A stretch of 55,644 nucleotides of DNA from Candidatus Omnitrophota bacterium (GTDB lineage: Bacteria; Omnitrophota; Omnitrophia; JAHJGZ01), in NCBI GenBank assembly GCA_018823795.1, contig JAHJGZ010000134.1, positions 1 to 55,644 of the forward strand, in the 5' to 3' direction. Position numbers and translations under genes: made by a program. Positions 1-55,644 of the stretch are shown here, piece after piece. The notes under the pieces are model-generated. The model was not told where the DNA came from. It did no database searches and saw nothing but the letters and a program-made list of their open reading frames with translations. Numbering within the stretch: the first letter of the stretch is position 1; each line of letters opens with the position of its first letter.

Positions 1-115
1 CATAACTGGCCGCTTTTTTTTTAGTGTAACGTTTGCACTATAAAGCAGTAACCCCTTTTATTATTACGTACAAAAAAGTGCTCATATACACCCCTCTTAA
101 TAGGAAACAAATCAC

Positions 116-143
116 TTAACAAGCATCCGATTTATGATACAAT
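116..143 (+). promoter_or_regulatory. Putative sigma70-type promoter of the AsmA-like gene
   Basis: TTAACA and TACAAT are separated by 16 bp and lie about 50 bp before the first gene. The first 188 bases contain no other gene that I can support. This is motif reading only. Confidence 0.35.
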
Positions 144-194
144 ATTCCCCTCAAAAAAAGAGTCCAATCCACTCATAAAAGAAAGGATATGACA

Positions 195-1112
195 ATGAAA
201 GTACTCATAAAAATAGCGGTTATTCTTGTTATCCTTGTGGTTATTCTGGCGGTAACAAAAGATTTCATTATTAAAGGGGTGATTGAAAAGGGTGTCGCCT
301 TTATGACCGGCTTACGGCTTGAGATACAATCTCTTAACATCAGCATATTAAAAACTCGTGTCAGGATACAAGGGCTTATTATTTATAATCCGCAGGGGTT
401 TGAGGAGCGGATTATGCTCGCTATGCCGGAGATCTTAATCGATTACCATCTCGGGGATATAATCAAAGGCCTTATTCATCTTGAGTCGGTTATCATTGAT
501 TTACAGGCGTTTAACGTCGTTAAGAATAAGGATAACATTTTAAACCTTGATTCTCTTAAGGTTGTACAAGAAGGGAAGGAAAAAGAGAAAGAGAAGCGAG
601 ATGTCGTTACAAAAAAGAAAAAAGGAAAAGCCCCTCGGTTTCAGATAGATTATTTAAAATTGAAACTGGGAACTATATCATTTAAAAATTTTACCAATCA
701 AAAAAGATTTCCGACAAGTAATGATTTTGTCTTTAACCTTGATGAAGAATACACCAATATTACACGACCGGAAATAATCATTGCTATTATTGTACAGAAA
801 GCAATTTTGAAAGCTTCGGTAGCAAAGCTTTCTGGCTTTGACCTTGATAGTATTCAAGGTGCCGTAACAGCAGCGGTTGGTGATGTTCAAAAATTTGCGA
901 CTGAAGCACTTGGTTCAGCGAAAGCGTTAGCTGGCGGTGCGATTGATACGGTAAAAAAACTTCCGGTCTCTGTCGATGGAGTTAAAAGTCTTGGTGGAGG
1001 GACTGCGGTGAGCGCGAAAGAAACCGCTGAAGAAGCGGTAGTGGCGTTGAAGGATCAAGCAAGTAAACTCAAGGGACTTGCGGGTAAATTAAAAACGTCT
1101 CTCACAAAATAA
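195..1112 (+). CDS. AsmA-like envelope protein (DUF748-type)
   Basis: The protein is about 305 residues with one N-terminal hydrophobic segment (residues ~4-25). A region follows that resembles the start of AsmA/DUF748 proteins (ITxLN-like strand, then an 'I.IYNPQGF' stretch), a Lys/Glu-rich patch (~130-150), and an Ala/Lys-rich helical tail. AsmA-like proteins are anchored in the inner membrane and are linked to outer-membrane lipid and envelope homeostasis. It is much shorter than classical AsmA (~600 residues). I chose the second ATG (195) over the ORF-track ATG at 189 because AAAGGA at 182-187 sits 7 nt before 195 but only 1 nt before 189. The family call rests on general resemblance, so the function is an inference. 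Confidence 0.6.
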   Translation: MKVLIKIAVILVILVVILAVTKDFIIKGVIEKGVAFMTGLRLEIQSLNISILKTRVRIQGLIIYNPQGFEERIMLAMPEILIDYHLGDIIKGLIHLESVIIDLQAFNVVKNKDNILNLDSLKVVQEGKEKEKEKRDVVTKKKKGKAPRFQIDYLKLKLGTISFKNFTNQKRFPTSNDFVFNLDEEYTNITRPEIIIAIIVQKAILKASVAKLSGFDLDSIQGAVTAAVGDVQKFATEALGSAKALAGGAIDTVKKLPVSVDGVKSLGGGTAVSAKETAEEAVVALKDQASKLKGLAGKLKTSLTK

Positions 1113-1154
1113 AGACTTCTCAAATACCGGCGTATGGTAAAGAGGAAAAATACG

Positions 1155-2474
1155 ATGATACAAAAGATAAAGCAGTTTTTAACCGTTGATATTTGGCGTA
1201 TGCGCCTCAAAACACTGCCGCGCAGTAGGTCAATTTTGATTAATTCTTTGCGAATTATTCTGCTTGCATTACGTGGATTTGCCGAAGACAAATGTATGCT
1301 GCGCGCTTCAGCGTTAACCTTTTTTTCTTTGCTTTCAATCGTGCCGGTTGTTGCGATGGCATTTGGCATTGCAAAAGGATTTGGTTTTGAAAAAATACTC
1401 GAAGCCCAACTGATCGAAAAATTTCAAGGGCAAGAAGAAGTTGTTGGGCGTGTCATTGAATTTGCGCAGGCATTTCTTGAAAACACAAAAGGCGGACTCA
1501 TTGCCGGTATTGGTATTGTGTTATTATTTTGGACGGTCATTAAGGTTCTGGGAAACATTGAATATTCGTTTAATGACATATGGGGTATCAAAACTCCGCG
1601 GACCTTAATACGTAGGTTTAGTGATTATCTGGCCATTATGTTGATTTGTCCTATTCTTCTTATCCTCTCAAGTAGCATTACGGTTTTTGTAACCAGCCAA
1701 GTAGCATTGGTTACCGAAAAAATTGCTTTGTTGGGTGCGTTTAGTTCTCTGATTATGATAATGGTCAATATTATTCCGTATGGCGTGTTATGGCTTCTTT
1801 TTTCATTTATTTATATTGTCATGCCAAACACCAAGGTGAAGTTCTCCTCGGGAATATTTGCCGGTATTATTGCGGGGACCATTTATCAAGTGGTGCAATG
1901 GGTTTATGTTGCATTTCAAGTCGGCGCGTCAAAATATGGAGCGATTTACGGAAGTTTTGCTGCCCTCCCACTTTTTCTTGTGTGGTTGCAGATGAGTTGG
2001 CTCATTGTGTTGTTTGGCGGGGAACTTTCATTTGCCCATCAAAATGTCGAAACATACGAGTTCGAACCGGACTGTTTACGGGTAAGTTATGCATTTAAAC
2101 GTTTAGTTTCATTACGGGTTGTCCATACTGTTGTTAAGCAATTTACCGCAGGTGAAAAACCAATGACGGCTTCGCAGCTTTCACATGCATTAGAAATACC
2201 CATTCGTCTGCTGCAGCAGATCCTTTTTGAGCTCATTGCCTCCGGCATTCTTGTCGAAGTAAAACAAGACGATGAGAGAATGACCGCCTATCAGCCTGCT
2301 CGTGATAGTGCAGTATTGACTATACAGTATGTTATTGAAGCGCTTGATTCACGTGGCAGCGATCTTTTGCCTATCCACCAATCGTTTGAACTTAAGCAGC
2401 TTGATGCGGCGTTGCAGACATTCAGCCAGGCGATTGCAACCTCCCCCGCCAATCTGTTATTACGGGATTTGTAA
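1155..2474 (+). CDS. YihY/BrkB-family inner-membrane protein with winged-helix-like tail
   Basis: About 439 residues. The N-terminal ~290 residues show the YihY/BrkB pattern: 'LRASALTFFSLLSIVPV', several long hydrophobic segments, and 'YGSFAALPLFLVWLQMSW' near the end of the membrane part. The last ~120 residues ('MTASQLSHALEIP...LLQQILFELIASGILVE') look like a winged-helix fold, which some family members carry. The family was once annotated as ribonuclease BN, but its molecular function is uncertain. The start at 1155 is preferred over the ORF-track ATG at 1134 because AGAGGA (1141-1146) lies 8 nt before it. The gene follows the AsmA-like gene by 42 bp and may share its transcript. Confidence 0.85.
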   Translation: MIQKIKQFLTVDIWRMRLKTLPRSRSILINSLRIILLALRGFAEDKCMLRASALTFFSLLSIVPVVAMAFGIAKGFGFEKILEAQLIEKFQGQEEVVGRVIEFAQAFLENTKGGLIAGIGIVLLFWTVIKVLGNIEYSFNDIWGIKTPRTLIRRFSDYLAIMLICPILLILSSSITVFVTSQVALVTEKIALLGAFSSLIMIMVNIIPYGVLWLLFSFIYIVMPNTKVKFSSGIFAGIIAGTIYQVVQWVYVAFQVGASKYGAIYGSFAALPLFLVWLQMSWLIVLFGGELSFAHQNVETYEFEPDCLRVSYAFKRLVSLRVVHTVVKQFTAGEKPMTASQLSHALEIPIRLLQQILFELIASGILVEVKQDDERMTAYQPARDSAVLTIQYVIEALDSRGSDLLPIHQSFELKQLDAALQTFSQAIATSPANLLLRDL

Positions 2475-2552
2475 GTATTGTTCGTATAAATTATTTTCAT
2501 AATTATTATAAAAAATGGGAATGGTGAGGCTTTTAATGTTCTGCCTTAGCAT

Positions 2553-2581
2553 TTGTATTGCTTTTTTGAAAATGGTACAAT
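2553..2581 (+). promoter_or_regulatory. Putative sigma70-type promoter of nadE
   Basis: TTGTAT and TACAAT are separated by 17 bp in the 149-bp gap before nadE. Confidence 0.45.
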
Positions 2582-2623
2582 CATGTCAACTTTCAAAGAG
2601 GGAAATAACCCGGTGATACTCAT

Positions 2624-4330
2624 ATGAAATCGATTATACGCATTGGTATGGTTCAGATGAATGCGACGGTCGGTGATCTTAATGCCAACAAAGGGAAGAT
2701 ACTGCAGTCAATTGCGAATGCGCGTACGAAGGAAGTTGATATCGTTATTTTTCCTGAACTTGCCGTGTGTGGTTACCCGCCCGAAGATTTGTTGTTGAAA
2801 AGACATTTCGTACAGGATAACATAAAAACGCTTCGCTCGATCGTAAAAGAAACCGCTCATATAACCGCAATTGTTGGATTTGTCGATACAGACAAAAAAG
2901 GAAACATCTACAATGCTGCGGCTATCATCCATAATAAAGTTATAAAGAAGATTTATCATAAACAAAAACTTCCGAATTACGGTGTTTTTGATGAGGCACG
3001 ATATTTTACACGAGGGGAAGAAAATTTCACGTTTTGTTTAGGATCGTTTTGCTTTGGCGTGAGCATTTGTGAGGACATGTGGGATCGGAAAGGAATATGC
3101 CACGAACAGGTGAAAAGTGGAGCCCAGGTATTGATCAATATCTCTGCCTCACCATTTCATACCGGCAAACGAAAAGAACGTGAACAAATGGTATGTCGGC
3201 GGGCGCGAGATGAACAGGCGTCTATATTTTATCTTAATCTCGTGGGTGGACAGGATGAGCTCGTTTTTGATGGTGGTAGTTTTATTGTGAATAATAAAGG
3301 AACCATCATTGCCTCAGGCACGTCGCTTAATGAGGATTTTATCTGTGCGGATATCAACACATCCTCATTAGGAAAAAAGAAAAAAATATTATCTTCGCCA
3401 GCTTTTAGTGTGGTGCTTTCGTTTAAAGAAAAAAGAAAAAGAGCCGCTATCACATGTCGTAAGTTAAAGGCATTAAACAAGATAGAAGAAATATACAAGG
3501 CGCTTGTTCTCGGGACACGAGACTATGTTCAAAAAAATGGATTTCAGAAAGTTGTTGTTGGCTTAAGTGGCGGCATTGATTCTGCATTGACTGCAGTCAT
3601 TGCCCATGATGCATTGGGAAAGAACAATGTTGTTGGTATTTCAATGCCCTCTCAATATTCATCGCCAGGAACACAGCGTGATGCCGAACACCTCGCACAA
3701 AAACTGGGTCTTCAATTTATTACTGTTCCTATTCAGCGTATGTATCAAGGATACCTTGATCTCCTTAAAAAGGAGTTTCATGGTCTAAAACAGGATGCAA
3801 CAGAAGAAAATCTACAAGCGCGTATACGCGGAAATATTTTAATGGCATTTTCTAATAAACAGGGGTGGCTTGTTTTAACGACAGGGAATAAAAGTGAGAC
3901 AGCCGTCGGGTATTGTACGTTGTATGGTGACATGGCAGGCGGTTTTGCCGTTATTAAAGATGTTTCGAAAACCTGTGTATACCGGTTAGCACAATACCGT
4001 AACCGTGTTGGAAAAAATAACGTTATACCCGAAAGTATTATACAGCGCGCGCCGTCTGCTGAATTACGTGCCGGTCAAAAAGATCAAGATACTTTGCCGC
4101 CTTATTCAACACTCGATGCGATATTAGAAGACTACATCGAAAGGGATAAAAGCTTTGAGGAAATTGTTGCTCAACGAGGAGAAGCGCAGACGGTGCGGAA
4201 TGTGTTGGCCATGGTTGATCGGAATGAATATAAGCGACGCCAAGGACCGCCCGGTATCAAGATAACGCCAAAATCATTTGGGCGCGATCGCCGTCTTCCC
4301 ATTACCAATCGATATCGACCAATGATGTAA
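2624..4330 (+). CDS. nadE: Glutamine-dependent NAD(+) synthetase
   Basis: This cytosolic enzyme makes the last step of NAD synthesis, amidating deamido-NAD with ammonia taken from glutamine at the cost of ATP. Residues ~1-260 form a nitrilase-type glutaminase domain with the expected triad context: Glu in 'FPELAVCGYPPEDLLLK', Lys in 'HKQKLPNYGVFDE' and Cys in 'SICEDMWD'. Residues ~285-568 form the synthetase domain with the PP-loop 'VGLSGGIDSALTAVIA' and 'TGNKSETAVGYCTLYGDMAGG'. At 568 residues it matches the usual length of the bacterial two-domain enzyme. The start at 2624 fits the family N-terminus, although no close Shine-Dalgarno is seen. The diacylglycerol kinase gene follows after 27 bp. 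Confidence 0.95.
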   Translation: MKSIIRIGMVQMNATVGDLNANKGKILQSIANARTKEVDIVIFPELAVCGYPPEDLLLKRHFVQDNIKTLRSIVKETAHITAIVGFVDTDKKGNIYNAAAIIHNKVIKKIYHKQKLPNYGVFDEARYFTRGEENFTFCLGSFCFGVSICEDMWDRKGICHEQVKSGAQVLINISASPFHTGKRKEREQMVCRRARDEQASIFYLNLVGGQDELVFDGGSFIVNNKGTIIASGTSLNEDFICADINTSSLGKKKKILSSPAFSVVLSFKEKRKRAAITCRKLKALNKIEEIYKALVLGTRDYVQKNGFQKVVVGLSGGIDSALTAVIAHDALGKNNVVGISMPSQYSSPGTQRDAEHLAQKLGLQFITVPIQRMYQGYLDLLKKEFHGLKQDATEENLQARIRGNILMAFSNKQGWLVLTTGNKSETAVGYCTLYGDMAGGFAVIKDVSKTCVYRLAQYRNRVGKNNVIPESIIQRAPSAELRAGQKDQDTLPPYSTLDAILEDYIERDKSFEEIVAQRGEAQTVRNVLAMVDRNEYKRRQGPPGIKITPKSFGRDRRLPITNRYRPMM

Positions 4331-4357
4331 AACTGTGAAATTTCGAATGAGGAAATA

Positions 4358-4741
4358 ATGAAAAAGATTTTAACCTTTATGAGTGATCGGGCACAAAGCT
4401 TTCGATATGCATTTTCAGGAATAAAAGATATTTTAATGACTGAACATAATGCATGGGTTCACGCAATTTTTACTATTGTTATTTTATCGTTAGCGCTGTG
4501 GCTTCAAATTTCTTTTATAAAATTTGTCTTGATTATAATTGTCATTACTTTGGTGTGGGTTGCAGAAGCGTTTAATACGGTGCTTGAGATCGTTGTCGAT
4601 ATGGTTTCGCGGCGTTATTCAAAATCGGCACAACGGGCAAAAGATATTGCAGCAGGTGCTGTCTGTATTGCTTCGCTCGGAGCCGCTATCGTTGGCATAA
4701 TACTTCTTGGTCCACCACTGCTTGAAAAGTTAGGCGTATAA
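4358..4741 (+). CDS. dgkA: Diacylglycerol kinase (prokaryotic DgkA/undecaprenol kinase family)
   Basis: The 127-residue integral membrane protein starts 'RAQSFRYAFSGIKDILMTEHNAWVH' and contains 'VTLVWVAEAFNTVLEIVVD' and 'KDIAAGAVCIASLGAAIVG'. These are the typical N-terminal helix, Glu/Asn catalytic region and third membrane helix of the family. It phosphorylates diacylglycerol or undecaprenol at the inner membrane and recycles lipid carriers. GAGGAA lies just before the ATG. Which lipid it prefers cannot be told from sequence. Confidence 0.93.
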   Translation: MKKILTFMSDRAQSFRYAFSGIKDILMTEHNAWVHAIFTIVILSLALWLQISFIKFVLIIIVITLVWVAEAFNTVLEIVVDMVSRRYSKSAQRAKDIAAGAVCIASLGAAIVGIILLGPPLLEKLGV

Positions 4742-4743
4742 CA

Positions 4744-5172
4744 TTATTGCTGCTGTGGCTCTTTTTCGGTAAGCAATGATATACAGTCGCAGAATATTTT
4801 TTTCTCCCCTTCTTTCATAGAAACAATCTTTATGCCCACCTTACAGATACGTCCCAAAGAATCTCTTTTTATTGATCTAATTTTTCCTACTGCTTCAAAG
4901 TTATGAGTGCTTCCATCTTTTTGATGTAATGAAAAATATATCAACAAATTGGTCTTGAGTTTTAATGATACTTCGCGATCTTCATGAAAGAAACTCATTT
5001 CATTGCAACAGAGCCCCTCTTCTGTCATATCGGTAATCGTTGTGCCGCCTCGATGACTTTTTTCATGTATTTCAATAAAAAAGTGTGCTTTAATATTACA
5101 CGCAATCCTCTTTAATTGACGTCTCTCTTTTTTAGTAAATAGTGCAACTATTTTTTTAATAGCGTGTATCAT
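4744..5172 (-). CDS. PilZ-domain protein
   Basis: About 142 residues. After a short basic N-terminus comes 'ERRQLKRIACNIKAHFFIE', then 'TITDMTEEGLCCNEM', the usual [RK]xxR...[D/N]xSxxG layout of PilZ with Asp-Met-Thr in place of D/NxS. A beta-rich part ('VSLKLKTNLLIYFSL', 'EAVGKIRSIKRDSLGRICKVGIKIV') follows. PilZ domains usually bind cyclic-di-GMP, and the Ser-to-Thr change in the second motif makes binding less certain. I moved the start inward to 5172 because AAGAAGGG lies 7 nt before that ATG and none precedes the ORF-track start at 5217. It converges with dgkA, 2 bp from its end. Confidence 0.75.
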   Translation of the reverse strand: MIHAIKKIVALFTKKERRQLKRIACNIKAHFFIEIHEKSHRGGTTITDMTEEGLCCNEMSFFHEDREVSLKLKTNLLIYFSLHQKDGSTHNFEAVGKIRSIKRDSLGRICKVGIKIVSMKEGEKKIFCDCISLLTEKEPQQQ

Positions 5173-5291
5173 CGCGGAGCCCTTCTTGTTAAGAATAGTA
5201 TACCACTTTTTCTTCATTAAAGGAAAAAATTGCTTTTGTGCGTATTGAGTTTACCCGATTTAAGGTCAACAAGTTGTTGTAGCGAATTTTA

Positions 5292-5320
5292 TTGCAGAGA
5301 GGGTTTATTTTTGGGATAAT
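5292..5320 (+). promoter_or_regulatory. Putative promoter of the CNNM/CBS gene
   Basis: TTGCAG and GATAAT are separated by 17 bp in the divergent 238-bp gap between the PilZ gene and the CNNM gene. The -35 is weak. Confidence 0.35.
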
Positions 5321-5410
5321 ATCCCCTCAAAGGGCAAAGATGTTTTCTCGTCTCACGGAGTGTATTAGTCGTAACCTATTAAGGTGTAGATATTTAAGAG
5401 GAGGGCAGAA

Positions 5411-6391
5411 ATGGTATTGATTATTGGTTTAGTCGTTGCTGTATTATTAGCATCGGGGCTCTGTTCAATGGTTGAAGCGGCTATCTTAAGTTTGCCGTTA
5501 ATGCGAGCAAAAGTGTTGCTTGAGGAGAAACGGCGTTTTGCTCAAGATGTAATGGCTATTAAAGAAGATATCCATACAGCCGTTGCCACTATCGTTATTT
5601 TAAATAATGCGATTAATATTATGGGCGCTATTTTTGTTGGACAACGTGTTTCCAGCTATTTTGGAAGTGAGTGGCTTGGAATTTTTTCCGCTGTTCTTAC
5701 CTTTGCTATTATTGTTTTGTCAGAGATAATTCCTAAAACAATAGGGGAACACCATAAAATTACTGTTTCTCTTACCAGTGCACGCACATTACGTCTCGTT
5801 ATGTGGTTTTTTCGGCCATTTATAGCTATTATTATTCTTATAACGAAGCCGTTTCGTCCTTTATCAAAGAGACCGTATATCACCGAGAAAGAAATTCAGG
5901 CGATGTTGCATCTTGGGCGTGATATGGGAACAATTGAAGTTGATGAGGTAACATTGATAAATCGTGTATTTAAGCTGAATGATCTACAGGCACAACAAAT
6001 GATGAAGCCGATTGATAAAATATGTGCACTGCCAGCGGGGAAAACGCTTGGCGAAGCTAAAGCAGATATTATTAGTGCCCCCTATAGTCGATTAGCAGTG
6101 TATGAAGACGATAAAGAGCGAAACATTATTGGTATTTGTCAGCACCGTATACTTTTGCGTGAAATAGCAAATGATAATTATAATGCACAGATAAAAGAAT
6201 TTATGCAAAAACCTATTTTTGTTAATGGAAATGAACGTGCCGACAATTTACTCGAAAAATTTCGCCTTTACCATCAACATCTCTTTATCGTTCGTGATCA
6301 ATATAATACCAATATTGGCATTATTACTATGGAGGATGTCTTGGAAGAGCTTTTCGGTGAAATCTACGATGAAAAGGATAGCGGTCGGTAG
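5411..6391 (+). CDS. CNNM/DUF21 membrane protein with CBS pair (hemolysin C-like)
   Basis: The N-terminal ~150 residues form the DUF21 transmembrane domain, including 'CSMVEAAILSLPLMRAK', 'NNAINIMGAIFVG' and 'VLSEIIPKTIGEHHK'. Residues ~185-320 form a CBS-domain pair ('MMKPIDKICALPAGKTLGEA' and 'GIITMEDVLEELFGEIYDE'). The protein ends there, so the C-terminal CorC/HlyC domain found in longer (~420+ residue) relatives is missing. Related proteins are associated with magnesium or other divalent cation efflux, with the CBS pair sensing adenine nucleotides. The start is supported by a strong AGGAGGG at about 8 nt. Confidence 0.9.
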   Translation: MVLIIGLVVAVLLASGLCSMVEAAILSLPLMRAKVLLEEKRRFAQDVMAIKEDIHTAVATIVILNNAINIMGAIFVGQRVSSYFGSEWLGIFSAVLTFAIIVLSEIIPKTIGEHHKITVSLTSARTLRLVMWFFRPFIAIIILITKPFRPLSKRPYITEKEIQAMLHLGRDMGTIEVDEVTLINRVFKLNDLQAQQMMKPIDKICALPAGKTLGEAKADIISAPYSRLAVYEDDKERNIIGICQHRILLREIANDNYNAQIKEFMQKPIFVNGNERADNLLEKFRLYHQHLFIVRDQYNTNIGIITMEDVLEELFGEIYDEKDSGR

Positions 6392-6415
6392 CCAATAAAA
6401 AACATTTTAATAGAT

Positions 6416-7546
6416 ATGGACACGATTGACATTACCATTATCGGTGCCGGTGTTATCGGATTGGCCGTTGCTTCTTGTGTGGCAGGTAAAGGAAGGTCTG
6501 TTTTTATTTTTGAAAAAAACGGTTCTTTCGGACAAGAGGCGAGTAGTCGTAACAGTGAAGTCATTCATGCCGGCATTTATTACCCTGCCCATTCATTAAA
6601 AGCAAAGATGTGCGTCGAAGGAAAACATCTTTTATGTGAATTGTGTGAGGCAGCACATATTCCTCATAAAAGAATAGGGAAGGTAATCGTTGCACGAGAC
6701 GTTGCAGAGATACCGCTCATTGAATCATTGATGAGGCGGGGGAAGAATAACGGTGTTGATGATTTATGTATCATTGATAAACGTGCATTGAATAGACTGG
6801 AGCCACATGTTTGTGGCTTTTGTGCGTTGCATTCTCCGTCAACGGGAATTATTGATTCGCACCGTCTTATGCAGGTGCTTTTATCAAAAGCAACAGAGCG
6901 GGAAGCTGATATCCTGTATGGGGTAGAAGTGCTTGGTGCAGAAAAGGTGCATGCCGGATATGTTGTCCGTTCACGAAATATGCAAGGGGATGAAAGTTCA
7001 TTTTTCTCCCGTATGGTCATTAATTGTGCGGGTATTAATGCAGACACGATTACACAAAGTGTTGGCATTAATGTTCAACAGGCAGGATATGTGGTATATC
7101 CCTGTAAAGGAGAATATTTTCGTGTTAATGCGGAAAAGGCATCGTTAATTAATCGATTAGTCTATCCGGTCCCTGATGCGGTCAGTTTGGGGATGCACCT
7201 TACACCGGATTTAGCCGGTGGGGTACGGATTGGCCCTAATGCGACATATGTAGACCGCAATCACATTATGTATGATGTAGGTGAGCAGCAACGGAAGGAA
7301 TTTTTTACTTTGGCACAGCGCTTAGTGCCTTCTTTAGAAGAGGAAGATATTTTTCCTGATACAGCCGGTATACGGGCAAAATTGCAAGGACCGGGGGATG
7401 AGATACGGGATTTTGTAATTGCACATGAAGATAAAAAAGGTTTTCCAGGATTTATTAATCTTTTGGGGATTGAGTCTCCGGGGCTTACCGCTTCGCTTGC
7501 TATTGGAAAATATGTTGGTACAATGGTAAATGAGGTATTACATTAA
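6416..7546 (+). CDS. FAD-dependent oxidoreductase, L-2-hydroxyglutarate oxidase-like
   Basis: At 376 residues it begins with a dinucleotide-binding strand ('DITIIGAGVIGLAVA', GxGxxG) followed by 'SSRNSEVIHAGIYYP', a signature of the LhgO/YgaF branch of the DAO family. The C-terminus 'GFINLLGIESPGLTASLAIG' is also typical of that branch. LhgO oxidises L-2-hydroxyglutarate to 2-oxoglutarate and passes electrons to the membrane quinone pool. A related glycerol-3-phosphate-like substrate cannot be excluded. It starts 25 bp after the CNNM gene without a clear ribosome binding site, suggesting co-transcription. Confidence 0.85.
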   Translation: MDTIDITIIGAGVIGLAVASCVAGKGRSVFIFEKNGSFGQEASSRNSEVIHAGIYYPAHSLKAKMCVEGKHLLCELCEAAHIPHKRIGKVIVARDVAEIPLIESLMRRGKNNGVDDLCIIDKRALNRLEPHVCGFCALHSPSTGIIDSHRLMQVLLSKATEREADILYGVEVLGAEKVHAGYVVRSRNMQGDESSFFSRMVINCAGINADTITQSVGINVQQAGYVVYPCKGEYFRVNAEKASLINRLVYPVPDAVSLGMHLTPDLAGGVRIGPNATYVDRNHIMYDVGEQQRKEFFTLAQRLVPSLEEEDIFPDTAGIRAKLQGPGDEIRDFVIAHEDKKGFPGFINLLGIESPGLTASLAIGKYVGTMVNEVLH

Positions 7547-7628
7547 TCAGAGTAGTTCTCATATTTCTGAAGCGAACGATTCAACGGTGAATACTTCAGG
7601 AGTGTTTGAAATTTAAAATAAGGCAGGT

Positions 7629-8759
7629 ATGATGGTTTCTCAAAAAAAAGAACTGCAACAATTGATCGATAATTGGCATATTGAGAAAGATGCAGCATTG
7701 CTCTATCGAACGGTTGCACGATTTGAACATGATGAAAAACGAAAGCGGATTTTTCATAACCTTTCTCGTTTTGAAGAGGAACATGCCGGCCTTTGGGAGA
7801 AAGAGCTTAAAGGACACGGTGGTGCGGTGCCGCATTTTAAACCTCGTTTTAAAACAAAGATCACCCTTTTTCTTATACAACGTTTAGGGCGCAGGGCGTT
7901 AATTGACGTGTTAGAGCGTAATAAACAATCAAAAATACGTGGTTATTTTAATCAACTTGAACTTTTTGCATCAGAAGCCCTTCGCGAGCGCATCAAGGAA
8001 CTATTTGCTATAGAAAAAAAACATGCGACAGTTTTACAGTATTTAAACGGGAAAGAGATTTCTCCTTTTGGCGGTGGTGAGTTCCACAGGGAGGGGGGCG
8101 GTATACGTGATATAATTTTCGGTATGAATGACGGACTTCTTTCAACGTTTAGCTTGGTTGCGGGTGTAGCAGGGGGAACCATGTCAAATAATGTCATCCT
8201 TCTTGCCGGTTTGGCGGGTGCTATTGCAGGAGCAATTTCCATGGCTGCTGGTGCATTTGTATCAACTCGTGCGGAACGGGAAGTTATGGAGCTACAATTG
8301 AAGATCGAAAAAAAGGAGCTTGAGCTTATGCCTGAGAGCGAGCAGAAGGAATTGGCTCATCTGTATCAACGAAAAGGAATTGATCGTGAACAGGCAGAAC
8401 GCATTGCGCATACCATTATGCAAGATAAAGATATTGCTCTTGATACAATGGCGCGCGAGGAACTAGGATTTTCTCCTTCACTGATGGTAGATCCCTTTAA
8501 AGCGGCTCTATTTTCCGGTATTTTTTTTATCATCGGTGCTGCAGTTCCTATTGTTCCATTTTTTATTTTATATGAAACATACGCGTTTCCCGCGGCAATT
8601 ATTTGTTCTCTCAGTTGCTTTTTTGTTATTGGTGCAAGCAGGACTATTATTACCGGTAAAAAGGCACTACAATCAGGAATGGAAATGTTTTTTATTGGTT
8701 CAGGGGCCGCAGCGATCACCTATGTCATTGGAACCGGTATAGGAAATATAATAAAATAA
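7629..8759 (+). CDS. Ferritin-like/VIT1 fusion, MbfA-type iron or manganese transporter
   Basis: This 376-residue protein has two parts. Residues ~1-140 form a rubrerythrin-like ferritin domain with carboxylate/His repeats ('EKDAALLYRTVARFEHDE', 'RFEEEHAGLWEKE', 'FAIEKKHATVLQ'). Residues ~155-376 form a VIT1/CCC1 membrane domain starting 'IRDIIFGMNDGLLSTFSLVAGVAGG', with 'GAISMAAGAFVSTRAEREV' and a cytosolic Glu-rich metal-binding helix region. Members such as MbfA export iron from the cytosol and help against peroxide stress. It sits 20 bp upstream of a Fur-FeoA fusion, which fits an iron role. Two adjacent ATGs (7629, 7632) follow AGGCAGG, and either may be used. Confidence 0.88.
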   Translation: MMVSQKKELQQLIDNWHIEKDAALLYRTVARFEHDEKRKRIFHNLSRFEEEHAGLWEKELKGHGGAVPHFKPRFKTKITLFLIQRLGRRALIDVLERNKQSKIRGYFNQLELFASEALRERIKELFAIEKKHATVLQYLNGKEISPFGGGEFHREGGGIRDIIFGMNDGLLSTFSLVAGVAGGTMSNNVILLAGLAGAIAGAISMAAGAFVSTRAEREVMELQLKIEKKELELMPESEQKELAHLYQRKGIDREQAERIAHTIMQDKDIALDTMAREELGFSPSLMVDPFKAALFSGIFFIIGAAVPIVPFFILYETYAFPAAIICSLSCFFVIGASRTIITGKKALQSGMEMFFIGSGAAAITYVIGTGIGNIIK

Positions 8760-8779
8760 GCGAAAGTAAAGGGTCACCA

Positions 8780-9472
8780 ATGTTATATGGTAAATTGCCT
8801 ACACGAACAAAAGAATGTAAAGAACAGTTACATGATATGTTGAAGGGGGAAGGTATCCGTGATAAGCGAATATCTTCTCAGATTGTTGATATTTTTTTAT
8901 CAACAGAACAACACGTTTCTGCCAGCGATTTTTCACTGCTCCTTCAAAAAAAAAGTATCACTATTGATGAAGAACTTGTTTCTATATCGTTGATGATATT
9001 AGCTGAATTTGGTTTTGCTATTGAGCGTCAATTCGAAGGTGAAGACATTAAACGATATGAACATCTACACCCGCGTGCGCATCATGATCATTTTATTTGC
9101 ATTAAGTGTAAAAACATTATTGAATTTAGTAGTGCCCAACTCGAAAAAACGCAGGAATCATTAATCTTTCAAAAAGGGTGGAAGCCTCTTTTTCATAAAT
9201 TAGAAGTGTATGGTGTCTGTGATGACTGTTCATATACGAAGAGAAGAGCAATTCCTATTTCGTTTGCTCAAGAAGATACGACGGTGCGATTGAGTAAGAT
9301 TGAGGGAGGGCGACCGCTCAGGAAGCGTTTAACCGAACTCGGTTTTGTTAAAGATGAAATGGTGCGGATAGTTAAAAATTCAAACTTTGGTCCTATTATT
9401 GTAGAAGTAAAAGGCGCTCGGTTTGCTATTGGGCGTGGGCAAGCGAACAAAATGCTTGTCTATGAAAAATAA
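8780..9472 (+). CDS. Fur-family regulator fused to a FeoA domain
   Basis: The 230-residue protein joins two domains. Residues ~1-150 are Fur-like: a winged-helix region ('ISSQIVDIFLSTEQHVSASDFSLLL'), 'GFAIERQFEGEDIKRYEHLHPRAHHDHFICIKC' cut here as the metal-site stretch, and two CxxC pairs (CIKC, CDDC) for structural zinc. Residues ~165-230 are a FeoA SH3-like domain ('LSKIEGGRPLRKRLTELGF', 'VEVKGARFAIGRG'). FeoA domains are common on DtxR/MntR-type repressors and in ferrous transport, while a Fur carrier is less usual. I infer an iron-responsive repressor, perhaps acting on the upstream transporter. AAGGG precedes the ATG. Confidence 0.88.
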   Translation: MLYGKLPTRTKECKEQLHDMLKGEGIRDKRISSQIVDIFLSTEQHVSASDFSLLLQKKSITIDEELVSISLMILAEFGFAIERQFEGEDIKRYEHLHPRAHHDHFICIKCKNIIEFSSAQLEKTQESLIFQKGWKPLFHKLEVYGVCDDCSYTKRRAIPISFAQEDTTVRLSKIEGGRPLRKRLTELGFVKDEMVRIVKNSNFGPIIVEVKGARFAIGRGQANKMLVYEK

Positions 9473-9519
9473 ACGAGCATTTTGTATTAAAACGCAGATG
9501 ACGGTAAAGAGAAATTGCA

Positions 9520-10476
9520 ATGTCGTATCTATTAATTTGTATAGGATTTATATTCCTTGTAAAAGGGGCTGGTTTTCTTGTTGACGGTGCATCATCTATT
9601 GCGTGGCGATTACGGATATCTGACTTAGTTATTGGATTAACTGTTGTGGCGTTTGGTACCTCAGCGCCGGAACTCTTTGTTAATATTGTTGCCAGTTTTA
9701 AAGGTAATGCGGGTATTGCTATTGGTAATATTTTAGGAAGTAATATTGCCAATATTTTATTAGTTCTCGGTATTGCAGCAATCATTTACCCGTTGTCTGT
9801 AGCACGGGGAGCGGTATGGCGGGAGATACCGCTCGGTCTTTTTGCTGCCCTTTTATTTGGTGTATTAGCAAATGATTACTTTATGCATAAAAGTTCCGTT
9901 GTCGCTATAACGAGAGTCGATAGCATTATTCTTCTTTCCTTTTTTCTTATGTTTTTATTATATTCATTTAAAAGTGCACGTACCAGCGAGAAAGATGCTG
10001 AGGTTACACTAAGAAAACAGTATGGTTTTGGATCAGCATTTTTTTTAATTATAGTAGGCTTGGTAGGGTTAAGCATCGGTGGTACCTGGATTGTAAATGG
10101 TGCTGAGGATATTGCTCGTACCTTTGGTGTCAGTGATACGTTTATCGGACTTACTGTTGTTGCAATCGGTACCAGTCTGCCTGAATTAGCGACGTCAGTA
10201 GTAGCCGTTATTAAGAAACAACCTGCTATTGCTTTGGGGAATGTCGTTGGGTCGAATATTTTTAATATTCTTTTTGTGCTTGGCATCAGCGCGCTCATTA
10301 AACCGTTGCCATTTCAGGCCACTAATAATATCGACGTTGGTGTTATGGTTGTTGCGCACATACTTTTATTTACCGCAATGTTTACTGGCGGAAGACGGAT
10401 GCTTGATAGATGGGAGGGTATTGTGTTTGTGGGGCTTTATATAGGATACCTTTCCTTTCTCGTTATGTATGCGTGA
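9520..10476 (+). CDS. Calcium/sodium antiporter (CaCA family, YrbG-like)
   Basis: The 318-residue protein has the two inverted alpha-repeats of K+-independent Na/Ca exchangers. Repeat one is 'VIGLTVVAFGTSAPELFVNI' with 'AIGNILGSNIANILLVLG'. Repeat two is 'FIGLTVVAIGTSLPELATSV' with 'ALGNVVGSNIFNILFVLG'. The Glu residues in the PEL motifs and Asn in GSNI bind the transported ions. About ten membrane segments are visible. It exchanges calcium for sodium across the inner membrane, and it may be transcribed with the iron genes, 47 bp upstream. Confidence 0.95.
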   Translation: MSYLLICIGFIFLVKGAGFLVDGASSIAWRLRISDLVIGLTVVAFGTSAPELFVNIVASFKGNAGIAIGNILGSNIANILLVLGIAAIIYPLSVARGAVWREIPLGLFAALLFGVLANDYFMHKSSVVAITRVDSIILLSFFLMFLLYSFKSARTSEKDAEVTLRKQYGFGSAFFLIIVGLVGLSIGGTWIVNGAEDIARTFGVSDTFIGLTVVAIGTSLPELATSVVAVIKKQPAIALGNVVGSNIFNILFVLGISALIKPLPFQATNNIDVGVMVVAHILLFTAMFTGGRRMLDRWEGIVFVGLYIGYLSFLVMYA

Positions 10477-10590
10477 TTAATAAGGGCGCAACTGCAATTT
10501 CACGTGATTACGTTTATTATGATTGACCGGGAAAAATATTTGAAGTAAGCTTATACTAGATTTAAGAGTCCGCATGATACGATGAAGGTG

Positions 10591-10622
10591 CTCTTGGTAT
10601 TTTATTAATAAAATACCAAGAG
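10591..10622. repeat. Perfect 32-bp palindrome
   Basis: CTCTTGGTATTTTATT is followed directly by its reverse complement. It lies in the 288-bp gap after the antiporter gene (10477-10764), which has no gene. A T-run does not follow, so it is a poor intrinsic terminator. A second, shorter TTTTATTAATAAA stretch lies 50 bp downstream, and a CCTGCCGGCAGG palindrome lies between them. Confidence 0.8.
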
Positions 10623-10691
10623 TTAATTCCTGCCGGCAGGCAGGCGCGTGGCTATATTTTATTAATAAACAGTATAATTTTGGTGGGGGAT

Positions 10692-10750
10692 TTAATTCGC
10701 AGACGGCCTAACGGCCTATATTTTACATCGCTATCCTAATGCCGTAAATT
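10692..10750. repeat. GCAGACGGCC repeat module, copy A
   Basis: The stretch TTAATTCGCAGACGGCCT, ACGGCCTA, then TTTAC and GTAAATT is repeated at 18322-18384 (copy B). In copy B the two ends pair as GCAGAC/GTCTGC, while in copy A the outer pairing is degraded. This copy lies directly upstream of the GIY-YIG element. Confidence 0.65.
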
Positions 10751-10764
10751 ATAATCGAAGCCAG

Positions 10765-11041
10765 CCCCGTTAGAGATGCAACATGTATTATATATACATA
10801 TTACGAAGTAAAAAAGATAATCGTTTTATATACAGGTTTTACACGTGATTTACGGAAACGCTTCAGTCAGCATAATAAAGGGGCTATTGTTGCGACAAAA
10901 AGAAGGAAACCGTTTGAACTTATTTATTATGAAGCGTGTTTACATAAAGAAGACGCAATTAAGAGAGAAAAGTATTTAAAAACGGGGATGGGAAAACGTT
11001 TTTTACAAAATAGACTGAAGCGCTTCCTATCTCTAACGGGG
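10765..11041 (+). mobile_element. 277-bp TIR element carrying a GIY-YIG gene
   Basis: The ends CCCCGTTAGAGAT (10765-10777) and ATCTCTAACGGGG (11029-11041) are perfect 13-bp inverted repeats. The same ends bound two 135-bp copies and a shorter one elsewhere in the window. Its interior codes for a GIY-YIG nuclease whose last codons lie in the right terminal repeat. No 4-bp target duplication is visible here (CCAG left, TAAA right). The right end abuts the TAAAGGAGG ribosome binding site of the next gene. Confidence 0.75.
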
Positions 11042-11044
11042 TAA
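10783..11044 (+). pseudogene. GIY-YIG endonuclease (UPF0213/YhbQ-like), frameshifted
   Basis: ATG 10783 begins 'MYYIYILRSKKDNR', the GIY-YIG beta strand. That frame then hits TGA, while the rest of the domain continues in another frame as 'YTGFTRDLRKRFSQHNKG', 'ELIYYEACLHKEDAIKREKYLK' and ends 'RLKRFLSLTG'. Removing one T from the TTTT run at about 10821-10824 restores a single ~87-residue frame. The usual catalytic elements (Tyr-Tyr-Ile, Tyr-Thr-Gly, Arg, and Glu in the KREK region) are all present across the two pieces. The break could be a real inactivation or a homopolymer sequencing error. The reading frame ends with the right repeat of the surrounding element. Confidence 0.8.
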
Positions 11045-11058
11045 AGGAGGATGGAACA

Positions 11059-11463
11059 ATGCGATTTGTGATACCGTATTTAATTATTGTTTTCATGATT
11101 ATATTTTTCAGTACCTATTCGTATGCGCAAAGTGACACAACAGAAAATCTTTTGGATACAAGTTTAACGCTTGAGGCAGAAGATATCATGAATGAAGATG
11201 CCGCAGAAAAGATCGATTCTTTAGAAGAATTTATGGTAACCAAAGAGCTCGAAGGGAAGATAAAAACAGTCGGTGCTGATTTTATCGTTGTGATGATAGA
11301 AGAAGCTAAAGAGCTGCAATTAATTGTTGATGCGGAAACATTAATCTATATTAATGATGAAAAAAGTGAGCTGGAAAAAATTCAATCTAATGACGAGATA
11401 TTTGCCTATTATATTGAAGAACATGGCATCTTAAAATGTGATTGGGTTGAAATTTCACGTTAA
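11059..11463 (+). CDS. Small secreted acidic protein of unknown function
   Basis: This 134-residue protein has a signal peptide (hydrophobic residues ~4-22, then 'SYAQS' as a likely cleavage site). An acidic linker follows, then a compact beta-rich part from 'KELEGKIKTVGADFIVVMI' to 'GILKCDWVEI' that looks like a small OB- or barrel-type domain (resembling DUF5666-like proteins in layout only). I do not recognise a specific family. It has a strong AAAGGAGG ribosome site right at the edge of the GIY-YIG element, 14 bp from that gene's stop, and precedes a DUF362 gene by 24 bp. Confidence 0.7.
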   Translation: MRFVIPYLIIVFMIIFFSTYSYAQSDTTENLLDTSLTLEAEDIMNEDAAEKIDSLEEFMVTKELEGKIKTVGADFIVVMIEEAKELQLIVDAETLIYINDEKSELEKIQSNDEIFAYYIEEHGILKCDWVEISR

Positions 11464-11486
11464 TAAACATCATACCGGTGCGTGTT

Positions 11487-12389
11487 ATGATTTCAAGGCG
11501 GAATTTCCTAAAAACTCTTTTATCTTTTTTAATTGCTTTTTTCTTTTCACCACGTAAATTATTAAGTGTTTCTACTACCCCTCCTGCCGGTAATGTTATT
11601 TCAGTCGCACAAGGGAAAAATAAAAGTGAACTTATCCAAGCAGCACTTCATCCATTAGGCGGAATAGAGCGATGGATTCAAAAAGGAAGTAGTGTCGTCA
11701 TTAAACCGAATGCGGCATGGTCGCGGTTACCTGAAGAAGCTGCGAATGTTCATCCAGAATTGTTAGAAAGCTTAATCGGTATGTGTTATAAAGCAGGGGC
11801 ACGCACCGTGCAGGTGATTGATCATACCTGTGATAATCCATTAAGTGCGTTGAAAGTGAATCAAATAAAAGCAGCGGTTTCTGGAACAAAGGCAAAACTA
11901 CATGCGCTTGGCGATGAAAAAGATTTTGTTACCATTGATGTTCCAAGGGGAAAAAAACTCAAAAAAGTTGACGTAGCAAAGGAGATTATTGAAGCAGATG
12001 TATTTATTAATATGCCTATTGCAAAAGTGCACGGTGCTGCAACATTAACAGTGGGAATGAAAAACCATATGGGAGCAATAAAGGACAGATGGTTTTTCCA
12101 TACGCATGGCCTTCATCAATGTATTGCTGATGTGAGCACTGTTCTTCAACCGGATCTTATTGTTGTCGATGCGACGCGTCTTCTGCTTACGAATGGTCCG
12201 AAGGGGCCAGGAAAAGTCCGCATTGAAGATAAAGTGATTGTTGGAACGGATCAAGTCGCTGTTGATTCATATGCCGCAACACTTTTTGGCTATCGTGGCG
12301 CTGATATTGACCATATTCAAAAGGCATACGAATTAGGCCTTGGTGAAATCGATTTAGAAAAGATTACTATTAAAACAAGCAACGTGTAA
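11487..12389 (+). CDS. Tat-exported DUF362-domain protein
   Basis: The protein begins 'ISRRNFLKTLLSFLIAFFF', a twin-arginine signal with RRNFLK and a hydrophobic core, so export in folded form is likely. The body carries DUF362 features: 'VVIKPNAAW', 'VQVIDHTCDNP', 'FINMPIAKVHGAATLTVGMKN' and a C-terminal 'VAVDSYAATLFGYRG'. DUF362 proteins are often found with iron-sulfur proteins, but the cysteine-rich ferredoxin part is missing here and the function is unknown. I prefer ATG 11487 to the ORF-track GTG 11478 because the Tat motif usually lies near the N-terminus. Neither has a good ribosome site. Confidence 0.82.
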   Translation: MISRRNFLKTLLSFLIAFFFSPRKLLSVSTTPPAGNVISVAQGKNKSELIQAALHPLGGIERWIQKGSSVVIKPNAAWSRLPEEAANVHPELLESLIGMCYKAGARTVQVIDHTCDNPLSALKVNQIKAAVSGTKAKLHALGDEKDFVTIDVPRGKKLKKVDVAKEIIEADVFINMPIAKVHGAATLTVGMKNHMGAIKDRWFFHTHGLHQCIADVSTVLQPDLIVVDATRLLLTNGPKGPGKVRIEDKVIVGTDQVAVDSYAATLFGYRGADIDHIQKAYELGLGEIDLEKITIKTSNV

Positions 12390-12448
12390 ACTGTTAAATT
12401 GCTTGGTTGTTATCATATAACAATGAGGCAGTTTAGCAGTTTATTTTT
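12387..12448 (+). terminator. Rho-independent terminator after the DUF362 gene
   Basis: TAAACTGTTAAATTGC pairs with GCAGTTTAGCAGTTTA (two G-U wobbles), enclosing an inner stem TTGTTAT/ATAACAA, followed by ATTTTTA. The stem begins in the stop codon of the DUF362 gene. Confidence 0.65.
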
Positions 12449-12704
12449 ATGAAAAAAACATAGTATTCAAATTCTTGCATTTCTTTTTATTGTTGCCTTT
12501 TTAAGCCGTTTCTTTTTTGAACATCTTCCCGAATATATTGTAGCCATGAGCCCTACGCTTCATATGGGCAACATGCAAGCCTTCATTCGGGGGGAGATAG
12601 CATGGTGGAGTGTTCTTGCTGCACTCATTCTCATCTTTATGGGAATACGATATAAAATGACTGTTCGTTATAAGGAGGTTCAACATGAGTTCAATCAAAA
12701 TTGA
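12449..12704 (+). pseudogene. Small membrane-protein ORF with a frameshift in an A7 run
   Basis: ATG 12449 followed by seven A's reads M-K-K-T-stop. Dropping one A gives a frame starting 'MKKHSIQILAFLFIVAFLSR' that runs through a second hydrophobic segment ('IAWWSVLAALILIFMGI') to a TGA at 12702-12704, about 84 residues with two membrane helices. The frame has good protein-like composition, but I do not recognise a family. It starts directly behind a terminator and overlaps the next gene by 20 bp. A homopolymer sequencing error would make it an intact gene. Internal starts (ATG near 12544) are also possible. Confidence 0.45.
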
Positions 12705-12957
12705 AAAACCGACTGAGGAAAAACTAAAATCATTAAATATCAATTCATGGAGTTCATGGGGGTGTGAGGTAAGTACGTTTGACTGGGAATATTCTTCTGA
12801 TGAGCAGGCATATGCGTTGGAAGGAAAAGTAAAAGTAAAACCGGTCGCTGGTAAAGAGGTTGAAATTAATAAGGGAGACTTGGTAACCTTTCCGCAAGGG
12901 ATGCAATGCACATGGAAAGTGCTTGAACCAATAAAAAAAGTCTATCGGTTTTTATAA
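12685..12957 (+). CDS. Cupin-domain protein (DUF861/EutQ-like small cupin)
   Basis: The 90-residue single-domain protein has 'INSWSSWGCEVSTFDWEYSSDEQAYALEGKV' cut here as the first cupin motif region, then 'INKGDLVTFPQGMQCTWKVLEPIKKVYRF' as the second. This is the pattern of the small cupins of the DUF861 group ('EGKVKVKP', 'GDLVTFPQG'). A sugar or small-molecule ligand is usual, but no specific substrate can be named. AAGGAGG lies 6 nt before the ATG. It is followed after 10 bp by a Ppx/GppA-family gene. Confidence 0.82.
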   Translation: MSSIKIEKPTEEKLKSLNINSWSSWGCEVSTFDWEYSSDEQAYALEGKVKVKPVAGKEVEINKGDLVTFPQGMQCTWKVLEPIKKVYRFL

Positions 12958-12967
12958 GGGTATCGAT

Positions 12968-13855
12968 ATGAAAGCAGCAATCATTGATCTTGGCGCAAAC
13001 TCGTTTCACCTAGAAATTTTTGATGTAAAACAAAAAAATATCTATAGCGTTGTTGACCGCTTTTCTTACCTTCATACCTTCGGTTCCTTTCTTGCGAATA
13101 ACGAGAAAATTTCGGTTGCCTCTGTCGGAAAAATGAGCGACCTCGTCGCGTCATTATGGAAAAGGGCAAAAAAAAGAGTGGTAAAGCATGTTGCGGTGTT
13201 TGGTACGAGCATTTTTCGTGTGAACCCGCAAAGTGTAGAGTTGTTTGACGCAATTTTTAAAAAAACTGGGCTTCTTGTCGATGTGTTAAGTGCACGAGAG
13301 GAAGCGCGAATCATCTTTGAAGCAGTCAAGCATAACCATGCTGTTGATAAACAGTCTCTCATTATTGATATTGGTGGCGGGAGCTCTGAATTTATTATTG
13401 CGCGCGGCGGAAAAATACGGTGGATGAAGAGTGTACCCGTAGGCACTGCAAGTATTATTGAGCGATCAAAGATAGCAAAAGGGAAACAAGACATTCTTTC
13501 TCAATATGACGGCGTTATTTCCTCTCTCAAAAGACATACGTTTAGTTCATGTTTCGGAACCTGTGGGTTTTTACGCTGTATTGCTTTCTGGTTAAAAAAG
13601 GGGACCTTTCGTTCTCGTGGAGCACCGGTTATACTTACTGCGGCCGATATCCATACTATGTATCGGTCATTGCAGTGCGGTTCTATCAAAAATGGTTCTC
13701 AAAAAGAGCGGAATATTACCTATGCAGGCAGCATGGTGCTTACCCATATTATAAAGATGATTAATATACGAAAGATTCTTGTTTCATCAGTCTCAACACG
13801 GGAGGGATATTTATTAAAGATGATTCGCAAGAGACTTCCGCTTGACTTGGATTAG
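12968..13855 (+). CDS. Ppx/GppA-family phosphatase
   Basis: The 295-residue protein begins with the ASKHA phosphate-binding strand 'IIDLGANSFHLEIFDV' and has the second motif 'LIIDIGGGSSEFIIARGGK' and the connecting 'VLSAREEARIIFEAV'. These mark exopolyphosphatase/guanosine pentaphosphate phosphohydrolases. At 295 residues it holds only the N-terminal phosphatase unit and lacks the C-terminal HD-like half of E. coli Ppx/GppA. The downstream Na/Pi cotransporter and PhoU-like genes suggest a role in phosphate or polyphosphate balance. Confidence 0.88.
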   Translation: MKAAIIDLGANSFHLEIFDVKQKNIYSVVDRFSYLHTFGSFLANNEKISVASVGKMSDLVASLWKRAKKRVVKHVAVFGTSIFRVNPQSVELFDAIFKKTGLLVDVLSAREEARIIFEAVKHNHAVDKQSLIIDIGGGSSEFIIARGGKIRWMKSVPVGTASIIERSKIAKGKQDILSQYDGVISSLKRHTFSSCFGTCGFLRCIAFWLKKGTFRSRGAPVILTAADIHTMYRSLQCGSIKNGSQKERNITYAGSMVLTHIIKMINIRKILVSSVSTREGYLLKMIRKRLPLDLD

Positions 13856-13979
13856 TAAGTATGATACAACCAATTCATTCCCCCTACCTTTATAATGTTT
13901 TTTCAAGAATAATAACGAAAAATCGGGTTAAAAGCAAAAAGATGTAGGTTGTATATCCTCAGCGATACAGTAAATATAT

Positions 13980-15107
13980 ATGAATAAACTTAAGAGTATC
14001 GGTAGAAGGCTTTTACGTCTCATTACCGTTCTTACATTGCTCTATGTTTTTTTAGTCAGCATTAAATTAATGGGGCATGCATTTAAAGGATTCGGTGAGG
14101 GCTTTGCCGAAAGTCTTATCCAAACAACGTCAAACCCTTTCGTTGCCCTCTTTATTGGTATTTTGGCAACAAGTATTATACAGAGTTCTTCAACAACGAC
14201 CTCTATTGTTGTCGGTATGGTTTCAGCCGGCACCCTTACCGTATCCGGGGCAATCCCTCTTGTTATGGGGGCTAACATTGGAACATCAGTTACGAATACA
14301 TTAGTATCTTTTGCCCACGTTACTCGTAAAGAAGAGTTTAAACGGGCATTTTCCAGTTCCTTGATTCATGATATATTTAACGTTAGTTGTGTCATTATTC
14401 TCTTTCCGATAGAAATGACGACTCATATTCTGGAGAAAACGGCATCGGTATTAAGCATGCAGTTTGCTCATTCTGCGGCATTTAAATTTACAAGCCCCCT
14501 GAAGGTTGCTATCAAGCCTGTTATTCATATGTTCGACATTCTTTTTCAAGATTTAATACATCTCCCGGGTAAGTTAAATTACGTGGCAATGTTGTTCTGT
14601 GCCCTTGCTTTGCTTTTTATAGCACTTTTTTTTATTGTACGGGTGATGAAATCTCTTGTGATAAAACGAACAGAAGTAATATTTGATAAAGTGTTAGGGA
14701 GAAGCGGCGTTATTGGCATCCTTATGGGGGCTCTCTTTACTGCCATTATTCAAAGCAGTTCAGTGACAACGTCTCTTATGGTACCACTTGCCGCTTCAGG
14801 AATTGTTACGCTAGAACAAATCTTGCCGATTGTATTAGGGGCAAATCTTGGAACCACGGTTACCGCAATTTTAGCTTCACTTGCTGGAACACAAGTAGGG
14901 GTGACCATTGCGTTTGTACATCTTCTTTTTAATACGGTTGGTATTTTAATTTTTTATCCATCGCGATTTATGCGCGGCATGCTGTTAAAAGAAGCACGAA
15001 GTTTGGGTGAAATGTCTTTACGTTCACGGAAATATGCTTTTATGTATGTTGCAGGCGTTTTTTTTATCATTCCACTAATACTTATATTTTTATCGAAACT
15101 ATTTTAA
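13980..15107 (+). CDS. Na/Pi cotransporter family protein
   Basis: The 375-residue membrane protein carries the two QSSS repeats of the NptA/PhoU-linked family: 'QSSSTTTSIVVGMVSAGTL' and 'QSSSVTTSLMVPLAASGIVT', each followed by a 'GANIGT' or 'GANLGTTVTA' motif. About eight to nine membrane segments are visible. It likely takes up phosphate with sodium. Longer relatives have a C-terminal PhoU domain. Here that function is supplied by the separate gene 17 bp downstream. Confidence 0.92.
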   Translation: MNKLKSIGRRLLRLITVLTLLYVFLVSIKLMGHAFKGFGEGFAESLIQTTSNPFVALFIGILATSIIQSSSTTTSIVVGMVSAGTLTVSGAIPLVMGANIGTSVTNTLVSFAHVTRKEEFKRAFSSSLIHDIFNVSCVIILFPIEMTTHILEKTASVLSMQFAHSAAFKFTSPLKVAIKPVIHMFDILFQDLIHLPGKLNYVAMLFCALALLFIALFFIVRVMKSLVIKRTEVIFDKVLGRSGVIGILMGALFTAIIQSSSVTTSLMVPLAASGIVTLEQILPIVLGANLGTTVTAILASLAGTQVGVTIAFVHLLFNTVGILIFYPSRFMRGMLLKEARSLGEMSLRSRKYAFMYVAGVFFIIPLILIFLSKLF

Positions 15108-15123
15108 AGAGGAGGCAGGTGTC

Positions 15124-15816
15124 ATGTTTAAAAATTTATTAAGTTTTTGGAAAGGGAAAGATTTTCTCTCAAAAGTGCTTAACGAGTTTGAACAAATGAT
15201 GATCAATGCAGAGGGTATGTTTAAGGCGGTGTGTGAAAAATTGATTACGGGAAAAGGCAAGGAAGGGTTAGGCGATAGGATCTATGAAATAGATCGGCAG
15301 ATTAATCAGTTTGAAAGGGATATACGAAAACGTATTATCGAACATCTTGCCCTGCAGCCGTCAGTAGATGTTCCGGTCTGTTTAGTTCTTATGAGCGTCG
15401 TAAAAGATGCTGAGCGGCTTGGCGATTATGCAAAGAATCTTTTTGAGGTCACTGAGATGATGAAGGGGCCTATGGATAAAGAGCTTTTTCGTTCCTATTT
15501 TAATGAAGCAGATAAAAAATTAATCCTGCTTGCTGAAAAGACACGGAGCGCCTTTATTAAATCCGATGAAGCTCTTGCTCGTGAAATTTTAGGCATTGAA
15601 CGGGAAATTGTGGTCAAATGTGAAGAGGCTATTAAAAAACTTGCGAATGGGAATCTCTCATCTAATCTTTCAGTATGTTTTACCTTAATAGCACGATATT
15701 TTAAACGAATAGCAGCTCACCTTGTCAATATTGGCTCATCCGTCATTGTTCCTATTGACCAACTTGATTTTTTTGATGAAAGCGAACGACAGAAAAACAT
15801 GAAGAGTACATCGTAA
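15124..15816 (+). CDS. PhoU-like protein
   Basis: The 230-residue all-helical protein has PhoU-type repeats. The first contains 'EFEQMMINAEGMFKAVCEKL', 'DRIYEIDRQINQFERDIRKRI' and 'VVKDAERLGDYAKNLFEV'. The second contains 'SDEALAREILGIEREI' and 'YFKRIAAHLVNIGSSV', with the acidic E/DxxxD metal-binding positions. PhoU proteins bind metal ions and control phosphate transporters. It follows the Na/Pi cotransporter by 17 bp with a strong AGAGGAGG ribosome site, so co-transcription is very likely. Confidence 0.9.
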   Translation: MFKNLLSFWKGKDFLSKVLNEFEQMMINAEGMFKAVCEKLITGKGKEGLGDRIYEIDRQINQFERDIRKRIIEHLALQPSVDVPVCLVLMSVVKDAERLGDYAKNLFEVTEMMKGPMDKELFRSYFNEADKKLILLAEKTRSAFIKSDEALAREILGIEREIVVKCEEAIKKLANGNLSSNLSVCFTLIARYFKRIAAHLVNIGSSVIVPIDQLDFFDESERQKNMKSTS

Positions 15817-15968
15817 TGCGCCACCGTACACTTCTGCAAACAGTATTGGTACTTTTGGTAGCTCTCATTATTTCATCATGTTCTTCCTCTCGAACATTAC
15901 GCCAAAACTCACCAGAAGAACAAACGCAGAGTTTTTTTCAGAACCTATTTTCGAATCCGTGGAAATAA
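15816..15968 (+). CDS. 50-residue putative lipoprotein
   Basis: This gene was missed by the ORF track. ATG 15816 overlaps the PhoU-like stop codon (TAATG), and the frame reads 'MRHRTLLQTVLVLLVALIIS' followed by a Cys after SS. That gives a basic start, a hydrophobic core and a lipobox-like 'ISSC'. The mature part is only ~25 polar residues ending 'NLFSNPWK'. Translational coupling to the PhoU-like gene supports it. The gene ends 4 bp before the convergent helicase gene. The function is unknown, and it could be an entericidin-like small lipoprotein only in size. Confidence 0.55.
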   Translation: MRHRTLLQTVLVLLVALIISSCSSSRTLRQNSPEEQTQSFFQNLFSNPWK

Positions 15969-15972
15969 TTAA

Positions 15973-17913
15973 TTACACCCTCAGTTGCTTCTCGGCATCT
16001 ATAATATCTTTGTTGATAAGATTGAGGGCATGGTGTGCAGTTTCTTTTAAATGCTGCTGTGCGCCGTGTGCGCTGCAGATTTGCCGCAGAAGCTGAATTA
16101 CCATACGAAAATAGCGCACAATTTCTCCTTCATCGACAGAAGCAATTTCTATAATGTCGGAAAATTTCTTTCCTTTGAGCCATGCTTCTAAGGCAGGAGC
16201 AAGATTGAAATGACACGATTTTGAATAGGGGCGAATTGTATGTTTATGTTCTTTGCTGTGAATGCGACGAATATAACTTTCTGTATGACGAATAAGTTGT
16301 TGTATCTGTTTTGAATACGAAGGGATATAATCTCCTTTGCGGGGCTCAAAAATCAAGCCAATGAGAATAATGCTTAACTCGGTTTCATTAAGTGTATCAA
16401 GAAAACCATCTGCATGCATTTCAGACAGGGCTAATTCATAGCCGTAGAGTGATGATGCAAACTCCCCCTTTGGCGTTACCGTTTCTTCAGTCATATATTC
16501 CATTTCTTCTAAGAGTTTTAATTTACGTTCGAGGAGATTGTAGCCAACGCGGCGTCTTTTTTTTGAAGATTGAAAAAAATGAAAGGAACGTGGATACACC
16601 GATAGCAAATTCCGTCCAAATTGCTTATATAAATTGAGGACGGTGGCATAGGTTGCATTGAATTGACTGGTTACTTCTTCAGATTTTCCGTAAATGATTT
16701 TTTGTACTTCATGATATGAAATATATCGTGGATTAATACGGGAATACACAAATCCACATTCGTCCATGCCTCGTCGACCGGCCCGCCCTGCCATTTGGTA
16801 ATAATCACGCGTACGTAAGTTGCCGAAATGAGTGCCGTAAAATTTTCTCAGTTCATCAAATACCACGCTGCGGGCAGGCATGTTTATGCCGAGGGCGAAT
16901 GTCTCTGTGGTAAAGATCAGTTTGAGTGCTCTGTGCGTGAAAAGTTGTTCAACCACTTCTTTTAAAGTGGGCAGCATTCCCGCATGATGATACGCAATTC
17001 CCCGACGCACAAGGTCAAAAAGTTCTCGGGCCGACCGTTCTTCGGTTAAATTGTACTTTTCACATAAGTCCCAAAAGAGAGCGCGGGTGTTTTCTTCTTC
17101 CTCAATTGCAAGAAAATTAAATGACATCATTTCTTCTGCCAGGCATTTTGCGCGGTGGCGGCTAAAAACAAAAAATATACAAGGGAGTTCTTTTGCATCT
17201 TGAATATGGCTTACGAGGGCGGCAAGACGGTTTGGTTTAATTTTAGGAAAATGTCGACGCCCTCGACGATGACGATATTCATGATGCCAATCATCGCAGT
17301 GTAAAAATCCTTGTGTGCTTAACGCTTTACTGCTGCGCACAATGTGTCCCTGGCATTGAAACCGGTGTTCAAGAGGAACTGGCCGTTTTGCTTCGATAAT
17401 GACGCGAATGGGGCGGTTGTGAATCGATTCTATCCACTGGGCCAGTTCTGTGATATTTGGTACCGTAGCACTTAAACAAACAAAGTTGATGTGTGATGGT
17501 GAAAACATAATTGATTCTTCCCATACCGTTCCTCGTTCGACATCGTCTAAATAGTGCACCTCATCAAAAACAACCCATGCAACATGTTTCACCCGGTTTA
17601 TATTTTCAAATAAGGTGTTACGATATATTTCCGTAGTCATAATAAGAATAGGTGCGTGTGTGTTGATGGAGACATCTCCGGTAAGGATACCGACCTTTTC
17701 TTCTCCATAACGGGCACGAAAATCACGGTACTTTTGATTACTCAATGCTTTTATCGGAGCAGTATAAATAGCTGATTTACCAGAAGACATGGTTTTTTCA
17801 ATGGCATATTCTGCAATGACTGTTTTTCCCGCACCGGTCGGTGCAGACACAATAATGGTTTCATCCTTGTCTATATGTGCAATGGCCTGTTTTTGAAAAT
17901 CATCGTAGATCAC
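15973..17913 (-). CDS. Ski2-like DEAD/DEAH-box helicase
   Basis: The 646-residue protein starts with a Q-like 'DDFQKQAIAHIDKDE' and has Walker A 'SAPTGAGKTVIAEYA', motif Ia 'YTAPIKALSNQKYRDF', the DExH box 'VVFDEVHYLDD', motif III 'CLSATVPN', and C-terminal motifs 'GIAYHHAGML', 'TTETFALGINMPARSVVF' and 'YYQMAGRAGRRGMDE'. These mark the Ski2/Mtr4 branch of RNA helicases (HelY-like). It is shorter than actinobacterial HelY (~900 residues), and its C-terminal helical part (~430-646) replaces a full DSHCT region. It is likely an ATP-dependent RNA helicase in RNA processing or decay. It is transcribed against the phosphate operon. Confidence 0.9.
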   Translation of the reverse strand: MIYDDFQKQAIAHIDKDETIIVSAPTGAGKTVIAEYAIEKTMSSGKSAIYTAPIKALSNQKYRDFRARYGEEKVGILTGDVSINTHAPILIMTTEIYRNTLFENINRVKHVAWVVFDEVHYLDDVERGTVWEESIMFSPSHINFVCLSATVPNITELAQWIESIHNRPIRVIIEAKRPVPLEHRFQCQGHIVRSSKALSTQGFLHCDDWHHEYRHRRGRRHFPKIKPNRLAALVSHIQDAKELPCIFFVFSRHRAKCLAEEMMSFNFLAIEEEENTRALFWDLCEKYNLTEERSARELFDLVRRGIAYHHAGMLPTLKEVVEQLFTHRALKLIFTTETFALGINMPARSVVFDELRKFYGTHFGNLRTRDYYQMAGRAGRRGMDECGFVYSRINPRYISYHEVQKIIYGKSEEVTSQFNATYATVLNLYKQFGRNLLSVYPRSFHFFQSSKKRRRVGYNLLERKLKLLEEMEYMTEETVTPKGEFASSLYGYELALSEMHADGFLDTLNETELSIILIGLIFEPRKGDYIPSYSKQIQQLIRHTESYIRRIHSKEHKHTIRPYSKSCHFNLAPALEAWLKGKKFSDIIEIASVDEGEIVRYFRMVIQLLRQICSAHGAQQHLKETAHHALNLINKDIIDAEKQLRV

Positions 17914-18401
17914 AATAAATACATTATAAGTAAGTTGCTCGGAAAAGGATAGTTAAAAGTGTTAACATTGGCATTATGTACCTTGGAAATTGGCGGCCAT
18001 GAAATTCCATTGACTTTTTAGTAAATTTCATTAGTATAGGTATCTACAATTTACATGTAGACACAGCTTAACGAACGTCGTGAAGTTAAGTTGCTAGTCT
18101 GAATGTGTCCAGCACCCAGTATATAAAACGGATTCTGGGTGCTGGATACATTGCTTGCCACAACCTAATATGGCAGGGGTAACTTGAAAACAGTACCCCG
18201 GTTAGACGATAGTTGATACGCTGTCTAACGGGGTATGTGAAGACATAACTTATGGAGTTTGAAAAACGACATAAGTTACTAGTCTGACCAAATACTTTAC
18301 CTGCCAGTCGGCAGGTAAAGTATTAATTCGCAGACGGCCTTACGGCCTACAATTTACGTCACATATGTTCCGTAAATTGTCTGCTCATTAAAGGAGATAA
18401 C
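17914..18401. other. 488-bp gene-free interval built of consecutive hairpins
   Basis: No gene is seen here. Inverted repeats follow one another: TCTACA/TGTAGA, CTTAAC/GTTAAG, CCAGCACCCAG/CTGGGTGCTGG (11-bp perfect stem), TTGCCA/TGGCA, TACCCCG-GTTAGAC/GTCTAACGGGGTA, ACTTATG/CATAAGT, AATACTTTACCTGCC/GGCAGGTAAAGTATT (15-bp perfect stem, 18291-18324), and the GCAGAC module at 18330-18384. The second and sixth hairpins are both followed by CTAGTCTGA, so a unit is repeated. It could be a structured RNA or a stack of palindromic element insertions. Confidence 0.7.
18330..18384. repeat. GCAGACGGCC repeat module, copy B (stem-loop)
   Basis: The outer stem GCAGAC/GTCTGC continues through an inner ACAATTTACG/CGTAAATTGT 10-bp stem with a side GGCC/GGCC pair. 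The sequence is shared with 10692-10750. It lies in the 5' leader of the next gene, 6 bp before its AAAGGAG ribosome site, so it could affect that gene's expression. Confidence 0.7.
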
Positions 18402-18746
18402 ATGGCAGAAGAAGAGAAAAAAGAAGAGGCGAAGGAAGAAACAAAAGAAGAAAAGAAAGAAGAAACAAGAGAAGAAAAGAAAGAAGAAACAAAAGAAGAA
18501 AAGAAGGAAGAAACAACGCCGGAGAAGAATGCGGAACACGTAGAAAAGCCGGCTGAGGGGCAAGCACAGGATGCTCAGCCAGCAGGCGAGACAGCAAAAG
18601 GTCCTGCAAAAAAGAAAAAGATAGCGCGAATGGATATTAATGAGATTGAAAAAGCGTTAAAGCACGTAAAGGAAAAAATGGGGGGTATGGGCTCTCATTA
18701 CGCTCAACAACTTCTCAAAAGGAAGGATGCGTTAAAACAACAATAA
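18402..18746 (+). CDS. Lys/Glu-rich low-complexity protein with short C-terminal helix domain
   Basis: The 114-residue protein begins with ~45 residues made almost only of Lys, Glu and Thr in a KEETKEEKKEET-type repeat, then a Pro/Ala/Gln-rich linker, then a predicted helical C-terminus ('MDINEIEKALKHVKEKMGG' and 'YAQQLLKRKDALKQ'). I do not recognise the family. The C-terminal helices could be a small interaction domain. AAAGGAG at 7 nt supports the start. The minus-strand ORFs in the track over this region (Phe/Leu-rich) are shadows of the repeat. The codon repeats (gaagaaa) could expand or contract by slippage. Confidence 0.7.
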   Translation: MAEEEKKEEAKEETKEEKKEETREEKKEETKEEKKEETTPEKNAEHVEKPAEGQAQDAQPAGETAKGPAKKKKIARMDINEIEKALKHVKEKMGGMGSHYAQQLLKRKDALKQQ

Positions 18747-18764
18747 GTGAATCTTCGTGTCTCA

Positions 18765-18792
18765 TTACGCAGAATCTATTCTGTTGTATAAT
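18765..18792 (+). promoter_or_regulatory. Putative promoter of the phosphofructokinase gene
   Basis: TTACGC and a perfect TATAAT are separated by 16 bp, about 50 bp before the ATG. Confidence 0.45.
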
Positions 18793-18842
18793 TCTAAGTA
18801 TTAGTATCCACTCAATTAAAAAGGAATGGTAAAGGCCCTAGC

Positions 18843-20021
18843 ATGGAAAAAGGGAATCTTCTCGTCGGACAAGCCGGGGGATGTACCGCGGTTATTAATC
18901 AATCGTTGGTAGGTATTATTGAAACAGCAAAGAAGAGTCATGCTGTTGAGCACGTGATTGGTATGCGTAATGGTATCCTTGGCGTTCTCCGCGAAACATT
19001 TTTTTCGTTAGATACGTTCGACAAAAAAACACTTATGTTGCTTAAAAATACACCATCGTCGGCACTCGGTTCGTGTCGGTATAAATTAAAAAATAAAGAT
19101 TATAAAGCGGTCTTAGCGAGTCTTAAAAAGCAAAACGTTCACTATCTGCTGCTCATCGGTGGAAATGATACGGCTCAAACGTGTCTTCAGATTGCATACT
19201 ATGCACGAGAGAAGGGGTATCCGCTTTCTGTCGTTGCTGTTCCAAAGACGATTGATAATGATCTTCCCTGTATGGATCACACGCCTGGCTATGGCAGCGC
19301 TGCAACATTTGTTGCCTGTGCGACACAGGAAGCCGGTAAAGATACCGAAGCCATGAAAGATGTTGATCCGGTAAAAATTATAGAAGTGATGGGTAGGAAT
19401 TCCGGTTGGTTAGTAGCTGCCGCAGCGCTCGGTAAACGATGTGAAGAAGATGCACCACACCTCTTGTATTTTCCTGAACGGCCATTTGATGAAAATAGAT
19501 TTTTGGATGATGTTAAAAAAGTATACGATCGAATCGGTTATGTTGTTGTTGTTGTATCAGAAACAATTCGTGATGCCCAGAAAAGTCGTATTGGTGCAAA
19601 AAAATCGGGTATTATTGCTGACCTTTTTGGCCATCAGTATGTTGAAGGAACCGCTGTAAAATTATGCCAGTTGGTTGAAAAAAAATTGAAGCTCCGAGCA
19701 CGGTTTGATAAACCCGGCACAATACAGCGCATGTCAATGAACTATATTTCTCCTACTGACCGTCGAGAGGCATATATGGTGGGGGAGGAAGCGGTTCGCT
19801 TAGCCGTCAAAGGGACGTCAGGTATTATGGTGACCCTTGAACGAATATTGCAGAAGCCGTATCGATGTCGGGTCGGATCTGTGAAGATTGAAAAAATTGC
19901 GGGAGTTGAAAAATATTTGCCGAATTATTTTATTAATAGAAAAGGAAACTTTGTTACCAAAGCCTTTTATGACTATGCTCTGCCCTTAGTGGGGGAACTT
20001 CCTACCTTTATTCGGTTGTAG
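18843..20021 (+). CDS. pfp: 6-phosphofructokinase, probably PPi-dependent
   Basis: At 392 residues it has the PFK motifs 'LVGQAGGCTAVINQSL', 'LLLIGGNDTAQT', 'VVAVPKTIDNDLPCMDHTPG' and 'VEVMGRNSGWLVAAAAL'-like text ('IEVMGRNSGWLVAAAA'). It phosphorylates fructose-6-phosphate to the 1,6-bisphosphate in glycolysis. The Asp after GGN replaces the Gly104 of E. coli PfkA, and the Lys of PKTIDND replaces its Gly124. Both substitutions are known marks of PPi-using enzymes, so I infer pyrophosphate as donor and a reversible reaction. Its 3' end overlaps the convergent B12 radical SAM gene by 14 bp. Confidence 0.88.
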   Translation: MEKGNLLVGQAGGCTAVINQSLVGIIETAKKSHAVEHVIGMRNGILGVLRETFFSLDTFDKKTLMLLKNTPSSALGSCRYKLKNKDYKAVLASLKKQNVHYLLLIGGNDTAQTCLQIAYYAREKGYPLSVVAVPKTIDNDLPCMDHTPGYGSAATFVACATQEAGKDTEAMKDVDPVKIIEVMGRNSGWLVAAAALGKRCEEDAPHLLYFPERPFDENRFLDDVKKVYDRIGYVVVVVSETIRDAQKSRIGAKKSGIIADLFGHQYVEGTAVKLCQLVEKKLKLRARFDKPGTIQRMSMNYISPTDRREAYMVGEEAVRLAVKGTSGIMVTLERILQKPYRCRVGSVKIEKIAGVEKYLPNYFINRKGNFVTKAFYDYALPLVGELPTFIRL

Positions 20022-21360
20022 CTGTAATCTTTCCGTTTAAATCTTTCACCAGCTTTTTTATTTCCGTTAATGATGCATACCCTATCTCATCGGTTTTTAG
20101 TGAGTAAACCGAATTATTGTGCAACAACGGCTCAGTATCAATAAAAGGGTATTGCTTTACAACCGTGGCATAATCTTTCGTATGCGGAATGGGTGAGTAT
20201 TGCACCAGTTTTACCATAAGGCCGAGATGGTGAACAAAGCGGATTGAATCGATGACTTCTTCTTTGTTTTGAGCGGGAAGTCCAACCATGACATAGACTT
20301 CAATCTCTTCATTTCGATAGCCGGCTTTCAGCAGGTTTTTCTTTGCCCACACGAGTTCTTCGTTGGTTGCTTTTTGACTTGAAGAATGTTGGATTCTACT
20401 CGTTGCCGACTCAAATGACAACCGTATCGTTTTAAACTGAGCGCGATAGAGAAAAACTGCCACTTCGTCAGTGATAGAGCGTATATTTAAACCATTGGGC
20501 GTATGAAATTGGACAGGAAGCTTTTCATCAATTATTTTTTTTGCGAGCGGAAGAAACCGTTTTTCAGCATGGATAAGAAGGGCATCGTCATAAAAAGCAA
20601 TGTTATTGATGTGAAACGTATGCACATAATGGCATATTTCTTTAAAAACCTTTTGAGGGTTACGCTCAATGAACACAGGTTGAATAATGCGCGATGCACA
20701 ATACGTACACGCATGCGGGCAGCCAAGAGACGTGAGCATGCTAATAGCAGTAACTGTATTATATAAATGATAGGCAGGGTAGGGGAGTGCATCAAGATCG
20801 GTTATGACCTTTTTATAATTTCGCGTTTTACCCGATACGGAATCTGCAATTTTAAGAACATCGATTTTCCCCTCTCCGGTAATTACGTGATCAGCACCTG
20901 AATATTTTTTTGCATGAGCGGTACACACGGTGGCATAAATGCCTCCCAGTACAATCGGAACATTCGGAAATATTTGTTTTACTTGATTAATTGCTTCAAA
21001 AACTCCCGGGTACCAATAACTCATCATGGAGGTGACAATGACCAGGTCAGGTGATGATTTCTTTTCTAATTCCCGCTCGAAGACTTTTAGTGGTATGCCG
21101 TGTCGTTTGAATTTTCGTGGAATATCTTTTATGACGAGGGGCTTTTCTATTTCCTCGGCATAAAATTTACCGGTCGCATATTTTTTAGTTTTAGTGGCGT
21201 TTTGAATGGCAGGATGAAAGCGGTCTATACAGTCAATAAGGCTTACCTTGTAGCCGAACGGCTCAAGAAAACTGCCAATATAAAGAAGCCCGAGCGGTTT
21301 TACCCAGAGGTCAAACGCCGCAAAATCGTATATCCAGGGGTTGATGAGTAGTATATTCAT
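20008..21360 (-). CDS. B12-binding-domain radical SAM protein
   Basis: The 450-residue protein has an N-terminal cobalamin-binding-like Rossmann region (residues ~1-180; 'LLINPWIYDFAAFDLWVKPLGLLYIGSFL' shortened here, 'IVLGGIYATVC', 'HVITGEGK'), then a radical SAM core with C214, C218, C221 in 'LGCPHACTYCASR'. Enzymes of this layout (class B and relatives) methylate or rearrange unactivated carbons and bind a [4Fe-4S] cluster and S-adenosylmethionine. The substrate is unknown. It is transcribed toward the PFK gene and away from a second B12-type radical SAM gene. Confidence 0.88.
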   Translation of the reverse strand: MNILLINPWIYDFAAFDLWVKPLGLLYIGSFLEPFGYKVSLIDCIDRFHPAIQNATKTKKYATGKFYAEEIEKPLVIKDIPRKFKRHGIPLKVFERELEKKSSPDLVIVTSMMSYWYPGVFEAINQVKQIFPNVPIVLGGIYATVCTAHAKKYSGADHVITGEGKIDVLKIADSVSGKTRNYKKVITDLDALPYPAYHLYNTVTAISMLTSLGCPHACTYCASRIIQPVFIERNPQKVFKEICHYVHTFHINNIAFYDDALLIHAEKRFLPLAKKIIDEKLPVQFHTPNGLNIRSITDEVAVFLYRAQFKTIRLSFESATSRIQHSSSQKATNEELVWAKKNLLKAGYRNEEIEVYVMVGLPAQNKEEVIDSIRFVHHLGLMVKLVQYSPIPHTKDYATVVKQYPFIDTEPLLHNNSVYSLKTDEIGYASLTEIKKLVKDLNGKITATTE

Positions 21361-21767
21361 TATAGGATACCATTCGTTTTCGTTACTGTAATCGTTGCTA
21401 GGGTATACCGATTTTTCCCTTTTGTACAGAAGAAACCCGTGTACCGCTTTGCTAATGACTACGTAGCCACTACGTAGTCAATCTTATAAAGACTAATAAC
21501 AATATGTATATCAATAGGTTATGAATTTACTAATTATTATTGTGTGCGTGTCATCCGGTACATTAGGCGGTGCTGCAGTGCTGCATGCAGCACCAGACGT
21601 AAAATAAGGAATCTATTAACTGCTCTAAAGGGGTTTTTACAACCGGGGCGGTTGACATGCTGAGTGGCCAATTCAAGGAAAAACCATTTGCCAGCGAAAG
21701 GGGAGTTTGCTAGTATTAATTCGCGTGCTCATCATTAATATTGAAATGTACCGATACTGTACCAACA
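21361..21767. other. 407-bp divergent intergenic region with hairpins
   Basis: No gene is seen between the two divergent B12-type radical SAM genes. It contains a perfect 11-bp stem TGACTACGTAG/CTACGTAGTCA (21456-21480), a 9-bp stem GGTGCTGCA/TGCAGCACC (21569-21594), a TATTAAT/ATTAATA pair near 21713-21740 and a candidate promoter. Like the 17.9-18.4 kb interval, it looks like a place where palindromic sequences accumulated. Confidence 0.65.
21688..21716 (+). promoter_or_regulatory. Putative promoter of the plus-strand B12 radical SAM gene
   Basis: TTGCCA and TAGTAT are separated by 17 bp, about 50 bp before the ATG at 21768. Confidence 0.35.
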
Positions 21768-23129
21768 ATGGAACATGAATCTCCTCATATTTTATTAATT
21801 CTGTGTCCGCCGTTTTGGACCAAGCTACCACCGTTGGGGCTCGCCTATCTTTCTTCATTTCTTCAGTATTACGGATACAACGTAATCATACGGGATTTAA
21901 ATATTTCTTTCTACCATAAAGCCGCTGAGAACGTACAAAAGCGATGGTTGGTATCAGAAGATATTTCGTTTCAGGATAATTTTTTCACGAAGCTTTTAGA
22001 AAATATTCCGGATGAAATTGAACAAATAACTGATGATGTGGTGCGTCAGCAATTTACCATTGTTGGCTTCTCGGTTTTTCGGAGTAATCGCATCTTTAGT
22101 TTGCAATTAGCAAAGAGAATAAGATCGAAAGCACCGCACATAAAGATTATTTTTGGCGGACCGGAGATGATGGCATTGCGTTACGGCTCATCCTTTTGGA
22201 ATGCTGATGACATACGGAACGTTGTCGATGGCGTTATTATTGGCGAAGGGGAACGGGGATTCATGGACGCAGTGAATGGAGTGTCCTCAGGTAAAGCACT
22301 TCCCTTTATTATTCATGCGGAAGAATGCCACGATTTAGATTGCTTGCCACCGCCTACGTACAAAGGGTTTGATCTTTCACTCTATGATCGAAAACGGGCA
22401 TTACCCTTTTTAACGAGTCGCGGGTGTGTGCGCCGCTGTGAATTTTGTGCTGAGCGGTTACTTTTTCACAGTTTCCGGATCCGTTCTCCGCAAAATATTG
22501 TCGGAGAAATTGAAGAGCATCAAGACAAACGGAACATCGTGTGGTTTACTTTTCATGATTCCTTAATCAATGGCAATGTAGCACTTCTTCGCAGATGGTG
22601 TCAGTTACTTGTTGAGCGTAACATTAAAATTAAATGGGAAGCACAGGCTGCCATTCGTGATGACATGGATAGTGATTTGTTAAGACTGATGAAACAGGCA
22701 GGATGTTTTAACCTTTTTGTGGGACTTGAAAGTGGTTCTTCTCGGGTAGTGCGATTGATGAATAAAGGATACACCCCGGAAGTTGCAAGACGATTTTTTC
22801 AGAAGTGTAAAGATGCTGATTTGCATTGTGAGGTGAGCCTTATTGTGGGATTTCCCGGAGAAGGGGATGAGGAGTTTCTTGAGACCGTATCGTTTCTTGA
22901 GGAAAACAAGACGATTATCCCTAAGATTGCACAAGTGAATGCCTTCCAGCTTTTAGCAGGAACACCCATTGCGCGTAAATTGTATGCCGGTGAACACATG
23001 GATGTCTTTGCTCGTCAGCATGATCGATCGTTGAAAAGAGTTAATTATCTAATAAAATTTTTGAAAGAACATGCTTTTTCGTACACCCCTGCCTTTATCG
23101 GGAATTTAGTACATGAAAGACCCTACTAA
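21768..23129 (+). CDS. B12-binding-domain radical SAM protein
   Basis: The protein is about 453 residues from ATG 21768 (the ORF track starts at a TTG, 21741). The N-terminal part has 'PPFWTKLPPLGLAYLSSFL' and 'VIIRDLNISFYHKAAENV', a cobalamin-binding-like fold without the DxHxxG motif. The radical SAM core has C220, C224, C227 in 'SRGCVRRCEFCAERL', followed by 'NLFVGLESGSSRVVRLMNKG'. It closely resembles the enzyme at 52141 in layout and wording ('LGxAYLS', 'DLNI', 'ESGS/ESFS', 'VGFPGE'), so the two are probably paralogues. The downstream nucleosidase-like gene overlaps it by 17 bp. Confidence 0.88.
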   Translation: MEHESPHILLILCPPFWTKLPPLGLAYLSSFLQYYGYNVIIRDLNISFYHKAAENVQKRWLVSEDISFQDNFFTKLLENIPDEIEQITDDVVRQQFTIVGFSVFRSNRIFSLQLAKRIRSKAPHIKIIFGGPEMMALRYGSSFWNADDIRNVVDGVIIGEGERGFMDAVNGVSSGKALPFIIHAEECHDLDCLPPPTYKGFDLSLYDRKRALPFLTSRGCVRRCEFCAERLLFHSFRIRSPQNIVGEIEEHQDKRNIVWFTFHDSLINGNVALLRRWCQLLVERNIKIKWEAQAAIRDDMDSDLLRLMKQAGCFNLFVGLESGSSRVVRLMNKGYTPEVARRFFQKCKDADLHCEVSLIVGFPGEGDEEFLETVSFLEENKTIIPKIAQVNAFQLLAGTPIARKLYAGEHMDVFARQHDRSLKRVNYLIKFLKEHAFSYTPAFIGNLVHERPY

Positions 23130-23862
23130 ACGAAAAATATTAATTCTTGGCGCAATGCGAGAGGAAATAACACCGCTCGTCCGCCTTTTTGGTAAAAAGG
23201 TATTTTCAGCACACAAGGGGAAAATCATTGAAACCGTAGCAGGTGAAAGTACGGTTTATTTTTTTGTCACGGGTGTCGGCAGAAGGAATGTTGAGAAGCA
23301 GTTGTGTGCCATTGAGGACACCATCCGTGCTGTTGATCTGGTCGTATTGGTTGGTATTTGTGGTGCCACTGATAAAACGCTCAACGTGGGGAATATTGTT
23401 ATTCCAGACAAAATTGTTTCCCCAGCCGGCGAAGACATCCCCATAGATGAAACAATGCGCGCATATGTCCTAACCAATGCATTTCAAAAAAATATTTTTT
23501 GTACGGGAACGTTATTGACCGAAGATAAACTTTTTACATTGTCTGAGAAAAGGAGCGTTTCTACCTCGCGCCCCGATGTGCGCATTGTGGATATGGAAGC
23601 GTATTACATTGGAGAGTATTTACAGAGAGAACATGTTCCTTTTTTGGTTGTAAAAGCTGTGTCAGACGGACTTTGTTTTTTATTTCCAAAAGAAAATTTT
23701 TTGGCAGAACATTTTAATGCGAAAGGGTTTAAAAAGAAAGTGAAAGCACTGCTGTGCCAACCGATCGACTCAATCAAACTACTTGTTTTAAAATATAACA
23801 TCGCAAAAGCGGTTGCTATTAATGTACAGTATGTTGCAGCGATTGTGAAGAGTATGGTATGA
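23113..23862 (+). CDS. Purine nucleosidase/phosphorylase-superfamily protein (MTA/SAH nucleosidase- or HpnG-like)
   Basis: The 249-residue protein has the PNP/UDP phosphorylase fold markers 'LILGAMREEITPLVRLFGKK', 'FFVTGVGRRNVEKQL', 'VLVGICGATDKTLNVGNIVIP', 'VDMEAYYIGEYLQREHVPFLVVKAVSDG'. Such enzymes cleave the glycosidic bond of adenosine-type nucleosides. The DMEA and VSDG motifs place the nucleoside and catalytic acid. Between two radical SAM genes, it could clear the 5'-deoxyadenosine, methylthioadenosine or S-adenosylhomocysteine they produce, or act on an adenosylated product as HpnG does in hopanoid synthesis. It overlaps the genes on both sides (17 bp, then ATGA), so translation is coupled. 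Confidence 0.75.
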   Translation: MKDPTKRKILILGAMREEITPLVRLFGKKVFSAHKGKIIETVAGESTVYFFVTGVGRRNVEKQLCAIEDTIRAVDLVVLVGICGATDKTLNVGNIVIPDKIVSPAGEDIPIDETMRAYVLTNAFQKNIFCTGTLLTEDKLFTLSEKRSVSTSRPDVRIVDMEAYYIGEYLQREHVPFLVVKAVSDGLCFLFPKENFLAEHFNAKGFKKKVKALLCQPIDSIKLLVLKYNIAKAVAINVQYVAAIVKSMV

Positions 23863-24707
23863 CGACGACATTAACTGAAATACATTGTGAGCGGGTGCTT
23901 GCGCCGTCAGGGATTAACCTTGGCGATTATGTCATTAATCCGTATCGCGGGTGTAGTATTGGTTGCCGGTATTGTTACGTGCAAAAAAATAAAGCCATCC
24001 AGAAACGTCATGCACCGTGGGGATCATTTGTTGATGTAAAAATAAATGCGCCAACAATTTTGCGAAAAGAATTACAGTCAAAGAAAGTTAACCATGTGCT
24101 GATTGGATCGACAACAGAGGTGTATCAGCCATGTGAAGAGCGCTACGGATTAATGCGAGAACTCGTGAGCATTTTGAATGATTATGATGTAGCGTACACT
24201 ATTCTTACAAAGTCATCGTTAATCGTACGCGATGTTGATGTATTAAAAAAAGGCAGAGAGACCGAGATTTATTTTACGGTAAGTCCTTTGACTAAAGCGA
24301 TTTGCGATGTGCTTGAACCACATTCTCTTCCCTTTCATAAACGTATTGCAACGGTTACCGCCTTGATCGAAGCAGGAATTAAAACTCGCGTGTACGTTAA
24401 TCCGGTCATACCACATGTGGTTAATCCCGAAGAAATTATGAAGATGTTTTCAGGAATTGTTTCGTTCCTTGATTTTGAAGGAATCAATGTAAAAATGCTT
24501 AATTGGGATGAACTCCGTTCAGTGTTACGACAATGTTGCAATGATCGCTTGTCGATGATTGATGCTGTGTGTTCTCATGAGAATATTTGGAATCGGTATT
24601 GGGATGAATTGCGATCCGCTATTGTTGAAATGAATAAAAAATATGATTATTCAATACGGACATTTTTTCATCCCTTTTCGTCCTATTTCGGAGTTCTAAA
24701 TTATTAG
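23859..24707 (+). CDS. SPL-like radical SAM protein
   Basis: The 282-residue protein has C32, C36, C39 in 'NPYRGCSIGCRYCYVQKN', a pattern shared by spore photoproduct lyase relatives and Rv2578c-type proteins. 'VLIGSTTEVYQPCEERYGL', 'YTILTKSSLIVRDVDVLK' and 'TVSPLTKAI' also fit. These proteins are annotated as nucleic-acid-related radical SAM enzymes, but most lack a proven reaction. It overlaps the nucleosidase-like gene by four bases (ATGA), so the three genes form one operon. Confidence 0.85.
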   Translation: MTTTLTEIHCERVLAPSGINLGDYVINPYRGCSIGCRYCYVQKNKAIQKRHAPWGSFVDVKINAPTILRKELQSKKVNHVLIGSTTEVYQPCEERYGLMRELVSILNDYDVAYTILTKSSLIVRDVDVLKKGRETEIYFTVSPLTKAICDVLEPHSLPFHKRIATVTALIEAGIKTRVYVNPVIPHVVNPEEIMKMFSGIVSFLDFEGINVKMLNWDELRSVLRQCCNDRLSMIDAVCSHENIWNRYWDELRSAIVEMNKKYDYSIRTFFHPFSSYFGVLNY

Positions 24708-24729
24708 TTAAAGAGAAAAGAAACCTTTT

Positions 24730-24775
24730 AATAAGGTATTACCTTATTGACAAAGAAAACTTCTTATGGCATAGT
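24730..24775 (+). promoter_or_regulatory. Promoter of the FliN-like gene with an operator-like palindrome
   Basis: TTGACA (24747-24752) and CATAGT (24770-24775) are separated by 17 bp. A perfect inverted repeat AATAAGGTA-T-TACCTTATT (24730-24748) overlaps the -35 hexamer, where a repressor or activator could bind. Confidence 0.55.
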
Positions 24776-24826
24776 AATTAGTAGTCAATGGTATGTTTTT
24801 AATCAATTTTTCAGGGAATGAGAGCT

Positions 24827-25168
24827 ATGCCCGAGAAAGAAAAACAGCCAGAAAAGACTGAAGAGGGTACAATGGGACAAGATGTTTCTTCTCCTCTGGA
24901 AGGAAATAAAAAAAGCATTGATGATATTATGAATAAAGTAAAAAATATTGAACGTGTCTTAGATGTTAATGTAGAAGTACGGGTAGAAATTGGTGAATTA
25001 AAGGTGAAACTTAAAGAGGTTTTGGATTTGCAGAACGGTTCCATCATCGAACTTGAAAAAAGTGTTGAAAACGCTCTTTTTGACTTACAAGTTGGCGAAA
25101 AAGTGGTTGCTCAAGGTGAAGTTGTCACTGTTGGAGAGAATTTAGGTATACGCATCGTTAAAAAATAG
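24827..25168 (+). CDS. Orphan FliM/FliN-type SpoA-domain protein
   Basis: The ~113-residue protein has a charged, disordered N-terminus (~1-45), then a SpoA domain: 'VLDVNVEVRVEIGELKVKLKEVLDL', 'GSIIELEKSVENALFDL', 'VVAQGEVVTVGENLGIRIV'. That is the FliN signature of the flagellar switch C-ring or type III secretion. No other flagellar or secretion gene is nearby. I chose ATG 24827 because AGGGA lies 9 nt upstream of it and directly abuts the ORF-track ATG at 24818. It may serve flagella encoded elsewhere or a pilus/secretion switch complex. Confidence 0.82.
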   Translation: MPEKEKQPEKTEEGTMGQDVSSPLEGNKKSIDDIMNKVKNIERVLDVNVEVRVEIGELKVKLKEVLDLQNGSIIELEKSVENALFDLQVGEKVVAQGEVVTVGENLGIRIVKK

Positions 25169-25316
25169 CTTAACCCCCGCCTTATTTTAACCATTAAAAC
25201 ATTGTAATTTTTCATACAAATACCCCTTTTATGAGTAAGAATTCTTCATAATCACACACCATAGATCAATTTTTCTGTTGTAACCAACTAGCATTAAATA
25301 AGATACAAAAATACCC

Positions 25317-25341
25317 ACACCCCTTCTCAAGGGGTGTTTTT
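25317..25341 (+). terminator. Rho-independent terminator upstream of the glycan cluster
   Basis: ACACCCCTT pairs perfectly with AAGGGGTGT around a CTC loop and is followed by TTTT. It lies about 150 bp after the FliN-like gene and separates it from the glycan cluster. Confidence 0.85.
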
Positions 25342-25361
25342 GAGCCTTAAAAAGACCTCCC

Positions 25362-25407
25362 TAACCTATGTAATCTTATTGTCACTCAATAGGTTATGTG
25401 TTAAAAT
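25362..25407 (+). promoter_or_regulatory. Promoter of the surface-glycan cluster with flanking inverted repeat
   Basis: TTGTCA (25379-25384) and TAAAAT (25402-25407) are separated by exactly 17 bp, about 40 bp before the first glycosyltransferase. TAACCTAT (25362-25369) and ATAGGTTA (25389-25396) form an 8-bp inverted repeat around the -35, which could be an operator. The 278-bp gap holds nothing else apart from the terminator. Confidence 0.6.
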
Positions 25408-25446
25408 ACAACCCTTTTTACAACAGCAATTTTCAACGTTCAACAT

Positions 25447-26283
25447 ATGGAAAAGGTATCGGTCTACATTCCTGTTTACAACGGCGCATTGTATCTTGAT
25501 AAAACACTTGAGGGGATACTTCAACAGACAATTCCTTTTGCTGAAATTATTATCATCGACGATGGATCACAGGATAATTCTGTACAGATAGCTCAACAAT
25601 ATCCCGTTAAAATTATTTCTCATAAAAGTAATCAAGGTATTGCGTTAACGCGCAATACCGGTGTCCAGCATTGTTGTTATGAACTAGTTGCTTCAGTTGA
25701 TGCGGATTGTGTTCTTGATAGGCGATGGCTTGAAAGATGTCTTCCGTTTTTTGATAATCCATCGATAACTGGTGTTGGTGGAAAACTAGATGAAGCCAAA
25801 GAGGATACGTGTGTCAATGCGTGGCGGAGCATACATCTCATTCAGCATTTTGGTGAAACAGTAAAAGAAGTTTCTTTTCTGCCGGGAAGTAATACTCTTT
25901 TTCGCAAAAAAGAGTTATGTTCTATCGGATTGTACAATGCATATTACCGTTTGTATCATGAAGATATTGATTTAAGTGAGCGATTAATTCAAGCAGGGAA
26001 AAAACTTATGTACACATCGAAGGCACAGGCATTTCATATCAAAAAGGATACCTTGCGTTCAGTGATGAGAACGTGCTGGGGCTTTCGCCATAAGGATTAT
26101 CCGCACACTGGTGTTGTATTGACGAAAGACATGTGGCGTGAATGTGTGCATAGTATCTCAATAGTGATAAAGGATGTATTTCACAAGCGTTTTCGATTGC
26201 TGCTTATTGATGGTGTTTATCTTTTTATTCAGACCTATTTTTGTATTAAAGCATACTTTTTAAAGACAATTAATTTTAAATAA
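25447..26283 (+). CDS. Family 2 glycosyltransferase
   Basis: The 278-residue GT-A fold protein has 'VSVYIPVYNGALYLDKTLEGIL', 'IIIDDGSQDNSVQIAQQ', the DxD-like 'SVDADCVLD' and the acceptor-site 'YHEDIDLSERLIQAG'. It transfers a sugar from a nucleotide sugar to a growing glycan on the inner leaflet. It is the first gene after the terminator and promoter, so it probably opens the operon. The sugar and linkage cannot be read from the sequence. A hydrophobic C-terminal stretch could associate with the membrane. Confidence 0.9.
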   Translation: MEKVSVYIPVYNGALYLDKTLEGILQQTIPFAEIIIIDDGSQDNSVQIAQQYPVKIISHKSNQGIALTRNTGVQHCCYELVASVDADCVLDRRWLERCLPFFDNPSITGVGGKLDEAKEDTCVNAWRSIHLIQHFGETVKEVSFLPGSNTLFRKKELCSIGLYNAYYRLYHEDIDLSERLIQAGKKLMYTSKAQAFHIKKDTLRSVMRTCWGFRHKDYPHTGVVLTKDMWRECVHSISIVIKDVFHKRFRLLLIDGVYLFIQTYFCIKAYFLKTINFK

Positions 26284-26295
26284 CGCTCGTAACGT

Positions 26296-27336
26296 ATGAT
26301 GGCGACAGAACCAATATCAATAATTATTCCTAACCGCAATGGAAGCAGTGTCTTAGGTGACTTGCTGCAATCAATAAAAGAGCAGAATTGTGGCACAGAG
26401 GCCCTTGAAGTCATTATTATTGATGATAGCTCGCGTGATAATTCATTAGAAATTGTTCGGACGGTATATCCCGAGGCTCTTATCCTTCACAATGGTAAAC
26501 AAAAGGGGGCTGCCTATTCGAGAAATAGGGGAATCGCCGCTGCCCACCATACGTGGCTTTTGTTCCTTGATAACGATGTGGTGCTTACCCCGCAGTTTAT
26601 TTCTTGCTTGATGCGGGAAGCGTGCGGGGTTTCAGCCGCTTGTTTTCAACCAAAAATATTGTTTCAGGATAATCATAATGCCATTAACAGTACGGGTGGC
26701 ATTGCAAACATGTTTGGTTATGCATGGGATCGGGGAATTTATGAAGAAGATACGGGGCAATATGATGAGAGAAAAAGGATATTTTTTGCTTCATCTGCCG
26801 CAATGCTTATCCGACAGGAGGATATTCGAGCGGTGGGGATGTTTGATGCTGATTATGTGTATTTAAACGAAGATTTTGATGTTGGGTATCGGCTCAAGAT
26901 GATCGGACGGGAAACACTCTTTATCCCCCAGGCGGTTTGTTATCATCGGATGAGTCACACCATGGGCAGAGATAACCCGACGGTTAAATATTTAATGGAG
27001 CGTAATAGAATGATAACGCTTCTTAAAAATTATGAAGTGAAAACGCTCTTGACTCTTTCCGTACAGATAACAAAACTTACCTACGCTAAGTATAAAACGT
27101 ATCTTTCACGCTATGCTGAAAGAAAGATGCATTTTGTTTTTGCTGCGCTCAAAAGTTGGCTATGGATACTCGTACATATGCCCATGATATTGATTAAAAG
27201 GCGAGCGGCACAACGCCGCCGCTCTGTATCAGACAAGACAATCTTTACTATGATGGGGGAATACCAGGCATATTTTCCGCACTTTTCTCCCCTCGCGAAC
27301 GAGACGGTTTGTGTTAAGGAAGGATCAATCTCGTAA
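26296..27336 (+). CDS. Family 2 glycosyltransferase (WbbL-like)
   Basis: The 346-residue protein starts 'PISIIIPNRNGSSVLGDLLQSI' with 'VIIIDDSSRDNS', 'LFLDNDVVLTPQFI' (DxD) and 'YLNEDFDVGYRLKMIG'. Its C-terminus has an amphipathic/hydrophobic helix and an arginine-rich 'RRAAQRRRSVSD', like rhamnosyltransferase-type WbbL proteins. It probably adds a sugar in the polymer backbone or the adaptor. It lies 12 bp after the first glycosyltransferase and overlaps the next gene by one base (TAATG). Two adjacent ATGs are possible starts. Confidence 0.9.
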   Translation: MMATEPISIIIPNRNGSSVLGDLLQSIKEQNCGTEALEVIIIDDSSRDNSLEIVRTVYPEALILHNGKQKGAAYSRNRGIAAAHHTWLLFLDNDVVLTPQFISCLMREACGVSAACFQPKILFQDNHNAINSTGGIANMFGYAWDRGIYEEDTGQYDERKRIFFASSAAMLIRQEDIRAVGMFDADYVYLNEDFDVGYRLKMIGRETLFIPQAVCYHRMSHTMGRDNPTVKYLMERNRMITLLKNYEVKTLLTLSVQITKLTYAKYKTYLSRYAERKMHFVFAALKSWLWILVHMPMILIKRRAAQRRRSVSDKTIFTMMGEYQAYFPHFSPLANETVCVKEGSIS

Positions 27337-28484
27337 TGAATGAAATGGCATGCACTGTTGATACTATTGAGAAAAAACAAGTAGGCGATTTAAAAATTGC
27401 GCTGGTTCATGATTATTTGAATCAATTCGGTGGTGCAGAGCGATGTTTAGAAGCATTACACGAGCTTTTCCCACAGGCACCGATTTTTACGCTTGTGTAT
27501 GATAAGCGGGCACTCCCTGCCTATGAGAGTTGGGACATTCGCCCATCATTGTTACAATATGCACCGGGAGCGAAGCAACATTACCAATATTATTTATGGT
27601 CATTTCCGTTGGTGGTTAAGACGTTTGATGTGCAGGACTTTGACATTATTATTTCAATTTCACATGCATGGGTTAAAGGGATCCGGACCAATACTCGGCC
27701 ACATATTTCTTATTGCCTGACGCCTATCCGCTACGCATGGGATTTGTATGAAGAATATGCAACGCATGAGTATATTCCTGCTGTGGTGAGGAAATGTCTT
27801 CCCCTTATTGCGAAGTGTTTACGCACGTGGGACAAAAAACAAGCGCAGGGAGTAGACCAATTTATTGCGGTTTCAGAGACGGTGGCGAAACGGATAGCCA
27901 ATTATTATGGACGAACTGCTGAGGTGATTTATCCACCGGTTGATACGGGTTTTTATTGTATTAACAAAGAAGTTCAAAGAGAAGATTTTTACATCACCGT
28001 GTCACGGCTTAAGGCATACAAACGCATTGATCTTGTGATAGAGACATTTAATCGGTTAGGCTATCCACTAAAAGTTATTGGCAGTGGCCCCGAGCTTAAG
28101 CGCTTACAAAAACGTGCCAAAGGGAATGTTAGCTTTTTGACTCATTTGAACCATAACGAAGTGCTGAACTATTATCAAAAGGCAAAAGGGTTTGTTTTTG
28201 CAGGCGTAGAGGATTTCGGATTAGTGATGGCCGAAGCGCAAGCAACGGGGCTTCCGGTTATTGCCTACGGCAAAGGAGGAGCAACGGAGATTGTCGAGGA
28301 TGGCATTAGTGGTGTTCTCGTCCCCCACCAAACGGCAGAGGATTTTGTTGAGGCGATACAACGGTTTGAAGCGATGACGTTTGTCGTGGAAAAAGTACGT
28401 GCGGCATCATACCGTTTTGATCGAACACAATTTAAAAATAAAATAAGTAATTTTGTAATGAAGTACGTAGGGAAAAGCTCTTAA
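27336..28484 (+). CDS. Family 4 glycosyltransferase
   Basis: The 382-residue protein has the GT4 donor-site pattern 'VEDFGLVMAEAQATGLPVIAYG' with the E-x7-E pair, and 'YGRTAEVIYPPVDTGFY' between domains. The N-terminal part 'IALVHDYLNQFGGAERCLEAL' matches WbaZ/MtfB-type mannosyltransferases of ABC-exported O-antigen loci. The donor is probably a GDP- or UDP-sugar, but the identity is inference. It starts on the stop codon of the previous gene and ends on the start codon of the permease gene, so translation is coupled on both sides. Confidence 0.9.
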   Translation: MNEMACTVDTIEKKQVGDLKIALVHDYLNQFGGAERCLEALHELFPQAPIFTLVYDKRALPAYESWDIRPSLLQYAPGAKQHYQYYLWSFPLVVKTFDVQDFDIIISISHAWVKGIRTNTRPHISYCLTPIRYAWDLYEEYATHEYIPAVVRKCLPLIAKCLRTWDKKQAQGVDQFIAVSETVAKRIANYYGRTAEVIYPPVDTGFYCINKEVQREDFYITVSRLKAYKRIDLVIETFNRLGYPLKVIGSGPELKRLQKRAKGNVSFLTHLNHNEVLNYYQKAKGFVFAGVEDFGLVMAEAQATGLPVIAYGKGGATEIVEDGISGVLVPHQTAEDFVEAIQRFEAMTFVVEKVRAASYRFDRTQFKNKISNFVMKYVGKSS

Positions 28485-29272
28485 TGCGTATTGCTATTGA
28501 ACGAGCCATTATTTTATTGCGCGAATGGAAGATCATAAAAAATCTGACACTGCGCAATATCAAAGTAAAGTATAAAAATACCGTCTTGGGTTTTTTCTGG
28601 GCATTATTACAACCACTGTGTACGATCGTTATTTTTTGTTTTGTTTTTTCGTATGTACTTGAAACAGACACTGAAAACTTTCCTTTGTTTCTTTGTGTGG
28701 GAATATTGCCCTGGATGTTTTTTGCCAATTCATTAGGTGAGGCAACAGCGTCGGTGATTAGTAATAGCAACCTGGTGCTGAAAATTAATTTCCCTTTAGC
28801 CGTGCTGCCACTATCGTATTGTTTAAGCAATCTCATAGATTTTCTCTTTGCGCTTATTATTTTGCTTCCTATTCTGTATGTGTTTGGCACCCCCATCCCG
28901 TTAGTAATACTTCTTCATTTATTTCCGATCATTGTATGTCATTTGTTATTTATCATGGGGTTATCCCTTATGTTAAGTGTGGCACATGTCTTTTACAAAG
29001 ATATTGGCCATTTACTTACCGTTGTGCTTATGTTTTGGTTTTATTTAACACCTATTTTGTATCCACTGACACAAGTTCCTCAAGAAGTGCTGGCTTTCTA
29101 TTATCTTAATCCGACAATTTATTTTATTGAAGGATATCGAGGGGTGTTATTCGATAGTGCGGCGCCTCAGTTGTTGTTGTATGGAAAGATGCTGGGTGTT
29201 GGACTTGTGTTTTTGCTGACCGGATGGTTGGTTTTCATTAATAAAGAGCGAGACATGGTAAAGGAATTGTGA
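28484..29272 (+). CDS. wzm: ABC-2 polysaccharide export permease (Wzm-like)
   Basis: The 262-residue membrane protein has the ABC-2 exporter pattern 'LRNIKVKYKNTVLGFFWALLQPL', a run of six hydrophobic segments, and 'FYLTPILYPLTQVPQE' before the last helices. It forms the inner-membrane channel that moves lipid-linked glycan to the periplasm. The partner ATPase is the giant gene downstream. It starts by TAATG overlap with the glycosyltransferase. A 135-bp mobile element begins one base after its TGA, and the TGAG there is the target duplication. Confidence 0.93.
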   Translation: MRIAIERAIILLREWKIIKNLTLRNIKVKYKNTVLGFFWALLQPLCTIVIFCFVFSYVLETDTENFPLFLCVGILPWMFFANSLGEATASVISNSNLVLKINFPLAVLPLSYCLSNLIDFLFALIILLPILYVFGTPIPLVILLHLFPIIVCHLLFIMGLSLMLSVAHVFYKDIGHLLTVVLMFWFYLTPILYPLTQVPQEVLAFYYLNPTIYFIEGYRGVLFDSAAPQLLLYGKMLGVGLVFLLTGWLVFINKERDMVKEL

Positions 29273-29273
29273 G

Positions 29274-29408
29274 CCCCGCTAGAGATAAAATTATGGTTTC
29301 ATTAATTAGCATGTGTGAAGTGAAAAAGTATAATTAATTTATAAAATGATTATGAAAAATACGGAAACGCCTCAAAACAAATAATAGCGTTTCCTATCTC
29401 TAACGGGG
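29274..29408. mobile_element. 135-bp MITE-like TIR element with TGAG duplication
   Basis: The ends CCCCGCTAGAGAT and ATCTCTAACGGGG are 13-bp inverted repeats with one mismatch. TGAG flanks it on both sides (29270-29273 and 29409-29412). The right ~45 bp (ATACGGAAACGCCTCA ... GCGTTTCCTATCTCTAACGGGG) match the CGGAAACGCTTCA and CGCTTCCTATCTCTAACGGGG parts of the GIY-YIG element at 10765. So it looks like an internally deleted derivative. It lies between the permease and the ATPase gene and could fold into a hairpin (GGAAACGC/GCGTTTCC). Confidence 0.88.
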
Positions 29409-29427
29409 TGAGCGTTAAGGTTTATCG

Positions 29428-32400
29428 ATGTTAAAAAAGATAATGGACAATACCAAAAGAAATGTGAACGAAATAAATACGTGCGCTGTCGAACTTAAGA
29501 ACGTTGGAGAAAGATACAATGTCTTTCACCACAAGATAGATAGCATCAAAGAAAAGATTCTTAAGCGGATGTCGATCGGTAAAGGCACACGACAAGAATT
29601 ATGGGCACTGAAGGATATTTCACTTACAATAAAAAAAGGGGAAGTGGTCGGCATTATCGGAGAAAATGGTTCGGGGAAGACAACCCTTTTAAAACTTATT
29701 GCAGGGATATTAAAACCTGACCGGGGTAACATTCATATTAACGGGACCATTGCCGCAATTTTACAATTAGGGGTTGGTTTTCATCGTGATTTGACCGGAA
29801 GAGAAAATATTTATCTTAATGGTGCGATGCTTGGTATTGATACGGAAACGATTAAAAGTAAGATTGATCAGATGATTTCGTTTGCCGAGTTAGAAGACTT
29901 TATCGACATGCCGCTTAAAACATACTCAAGCGGTATGGAAATGCGATTAGGTTTTAGTATCGCAGTGAATGTTGATCCCGACATTCTCCTTATTGATGAG
30001 GTGTTAATCATCGGTGACGTGGCGTTTCAACAGAAATGTATGCATCATATCGAAACTCTTAAAGGTCGCGGAAAGACCATTGTTGTCGTTTCCCATAGTA
30101 TGAATTTAATCGATCAAATGTGTGATAGAACATTTTTATTGCGAAAAGGGGAGTTAATTTGTCGTGGAAAAACGCGGGAGGTAATTAATTATTACTATCA
30201 ATGTTCAGGGCGTAAACGAGGTATTGCCCTTGCTTCCTATGCGGACGTTGAGCTTATTTTTAATAATGGACGCTTATTTATCTTTTGGAAAAAAAGAGCG
30301 ATTACTCCTGATCCGGGTATGTATGTGTCAATTACGCGGGGTGAAACGAGATTCTATTCCTTCCAAGCATACTGGAAAATGAAAACATCTTCACCGACAT
30401 CATTTGAAGCGGAAGGTTTTTTAGAAGCATTATCAACTACTATCACGTGGAAGACCAATCTTGGCCCCGATGGTTCACTGTATTTTGACATTCATGTTCA
30501 AACAGAAGCATCTGCTCAGGAGATGGACGTAAAATTTATTACTCTATTTGATAGTGATTATGAATCGTGGTTTTGTAATGTGAAGCGAGGAGTGTTTTCA
30601 GCGATGTATCATGGGGATGAAATGTGCCTCCATTCAACAATGGTACGACGCGGGGATTTTTTTGGCGTTGATGTTGCACATGATAAGGATGATGTTCTGC
30701 CGGGAATGATCTTTAGTATGACAGAAGAAAAAAACATTATTTCATTTTCGCATAAGGCCATCAACGGCAATTCTCATTGTCTTGAACTAAACTTTTCAAA
30801 AGGTAAAAGAAGGAGCGCCTTAATTAAAGGAAATATTTCGCTCTTTACTGATATAACAAAAATAGATGAGATCGTTCGACGTATTGAAGAAAAAGCAACG
30901 ATACAGAATAACACAATTCGTCTTCACTTTGATGATTATGATAGCGCAATTAAGGTTTTTTACCAAGATTGTGAAATAACGCAAGGGAAAGGGTTCTACA
31001 CCTCCTTGCTGTATCAAAATATTTGGTACAATTCATCAGCGATGAAATGGCATCGTGAAAGAGTGTCACCTTCCAGTATGAAATTGATTGGAACAATGCC
31101 GAACATTCCTGTTGTCCAGGAATGGCTTTTTGAATTACACGATAATCGGTTGGATGTCAAAACAGTGATGGAAACGACTGAAGGTGGCACCTTTTCCCAT
31201 CCGCAGCTTGTTGTATTAGCTAATAAGGAGTACAACGAATGGTTTCAAAATATTTCGAAAGGTGTCTGTCTTGATTTCAGACATGATATACCATGGGAAG
31301 AAATTCCACTCCCGCATGACATTTCGGTTGATTTTTTCGCCATTGCTCAGGATAAGGGGGATGTACCGGCATTAATTTTTACCGACTATTCAAAAAATCC
31401 TAACATCAAACGTTCCCTTTCGAATACTATGCAACAAGGTCCTGCACGAGCGGTTAGTTTTATTTCGAATGCGCAAGTGTCGCGAGAAACATTTTATATA
31501 CGGTTTTATTTTGATGAGTACGATCTCCTTTCGAATATTGTTCGAGCCATTCTTGGGTTGTACGTATTAGAAATCTTGTTGGCTTTCGAAGCACATAGTA
31601 TCACTGAGGGAGCTGTTCAAGTTGTTTTTGAAGAAAAACAATTGAGAATATTTTTTGATAGTGAAGAAGTAACCGGCGGTGTTGGTTTTTATAGTTCGCT
31701 GCGGGTAGGCAATCTTTGGCATAACTCATCTACTATGCGGTGGCATTACGAAAAGATATCGTCGCAGTGTATGAAATTAACGACAACAAAAAAAACGCCT
31801 GCCGTATTCCAAGAATTCATTTTTGAAGTTACAAAAGATGCTTTAGAAATTAAGGCGGTGATGAAGACAACTGACGGTAACATGTTCTCCCAACCACAGC
31901 TCGTACTCCTTGCGAACAAAGAGTACGGAGAATGGTTTTACAATTCTGCACAAGGACGATGTTTTGATTTTAAGCACGATATGATATCAGAAGAGATGCC
32001 GCTTCCGAGTGATGCGGATGTTTCATTCTTTGCCTTAGCATCGGATGAGGGAGATAAGCCGGCATTTACCTTTACTGATTGCAGAAAAAATGGAGCGGGA
32101 CGGATCGTGCTTTATAATACCCTTGAACACGGAGCGGCGCGTGCATTAAGTTTTATCTTGGATGTGCAAACATCACAAGAAGAATTTCATGTGCTGGTTA
32201 ATTTCCTTTCAAAAGCAACGTTAAAACGACTCATCCAACCAAAGATGCAGTCCATTCTTGATTCGCAAAGTATAACCTCAGAACGGCTTCAGGTAGTATT
32301 TGAGACGCAACGGTGGCGCGTGTTGTTTGACGGCGAAGAGGTAACAACGGGGGTTGGTTTTTACAGTTTGTTGAAGGTTAATAATATTTGGTACAACTCT

Positions 32401-35400
32401 TCGTCTATTAAATGGCAACGCGAAAAGATATCGCCGCAGTGTATGAAAATAAGAGGAGTGATAAGGAGTGCGTCGGTGCACCAGGAATGGCTATTTGAGG
32501 CAAAAGAAAACGAGTTGGAAATTAAGCTGCTGATGGAAGCTGATGATAGTGAATTTTCAAATGCGCAGGTAGTTATACTTGCGCATAAAGAGTATAACGA
32601 ATGGTTTTTAAATAAAAGTAATGGAAAATGTTTTGATATTAAGCACGATGTGCGGTGGGAAGATATCCCGCTCCCGAGTGATGCGGAAATGGAATTCTTT
32701 GCTATGACTGCTAAGCAAAAAAACATTCCCGGTCTTATGGTGGCTGGTTGTATGAATCAGGGTATACAACTTAATCTTTCTAATACGACCCAGCAGGGCG
32801 TGGGGCGTGCATTGCGTTTTGTATCGAACAAAAAACTTTCGCGGGAAGAATTTCATGTGCGATTTGCTTTTTTATCTACGAAGCGTCTGCATAAACTGAT
32901 CAGTGAGAAGCAAAAAACACTTGTTGAAAAGAATAGCATCACCGCGGGTCGAATCAAGATATTATTTAATGATGACCGATTAAGCATTTATGCGGACGGA
33001 AAAGAACTTTCGGGCGGGGTTGGATTTTACAGTTTATTGCAATCGAATCATAATTGGTACAGTTCATCAACGATTAAGTGGGAGATGGAGAAGGTTGCGC
33101 CGCGGTGCATGAAATTGACCGGTTGTATGAAAAGTATTTCAGTAAAACAAGAGATATTGTTTGAAGTAGGAGAAAAAGGATTTGAGATAAAAGTAATGAT
33201 AGAAGCAGAGGGAAAGAAGACATTTTCACAACCGCAGGTTGTTGTATTGGTAAATCAAGAATATGAGGAATGGTTTTACAATATGACGCAAGGGCGGTGT
33301 TTTGATTTTAAATATGATACGGTGTGGGAAGAGATACCATTGCCTGATGAGAAGGAGGTTGCGTTTTTTGCGTTAGCGGCGAAAGGGGAGGACAAACCAG
33401 CCTTTCTGTTTACCGATTGCACGAAGAATGAGAGAGGAAGAGTGGCGTTGTATAACACATTAGAGCACGGAGCGGCCCGAGCGATAGGGTATATATCAAA
33501 CGTACAAGCATCACGAGAAGAATTTTGTGTACGATTTGATCTTGTCGCTAAAGAAGAGCTCCAAAGGATTCTTCGGATGAGGATGACGGAGGTGCTTGAA
33601 TCACGAAGCATCCAATCAGGGCCGTTGCAGGTGGTCTTTGAAGCTGAGAAGTGGAAGGTTTTGTATAAAGGGGAAGAAGTAACCGCGGGGATAGGTTTTT
33701 ACAGTTTATTACAATTAAATAATATTTGGTACAACTCATCAGGGATTAAGTGGGAGCGGGAAAAATTATCATCTCAGCGTATGAAGTTAAAGGGAACGCT
33801 GCAGAACACAACGGTACAACAGGAATGGCTTTTTGAGATAAGGGAGAGCGGATTAGAAATTAAGCTTTTAATAAAATCAACGGATGGAAGTGGGTTTACC
33901 AACACGCAGTTTGTCATGATGGCAAACAGGGAATACAACGAATGGTTTTATAACGTTGACTACGGGAAGTGTTTAGATTTTAGATATGATACATCATTTG
34001 AAGAGATATCATTACCGAATGACGAAGCAGTAGAATTATTTGCGTTGACAGCTGAGCAAGAACATATGCCAGCACTTATTCTTACGCCGTTAGATAGGAA
34101 TAGTAGTGACATGAGATTATCGTTGGGGAATATACGACAACGAGAGATCGGCCGTGCAGTGAGTGTCATTTCAGAAGAGAAGGTAACGGAGATGGCATAT
34201 CGTATACGATTTGATTTTGTTGGTAAAACGATTATCCGCAAAATTATGCATGCGATGCTCGGATTACGCCTCATAGACGTATTAATGATGTTTGAATCAA
34301 GAAGTATACAAGACGGAACATTACAAGTGTTGTGCGAGGAAAGCCGAATGCGGATATATATATATGGTGAGGAAATAACAGAAAATGTTGGATTTGCGAG
34401 TTCCTTACAAATAAATGGCAGTTGGTATAATTCATTAACGATTCAATGGATACAAAAGAAAATATCACAACGGAGCATGAAATTAACGGGTTTTCTGGAA
34501 AATACTTCTATTATACAAGAGGTCCTTTTTGAAATAAAAGAGAATCAATTAGAAATTAATGCGGTTATCGAGGCAACTGACAAGAGAACATTTTCACAAA
34601 CGCAATTTAGATTTTTTATAAATAAAAAATATAAAGAATGGTTTTATAACATAAATAGTGGAAAGTGCTTCGAGTTTATGCCTGATACAACATGGGAAGA
34701 GATTCCGTTACCGAATGAAACGCCCGCAGATTTTTTTGCTATAACAGCTGAGAACGAAAATGTTCCCGCACTCATGGTGACTGACTGTACACAGAACCGC
34801 AATGTGAAACTATCTCTTTATAATGCAGTACAGCCATATGCAGCCCGTGTTTTAAATTTTTCTATAAATACAGATACAATACGCGAAGATGTTCATGTGT
34901 GTTTTAATTTTGTTTCCAAAGAGATGATTGATCATGTAATGCAAACTATCTCTGTGCTGCGTATGATCGAAGTAATATCTATCTTTGATTCTAACAGTAT
35001 AACATCTGGTCTCCTACAAGTGCTTTTTGAAGAGCATGCAACAAGAATTTTTTATGACGGGAAAGAAGTTACCGAAAGTATAGGGCTTTACAGTTCAGTA
35101 CAATGCGGTGATTTTATATATGATATTTCGAAATTTCAATGGAAGAGGCAGAAAGTAACATCCTCAAGTATGAAATTAATCTGGGAGGCAAAGAATTTGC
35201 CTATCATTCAAGCATGGATGCTTGAAGTTAAAGACAATACGTTAGAAGTACAAATAATGATCACAACAAGTGAAAACAGCTCATTCTCATATCCACAGTT
35301 TGGTTTTTTAGTAAATAGCGTGTATGACAGATGGCTTTATAATATTACCACTGATAATGGTATTGACTGTAAGTCAGATTCTACATGGGATGAACATTCT

Positions 35401-37659
35401 TTGCCGAATGATTTAGCAGTAGATTTTCTAGCAATCAGTGCCGAACAAGAACAAACACCGGTTATTATTTTTAATGATTGTCAGGAGAATCGTAATGCAC
35501 GACTGTCTCTTCACCGTCTTTCACAACATGGTATTAGCCGTGCAGTTAATTATCTCGTTGATACGAATGTGCAACAGAAAGAGTTTCATGTTAGATTCGA
35601 CTTTGTTTCTAAAAAGGAGCTCGATCGTATTGTTACAAAGAGGCAAAAGAATTTAGAGGAACATCTAAAAAATGATTTGGAAAAGAGAACCATCCGCAAT
35701 CATCGTGCAAAACTTTCATTTAATAAGGGGAAGTTTTGCATTTTTGCAGGTGGTACTGAATTAACCAAAAAAAATGGTCTATCTTCAAGTTTCCGCATCA
35801 ATGATAATCTGTATCATTCAATATCAGCATTTGATTGGGAGTATCAGATTAAAGATGATAACACACTCAAATGTGTTGGCAAAACGTCACTTTTTCCATT
35901 AACGCAGATATGGCAAGCACAATTGCAGGATAACATTATTACGTTTACGTGTAAATTTGCTTCACACAAAGAGCTTACGCTCAAAGATGTAAATGTTGAA
36001 TGCATTGTACAACCTTTTTATGAACAATGGCTCATGGGAATAACGCAGGCTCCGTTCGTTTCTGTTAAAGGCGATATTGATTGTGCAAATGTCCCGTATC
36101 CATCAGGAGATTGGCCAGAAATAATAGGAGTACGTACGGTACAGGCAGCACCTAATATTATTATTCGAGACATGTCGGATAATTCATTTCATCCCATGGT
36201 AATAAACTTTAATGATGAACTCGGTTGCCGTTCACTCAACGCAGGGAAGAGTAGCATAACAATTAGAAAAGGAGAAGAGAAAGTAATTTCTTTTACCGTG
36301 GAATTAATAAATAATAAAAATCTGGATAGCCTCCTCAAACAAAAACAGCATATGCGAACCTTACAACAAGGTACTATTAAGTTATTCTTTTATGATAAAA
36401 AGGTTCAAATATCTAAAAATGGTAATCTTGTCACCGATGAACACGGAATGTATAGTGTTCTACGAATAAAAGAGCAGGAGTATTATTCTTTGCAACAGCC
36501 AACAACCTATACAAAGCGGTCCGAAAGTAAAATGGAGTTTAGTGTTGCGTATCCATTTGGCAGACAAATATGCACGTGGACAATCCAAGCGGATGACTCG
36601 GTAACTGTTACTATTGATTTTGATTTTTCCTCTTTTGATTGTATGTACCAGTTTCATTTTTTTCTCCAACTACAAAAAGTTTACAGCAATGATTGTATCT
36701 TGCGTGATGGTAGTAAACAGTGCATGACGCCACATGGTTTGATTAGTGGCAAAAGTAAAGGGAATTTTTATCTTCTTTTTAAAGATGAAAACCATCCACA
36801 GGTGCCCCTTGCCATAGGAGGCGGTTTTAATTGTTCAGATACCATTGAATACGAAATTCATGACGTAAAGGATATTCATTGTAAGCGTATTGCTATACGA
36901 AAACCCATTCATGAGGGCGAAGGCCCATTTCAATGTGATTTTATTTTTGATACAAAGGCTTGTTACTTTCATCGGGAACAGATAAGCAATAAGGATACGA
37001 TTTTTTGGATAAAACATGAGAGTAATTCATTATTGTCCAAAACAAAAGAAATCACTCGGTCAATGGGGCTTTATTGTTCATATTATGACCACCAAACAGG
37101 ATGGAATGATTGTATCCATCATGCGGTAAGGGAATACATAAAACTATCTCATAGCGAAATGCGTATGGTGGTTAAATGGAAACAAATACCTATGGAACAA
37201 TTATGGATTATAAAGTTTATTTCTGCCGATGAACTATCGTGGCGCATCATCAATAAAGTTTATAAGGAATTTCTTTTTGAAAAGGAACAGTTTAACGTTA
37301 TGCTCTCTCCGCTGTATCAACAGTGGATGTTAAATGGAAAAAAGGGGAATTTCCCCGATGTTTTTAGTAAGGATTATGGTGGGGATTGGGAGTGTGTAGG
37401 TAAAAGTACGGACTGTAGTCAACCATTAACTATTTTTCCTGCAACGAATGATAGGGAGACGCCAATAGTAACGGTTAATTTTACTCCGATAAAAGACGGG
37501 TATAGTAACAAGATAATTAATTCTGATGATATGTTTCAAGGGAGAGTTTTACAGTGCTCGCGTAATGGACAGATTCTTATGAACCCTGGCGAATATGATT
37601 ATTTTGAAAGTAGCGTTGCGTTAAAGTTAGAAAGAAAAAAACGAAAGAGCAAAGAATAA
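29428..37659 (+). CDS. Giant Wzt-like ABC ATPase with eleven ~225-residue C-terminal repeats
   Basis: 2743 residues. Residues ~1-265 are a Wzt-type nucleotide-binding domain: Walker A GENGSGKTT (78-86), signature YSSGM (166-170), Walker B ILLIDE (186-191) and switch His (~223). The rest, ~2470 residues, is eleven repeats. The anchor 'NKEYNEWFYN' or its variants lies near residues 375, 597, 829, 1052, 1275, 1499, 1731, 1962, 2194, 2415 and 2627 (spacing 212-232). Conserved pieces are GFYSLL, WYNSS..KW..EK, MKL.G, QEWLFE, the anchor with G.CFDF, WEEIPLPND, FTDC.KN and ARA..FIS. Repeats 2-7 are most alike and 8-11 diverge. In known Wzt proteins (~250-460 residues) a beta-sandwich C-terminal domain binds the glycan's end group. 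I infer a multivalent glycan-recognition tail but do not recognise the repeat. The start follows AAGG at 8 nt. Confidence 0.88.
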   Translation: MLKKIMDNTKRNVNEINTCAVELKNVGERYNVFHHKIDSIKEKILKRMSIGKGTRQELWALKDISLTIKKGEVVGIIGENGSGKTTLLKLIAGILKPDRGNIHINGTIAAILQLGVGFHRDLTGRENIYLNGAMLGIDTETIKSKIDQMISFAELEDFIDMPLKTYSSGMEMRLGFSIAVNVDPDILLIDEVLIIGDVAFQQKCMHHIETLKGRGKTIVVVSHSMNLIDQMCDRTFLLRKGELICRGKTREVINYYYQCSGRKRGIALASYADVELIFNNGRLFIFWKKRAITPDPGMYVSITRGETRFYSFQAYWKMKTSSPTSFEAEGFLEALSTTITWKTNLGPDGSLYFDIHVQTEASAQEMDVKFITLFDSDYESWFCNVKRGVFSAMYHGDEMCLHSTMVRRGDFFGVDVAHDKDDVLPGMIFSMTEEKNIISFSHKAINGNSHCLELNFSKGKRRSALIKGNISLFTDITKIDEIVRRIEEKATIQNNTIRLHFDDYDSAIKVFYQDCEITQGKGFYTSLLYQNIWYNSSAMKWHRERVSPSSMKLIGTMPNIPVVQEWLFELHDNRLDVKTVMETTEGGTFSHPQLVVLANKEYNEWFQNISKGVCLDFRHDIPWEEIPLPHDISVDFFAIAQDKGDVPALIFTDYSKNPNIKRSLSNTMQQGPARAVSFISNAQVSRETFYIRFYFDEYDLLSNIVRAILGLYVLEILLAFEAHSITEGAVQVVFEEKQLRIFFDSEEVTGGVGFYSSLRVGNLWHNSSTMRWHYEKISSQCMKLTTTKKTPAVFQEFIFEVTKDALEIKAVMKTTDGNMFSQPQLVLLANKEYGEWFYNSAQGRCFDFKHDMISEEMPLPSDADVSFFALASDEGDKPAFTFTDCRKNGAGRIVLYNTLEHGAARALSFILDVQTSQEEFHVLVNFLSKATLKRLIQPKMQSILDSQSITSERLQVVFETQRWRVLFDGEEVTTGVGFYSLLKVNNIWYNSSSIKWQREKISPQCMKIRGVIRSASVHQEWLFEAKENELEIKLLMEADDSEFSNAQVVILAHKEYNEWFLNKSNGKCFDIKHDVRWEDIPLPSDAEMEFFAMTAKQKNIPGLMVAGCMNQGIQLNLSNTTQQGVGRALRFVSNKKLSREEFHVRFAFLSTKRLHKLISEKQKTLVEKNSITAGRIKILFNDDRLSIYADGKELSGGVGFYSLLQSNHNWYSSSTIKWEMEKVAPRCMKLTGCMKSISVKQEILFEVGEKGFEIKVMIEAEGKKTFSQPQVVVLVNQEYEEWFYNMTQGRCFDFKYDTVWEEIPLPDEKEVAFFALAAKGEDKPAFLFTDCTKNERGRVALYNTLEHGAARAIGYISNVQASREEFCVRFDLVAKEELQRILRMRMTEVLESRSIQSGPLQVVFEAEKWKVLYKGEEVTAGIGFYSLLQLNNIWYNSSGIKWEREKLSSQRMKLKGTLQNTTVQQEWLFEIRESGLEIKLLIKSTDGSGFTNTQFVMMANREYNEWFYNVDYGKCLDFRYDTSFEEISLPNDEAVELFALTAEQEHMPALILTPLDRNSSDMRLSLGNIRQREIGRAVSVISEEKVTEMAYRIRFDFVGKTIIRKIMHAMLGLRLIDVLMMFESRSIQDGTLQVLCEESRMRIYIYGEEITENVGFASSLQINGSWYNSLTIQWIQKKISQRSMKLTGFLENTSIIQEVLFEIKENQLEINAVIEATDKRTFSQTQFRFFINKKYKEWFYNINSGKCFEFMPDTTWEEIPLPNETPADFFAITAENENVPALMVTDCTQNRNVKLSLYNAVQPYAARVLNFSINTDTIREDVHVCFNFVSKEMIDHVMQTISVLRMIEVISIFDSNSITSGLLQVLFEEHATRIFYDGKEVTESIGLYSSVQCGDFIYDISKFQWKRQKVTSSSMKLIWEAKNLPIIQAWMLEVKDNTLEVQIMITTSENSSFSYPQFGFLVNSVYDRWLYNITTDNGIDCKSDSTWDEHSLPNDLAVDFLAISAEQEQTPVIIFNDCQENRNARLSLHRLSQHGISRAVNYLVDTNVQQKEFHVRFDFVSKKELDRIVTKRQKNLEEHLKNDLEKRTIRNHRAKLSFNKGKFCIFAGGTELTKKNGLSSSFRINDNLYHSISAFDWEYQIKDDNTLKCVGKTSLFPLTQIWQAQLQDNIITFTCKFASHKELTLKDVNVECIVQPFYEQWLMGITQAPFVSVKGDIDCANVPYPSGDWPEIIGVRTVQAAPNIIIRDMSDNSFHPMVINFNDELGCRSLNAGKSSITIRKGEEKVISFTVELINNKNLDSLLKQKQHMRTLQQGTIKLFFYDKKVQISKNGNLVTDEHGMYSVLRIKEQEYYSLQQPTTYTKRSESKMEFSVAYPFGRQICTWTIQADDSVTVTIDFDFSSFDCMYQFHFFLQLQKVYSNDCILRDGSKQCMTPHGLISGKSKGNFYLLFKDENHPQVPLAIGGGFNCSDTIEYEIHDVKDIHCKRIAIRKPIHEGEGPFQCDFIFDTKACYFHREQISNKDTIFWIKHESNSLLSKTKEITRSMGLYCSYYDHQTGWNDCIHHAVREYIKLSHSEMRMVVKWKQIPMEQLWIIKFISADELSWRIINKVYKEFLFEKEQFNVMLSPLYQQWMLNGKKGNFPDVFSKDYGGDWECVGKSTDCSQPLTIFPATNDRETPIVTVNFTPIKDGYSNKIINSDDMFQGRVLQCSRNGQILMNPGEYDYFESSVALKLERKKRKSKE

Positions 37660-37763
37660 TGAGACTAAAGAGATTTTTTAATTTGGGATATCTTTTTTTT
37701 ATTACTATTGTTTATTATCTGTATTTAGTATATGCAAGAATCGTTAAGCAGAATCGCGTGTGA
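37659..37763 (+). CDS. 34-residue membrane peptide ORF
   Basis: The ORF is too short for the track. ATG 37659 overlaps the stop of the giant gene (TAATG), and the frame reads a basic start 'MRLKRFF', a hydrophobic/aromatic segment ('LFFITIVYYLYLVYA') and a short basic tail. It lies in the 136-bp gap before the next glycosyltransferase. Coupling to the giant gene and a single membrane helix support it weakly, and it could be chance. Confidence 0.35.
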   Translation: MRLKRFFNLGYLFFITIVYYLYLVYARIVKQNRV

Positions 37764-37795
37764 TAGCCCATAATTAAATGGTATAGGGAAATATA

Positions 37796-39058
37796 ATGAA
37801 AATTTTGCTTGTACATCCACATGATATTTTTGATCACCATGAGCCGTGGACTATACGCATAGAGAATATTGCTCGCGAATTTGTTCGTATGGGGCATACG
37901 GTGAAGTTAATACACTTTCTTCAGGAAACATCGATAGAAAAACATACGCGTCATCCCTATGGTTTTGAAGTCATTTCACTCAGGCGGCGGGGAGAATGGA
38001 AACGTTTTATGAAAAACTTCCGAGAAATTCTTACCGAAATCGAGTGGGCAGATATCGTACATTTCCAAAAATGTTTTCATTATGTCAGCCTTCCGGTTCT
38101 TTTCGGATGTTATAAATTCCGAAAACCGGTGCATTATGATTGGGATGATTTAGAAGAAGCAATTTATGAGACTTCTGCGCATCCTCCGAGCAGGTATATA
38201 CATTTTTTTCTTAATACTTTTGAGCGTATACTTCCCACGATGGTAGATACGGTGTCTGTTGCGAGTGCGGAATTGAGAAGGAAATGTGTATCGTTGGGAA
38301 TTCCTTCCCAGCGAATTTTTAATACCCCTGTTGGTGCTGATCTAGGTACGTTTAATGGATCTGTTTCCGGTGAACGTATCAAAAAAAGATTTAATGCCGG
38401 TGGAAAGCTGGTTGTCTATATTGGGCAACTGAACGGAGCTCAGTATACACACTTATTTGTCAAAGCAGTAAGTAAGATACGGGAGAAAAATCCTCATACC
38501 CGCTATCTTATTATTGGTTCAGGGAGTAAGAGTAGAGACCTCCAGGAATTGGCAAAATGTTTGAAGGTCGATGATGCGATTATGTTTCTTGGTGCTCTTC
38601 GTCATGAAATGGTGCCACAGTATTTAGCTGCGGCAGATATTGCAGTAGCATGCTTTGAGGATAATGAAATAACGCGTTGTAAAAGTCCTCTCAAGGTAGT
38701 TGAATATTTATCGGCAGGAAAGGCGATTGTGGCAAGCGCTGTTGGTGAAGTGAAGACGATGTTAGAAGGATGCGGCATACTAGTAAAACCGGGAAGTTCT
38801 GATGCACTCGCGGAAGGGGTTCAACGATTACTTAACGATGATACGTTAATAGAAACAATGGGGTTATTAGCAAGACAAAAAGCTGAGGAAAAGTATAATT
38901 GGCCTCGAGTTGCAAAAGAATTGATCAATGCCTATGCCGTAGCTTTAGGGAAAAAGAAATCGATTGCATTAGAAATGAACGGGTATGCAAAAAAAATAGT
39001 ATTTAAAGAAGAAAATAGCAGTGTTGAAGAAATCAAACGAGAAGAGATTATCGTATGA
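37796..39058 (+). CDS. Family 4 glycosyltransferase
   Basis: The 420-residue protein has the GT-B layout: N-terminal 'ILLVHPHDIFDHHEPWTIRIEN', middle 'LVVYIGQLNGAQYT' and 'RYLIIGSGSKSRDLQELAK', and the donor-binding 'CKSPLKVVEYLSAGKAIVAS' with the E-x7-E-like region partly changed. It probably adds a sugar to the glycan. It overlaps the next radical SAM gene by four bases (ATGA), which places the radical SAM array in the same transcription unit. The C-terminal ~40 residues are charged and extra to the fold. Confidence 0.9.
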   Translation: MKILLVHPHDIFDHHEPWTIRIENIAREFVRMGHTVKLIHFLQETSIEKHTRHPYGFEVISLRRRGEWKRFMKNFREILTEIEWADIVHFQKCFHYVSLPVLFGCYKFRKPVHYDWDDLEEAIYETSAHPPSRYIHFFLNTFERILPTMVDTVSVASAELRRKCVSLGIPSQRIFNTPVGADLGTFNGSVSGERIKKRFNAGGKLVVYIGQLNGAQYTHLFVKAVSKIREKNPHTRYLIIGSGSKSRDLQELAKCLKVDDAIMFLGALRHEMVPQYLAAADIAVACFEDNEITRCKSPLKVVEYLSAGKAIVASAVGEVKTMLEGCGILVKPGSSDALAEGVQRLLNDDTLIETMGLLARQKAEEKYNWPRVAKELINAYAVALGKKKSIALEMNGYAKKIVFKEENSSVEEIKREEIIV

Positions 39059-40284
39059 GCCGTTTCAGTAATAGATATAAAAAAATAAGGCGTACTGTTT
39101 TGGAGATTATTGGAGCATTTGACGGAGTTTTTGCTTATAAAGGACCTCGATGTGTTCAAATTGATTTAACCAATGCGTGTAACAATAACTGCATCGGGTG
39201 CTGGTGCAATTCGCCATTGCTCGATGATTATAAGCAGACCTCTGATGCCACATTGCCAACAGATATGGTCCTTTCATTGTTAAATGAACTTAAAAACATG
39301 GGAACAGAGGAGATCTATTTTGCTGGAGGTGGTTAACCTTTTATGCATCCTGAAGCAATGAGGATTATTTCATATGCAAAGAAAAAAGGATTTATCGTAT
39401 CGATAAACACTAATTTTACTCTTGTAACAGAAGATATTGCACGGTACTTGGTAGAGAACAAGGTAGATCATCTTATTGTAAGCTTATGGGCAGGAACACC
39501 CGATGTATACGCTCAAACACATCCCAATAAAACTGAGGAAACATTCTATGAAATTAAATCATGTTTACAGTTTCTTAATCGTTATAAAAGGAGAAGAGAG
39601 AATGTTCCCTGCATTAAGATTTATAACGTCGTTTTTAATATGAATTACCAGAATTTTCCGTCTATGATTGATTTTGTCGTTGCCACCGAGTCTGAAGCGG
39701 TTGAGTTTACCCTCATTGATACGATTCCGGGGAAGACGGATAAACTTTTGCTTTCTGAAAAGCAGGCCGAAGAATTGCTTTTTATGGCAAAAAAACTTAA
39801 AGAGCAATTTGATAATGAAAATAATACTATATGTCTAGAAAATTACGAAACATTTTTAAGAAGACTTTCAAGCTCGTGTCAGGGAAATGGGGAATATGAT
39901 CGGGATATTATGCAAACAATCCCGTGCTATGCCGGTTGGACATTTGCGCGTATTGTTGCAACCGGTGATGTAAATTCATGCCTTAAATCACACCGCATTC
40001 CTATTGGGAATTTGCATAAAGAAACATTTCGTTCACTGTGGAATAGTGCACGGCAGCAGGAATTTCGGAGGAAGACAAGACGCTTCGATATTCATGACCC
40101 GTATTTTCGATTGATTGGTAACGATACCAATGCGGCTGTTGGGTGTTTTCGCAGCTGCGATAATATCGGACATTCACTTTTGTTACATAATAAAATTACT
40201 CGTTTAAATAAACCGGTAAAAGCAATTTTAAAAACGATGGCGGCTGTCGGTCGAACACGGAATTCTTTGTCTACAAGGAACTAA
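39055..40284 (+). pseudogene. Radical SAM/SPASM protein interrupted by an in-frame TAA in the GGGEP motif
   Basis: The frame is continuous from 39055 to 40284 (~409 codons) except for TAA at 39334-39336. Upstream lies the radical SAM motif C42, C46, C49 ('NACNNNCIGCWCNSPL') and 'EEIYFAGGG', and downstream 'PFMHPEAMRIISYAKKKG' and a SPASM-like end ('GDVNSCLKSHRIPIGNLHKETFRSLWNS'). The TAA replaces the Glu codon expected in GGGEP, a GAA-to-TAA change in the SAM-binding motif. The two ORF-track pieces (39055-39336 and 39343-40284) are therefore one gene. It is either a recent nonsense mutation, a sequencing error, or a strain polymorphism. It is a different, longer type than the LWP family that follows. 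Confidence 0.85.
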
Positions 40285-40285
40285 T

Positions 40286-41338
40286 ATGACACCTGGTACG
40301 TTATTGAAAGAGAAACAGCATACGACACAGACGGTATCTCCGTCGTTCTGTTGTTTTGGTATTGTTGATGAATGCATGTTTCGATGTAAAATGTGTTTCA
40401 AGTGGCAAGAAGATCGTTTGGTGAAGAAGGGGGAGGTGGTACCGTTTGATGCGTGGAAAAGGGCCATTATTTCTTTAAAACGCATCGTACCAAAACCAAA
40501 TGAATTTGTAATAAATTTTGGGGGTGGGGAAGCGCTCTTGAGAGATGATATCCTTGATCTAGTACGCTGTGCATCAGAAGAAGGCTTTATTACTAATATT
40601 GCTTCAAACGGATGGCTCATTAATGATCATATGGCACAGCGTATTGCTCAATCCGGTTTACGAACGATTAATCTTTCATTAGATAGTTTACGGGAAAATG
40701 TTCATGATGAGATGCGCGGGCAAAAAGGGGCAGCAAAACAGGTTTTCTCTGCCATTGATTGTCTACGACGTTATTCGAGGAGGTTAGAAATTGGAATTTG
40801 TACGGTACTTTATGATTCAAATATGAACGATATCCTCCCGCTTATTAAGTGGGTGCAAAAGAATGAGAAGGTGAATTGGATTGTATTCATGGCCGCAATG
40901 CAGCCAAACAATACACCGGTGGAAGAGAAATGGTATGAGGAAAAATTCTCATCTTTATGGCCACAACGAAAAAGAAAGATAACACGGCTTATTAACTATA
41001 TTAAGTGGCTTAAATGGTGGGGATGGAAAATCCAAAATCCGTATCATCAGCTTGATGCTTTTAAAAGATATTTTTCTCATCCGGAACAGTTTGTGAAAAA
41101 TCGTCCGTGTAATATGGACCGGGCAGTTCATATTAGTGCTACGGGAGATATCTTTTTATGTTTCCGATGGCAGCGGATAGGAAATATTACAACCGATGCT
41201 ATCAAGGATGTATGGCATTCTCAAGCGGCAGAGAAGGTGAGAGGAGACATCCGGCAATGTCAGGATAATTGTCATTTTCTTCTCAATTGTTTTTTTGAAA
41301 AGGAAACCTTTCCTTTTTTACCAATGAATACGAACTGA
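40286..41338 (+). CDS. LWP-type radical SAM/SPASM protein 1
   Basis: The 350-residue protein has the [4Fe-4S] motif C30, C34, C37 ('DECMFRCKMCFKW') and GGGEA in the SAM-binding strand. The family's middle motif reads 'WYEEKFSSLWPQ', and the C-terminal cysteine pattern is PCNMD ... FLCFRW ... QCQDNCHFLLNCFF, probably one auxiliary iron-sulfur cluster. It is most like the next two genes (GGGEA rather than GGEP, and the 'NMDR.LHISA.GDIFLCF' stretch is shared with the second). AAGGA lies 7 nt before the ATG. The substrate is unknown. The cluster context suggests a sugar or peptide modification. Confidence 0.9.
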   Translation: MTPGTLLKEKQHTTQTVSPSFCCFGIVDECMFRCKMCFKWQEDRLVKKGEVVPFDAWKRAIISLKRIVPKPNEFVINFGGGEALLRDDILDLVRCASEEGFITNIASNGWLINDHMAQRIAQSGLRTINLSLDSLRENVHDEMRGQKGAAKQVFSAIDCLRRYSRRLEIGICTVLYDSNMNDILPLIKWVQKNEKVNWIVFMAAMQPNNTPVEEKWYEEKFSSLWPQRKRKITRLINYIKWLKWWGWKIQNPYHQLDAFKRYFSHPEQFVKNRPCNMDRAVHISATGDIFLCFRWQRIGNITTDAIKDVWHSQAAEKVRGDIRQCQDNCHFLLNCFFEKETFPFLPMNTN

Positions 41339-41375
41339 GAATAAAAGTATATTTTTTTATTGAGGGATACTAGGT

Positions 41376-42425
41376 ATGGATAGTTCAATAACGCAAAATA
41401 TGAAAAGTGAAAGCCAGAAGAAAAGCATCAGCAAACCAGGTTTCTGCTGTTTAGGGATTATTGATAACTGTATGTTGCGATGCAAAATGTGTGAGAAATG
41501 GAAGGATGATTTAGTAACGCAAGGAATGACTGAGGCTACGACGGATCAGTATAAGACTTTTCTTCAACAGCTACGCACCATTACCGATGAGGGGTTTGAG
41601 CTTGATATTGGTGGTGGCGAGGCTCTGATGCGACCTGACCTTTTGGAGCTTATTTCATATGCGCGTGATTTAGGGTTTAAAACGACGGTTGCATCAAACG
41701 GATGGCTCATTGATAAAGAAATGGCGCGGCGTATTGTTGAAAGTGGTCTTACGAGTATTATTTTGTCATTTGATAGTCTGAATTCAGAAGTTCATGATTC
41801 GATGCGTGGCGTACAAGGTGTTCATGCACGTGTTGTGCAAGCGATAGAATATCTCCGTCTCTTTTCGAAGGATATTCATATCGGACTGTGTACGATTATC
41901 ATGGAAAAAACCTTAGACGGGATTATTGAACTTGTCGAATGGTCAAATAGCAGGCGAGACAAAATTAATTCAATTCTTTTTATGGCTGTTATGCAACCAA
42001 ATAATACGGTTAAACAAGATAAATGGTTTGACCAGGACTTTAATACTATCTGGCCACAGGATACCAAGAAAGTTGTCGCTTGTATCGATGAATTAATTCG
42101 CCGGCGTAATGAGGGACAGTGGATCGCAAATTCGGTTGAACAACTTAAAGCATTCAGATTGTATTTTCAACAGCCAAATAAATTTGTTAAGAAGACAGCG
42201 TGCAATATGGATCGTGGGCTTCATATAAGTGCTGTTGGCGATATTTTTCTTTGTTTTAAGTGGGACAATCTTGGCAACATAAAAAATGGTGCGGACATAA
42301 GCCAGGTTTGGTATTCAAAAGAAGCTGAAACGGTGCGAGAAAATATTCGTCAATGCAAAGATAATTGTCATTTTCTTCTCAATTGTTTTTTTGAGGGAGA
42401 TTATCCGTTTAAATGTGATGTGTAA
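41376..42425 (+). CDS. LWP-type radical SAM/SPASM protein 2
   Basis: The 349-residue paralogue has C32, C36, C39 ('DNCMLRCKMCEKW'), 'LDIGGGEALMRPDL', 'WFDQDFNTIWPQD' with Ile in place of Leu in the LWP motif, and the C-terminal set ACNMD ... FLCFKW ... QCKDNCHFLLNCFF. It is nearly the twin of the preceding gene over the C-terminal domain, which indicates a fairly recent tandem duplication. The 37-bp gap before it holds no promoter that I can see. Confidence 0.9.
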   Translation: MDSSITQNMKSESQKKSISKPGFCCLGIIDNCMLRCKMCEKWKDDLVTQGMTEATTDQYKTFLQQLRTITDEGFELDIGGGEALMRPDLLELISYARDLGFKTTVASNGWLIDKEMARRIVESGLTSIILSFDSLNSEVHDSMRGVQGVHARVVQAIEYLRLFSKDIHIGLCTIIMEKTLDGIIELVEWSNSRRDKINSILFMAVMQPNNTVKQDKWFDQDFNTIWPQDTKKVVACIDELIRRRNEGQWIANSVEQLKAFRLYFQQPNKFVKKTACNMDRGLHISAVGDIFLCFKWDNLGNIKNGADISQVWYSKEAETVRENIRQCKDNCHFLLNCFFEGDYPFKCDV

Positions 42426-42449
42426 TTAATTTTTTAAAAGGTATTTGTT

Positions 42450-43487
42450 ATGGAACAAAGTGGACCACGCATTGATACGGTAAAGAAGCAGTCGATTGAA
42501 AAACCTGCATTCTGTTGTATTGCAGCGACCGACTATTGTATGTTGCGATGTAAGATGTGTAATAAATGGGATGAACCGCTTCCAAAGGCTGATGAAGTGC
42601 CGACACTCGATGAATGGAAACGCTTTATTACACAATTTCGGGATTTAGTTGATGAAGGTTTTGAACTTGATTTTGGCGGCGGAGAAGCTCTTTCTATGCC
42701 GGGGATTCTTGATCTTGTGGCCCATGCGAAAAAGCAAGGGTTCCGGACAACCATTGCATCAAATGGATACTTAATAAATAAAGAAATGGCTAAGTGGATA
42801 GGATCATCAGGCCTTGATGCAGTCAGTTTGTCATTAGACAGCGCTCGCCCTGCATTACACGACCGCATGAGAGGAACAGAAGGTGTCTATCAACGTGTTA
42901 TGGATGCACTTAATAATTTGACCCGTTATGCGCCACATACTCAAAAAGGATTATGCTGCGTTATTATGAACGAAAACATTGATGAACCCCTGCGTCTGGT
43001 GAGCCTGGCAGAGGAGAATAAAAACGTTAACTGGCTTTATTTTATGGCGGTTGTCCAACCGAATTACAGTGGGCCCCTCAATGATCAGTGGTTGGATGAA
43101 TTTCAATGTCTATGGCCGCAGAATATTGACAAGACAATGCATGTGCTTGATGAGCTGATAAAACTGAAACAACACGGCTCAAAGATTAGTAACAGGGTTG
43201 AACATTTACGTGCCTATAAAGCATATTTTAATAATCCTGCACAGTTTGTAAATAAAGCTCAGTGTATTGTTGGCGGCAGAGCACTCAGTGTGAATAGTTA
43301 TGGATTTATTCAAATGTGTCTTTTTAAGGATTTTATCGGAAATATACGTGAACATGACATTAGAGAGCTTTGGTATTCGCAGGATGCCGATCTTATGAGA
43401 GAAAAAGTAAAACAATGTACGTCGAATTGTCATTTGTTGCTTAATTGTTGTTACATTGAAGATGATGAAGAGCTGTATAAAGAGTAA
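42450..43487 (+). CDS. LWP-type radical SAM/SPASM protein 3
   Basis: The 345-residue paralogue has C30, C34, C37 ('DYCMLRCKMCNKW'), 'LDFGGGEALSMPGI', 'WLDEFQCLWPQN', and C-terminal QCIVG ... QMCLFK ... QCTSNCHLLLNCCY. The N-terminal half is close to protein 2 ('KKQSIEKPAFCC' against 'KKSISKPGFCC'), but its auxiliary-cluster loop differs (IVGGRA rather than NMDR). So it belongs to the same subgroup with a changed C-terminal half. AAAAGG precedes the ATG by 8 nt. Confidence 0.9.
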   Translation: MEQSGPRIDTVKKQSIEKPAFCCIAATDYCMLRCKMCNKWDEPLPKADEVPTLDEWKRFITQFRDLVDEGFELDFGGGEALSMPGILDLVAHAKKQGFRTTIASNGYLINKEMAKWIGSSGLDAVSLSLDSARPALHDRMRGTEGVYQRVMDALNNLTRYAPHTQKGLCCVIMNENIDEPLRLVSLAEENKNVNWLYFMAVVQPNYSGPLNDQWLDEFQCLWPQNIDKTMHVLDELIKLKQHGSKISNRVEHLRAYKAYFNNPAQFVNKAQCIVGGRALSVNSYGFIQMCLFKDFIGNIREHDIRELWYSQDADLMREKVKQCTSNCHLLLNCCYIEDDEELYKE

Positions 43488-43496
43488 TGTTTATTT

Positions 43497-44513
43497 ATGA
43501 ATCAAGAAACATATCATAATACAAAGCCACGTTATTGCTGTTGGGTACTTAATTACCGCTGCATGTTTCAATGTCGCATGTGCTACATTTGGAAAACAGC
43601 GCAAGACAAATGTGAAACAACGCTTGAGGAGAAGAAGCGTTTTGTCGACTCACTGGTTGGATTTGTTAACACTGATTTTGAATTTCATCTTTCTGGCGGC
43701 GAACCGTTGGTAACAGAAGGGATTTACGATATTATACGCCATATTTATCAGTATGGCTTTAAGATAAACCTTGTTACGAATGGATGGCTCGTTGATGAGC
43801 GTGTTGTTGAAAATCTTAGTAGTGCAGGACTGTCGTCTCTTACTTTTTCCGTAGATGGCATACAGGCTGCTACCCATGACTTCCTCAGGGGAAAAGCCGG
43901 ATCGTATGAACGAATAATGAAAGCATTATCTATTACAAAAAAGATACGCGGTGATATGAAAATATCAGTTTTATCTTTAATTACCGGGCATAACGTGGAT
44001 GAAATTTTGCCACTTGTTGATTGGGTGCAAGCTCGTGCTGAGTTAGATATGATCAGCTTTCAGGCTATCACCCAGCCATTTTCTAAAGCACGTGATGATT
44101 ATTGGTTTGAAAAAGAAGAAGATAGATTTTTATGGCCGCACGATAGTGCAAAGGTTTCACGTATTATGGATGAATTGCATGCTAGAAAAAAGAACGGACA
44201 GAAGATTGGGAACCATCCGAATCATTTTATCCACTTCAAACGTTACTTTGAAAATCCTAACCGGTTCTTGAAAACAATAAAATGTAATCTTGGCGATTAC
44301 GAGTTTCACGTTGATCCGTATGGCAAAGTCTTTTTTTGTTGCCTTACTCAGCCAATTGGTAATATCACGACTGATTCACTGCCGAATCTATGGGGATCGC
44401 CTCAAACACGAACCATACGAGATGACGTCTATCACTGTAAACAAAATTGTCACATTATGATTAATTGTTTTTTTGAGAATGAACTCATATTGCAGGATGA
44501 GGGAAAACAATGA
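43497..44513 (+). CDS. LWP-type radical SAM/SPASM protein 4
   Basis: The 338-residue paralogue has C22, C26, C29 ('YRCMFQCRMCYIW'), 'FHLSGGEPLVTEGI' (canonical GGEP), 'DRFLWPHDSAKV', and C-terminal KCNLGDYEF ... FFCCLTQPIGN ... HCKQNCHIMINCFF. Two adjacent cysteines (CC) sit where others have one. It ends with a four-base overlap (ATGA) with the next gene. Confidence 0.9.
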   Translation: MNQETYHNTKPRYCCWVLNYRCMFQCRMCYIWKTAQDKCETTLEEKKRFVDSLVGFVNTDFEFHLSGGEPLVTEGIYDIIRHIYQYGFKINLVTNGWLVDERVVENLSSAGLSSLTFSVDGIQAATHDFLRGKAGSYERIMKALSITKKIRGDMKISVLSLITGHNVDEILPLVDWVQARAELDMISFQAITQPFSKARDDYWFEKEEDRFLWPHDSAKVSRIMDELHARKKNGQKIGNHPNHFIHFKRYFENPNRFLKTIKCNLGDYEFHVDPYGKVFFCCLTQPIGNITTDSLPNLWGSPQTRTIRDDVYHCKQNCHIMINCFFENELILQDEGKQ

Positions 44514-45583
44514 GATTGTTAACGAAGTTTTTTAAAAAAGAAAAAGCGCCGATTCTTCACAAAGAAGGCAAGAAAATACCGTCCTTTTGCCTTCTGGTCG
44601 TCAATAAACAATGTAATTTTCACTGTCGCATGTGTAATATGTGGAAACATACAGAAGATCCGAGCTCGTTAACGCTCGATGAAATGAAACAATTTGTTAG
44701 CGATTTGCGCTCGTTTGTTGATGAATCGATTTTTATTCATCTTATTGGTGGAGAAACGCTTTTATGGCCACACACGGTAGAACTGGCAAAGTTTATAACC
44801 GATACTGGTTTTAAAACGTCAATTACCACCAACGGCTATCTGATTGATGAACGAATGGCAGAACAACTGGTCAATTCTGGTATGAGCGGAATTTTTATTT
44901 CACTGGATAGTTTGGATGAGGTAAAGCATGACTTCATTCGAGGGATGAAGGGAAGTTATGCTCGGGTTATGAAGGCTATTGATAATCTGTCCACCTATCG
45001 TGCACGTTACTACACCGACACGAGTATTGGTCTTACCTTTACGCTCATGCAGCATAATATCGATGAGGCACTCGACTTTACTGATTGGGTGCAAGAAAAT
45101 AAAAAAATTGATTCACTCTTTTTTAATGCAGTGCTTCAACCGTTTGATAGCGGTGAAGAGAGTAAAAATTGGTGGCAGCGGGAAAAATATAAAGAAATTT
45201 GGCCGCATGACCTTGATGCCGTACATCATGTAATAGATAAGTTAATTGAACGAAAAAGGAACAATGGCTCTAAAATATGTAATCCTCCCGAGCAATTACG
45301 TGTCCTTAAAGAATATTTTAAAGATCCTTATCGTTTTCGACACAATATGCGGATTAAGTGTACGAGAGGGGATTTGGCGCCGGAAGTCAATGCCTCTGGT
45401 GATATTTCGATGTGTTTTTATAAGGAACCGCTCGGCAATATTCGCAAAGACAATATACGTGATGTTTGGTTTAGTGATGCAATGGTGCGAGCACGAGAAC
45501 ATATTAACCAGTGTGATATGGAGTGTGATCTAGCGGCGAATTGTTTTTACAAGATAGAAAACATTACGGACTATGTGAAATGA
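44510..45583 (+). CDS. LWP-type radical SAM/SPASM protein 5
   Basis: The 357-residue paralogue has C35, C39, C42 ('NKQCNFHCRMCNMW'), 'IHLIGGETLLWPHT' (GGET instead of GGEP), 'KYKEIWPHDLDAV', and C-terminal KCTRGDL ... SMCFYKEPLGN ... QCDMECDLAANCFY. The short basic N-terminal extension 'MRLLTKFFKKEKA' is not shared. Start and stop both overlap the neighbours by four bases. Confidence 0.9.
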   Translation: MRLLTKFFKKEKAPILHKEGKKIPSFCLLVVNKQCNFHCRMCNMWKHTEDPSSLTLDEMKQFVSDLRSFVDESIFIHLIGGETLLWPHTVELAKFITDTGFKTSITTNGYLIDERMAEQLVNSGMSGIFISLDSLDEVKHDFIRGMKGSYARVMKAIDNLSTYRARYYTDTSIGLTFTLMQHNIDEALDFTDWVQENKKIDSLFFNAVLQPFDSGEESKNWWQREKYKEIWPHDLDAVHHVIDKLIERKRNNGSKICNPPEQLRVLKEYFKDPYRFRHNMRIKCTRGDLAPEVNASGDISMCFYKEPLGNIRKDNIRDVWFSDAMVRAREHINQCDMECDLAANCFYKIENITDYVK

Positions 45584-46581
45584 TAACGGATGCAAAAAAT
45601 ATAAAAACGCTTCAAGCACCCAAAACGTGTTTGTTGACGGTTTCAAACACCTGTCATCTTAAGTGTCATATGTGCGACTTGTGGAAAAAAGATACGCGGG
45701 ATGAAGAGATGTCGATTGATGATGCTAAACGATTCATTGCTGCGTTGCAGGAATTTGGAGGTGGCCCCATAGAACTACATCTTATCGGTGGGGAGACGTT
45801 TGTCAAAGAAGGAATATTTGATCTTATTACGTTGGCACGAAAGAACGGCGCACGAGTTGTTGTGACGACGAGCGCCTACTCTATTACACGAGAAGTGGCA
45901 AAAAAAATAGTGCAATCTGGTTTGAACATGATCAATTTTTCTCTTGAAAGTCTCAACGCTGACACCCATGACTGCTTACGAGGTGTTCTCGGTGTTCATG
46001 AAAAGGTTATAAATGCTATTCAGTATGTTGCAGAAGAATCAACATCCATAGAAATGGCAATTAATACTATTATTACGAAGCAAAACATTCATGATTTGAT
46101 TCCTTTAGTCGAATGGGTGAATAGTCATGAGCGACTTTCTCAGATTTATTTTATGGCAGTAATGCGGCCATTTGGTTCTGATTTAGATGTAGATTGGTAT
46201 GATACCGAACGAGCAACCGCATTATGGCCTGACGATTCGATAACTATTAACAACGTACTAGACCGTTTGATAGAGATGAAACAAGACGGTGCCAAAATAG
46301 GAAACTCGGCAGGACAGCTACGAACATTTAAATCGTATTTTGAAAATCCGACAAACGTTATTAAACAACAAGGATGTAGACTTGGTGATGATGCCCTGAA
46401 TATTAATGCCATTGGTGATGCGTATCTTTGTTTTTTTATGGAAAAGTTAGGCAATATTCAAAAGCAATCTCCATGTGAAATGTGGTTTTCAGAAAAAGCG
46501 CATCAAATCCGTAAGAACATGAGACAGTGTAATCGAAATTGTGAATTAATCATAAACTGCTATTACAAAGATGAACAATAA
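45580..46581 (+). CDS. LWP-type radical SAM/SPASM protein 6
   Basis: The 333-residue paralogue has C25, C29, C32 ('SNTCHLKCHMCDLW'), 'LHLIGGETFVKEGI', 'ERATALWPDDSITI', and C-terminal GCRLGDD ... YLCFFMEKLGN ... QCNRNCELIINCYY. I chose ATG 45580 rather than the ORF-track TTG 45541 because ATGA overlaps the previous stop as elsewhere in the operon. With protein 5 it shares the GGET variant, so the pair may be a second duplication. Confidence 0.9.
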   Translation: MITDAKNIKTLQAPKTCLLTVSNTCHLKCHMCDLWKKDTRDEEMSIDDAKRFIAALQEFGGGPIELHLIGGETFVKEGIFDLITLARKNGARVVVTTSAYSITREVAKKIVQSGLNMINFSLESLNADTHDCLRGVLGVHEKVINAIQYVAEESTSIEMAINTIITKQNIHDLIPLVEWVNSHERLSQIYFMAVMRPFGSDLDVDWYDTERATALWPDDSITINNVLDRLIEMKQDGAKIGNSAGQLRTFKSYFENPTNVIKQQGCRLGDDALNINAIGDAYLCFFMEKLGNIQKQSPCEMWFSEKAHQIRKNMRQCNRNCELIINCYYKDEQ

Positions 46582-46635
46582 GGAAAAGGGGCTATCAAAA
46601 TATTGAAACATTGGTAGCGAAGCGCGGCTGAGCAT

Positions 46636-47739
46636 ATGATTCGTTTTTTAAAAAAATATTGGATTATTTTATTATTGTTTATATTTATTTTAGGTGAATT
46701 TGCTATTCGCTATTCCCCTTTAAAATATTATCCTAATTGGAACTTTAGGATACGTATGTACCAATGTATTCGGTGGAATATAGAAAGGCACACAAATTTA
46801 TTTCAAAACCACACATATAACACAAGCGAAATCTTTTTCAATCCCAAAAACGAATATAAGATTAAACATATTGTTCGTAAACCTAGTGATACTGTTCGAA
46901 TTATATGTTTAGGGACCTCGTCTACTCAAGGGTGGCCCAACGCTATCTCGTATCCGCAGATATTAGAGGAGTTGTTAAAAAAAAATCTAAAACAAAAGAA
47001 TCTGAAAAATTCCAAAACGTACGAGGTTATTAATGCGGGAGTGGGAGGGTATAATTCTTTTAAAGTGTTAATTTATTTTAAAGATATTCTGCTCAAATTT
47101 AATCCTGACATAGTAACTCTTTATTTAGGTAGCAATGATAGCAACTATCCGTCTTGTAATAACTTAACGGATAAAGACGTCTATGAGTATATTAAAACAT
47201 CGGTCAATAAGTATCCATCAGTAAATTCTAATTACAACTTAACGACTTTCTTGTCTCTGTCACCTTTTGTTGCAAACGATGTAACATATAAAATTCTTAA
47301 GCAGCTTTATAAAAGCCGACTTTTTTTTGCTGTGAGCAATGGTGTCGGATACCTGAAAAACAAAATAAAGAATAAAAACGTGATGGAGGTTCCTCCCGAT
47401 CTATTTAAAGAAGTATTAACGGAATTTGTTACTCTAGCAAAAAACAATAATTTTACTCTCGTTATTATTCCGGAAGCACATAGTCTTTCCGAGCCTGAAA
47501 TTTTGCAGCAAATTAGTATCATGGAAGAGATAGCTTCTCGATATAATATACGTCTGATTGATGTACAGAGTGTGCTGCGTAGAAGTCGTGATAAGAAGGT
47601 ATTTCATGATTATGTGCATCCTACAGTGTTGGGGCATAAAATAATCGCACAAGAGATATATGAATCATTGGTAGCTACATATCCAGTGCTTTTTTCTGAA
47701 CTACCCAAAATATCAAATCGCAACGATAACAAAGTATAA
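46636..47739 (+). CDS. Membrane-anchored SGNH/GDSL hydrolase-type protein
   Basis: The 367-residue protein has an N-terminal membrane helix (~8-25) and an SGNH-type domain: block I 'IICLGTSSTQGWP' (Ser in place of Asp in GDS-like), block II Gly in 'NAGVGGYNSFKV', block III 'YLGSNDSNYP' and block V 'HDYVHPTVLGHK' with the Asp/His pair. Such proteins act on acyl groups of sugars (O-acetyl transfer or removal) on the periplasmic side. It sits inside the radical SAM array, so it probably edits the same glycan. Codon use looks more AT-rich than its neighbours, which might reflect separate origin. Confidence 0.82.
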   Translation: MIRFLKKYWIILLLFIFILGEFAIRYSPLKYYPNWNFRIRMYQCIRWNIERHTNLFQNHTYNTSEIFFNPKNEYKIKHIVRKPSDTVRIICLGTSSTQGWPNAISYPQILEELLKKNLKQKNLKNSKTYEVINAGVGGYNSFKVLIYFKDILLKFNPDIVTLYLGSNDSNYPSCNNLTDKDVYEYIKTSVNKYPSVNSNYNLTTFLSLSPFVANDVTYKILKQLYKSRLFFAVSNGVGYLKNKIKNKNVMEVPPDLFKEVLTEFVTLAKNNNFTLVIIPEAHSLSEPEILQQISIMEEIASRYNIRLIDVQSVLRRSRDKKVFHDYVHPTVLGHKIIAQEIYESLVATYPVLFSELPKISNRNDNKV

Positions 47740-47743
47740 AAAA

Positions 47744-48766
47744 ATGAAAAATATTTTCAGCGAGCTTGAAAGTGAAAAGAAAATATCGGGGGAAAAAAGC
47801 TATCCAACGTCATGCTCATTGGTAGTCCTTAATCGTTGTCTTTTACAATGCAAGATGTGTCATATGTGGAAAGCTCCACGTGTTGACGATGAAGTGACCA
47901 TCGAAGAATTGAAACGTTTTGTTTCTACGGTTAAGGATATGTTAGTAGGAGATAAGGAGTTAATTATTAGCGGAGGCGAACCACTCTTAAAAGAAGGAAT
48001 TTTTGACTTAATTAGACATGCATCCGATAGAGGATTAAAGACTATTATGCCAACAAACGGTTATTTGATCACTGAGGAGGTAGCAAAGCGTTTACATGTA
48101 TCAGGACTGAAAGAAATTTTTATTTCACTTGATAGTAATAACCCGGCAACACACGACTTTTTGCGAGGGAAAGACGGCTGTTTTGAACGTGTTATGAAAG
48201 GCATTGAATATTTACATGCGTATTGCAGGGGGCTTCGTATTAATTTTTTAACAGTAATTTCAAATAAAAATTTACATGAAGTCATTACACTACTTCACGA
48301 GATAGAAAATGATAAACGAATTTCGGGTGTTTATTTTCAGGCCATTGCCACTCCTTTTTTTACCGGCTTAGGGGAAGATTGGTGTGAGAATGAAGAATTT
48401 GGCTGTCTGTGGCCGCATGAATATGAAAAGGTGGTAGATGTTATTGATGAAATCATTCATCTAAAACGCGAAAAAAATTATATGGTGCATAATCATCATC
48501 AACATCTAGAACTTTTTAAACGGTATTTTAAAAATCCACATTGCCGTGTTGAAAAACGGGGATGTTACCTTGGCGATTCTGTTATTAATGTTGATCACGT
48601 CGGAAACATTAACTTGTGTTGTTTTGATCAGCCCGTTGGCAACATCAGAACAAATGATATACAAAGGCTTTGGTTTTCAGACGATGTTAAGGGGCGGCAA
48701 GCGGTGATGCATCAGTGTGAGAGAAATTGTCATAATTTAGTAAACTGTTTTTTTAAGCCCCGTTAG
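47744..48766 (+). CDS. LWP-type radical SAM/SPASM protein 7
   Basis: The 340-residue paralogue has C32, C36, C39 ('NRCLLQCKMCHMW'), 'LIISGGEPLLKEGI', 'EFGCLWPHEYEKV', and C-terminal GCYLGDS ... NLCCFDQPVGN ... QCERNCHNLVNCFF. Its TAG stop (48764-48766) lies inside the left end CCCCGTTAG of a 135-bp mobile element, so the last residues and the stop come from the element. The original C-terminus may have been a few residues different. Confidence 0.9.
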   Translation: MKNIFSELESEKKISGEKSYPTSCSLVVLNRCLLQCKMCHMWKAPRVDDEVTIEELKRFVSTVKDMLVGDKELIISGGEPLLKEGIFDLIRHASDRGLKTIMPTNGYLITEEVAKRLHVSGLKEIFISLDSNNPATHDFLRGKDGCFERVMKGIEYLHAYCRGLRINFLTVISNKNLHEVITLLHEIENDKRISGVYFQAIATPFFTGLGEDWCENEEFGCLWPHEYEKVVDVIDEIIHLKREKNYMVHNHHQHLELFKRYFKNPHCRVEKRGCYLGDSVINVDHVGNINLCCFDQPVGNIRTNDIQRLWFSDDVKGRQAVMHQCERNCHNLVNCFFKPR

Positions 48767-48892
48767 AGATTATGTGAAAGTATAGATATTTATTATTTTT
48801 ATAGCCAGTTTTAAAAATAGATGAAGTGATGTCGCATACAAATTACGGAAACACTTCAAGATGAACAGAAGCGTTTCCTATCTCTAACGGGG
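48758..48892. mobile_element. 135-bp MITE-like TIR element between radical SAM genes
   Basis: Perfect 13-bp ends CCCCGTTAGAGAT and ATCTCTAACGGGG bound exactly 135 bp, the same length as the copy at 29274. Flanks are TAAG and TAAA, a 3-of-4 match to a duplicated target. The right part (ATTACGGAAACACTTCA, GAAGCGTTTCCTATCTC) matches the GIY-YIG element and the other 135-bp copy, while the left interior has diverged. Confidence 0.87.
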
Positions 48893-48915
48893 TAAAGATG
48901 GCAAGATAGAAACCT

Positions 48916-51117
48916 ATGAAAAGCAAAAACAACGAAATTACCTGGGCAGGACAAAAAGATGAAATGTCCTTTTGGCAGCGCATGCTTGATACTATGGGCA
49001 GCGTGTATGGTGAGGGTGTGAAAGCACCGTTTCGGAGTAAAAAACTTCGTTCATGCGACCTCATCATTACTGAGAAATGTAATTTGAGATGTACCAAATG
49101 TTTTTCATGGAAACACAATCAGCATAATGGATTGAGTATTCGACAATGTAAATCGATCATTGATTCACTCAGTAAAACCGGGGAACGTCCTTTTGAAATT
49201 AATCTGGGTGGGGGAGAACCACTTTTAATAGACGGCATTATTGATCTTATCAAGTATTGTAGAAAGAAAGGGCTTAATCCGGCACTTTCCACTAATGGAA
49301 CGTTGCTTACAAAAAATATGGCCAAGCAGTTAGCATTAAGCGGACTTGCCAGGTTAAGTATTTCATTGGATAGTTTACATCCAGACTCACATGATACGTT
49401 AAGTGGGGTCAAAGGATCGCATAAGAAAGTGATGGAAGGAATTCAGGCGATAACAGATTGTTGGAAGCGTGGTATGCTCAACATTCATACGGTGTTAACC
49501 GAAGTTAATCTGGACAGAATTATTGATCTTGTTGAATTTGTTAATCATCATAAGGTGTTAAGCGGCATTAATATCCAGGCACTGGCACAGCCATTTCATA
49601 CACCACTACAGGCGGATTGGTACAAAGATGAACAATTTGCTTTTTTGTGGCCGAATAATATAACAAAAACTCATGCTGTTTTGGACCGATTAATCGAGTG
49701 TAAAAACAAAAATTTTAAAATTATTAACCCGACACATCAATTTAAAGTCTATAAACTCTATTATCAATATCCTAAACGTTTTTCACGTAAATTCCGATGT
49801 AATTTAGGTGATTATAACGTGACGATCAATTCAAAGGGAATAGCACATCTGTGTCCTTTTAAAAAAGCATTATGCGATGTGACGAATAAAAAGTTAGAAA
49901 AACTTTGGTATTCATATCATGCTTCAAAACTTCGCTATGCTATGTACAATTGCCGCACGAGTTGCAATAACATACTCAATTGTTATTTTGAAGAAGAGAA
50001 CATAGATGCTTTTTTTATCGATACCGAGCAACAGAAACAAAATAGCAAAAGTTCCATTGTGGTTGTGGAGAATGACTTGAAAACGGGAGAAAAATCAGCT
50101 GTTCGGTTTTGTAATCTTTTGATAACACCGTGTTGTAATCTTGACTGTAAAATGTGTTACATCGGACGTAGCAGCAAAGAGAAGAAAAAACATTTTCACG
50201 CTCATGGTTTATCGATAAAGGAATGGCGGTGGATTATTCATTCACTACATCTCTTAGGCAATAAGAACATGCGTGTTTATTTCAGTGGCGGAGAGCCTCT
50301 TTTGTGGAAGGGCATCTTTAATCTAATTGCATTTGCTTATCGTAAAGGACTTTTTACCATGATTGGAACGAGTGGTTCCTCTCTGCATTATTACACGTTG
50401 CAAAGGATCCTTGCTTCCGGTCTTAATTTTCTCGAACTTTCTCTTGATAGTCATGATGCCGCAATACATGATTACCTAAGAGGGAAGAAGGGAATCCATA
50501 AGCGACTGATGAACGCTGCCACATGGCTCCATATGAAGAAGAAAGACCTTGAGATCGGCATTAGCTGTGTTATTTCTAAAGTGAATCTGGCCGGGCTACT
50601 GTCATTTGTTGATACAATTGAGCGTGATGATCGTTTCTCAAGTATCTATTTTCAAGCGTTAGTTCAACCATATGACAGCCCACCACAAAAAGAATGGTAT
50701 CGATTAAAAGAGTTCTCATTTTTATGGCCAGATGATAAGGAAGCGCTTAATTATGTATTTGACGAATTGATCGTACGGAAGCAGAAAGGAAATTCTAAGA
50801 TAGGTAATTCACCTGAGCAGCTTCGTTTGTATCAGTATTATTATAACAATCCTGAAGACATTAACCGTGTCAAAACATGTACTCTTGATGCTTCGGCTAT
50901 AACAATTAACTGGCTTGGCTATGTAAGCTATTGTGATTATTTAGGTCCCCTGGGAAATGTGAAGGATTTTCATCTTGAGCAGCTTTTAACCTCAACGATG
51001 TCAGATATTAGAAAACAAGAAATAAAGCAGTGTCAGATTTATTGTAATTCTGTTGGAAATATAATGATTCAACCTGAAAAGCGAGAAGAGGTGTCCTGTG
51101 CCTACAGAAATGCATAG
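48916..51117 (+). CDS. Tandem two-domain LWP-type radical SAM protein 8/9
   Basis: The 733-residue protein is two full paralogues joined head to tail. The first domain (~40-365) has C55, C59, C62 ('EKCNLRCTKCFSW'), 'INLGGGEPLLIDGI', 'QFAFLWPNN' and the complete C-terminal set RCNLGDY ... HLCPFKK ... NCRTSCNNILNCYF. The second (~395-733) has C407, C411, C414 ('PCCNLDCKMCYIGR'), 'VYFSGGEPLLWKGI', 'EFSFLWPDD', and KTCTLDA ... SYCDYLGPLGN ... QCQIYCNSVGNIMIQ. The last family cysteine (NC) is Ile in the second domain, so its auxiliary cluster may be altered. Internal duplication and fusion or a lost stop explain it. No close ribosome site precedes the ATG. Confidence 0.88.
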   Translation: MKSKNNEITWAGQKDEMSFWQRMLDTMGSVYGEGVKAPFRSKKLRSCDLIITEKCNLRCTKCFSWKHNQHNGLSIRQCKSIIDSLSKTGERPFEINLGGGEPLLIDGIIDLIKYCRKKGLNPALSTNGTLLTKNMAKQLALSGLARLSISLDSLHPDSHDTLSGVKGSHKKVMEGIQAITDCWKRGMLNIHTVLTEVNLDRIIDLVEFVNHHKVLSGINIQALAQPFHTPLQADWYKDEQFAFLWPNNITKTHAVLDRLIECKNKNFKIINPTHQFKVYKLYYQYPKRFSRKFRCNLGDYNVTINSKGIAHLCPFKKALCDVTNKKLEKLWYSYHASKLRYAMYNCRTSCNNILNCYFEEENIDAFFIDTEQQKQNSKSSIVVVENDLKTGEKSAVRFCNLLITPCCNLDCKMCYIGRSSKEKKKHFHAHGLSIKEWRWIIHSLHLLGNKNMRVYFSGGEPLLWKGIFNLIAFAYRKGLFTMIGTSGSSLHYYTLQRILASGLNFLELSLDSHDAAIHDYLRGKKGIHKRLMNAATWLHMKKKDLEIGISCVISKVNLAGLLSFVDTIERDDRFSSIYFQALVQPYDSPPQKEWYRLKEFSFLWPDDKEALNYVFDELIVRKQKGNSKIGNSPEQLRLYQYYYNNPEDINRVKTCTLDASAITINWLGYVSYCDYLGPLGNVKDFHLEQLLTSTMSDIRKQEIKQCQIYCNSVGNIMIQPEKREEVSCAYRNA

Positions 51118-52144
51118 AGATGTTTTTGTAGATGAACGTGATAAACATATTCGTAAAGATGTGATGAAACCACACTGTTGTGACTTTATTGTATTAGAAA
51201 ATTGTATGCTTAGTTGCAAAATGTGTCACATGTGGAAATGCAAAGAAAATTATAATCAGGTGCCCGCTCTTTATTATGAAAAATTTATTGAATCACTCTA
51301 TGAATATTTTGGCTCTGAGATGCAAATTCAGATGGTAGGAGGAGAGCCACTTCTTAAACCGGGGATCATTGATCTTATTACAACTGCATCGAAAAAAGGT
51401 TTTTTTACGACACTGACATCAAATGGCTATCTTATTGATAGAAAAATGGCAAGTGCACTGATCGATGCACGTATTTCTTCTATAGCGCTCTCTCTTGATA
51501 GTTTAGATAGTGCTATTCATGACTTTCTTCGTGGAAAGCAGGGGGTTCATAAACAAACGATGAAGGCATTGAAATATCTTACACAATACCGGTATCCGGA
51601 ACAGAGCGTTTGTATTGTGACGACCATAATGCAGCCTAATCTTGACGATCTTATTGCTCTGGCTGATTGGGCTGAAGGTCATTCAGGGATTGCGTGTATC
51701 AGTTTTCAAGTCCTGTCACAACCATTTTATACCAAAGAAGACGTGTCGTGGTATAAAAATCCAAAGTTTTCATTTCTGTGGCCACAACGCGAGAAAGAAG
51801 TTTTTTCTGTCATCGATGCATTGATTGAACGCAAACAAAAAAAGAAAAAAATAGGAAACTCTGTTAATCAATTAAATATATTTAAGAAATATTTTCAGAA
51901 TCCTGAACAATTTGTGAAAAAGGGCGGTTGTCATTTAGGATACAATTCATTGAGCGTAAATTCATCTGGCAATATCTATCTTTGCTTTGAACAACCACCG
52001 ATCGGCAACATTATGCGAGATCGCATAGAAGATGTATGGGAATCACCGATTGCACATGACGTACGCTCACGAATTAAAGCATGTAACCGAAACTGTAAAT
52101 TAATGATTAACTGTTTCAGCGAAGAAGGATTTTCAATTGAATGA
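51098..52144 (+). CDS. LWP-type radical SAM/SPASM protein 10
   Basis: The 348-residue paralogue has C36, C40, C43 ('ENCMLSCKMCHMW'), 'IQMVGGEPLLKPGI', 'KFSFLWPQREKEV', and C-terminal GCHLGYN ... YLCFEQPPIGN ... ACNRNCKLMINCFS. The GTG start at 51098 is kept because GAGAAGAGG lies 6 nt upstream. It overlaps the previous gene by 20 bp and the next by four. Confidence 0.9.
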   Translation: MPTEMHRDVFVDERDKHIRKDVMKPHCCDFIVLENCMLSCKMCHMWKCKENYNQVPALYYEKFIESLYEYFGSEMQIQMVGGEPLLKPGIIDLITTASKKGFFTTLTSNGYLIDRKMASALIDARISSIALSLDSLDSAIHDFLRGKQGVHKQTMKALKYLTQYRYPEQSVCIVTTIMQPNLDDLIALADWAEGHSGIACISFQVLSQPFYTKEDVSWYKNPKFSFLWPQREKEVFSVIDALIERKQKKKKIGNSVNQLNIFKKYFQNPEQFVKKGGCHLGYNSLSVNSSGNIYLCFEQPPIGNIMRDRIEDVWESPIAHDVRSRIKACNRNCKLMINCFSEEGFSIE

Positions 52145-53565
52145 GTAAGCCTAATTCAGTCTTATTAGTCCAGTCCCCTCCATGGGGTGTTTCAACCGTG
52201 CCATTAGGTGTAGCGTACCTTTCTACGTATTTACGCTCAAAAGGTATTTCAGTCGAGGTATTAGATCTTAATATTAATCTATATCGCAATGCCGCATTTG
52301 ATATACGGGAACGGTGGAGCACCAACGAATTTGAATATTGGGCATCTGGAGATATTCTTAAAGATACATGGTTCAATATTGAAACAATCGTTCAAGATAT
52401 TGTGAAACGGGATATACACGTCGTGGGTTTTTCAACCACCTTTGCTAGTATTCCGTTTCTTAATGAAATTATACAAATATTACGTGCGGCCAAGCCTGAT
52501 ATTACCATTATCGTGGGGGGGGGCGGCCCTTCGTATCGTGTACACCGTAATTTTTTTAGAAAAGATCTGGTAGATTATTTTATTATCGGTGAAGGGGAGG
52601 TTCTGTTATATGAACTTATTAAGCAACTATGGGCCGGCCATTCATCTTTTATCAATGCGACCTGTCATGAATGGAAAGATGAGCCTCGAGATCGGGCTTT
52701 ATGCCTTCAGGGCAAAAGAGCAACAAACCTCGATGAACTTCCATTTCCGACATTTGAAGAGTTTGATATTGAGAAATATATCGAAACAGATCTTTTGCCT
52801 ATTGTGATTTCTCGTGGATGTATTAATGCGTGCCACTTTTGCTGTGATTGGTTATTGAAAAGGCCGTATCGTGTGCGAAAACCCAACGTAATAGTAGACG
52901 AAATACAATGGTTAGTTTCCCGATATGGACGTCGACGGTTTGAATTTAGTGATCTTTTGGTTAACGGTGATTTGCAGAATTTTGAGACATTATGTGATTT
53001 ATTAATACGGAGAAAAATCAATATTGTATGGGGTGGACAAGCGACAGTAAGAAGTGAGATGACGCAGGAGCATTTTTTAAAAATGAAAGAGGCAGGATGT
53101 GGTGGCTTGACCTTTGGTTTTGAAAGTTTTTCTAATTCTCTTCTTAAGAAAATGAATAAGCATTTTACTGCTGCTGATGCAGCGGGTGTCATTCGGAGGG
53201 CAAAAAAAGCAGGAATGCTTGTTGAGGCAAATTTTGTTGTTGGATTTCCTGGTGAACAAGAAAGTGACATTGATGAAACGATTACATTTTTAAAAGAAAA
53301 TCGTGCTTTCATTGACCGTGTTAATAGTCTCAATATTTGTAGCATCGGACCTGGTATGAATATATGGGAAAGAGCGGAAGATTTTGGCATAAATAAGGAT
53401 ATTGTTAACGATTGGTATGCATGGCATACAGAAGATAAACAGAATACGATTGAAATACGAATAGATCGTCACAAAAGGCTTAAAACATTTATAGAAACTG
53501 AAGGATTTGGTCTTTCCTGGCAAAACATACGGAAAAATGAGCAAGAGATAAAGAGAGCGGTATGA
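52141..53565 (+). CDS. B12-binding-domain radical SAM protein
   Basis: The 474-residue protein has an N-terminal cobalamin-binding-like domain ('SPPWGVSTVPLGVAYLSTYL', 'VEVLDLNINLYRNAAF', 'TIIVGGGGPSYR', 'YFIIGEGE') without DxHxxG, then a radical SAM core with C227, C231, C234 ('SRGCINACHFCCDWL') and 'GLTFGFESFSNSLLKKMNKH'. It resembles the enzyme at 21768 and may methylate or otherwise change a carbon of the glycan or its carrier. It overlaps both neighbours by four bases, so it is part of the array operon although of another subfamily. Confidence 0.9.
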   Translation: MSKPNSVLLVQSPPWGVSTVPLGVAYLSTYLRSKGISVEVLDLNINLYRNAAFDIRERWSTNEFEYWASGDILKDTWFNIETIVQDIVKRDIHVVGFSTTFASIPFLNEIIQILRAAKPDITIIVGGGGPSYRVHRNFFRKDLVDYFIIGEGEVLLYELIKQLWAGHSSFINATCHEWKDEPRDRALCLQGKRATNLDELPFPTFEEFDIEKYIETDLLPIVISRGCINACHFCCDWLLKRPYRVRKPNVIVDEIQWLVSRYGRRRFEFSDLLVNGDLQNFETLCDLLIRRKINIVWGGQATVRSEMTQEHFLKMKEAGCGGLTFGFESFSNSLLKKMNKHFTAADAAGVIRRAKKAGMLVEANFVVGFPGEQESDIDETITFLKENRAFIDRVNSLNICSIGPGMNIWERAEDFGINKDIVNDWYAWHTEDKQNTIEIRIDRHKRLKTFIETEGFGLSWQNIRKNEQEIKRAV

Positions 53566-54734
53566 TAACAAAACTCGATGAAAACACGCCGAAGATTGAT
53601 AAAACACAGCAGATAAACAAACCTAACTCCTGCGTTTTATTGCTTACATTAAGTTGTAACCTAAAATGTAAAGTGTGTCAGTTATGGTGTAACAAGGAAG
53701 ATCGCACTCATTTTCCTTCGCTTGATAAATGGAAAGCCTTTTTGGATTCTATAGAATATTTTATTAATAAGCCATTCACCCCGTTAGAGAATGCTGCTCA
53801 AGGGGAAAAGAATACAATTAAAAACAATGCCAATAGTAATGATACGGCAATATTAATAAAATCTGTTAAGGAGCGTCCTCTAACGGGGTTCACCGTCATT
53901 TTTGGCGGAGGTGAACCGTTACTTTTTAAGGATGAATTGCTCGTGCTTATTGCCTATGCACATAACAAAGGATTTCGTACTTCACTTGCAACAAGTGGTT
54001 ATCATATGACTGAAGAAGCAGTGAAAGAATTATGTGCTGCGGGACTTGATTATATCGCGTTTAGTGTCTATAGCCTTAATGGTCGAAAACAGGATTTCTT
54101 AAGAGGTGTACCAAGCAGTCTTAAAAAGGTGAAGGAAGCAATTGCGTTGTTTTCCCAGCATGGTTCGCATGTTGAAATTGCTATTGATACGGTTCTTATG
54201 GAACCAAACAGGAAGGATATTGTTCGTTTGACAAAGTGGGTTTTAAAACACAAAAATATTTCACGAATCATGTTTCAAGCTGTTATGCAACCATTCCACA
54301 CAAAGCCGTTAGGAGATTGGTATTCCGATAAGGAATATTCTTTTCTGTGGCCTCGTAATGTAAAAAAGATGATAAAGATCATTGATAATTTGAAAAAACT
54401 CAAACGGAACGAAACGAAAAACGGTCAAGGAAAAGTAACAAATTCTATTGCTCAATTTGAAATTTTTAAGCAGTATTTCGAAACTCCAAATCGATTCATC
54501 AAAAATAAACATTGTCCAACTTCTGGCAACGGACATTTTGGTATTGCTCCGGATGGAGCTATTACCTTGTGCCCGTATATGAAGGGTATCGGTAATGTAA
54601 AAGAATATTCTCTTGAGCATCTTTGGTATTCTCAGACAGCGTGCGAGAGAAGGGAAGAAATTTATTCCTGTAGCCGTAATTGTCACCATATTGTTAATTG
54701 TTGGTATGAAGAGGAAATGTTTACATCCATGTAG
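53562..54734 (+). CDS. LWP-type radical SAM/SPASM protein 11 with a 38-residue element-derived insertion
   Basis: The 390-residue protein has C32, C36, C39 ('LSCNLKCKVCQLW'), GGGEPLL, 'EYSFLWPRNVKKM', and C-terminal HCPTSGN ... TLCPYMKGIGN ... SCSRNCHHIVNCWY, the full family set. It is ~40 residues longer than its paralogues because a 110-bp mobile element plus a 4-bp TTCA duplication lies at codons ~72-109. Without it the protein would read 'NKPFTVIFGGGEPLL', a perfect fit to the family strand before GGGEP. The insertion is in frame and has no stop, so the enzyme may still work, although the insert is placed only a few residues from the SAM-binding motif. Confidence 0.9.
   Translation: MITKLDENTPKIDKTQQINKPNSCVLLLTLSCNLKCKVCQLWCNKEDRTHFPSLDKWKAFLDSIEYFINKPFTPLENAAQGEKNTIKNNANSNDTAILIKSVKERPLTGFTVIFGGGEPLLFKDELLVLIAYAHNKGFRTSLATSGYHMTEEAVKELCAAGLDYIAFSVYSLNGRKQDFLRGVPSSLKKVKEAIALFSQHGSHVEIAIDTVLMEPNRKDIVRLTKWVLKHKNISRIMFQAVMQPFHTKPLGDWYSDKEYSFLWPRNVKKMIKIIDNLKKLKRNETKNGQGKVTNSIAQFEIFKQYFETPNRFIKNKHCPTSGNGHFGIAPDGAITLCPYMKGIGNVKEYSLEHLWYSQTACERREEIYSCSRNCHHIVNCWYEEEMFTSM
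53779..53888. mobile_element. 110-bp TIR element inserted in frame within a radical SAM gene
   Basis: Ends CCCCGTTAGAG and CTCTAACGGGG flanked by TTCA on both sides (53775-53778, 53889-53892). Element plus duplication is 114 bp, i.e. 38 codons. Its right end (AGGAGCGTCCTCTAACGGGG) resembles the 135-bp copies (AGAAGCGTTTCCTATCTCTAACGGGG), and the interior encodes a hydrophilic Asn/Lys-rich peptide. Confidence 0.88.
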
Positions 54735-54858
54735 AAAACACAAAGTATCACAGATTTGGGACGCTTCATTCGCCCTGAATATATCAACCGTGGATTTGTG
54801 CATATTGATAAAGCAGCGGCATGACATAATAATATAGATAGTAATTTATTTTTAAATT

Positions 54859-55644
54859 ATGGCTATACAAAAAAAGATATTGAAGCAAAAAGTAAGTTTA
54901 ATTTTATTTGGCATCATAATCTTTTTTATAATACTTGAAACAGGATTATGGGTAGGTAGGTTTGTATGTGTATCTGTTCAAGAACATCGGAACATAATTT
55001 CTATTAAGAAGAAAGGGGCTTATCGTATCCTGTGTTTAGGGGAGTCTACTACAGCTGTTAGGGGTAGTAATTCATACCCTGGCCAACTCGAGCAAATATT
55101 AAATCAGGCAAATATAGGAATAGAATTTAGTGTCATTAATAAAGGTATGATTGGAATAGGGACGGGAACTATAGTTAAACAGTTAGAAGATAATTTAAAT
55201 ATATATAATCCAGACATGGTTATTACAATGATGGGTATTAATGATGGGCGGGAAGATATTATGTCTTATGATGATAGTAACTATTGTACAGCCTTGAAAT
55301 TTGTTCGAAGGTTGAAAACGTATAAGCTATTAAGACTCATATGGTTACATGGGATAGCTAAAGCTGAAGCCGGAGATGAAGAATTGCAAGAGCTTGTTAT
55401 GAAAAGACATTTTGATGAAGTGAAGGTGTATAAAAGCCAGAAAAATTATGAAAAGATTGAGGAAATATTGAAGAAGATATTACAAATGGATTCAAAGAAG
55501 ATAGATGCATGGAGTCAATTAGGGTGGTGTTATCGAGAACAAAAGAGATATGAGGAGGCAGAAAAAACTCTTAAAAAGGCCCTAGTGATAAATCCGGATA
55601 GGGCTGATAGTTATATACAGTTAGGATGGTGTTATCATGAGCAG
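54859..55644 (+). CDS. SGNH/GDSL hydrolase-type protein with TPR repeats (cut by window end)
   Basis: This open frame is not in the ORF track because it runs off the window (262 codons visible). It starts 'MAIQKKILKQKVSLILFGII' with one membrane helix, then SGNH blocks 'YRILCLGESTTAVRG' (GES), 'NKGMIGIGTGTIVK' and 'VITMMGINDGRED' (GxND). From residue ~180 it has TPR units ('AWSQLGWCYREQKRYEEAEKTLKKAL', shortened to 'QLGWCYREQKRYEEAEKTL'). The catalytic Asp/His block must lie beyond the window. It resembles the SGNH protein at 46636 in layout and probably also acts on glycan O-acyl groups in the periplasm. The 124 bp before it contain no clear promoter. Confidence 0.8.
   Translation, partial: MAIQKKILKQKVSLILFGIIIFFIILETGLWVGRFVCVSVQEHRNIISIKKKGAYRILCLGESTTAVRGSNSYPGQLEQILNQANIGIEFSVINKGMIGIGTGTIVKQLEDNLNIYNPDMVITMMGINDGREDIMSYDDSNYCTALKFVRRLKTYKLLRLIWLHGIAKAEAGDEELQELVMKRHFDEVKVYKSQKNYEKIEEILKKILQMDSKKIDAWSQLGWCYREQKRYEEAEKTLKKALVINPDRADSYIQLGWCYHEQ

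Follow-up and report, generated by a model that had tools for sequence, protein, structure and literature searches.

Stacked GA-hairpin elements in a gene leader of an Omnitrophota bacterium: a probable REPIN-like family with a GIY-YIG nuclease as putative partner

Introduction

REP-type repeats are among the commonest repeats in bacterial genomes, and their known mobiliser is the Y1 transposase RAYT. The REP-associated Y1 tyrosine transposase is encoded by a gene that is itself flanked by REPs (PMC2817692), and the palindromes carry a GTAG/CGTC tag (PMC3733652). REPINs are short imperfect palindromes that occur in high copy number between genes, arranged as inverted pairs (PMC3116915).

Here we analyse a 488-nt interval (positions 17914–18401) of a 55,644-nt contig from a Candidatus Omnitrophota bacterium (GenBank assembly GCA_018823795.1, contig JAHJGZ010000134.1); the whole contig is called the window. 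The interval resembles a REPIN array in being built of palindromes that recur across the genome as inverted pairs; the family differs in the gene that its full-length copies carry between the palindromes, which encodes a small GIY-YIG nuclease. We put at roughly two in three the probability that it holds two stacked, REPIN/BIME-like selfish elements in the 5' leader of the next gene, with a GIY-YIG nuclease instead of RAYT as the partner gene.

Results

The minimum free energy of the 488 nt was −163.9 kcal/mol, compared with −114.1 ± 6.2 for dinucleotide shuffles (z = −8.1, with 0 of 100 shuffles equal), and the opposite strand gave a z of −8.6 against shuffles. Inverted repeats were detected at H3a and H3b (Table 1), and at 18246–18278 and 18349–18380. 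The run of consecutive hairpins reported in a preliminary description of the interval is thus real, as is its 15-bp perfect stem, which is that of H3b. The structured part, the mosaic proper, extends from 18050 to 18396, while the first ~130 nt (17914–18049) are ordinary upstream sequence that precedes a divergent helicase gene and recurs nowhere else in the assembly. That neighbour (15973–17913) encodes a helicase of the Ski2-like DEAD/DSHCT type and starts with GTG. When we searched the organism's own assembly (3.19 Mb in 250 contigs; genome G000, in which the window is contig C178), various pieces of the interval gave 72 DNA matches, and copy counts from this assembly are to be read as lower bounds. 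The preliminary description had proposed such a genome search and had named a lack of other copies of any hairpin among the results that would speak against it; other copies proved abundant. It had also noted a tail, CTAGTCTGA, shared by two hairpins. Both exact copies are present in the interval and the 3.19-Mb assembly holds no others, so that the hairpin, and not the 9-mer itself, is the repeat.

Several other readings of the interval were considered. No tRNA was detected in it, and a comparison with Rfam returned no family above its gathering score, the hits being microRNA hairpin models alone, far under threshold. A terminator reading was dropped, there being no T-run 3' of the hairpins, as was a promoter-like site at 18010–18037, which is at chance level (4 found, 3.4 expected). 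The motifs GTTAGAC/GTCTAAC in module H1 are similar to integron core sites, and an attC-like reading was in turn abandoned because the order of the core sites is reversed and the other hairpins carry no such motif. A draft, metagenome-type assembly in many contigs might be thought to produce a coincidental run of hairpins or an artefact. This idea is already refuted by the fold statistics above, by the identical module order in many contigs and by the presence of the unit in 236 other genomes.

When the pieces were mapped over the assembly, recurring modules in a recurring order were found: H1, H2, H3 and H4, followed by AAGGAG and a start codon. H1 reads CCCGRTTAGAC..GTCTAACGGG, H2 reads TGAAGAC..stem..GTCTGAA, H3 is a variable palindrome, and H4 reads TTAATTCGCAGACGGCC..GGCCTA..stem..TCTGCTCATTAA. 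Comparison of the alignments revealed that H4 is a reversed H2 with an additional GGCC hairpin at the two-base bulge of H2. The underlying unit is an imperfect hairpin of ~60 nt with tandem G.A mismatches, which we named the GA hairpin.

To describe the unit, 33 H2-type copies from the same genome were aligned over 71 columns, yielding the structure 5' TAAAT-GA-RGNC..TTACG-GA-AC(loop)GT-GA-CGTAA..GNCY-GA-ATTTA 3', in which tandem G.A mismatches separate the stem segments; the consensus, TAAATGAR...YGAATTTA, has no GTAG or CGTC tag. In these copies 89.5% of cells were paired, compared with 70.7% after shuffling, and 164 cells had changed on both sides, compared with 54 in shuffles. The outer tandem GA/GA was present in 33/33 copies, an invariance that is partly due to selection of the copies, because the pattern used to pick them required part of the GA/GA. 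Among 124 distinct copies found by a covariance model (CM R1), the four GA/GA positions were G, A, G and A in 111–115 of ~117 lettered copies, and the 2521 stem cells comprised 2335 Watson-Crick pairs, 53 G.T and 60 A.C. A GA strand that functioned as RNA would be expected to accept G.U more readily than A.C. As G.U is no commoner than its antisense counterpart A.C, neither strand is favoured as RNA. We interpret this as selection, or a copying process, acting at the level of DNA, a reading strengthened by the fact that a transcript would contain one hairpin of each element as its GA strand and the other as the complement.

The mosaic holds two such elements stacked in the 5' leader, the upstream one truncated, and they stop where the next gene's Shine-Dalgarno sequence begins (Table 1). 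In the upstream element, H2a is an imperfect palindrome with tandem G.A mismatches, and other copies in the genome match it at ~80% identity. The arms of H3a contain CCAGCACCCAG/CTGGGTGCTGG, and matching arms enclose a GIY-YIG gene at L062/L025; at L025:4524 the arm is ACCCAGCACCCAG and the GIY-YIG gene lies in a 248-nt loop. The small hairpin that follows, which has no clear family, is probably a remnant of the element's lost right end. The hairpin TACCCCGGTTAGAC/GTCTAACGGGGTA of the preliminary description is present as H1, its left arm longer by one G. The likeness drawn there between a TACCCC..GGGGTA hairpin and the ends of a TIR family was well founded: the arms of H1 are similar to CCCCGTTAGAGAT/ATCTCTAACGGGG, which flank a GIY-YIG gene elsewhere in the window. 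In the downstream element, copies of H2b occur elsewhere at 90% and 87% identity. H4 was delimited from a 16-sequence alignment that included two relatives, has a 96% identical copy in contig C129, and gives a partial R1 match on the minus strand (18348–18380). The 114-aa product of the gene that follows had no Pfam match. The GIY-YIG gene of the window cassette is frameshifted, and the cassette is directly followed by AAAGGAGG and then the next ATG.

Table 1. Features of the stacked elements and of the GIY-YIG cassette (window coordinates)
Feature	Position	Strand	Observation
H2a, GA hairpin of upstream element	18050–18109	+	GA strand on +; CM R1 match, 48.8 bits
H3a, inner palindrome of upstream element	18102–18152	.	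Inverted repeat, 21-nt arms, 90%
Small imperfect hairpin TTGCCA..TGGCAG	18156–18181	.	From sequence and fold; one weak copy elsewhere
H1, gene-less cassette palindrome TACCCCGGTTAGAC..GTCTAACGGGGTA	18194–18235	.	~10 genomic copies
H2b, left-end GA hairpin of downstream element	18232–18294	+	GA strand on +; CM R1 match, 57.8 bits
H3b, gene-less inner palindrome AATACTTTACCTGCC/GGCAGGTAAAGTATT	18291–18324	.	15-nt perfect (100%) inverted repeat; many copies
H4, right-end GA hairpin of downstream element	18323–18389	-	Inverted, GA strand on -; extra GGCC-hairpin insert at 3' bulge
Shine-Dalgarno AAAGGAG of next gene	18390–18396	+	Abuts H4 end; conserved at H4 ends in the 16-sequence alignment
Downstream gene, 114 aa, Lys/Glu-rich	18402–18746	+	Outside element; ATG at 18402
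GIY-YIG cassette	10765–11041	+	Gene enclosed by CCCCGTTAGAGAT/ATCTCTAACGGGG, inverted repeats of 13 bp, perfect
Broken H4-type GA hairpin beside GIY-YIG cassette	10692–10752	-	89% identity to H4; weak partial R1 match at 10717–10752

The GA hairpin is abundant in its own genome, with 147 CM R1 matches at E <= 1, ~140 of them strong, numbers that are lower bounds since 150 of 1354 candidates were scored. Across the class, matches were found in 24 of 49 genomes, from one to over a hundred in each, and a sample of the phylum gave matches in 237 of 384 genomes from dozens of families; none were found in four unrelated whole genomes (from Gammaproteobacteria, Planctomycetaceae, Herbinix and Bacillota). 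Most mapped copies in the organism's own genome are intergenic (96 of 107). In the 43 gaps between co-directional genes, the hairpins follow the patterns S, SA, SS, SSA, SASA or A, where S has the GA strand in the sense and A in the antisense direction, and every such gap with more than one hairpin begins with S. The order of the inverted pair, plus then minus, is also seen in relatives. The upstream stop codon is overlapped or touched by 19 of 35 sense-first hairpins, and most antisense-last hairpins end 8–21 nt before the next start codon; gene positions for this analysis came from a simple ORF picker, and single distances may be off. A Shine-Dalgarno sequence is present in 22 of 104 outer flanks and 0 of 104 inner flanks, compared with 1.6% of random 20-mers. 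The downstream genes, which include rpsO, groES, ilvN, guaB, queC and rpsI, are unrelated and belong to no single pathway or gene class.

Three side observations concern the setting of these hairpins. The short palindrome CCTGCCTGCCGGCAGGCAGG has 14 copies in 371 kb of G000 loci, where 0.02 would be expected, one of them at 10629–10640 of the window, and often lies inside a loop or between the modules of GA-hairpin elements. At five loci in other genomes of the phylum (L152, L155, L158, L170 and L172), a GA hairpin starts directly after the T-run of an apparent terminator. At L173:1501–1713, three near-identical units, each a GA hairpin with a short palindrome, form a direct tandem.

Comparison of orthologous sites within genera revealed filled and empty states. 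Between ribF and rpsO, G045 carries an element of ~430 bp where its genus mates G010, G044 and G046 have a gap of 10–15 nt; between ilvB and ilvN the site is filled in G029 and is a short gap in G006 and G007, all of one genus; and in the leader of guaB, G006 has an element that five of its genus mates lack. In addition, at L055 (G000:C73) a 111-bp gene-less palindrome of H1 type (CCCCGTTAGAG type) interrupts a GIY-YIG gene that is uninterrupted in its paralogue L051. As regards direct target-site duplications, the host sequence at the edges of this clean insertion is TTTA before and TAAA after, an inverted and not a direct repeat, and TAA-like sequence flanks many copies on both sides. The polarity of insertion and the ends are regular, and most copies have diverged. 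With parts that recur dozens of times across the genome and orthologous sites in same-genus relatives that are free of such elements, two of the readings offered in the preliminary description, nested palindromic insertions and a site where elements collect, are both borne out.

Its third, a structured non-coding RNA, is not supported. One such RNA would be a cis-acting structured leader, serving as a riboregulator or as an intercistronic site of mRNA stabilisation or processing and retained before many genes for its action in the transcript, with the GIY-YIG genes as incidental passengers. Such a leader would agree with the very stable fold and the strong covariation, with the position between stop codon and Shine-Dalgarno, with an orientation fixed to that of the downstream gene and with the conserved Shine-Dalgarno-proximal end of H4. 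However, the near-equality of G.U and A.C in the stems favours neither strand, the paired hairpins are opposite in sense and so present opposite strands to the transcript, the downstream genes have nothing in common, orthologous genes in the same genus do without the element, and Rfam gave no match above gathering score. We therefore consider an RNA leader improbable.

The insertion reading is joined to the GIY-YIG genes by a further set of loci. Eight copies, from six genomes, have a GIY-YIG gene or what is left of one inside the inner palindrome; most copies have kept the arms only. Loci with the gene between hairpins are L025/L062 and L038/L056 in the organism's own genome and L124, L125, L133, L147 and L154 in relatives; in this genome and five relatives, loops of 232–285 nt encode a GIY-YIG protein of one domain, intact or damaged, and L032 has a remnant in a 102-nt loop. 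The surroundings differ, with L124 lying between ribF and rpsO, L133 between lysC and cimA, and L125 before groES, which has a complete element on one side and a gene-less element on the other. At L038:2797–3235 (G000:C235), a complete element, whose GIY-YIG gene is open and lies within CTTGACGTTTTGCC repeats, immediately precedes a queC-like gene. The GIY-YIG gene in these elements is oriented like the downstream host gene. In gene-less copies the median loop length is 15 nt; several of these copies use the arms of gene-bearing ones (CCAGCACC.., CCCCCACACC.. and CTTGACRTTTTGCC..), and in some the GIY-YIG gene survives as its 3' end (L023, L024, read by eye, and L032). With these shared arms and retained 3' ends, the gene-less copies look like derivatives by internal deletion.

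All seven proteins tested matched PF01541 (E 4e-7 to 2e-17), and the catalytic residues are conserved, with Tyr5, Tyr15, Gly17, Arg25, His29, Glu49, Arg60, Glu61 and Lys65 invariant. The nearest solved structures are UPF0213 proteins (PDB 1zg2, E 2e-13; 1ywl), followed by SLX1. At 8 of the 10 stand-alone GIY-YIG loci of the genome a GA hairpin lies within 1.5 kb. This exceeds chance, because by our estimate at most ~15% of the genome would lie so close even if all 147 matches were isolated, although the true density of hairpins is higher than this figure assumes, 150 of 1354 candidates having been scored. None of the five Y1-transposase loci in the same genome has a GA hairpin within that distance.

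These proximities bear on a further explanation, in which the hairpins are moved by RAYT/Y1, by another transposase, or by replication slippage or recombination, and the GIY-YIG cassette, as a selfish element in its own right, inserts preferentially between GA hairpins. The genome does have five Y1-transposase genes, H1-type palindromes act as independent insertions, and the GIY-YIG cassette also occurs with its inner inverted repeats but no adjacent intact GA hairpins (L053; window 10765); some GIY-YIG copies (L053 and L058) have no GA hairpin nearby. On the other side stand the 0/5 result for the Y1 loci and the fact that several distant genomes have a GIY-YIG gene exactly between GA hairpins in inverted orientation. 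We regard such a separate mobiliser as unlikely.

Discussion

In the reading that we favour, of REPIN/BIME-like elements with a GIY-YIG partner gene, a complete element of ~430 bp consists of a GA hairpin, an inner inverted repeat, the GIY-YIG gene, the second inner inverted repeat and an inverted GA hairpin. Most copies, including the two stacked ones described here, have lost the gene and kept the palindromes, and insertion occurs mainly between a stop codon and the Shine-Dalgarno sequence that follows it, in fixed orientation. From position only, we infer that the GIY-YIG nuclease is the mobiliser. The protein may recognise the tandem-G.A hairpin in single-stranded or extruded DNA and nick at the hairpin base; the element would then enter the gap between a stop codon and a Shine-Dalgarno sequence by copying or pasting, and its gene-less relatives would be moved in trans. 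A target that takes in the Shine-Dalgarno sequence would account for the fixed polarity, as would selection against insertions of other kinds.

A broader proposal is that these elements form a new class of mobile element, characterised by a GIY-YIG nuclease, tandem-G.A hairpin ends, a length of ~430 bp, a structured single-strand intermediate, stop-codon/Shine-Dalgarno targets and gene-less copies throughout the phylum, and that the REP/RAYT lifestyle has thus originated a second time, independently. We offer it tentatively, as somewhat less likely than not. A phylum-wide family with a GIY-YIG nuclease as partner would show that the REP way of life arose also with a different enzyme. It would hint at what some small stand-alone GIY-YIG proteins, left unexplained by annotation, do, with the GA hairpin as a testable substrate. 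The family also accounts for numerous long leaders and intercistronic regions of an uncultured phylum, which might be mistaken for riboswitches.

A literature search, which covered few subscription papers, found no description of a GA-hairpin family and no link between GIY-YIG proteins and REP-like repeats; word searches of a 2023 Omnitrophota survey and of the RepRanger paper likewise found no mention of such a link. The novelty of the family is not proven by this.

Among described proteins, the closest are the stand-alone GIY-YIG proteins of UPF0213/COG2827, which share the single-domain fold of 76–92 aa and include the nearest solved relatives; the genes described here differ in lying inside inverted repeats, between GA hairpins. 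SLX1, the next structural match, is a structure-specific nuclease. The Ssn family of Neisseria comprises single-domain GIY-YIG nucleases that cut repeated sequences in single-stranded DNA site-specifically, an enzyme type similar to the protein encoded here that we take as a lead only.

Among mobile elements, MITEs are comparable in that gene-less derivatives retain terminal palindromes, whereas the parent element here encodes a GIY-YIG nuclease and no DDE transposase. Subterminal hairpins, asymmetric strands and a small nuclease gene are shared with IS200/IS605, which however has an HUH enzyme and no GIY-YIG protein, and whose end hairpins are not known to be inverted relative to each other. 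The likeness to REPINs and BIMEs is that GA hairpins are high-copy and extragenic, form inverted pairs, and are found more often without a nuclease gene between them than with one. GA hairpins are, however, longer (~60 nt), have tandem G.A in place of GTAG/CGTC, are paired around a second palindrome, and flank a GIY-YIG gene instead of one for a Y1 HUH transposase.
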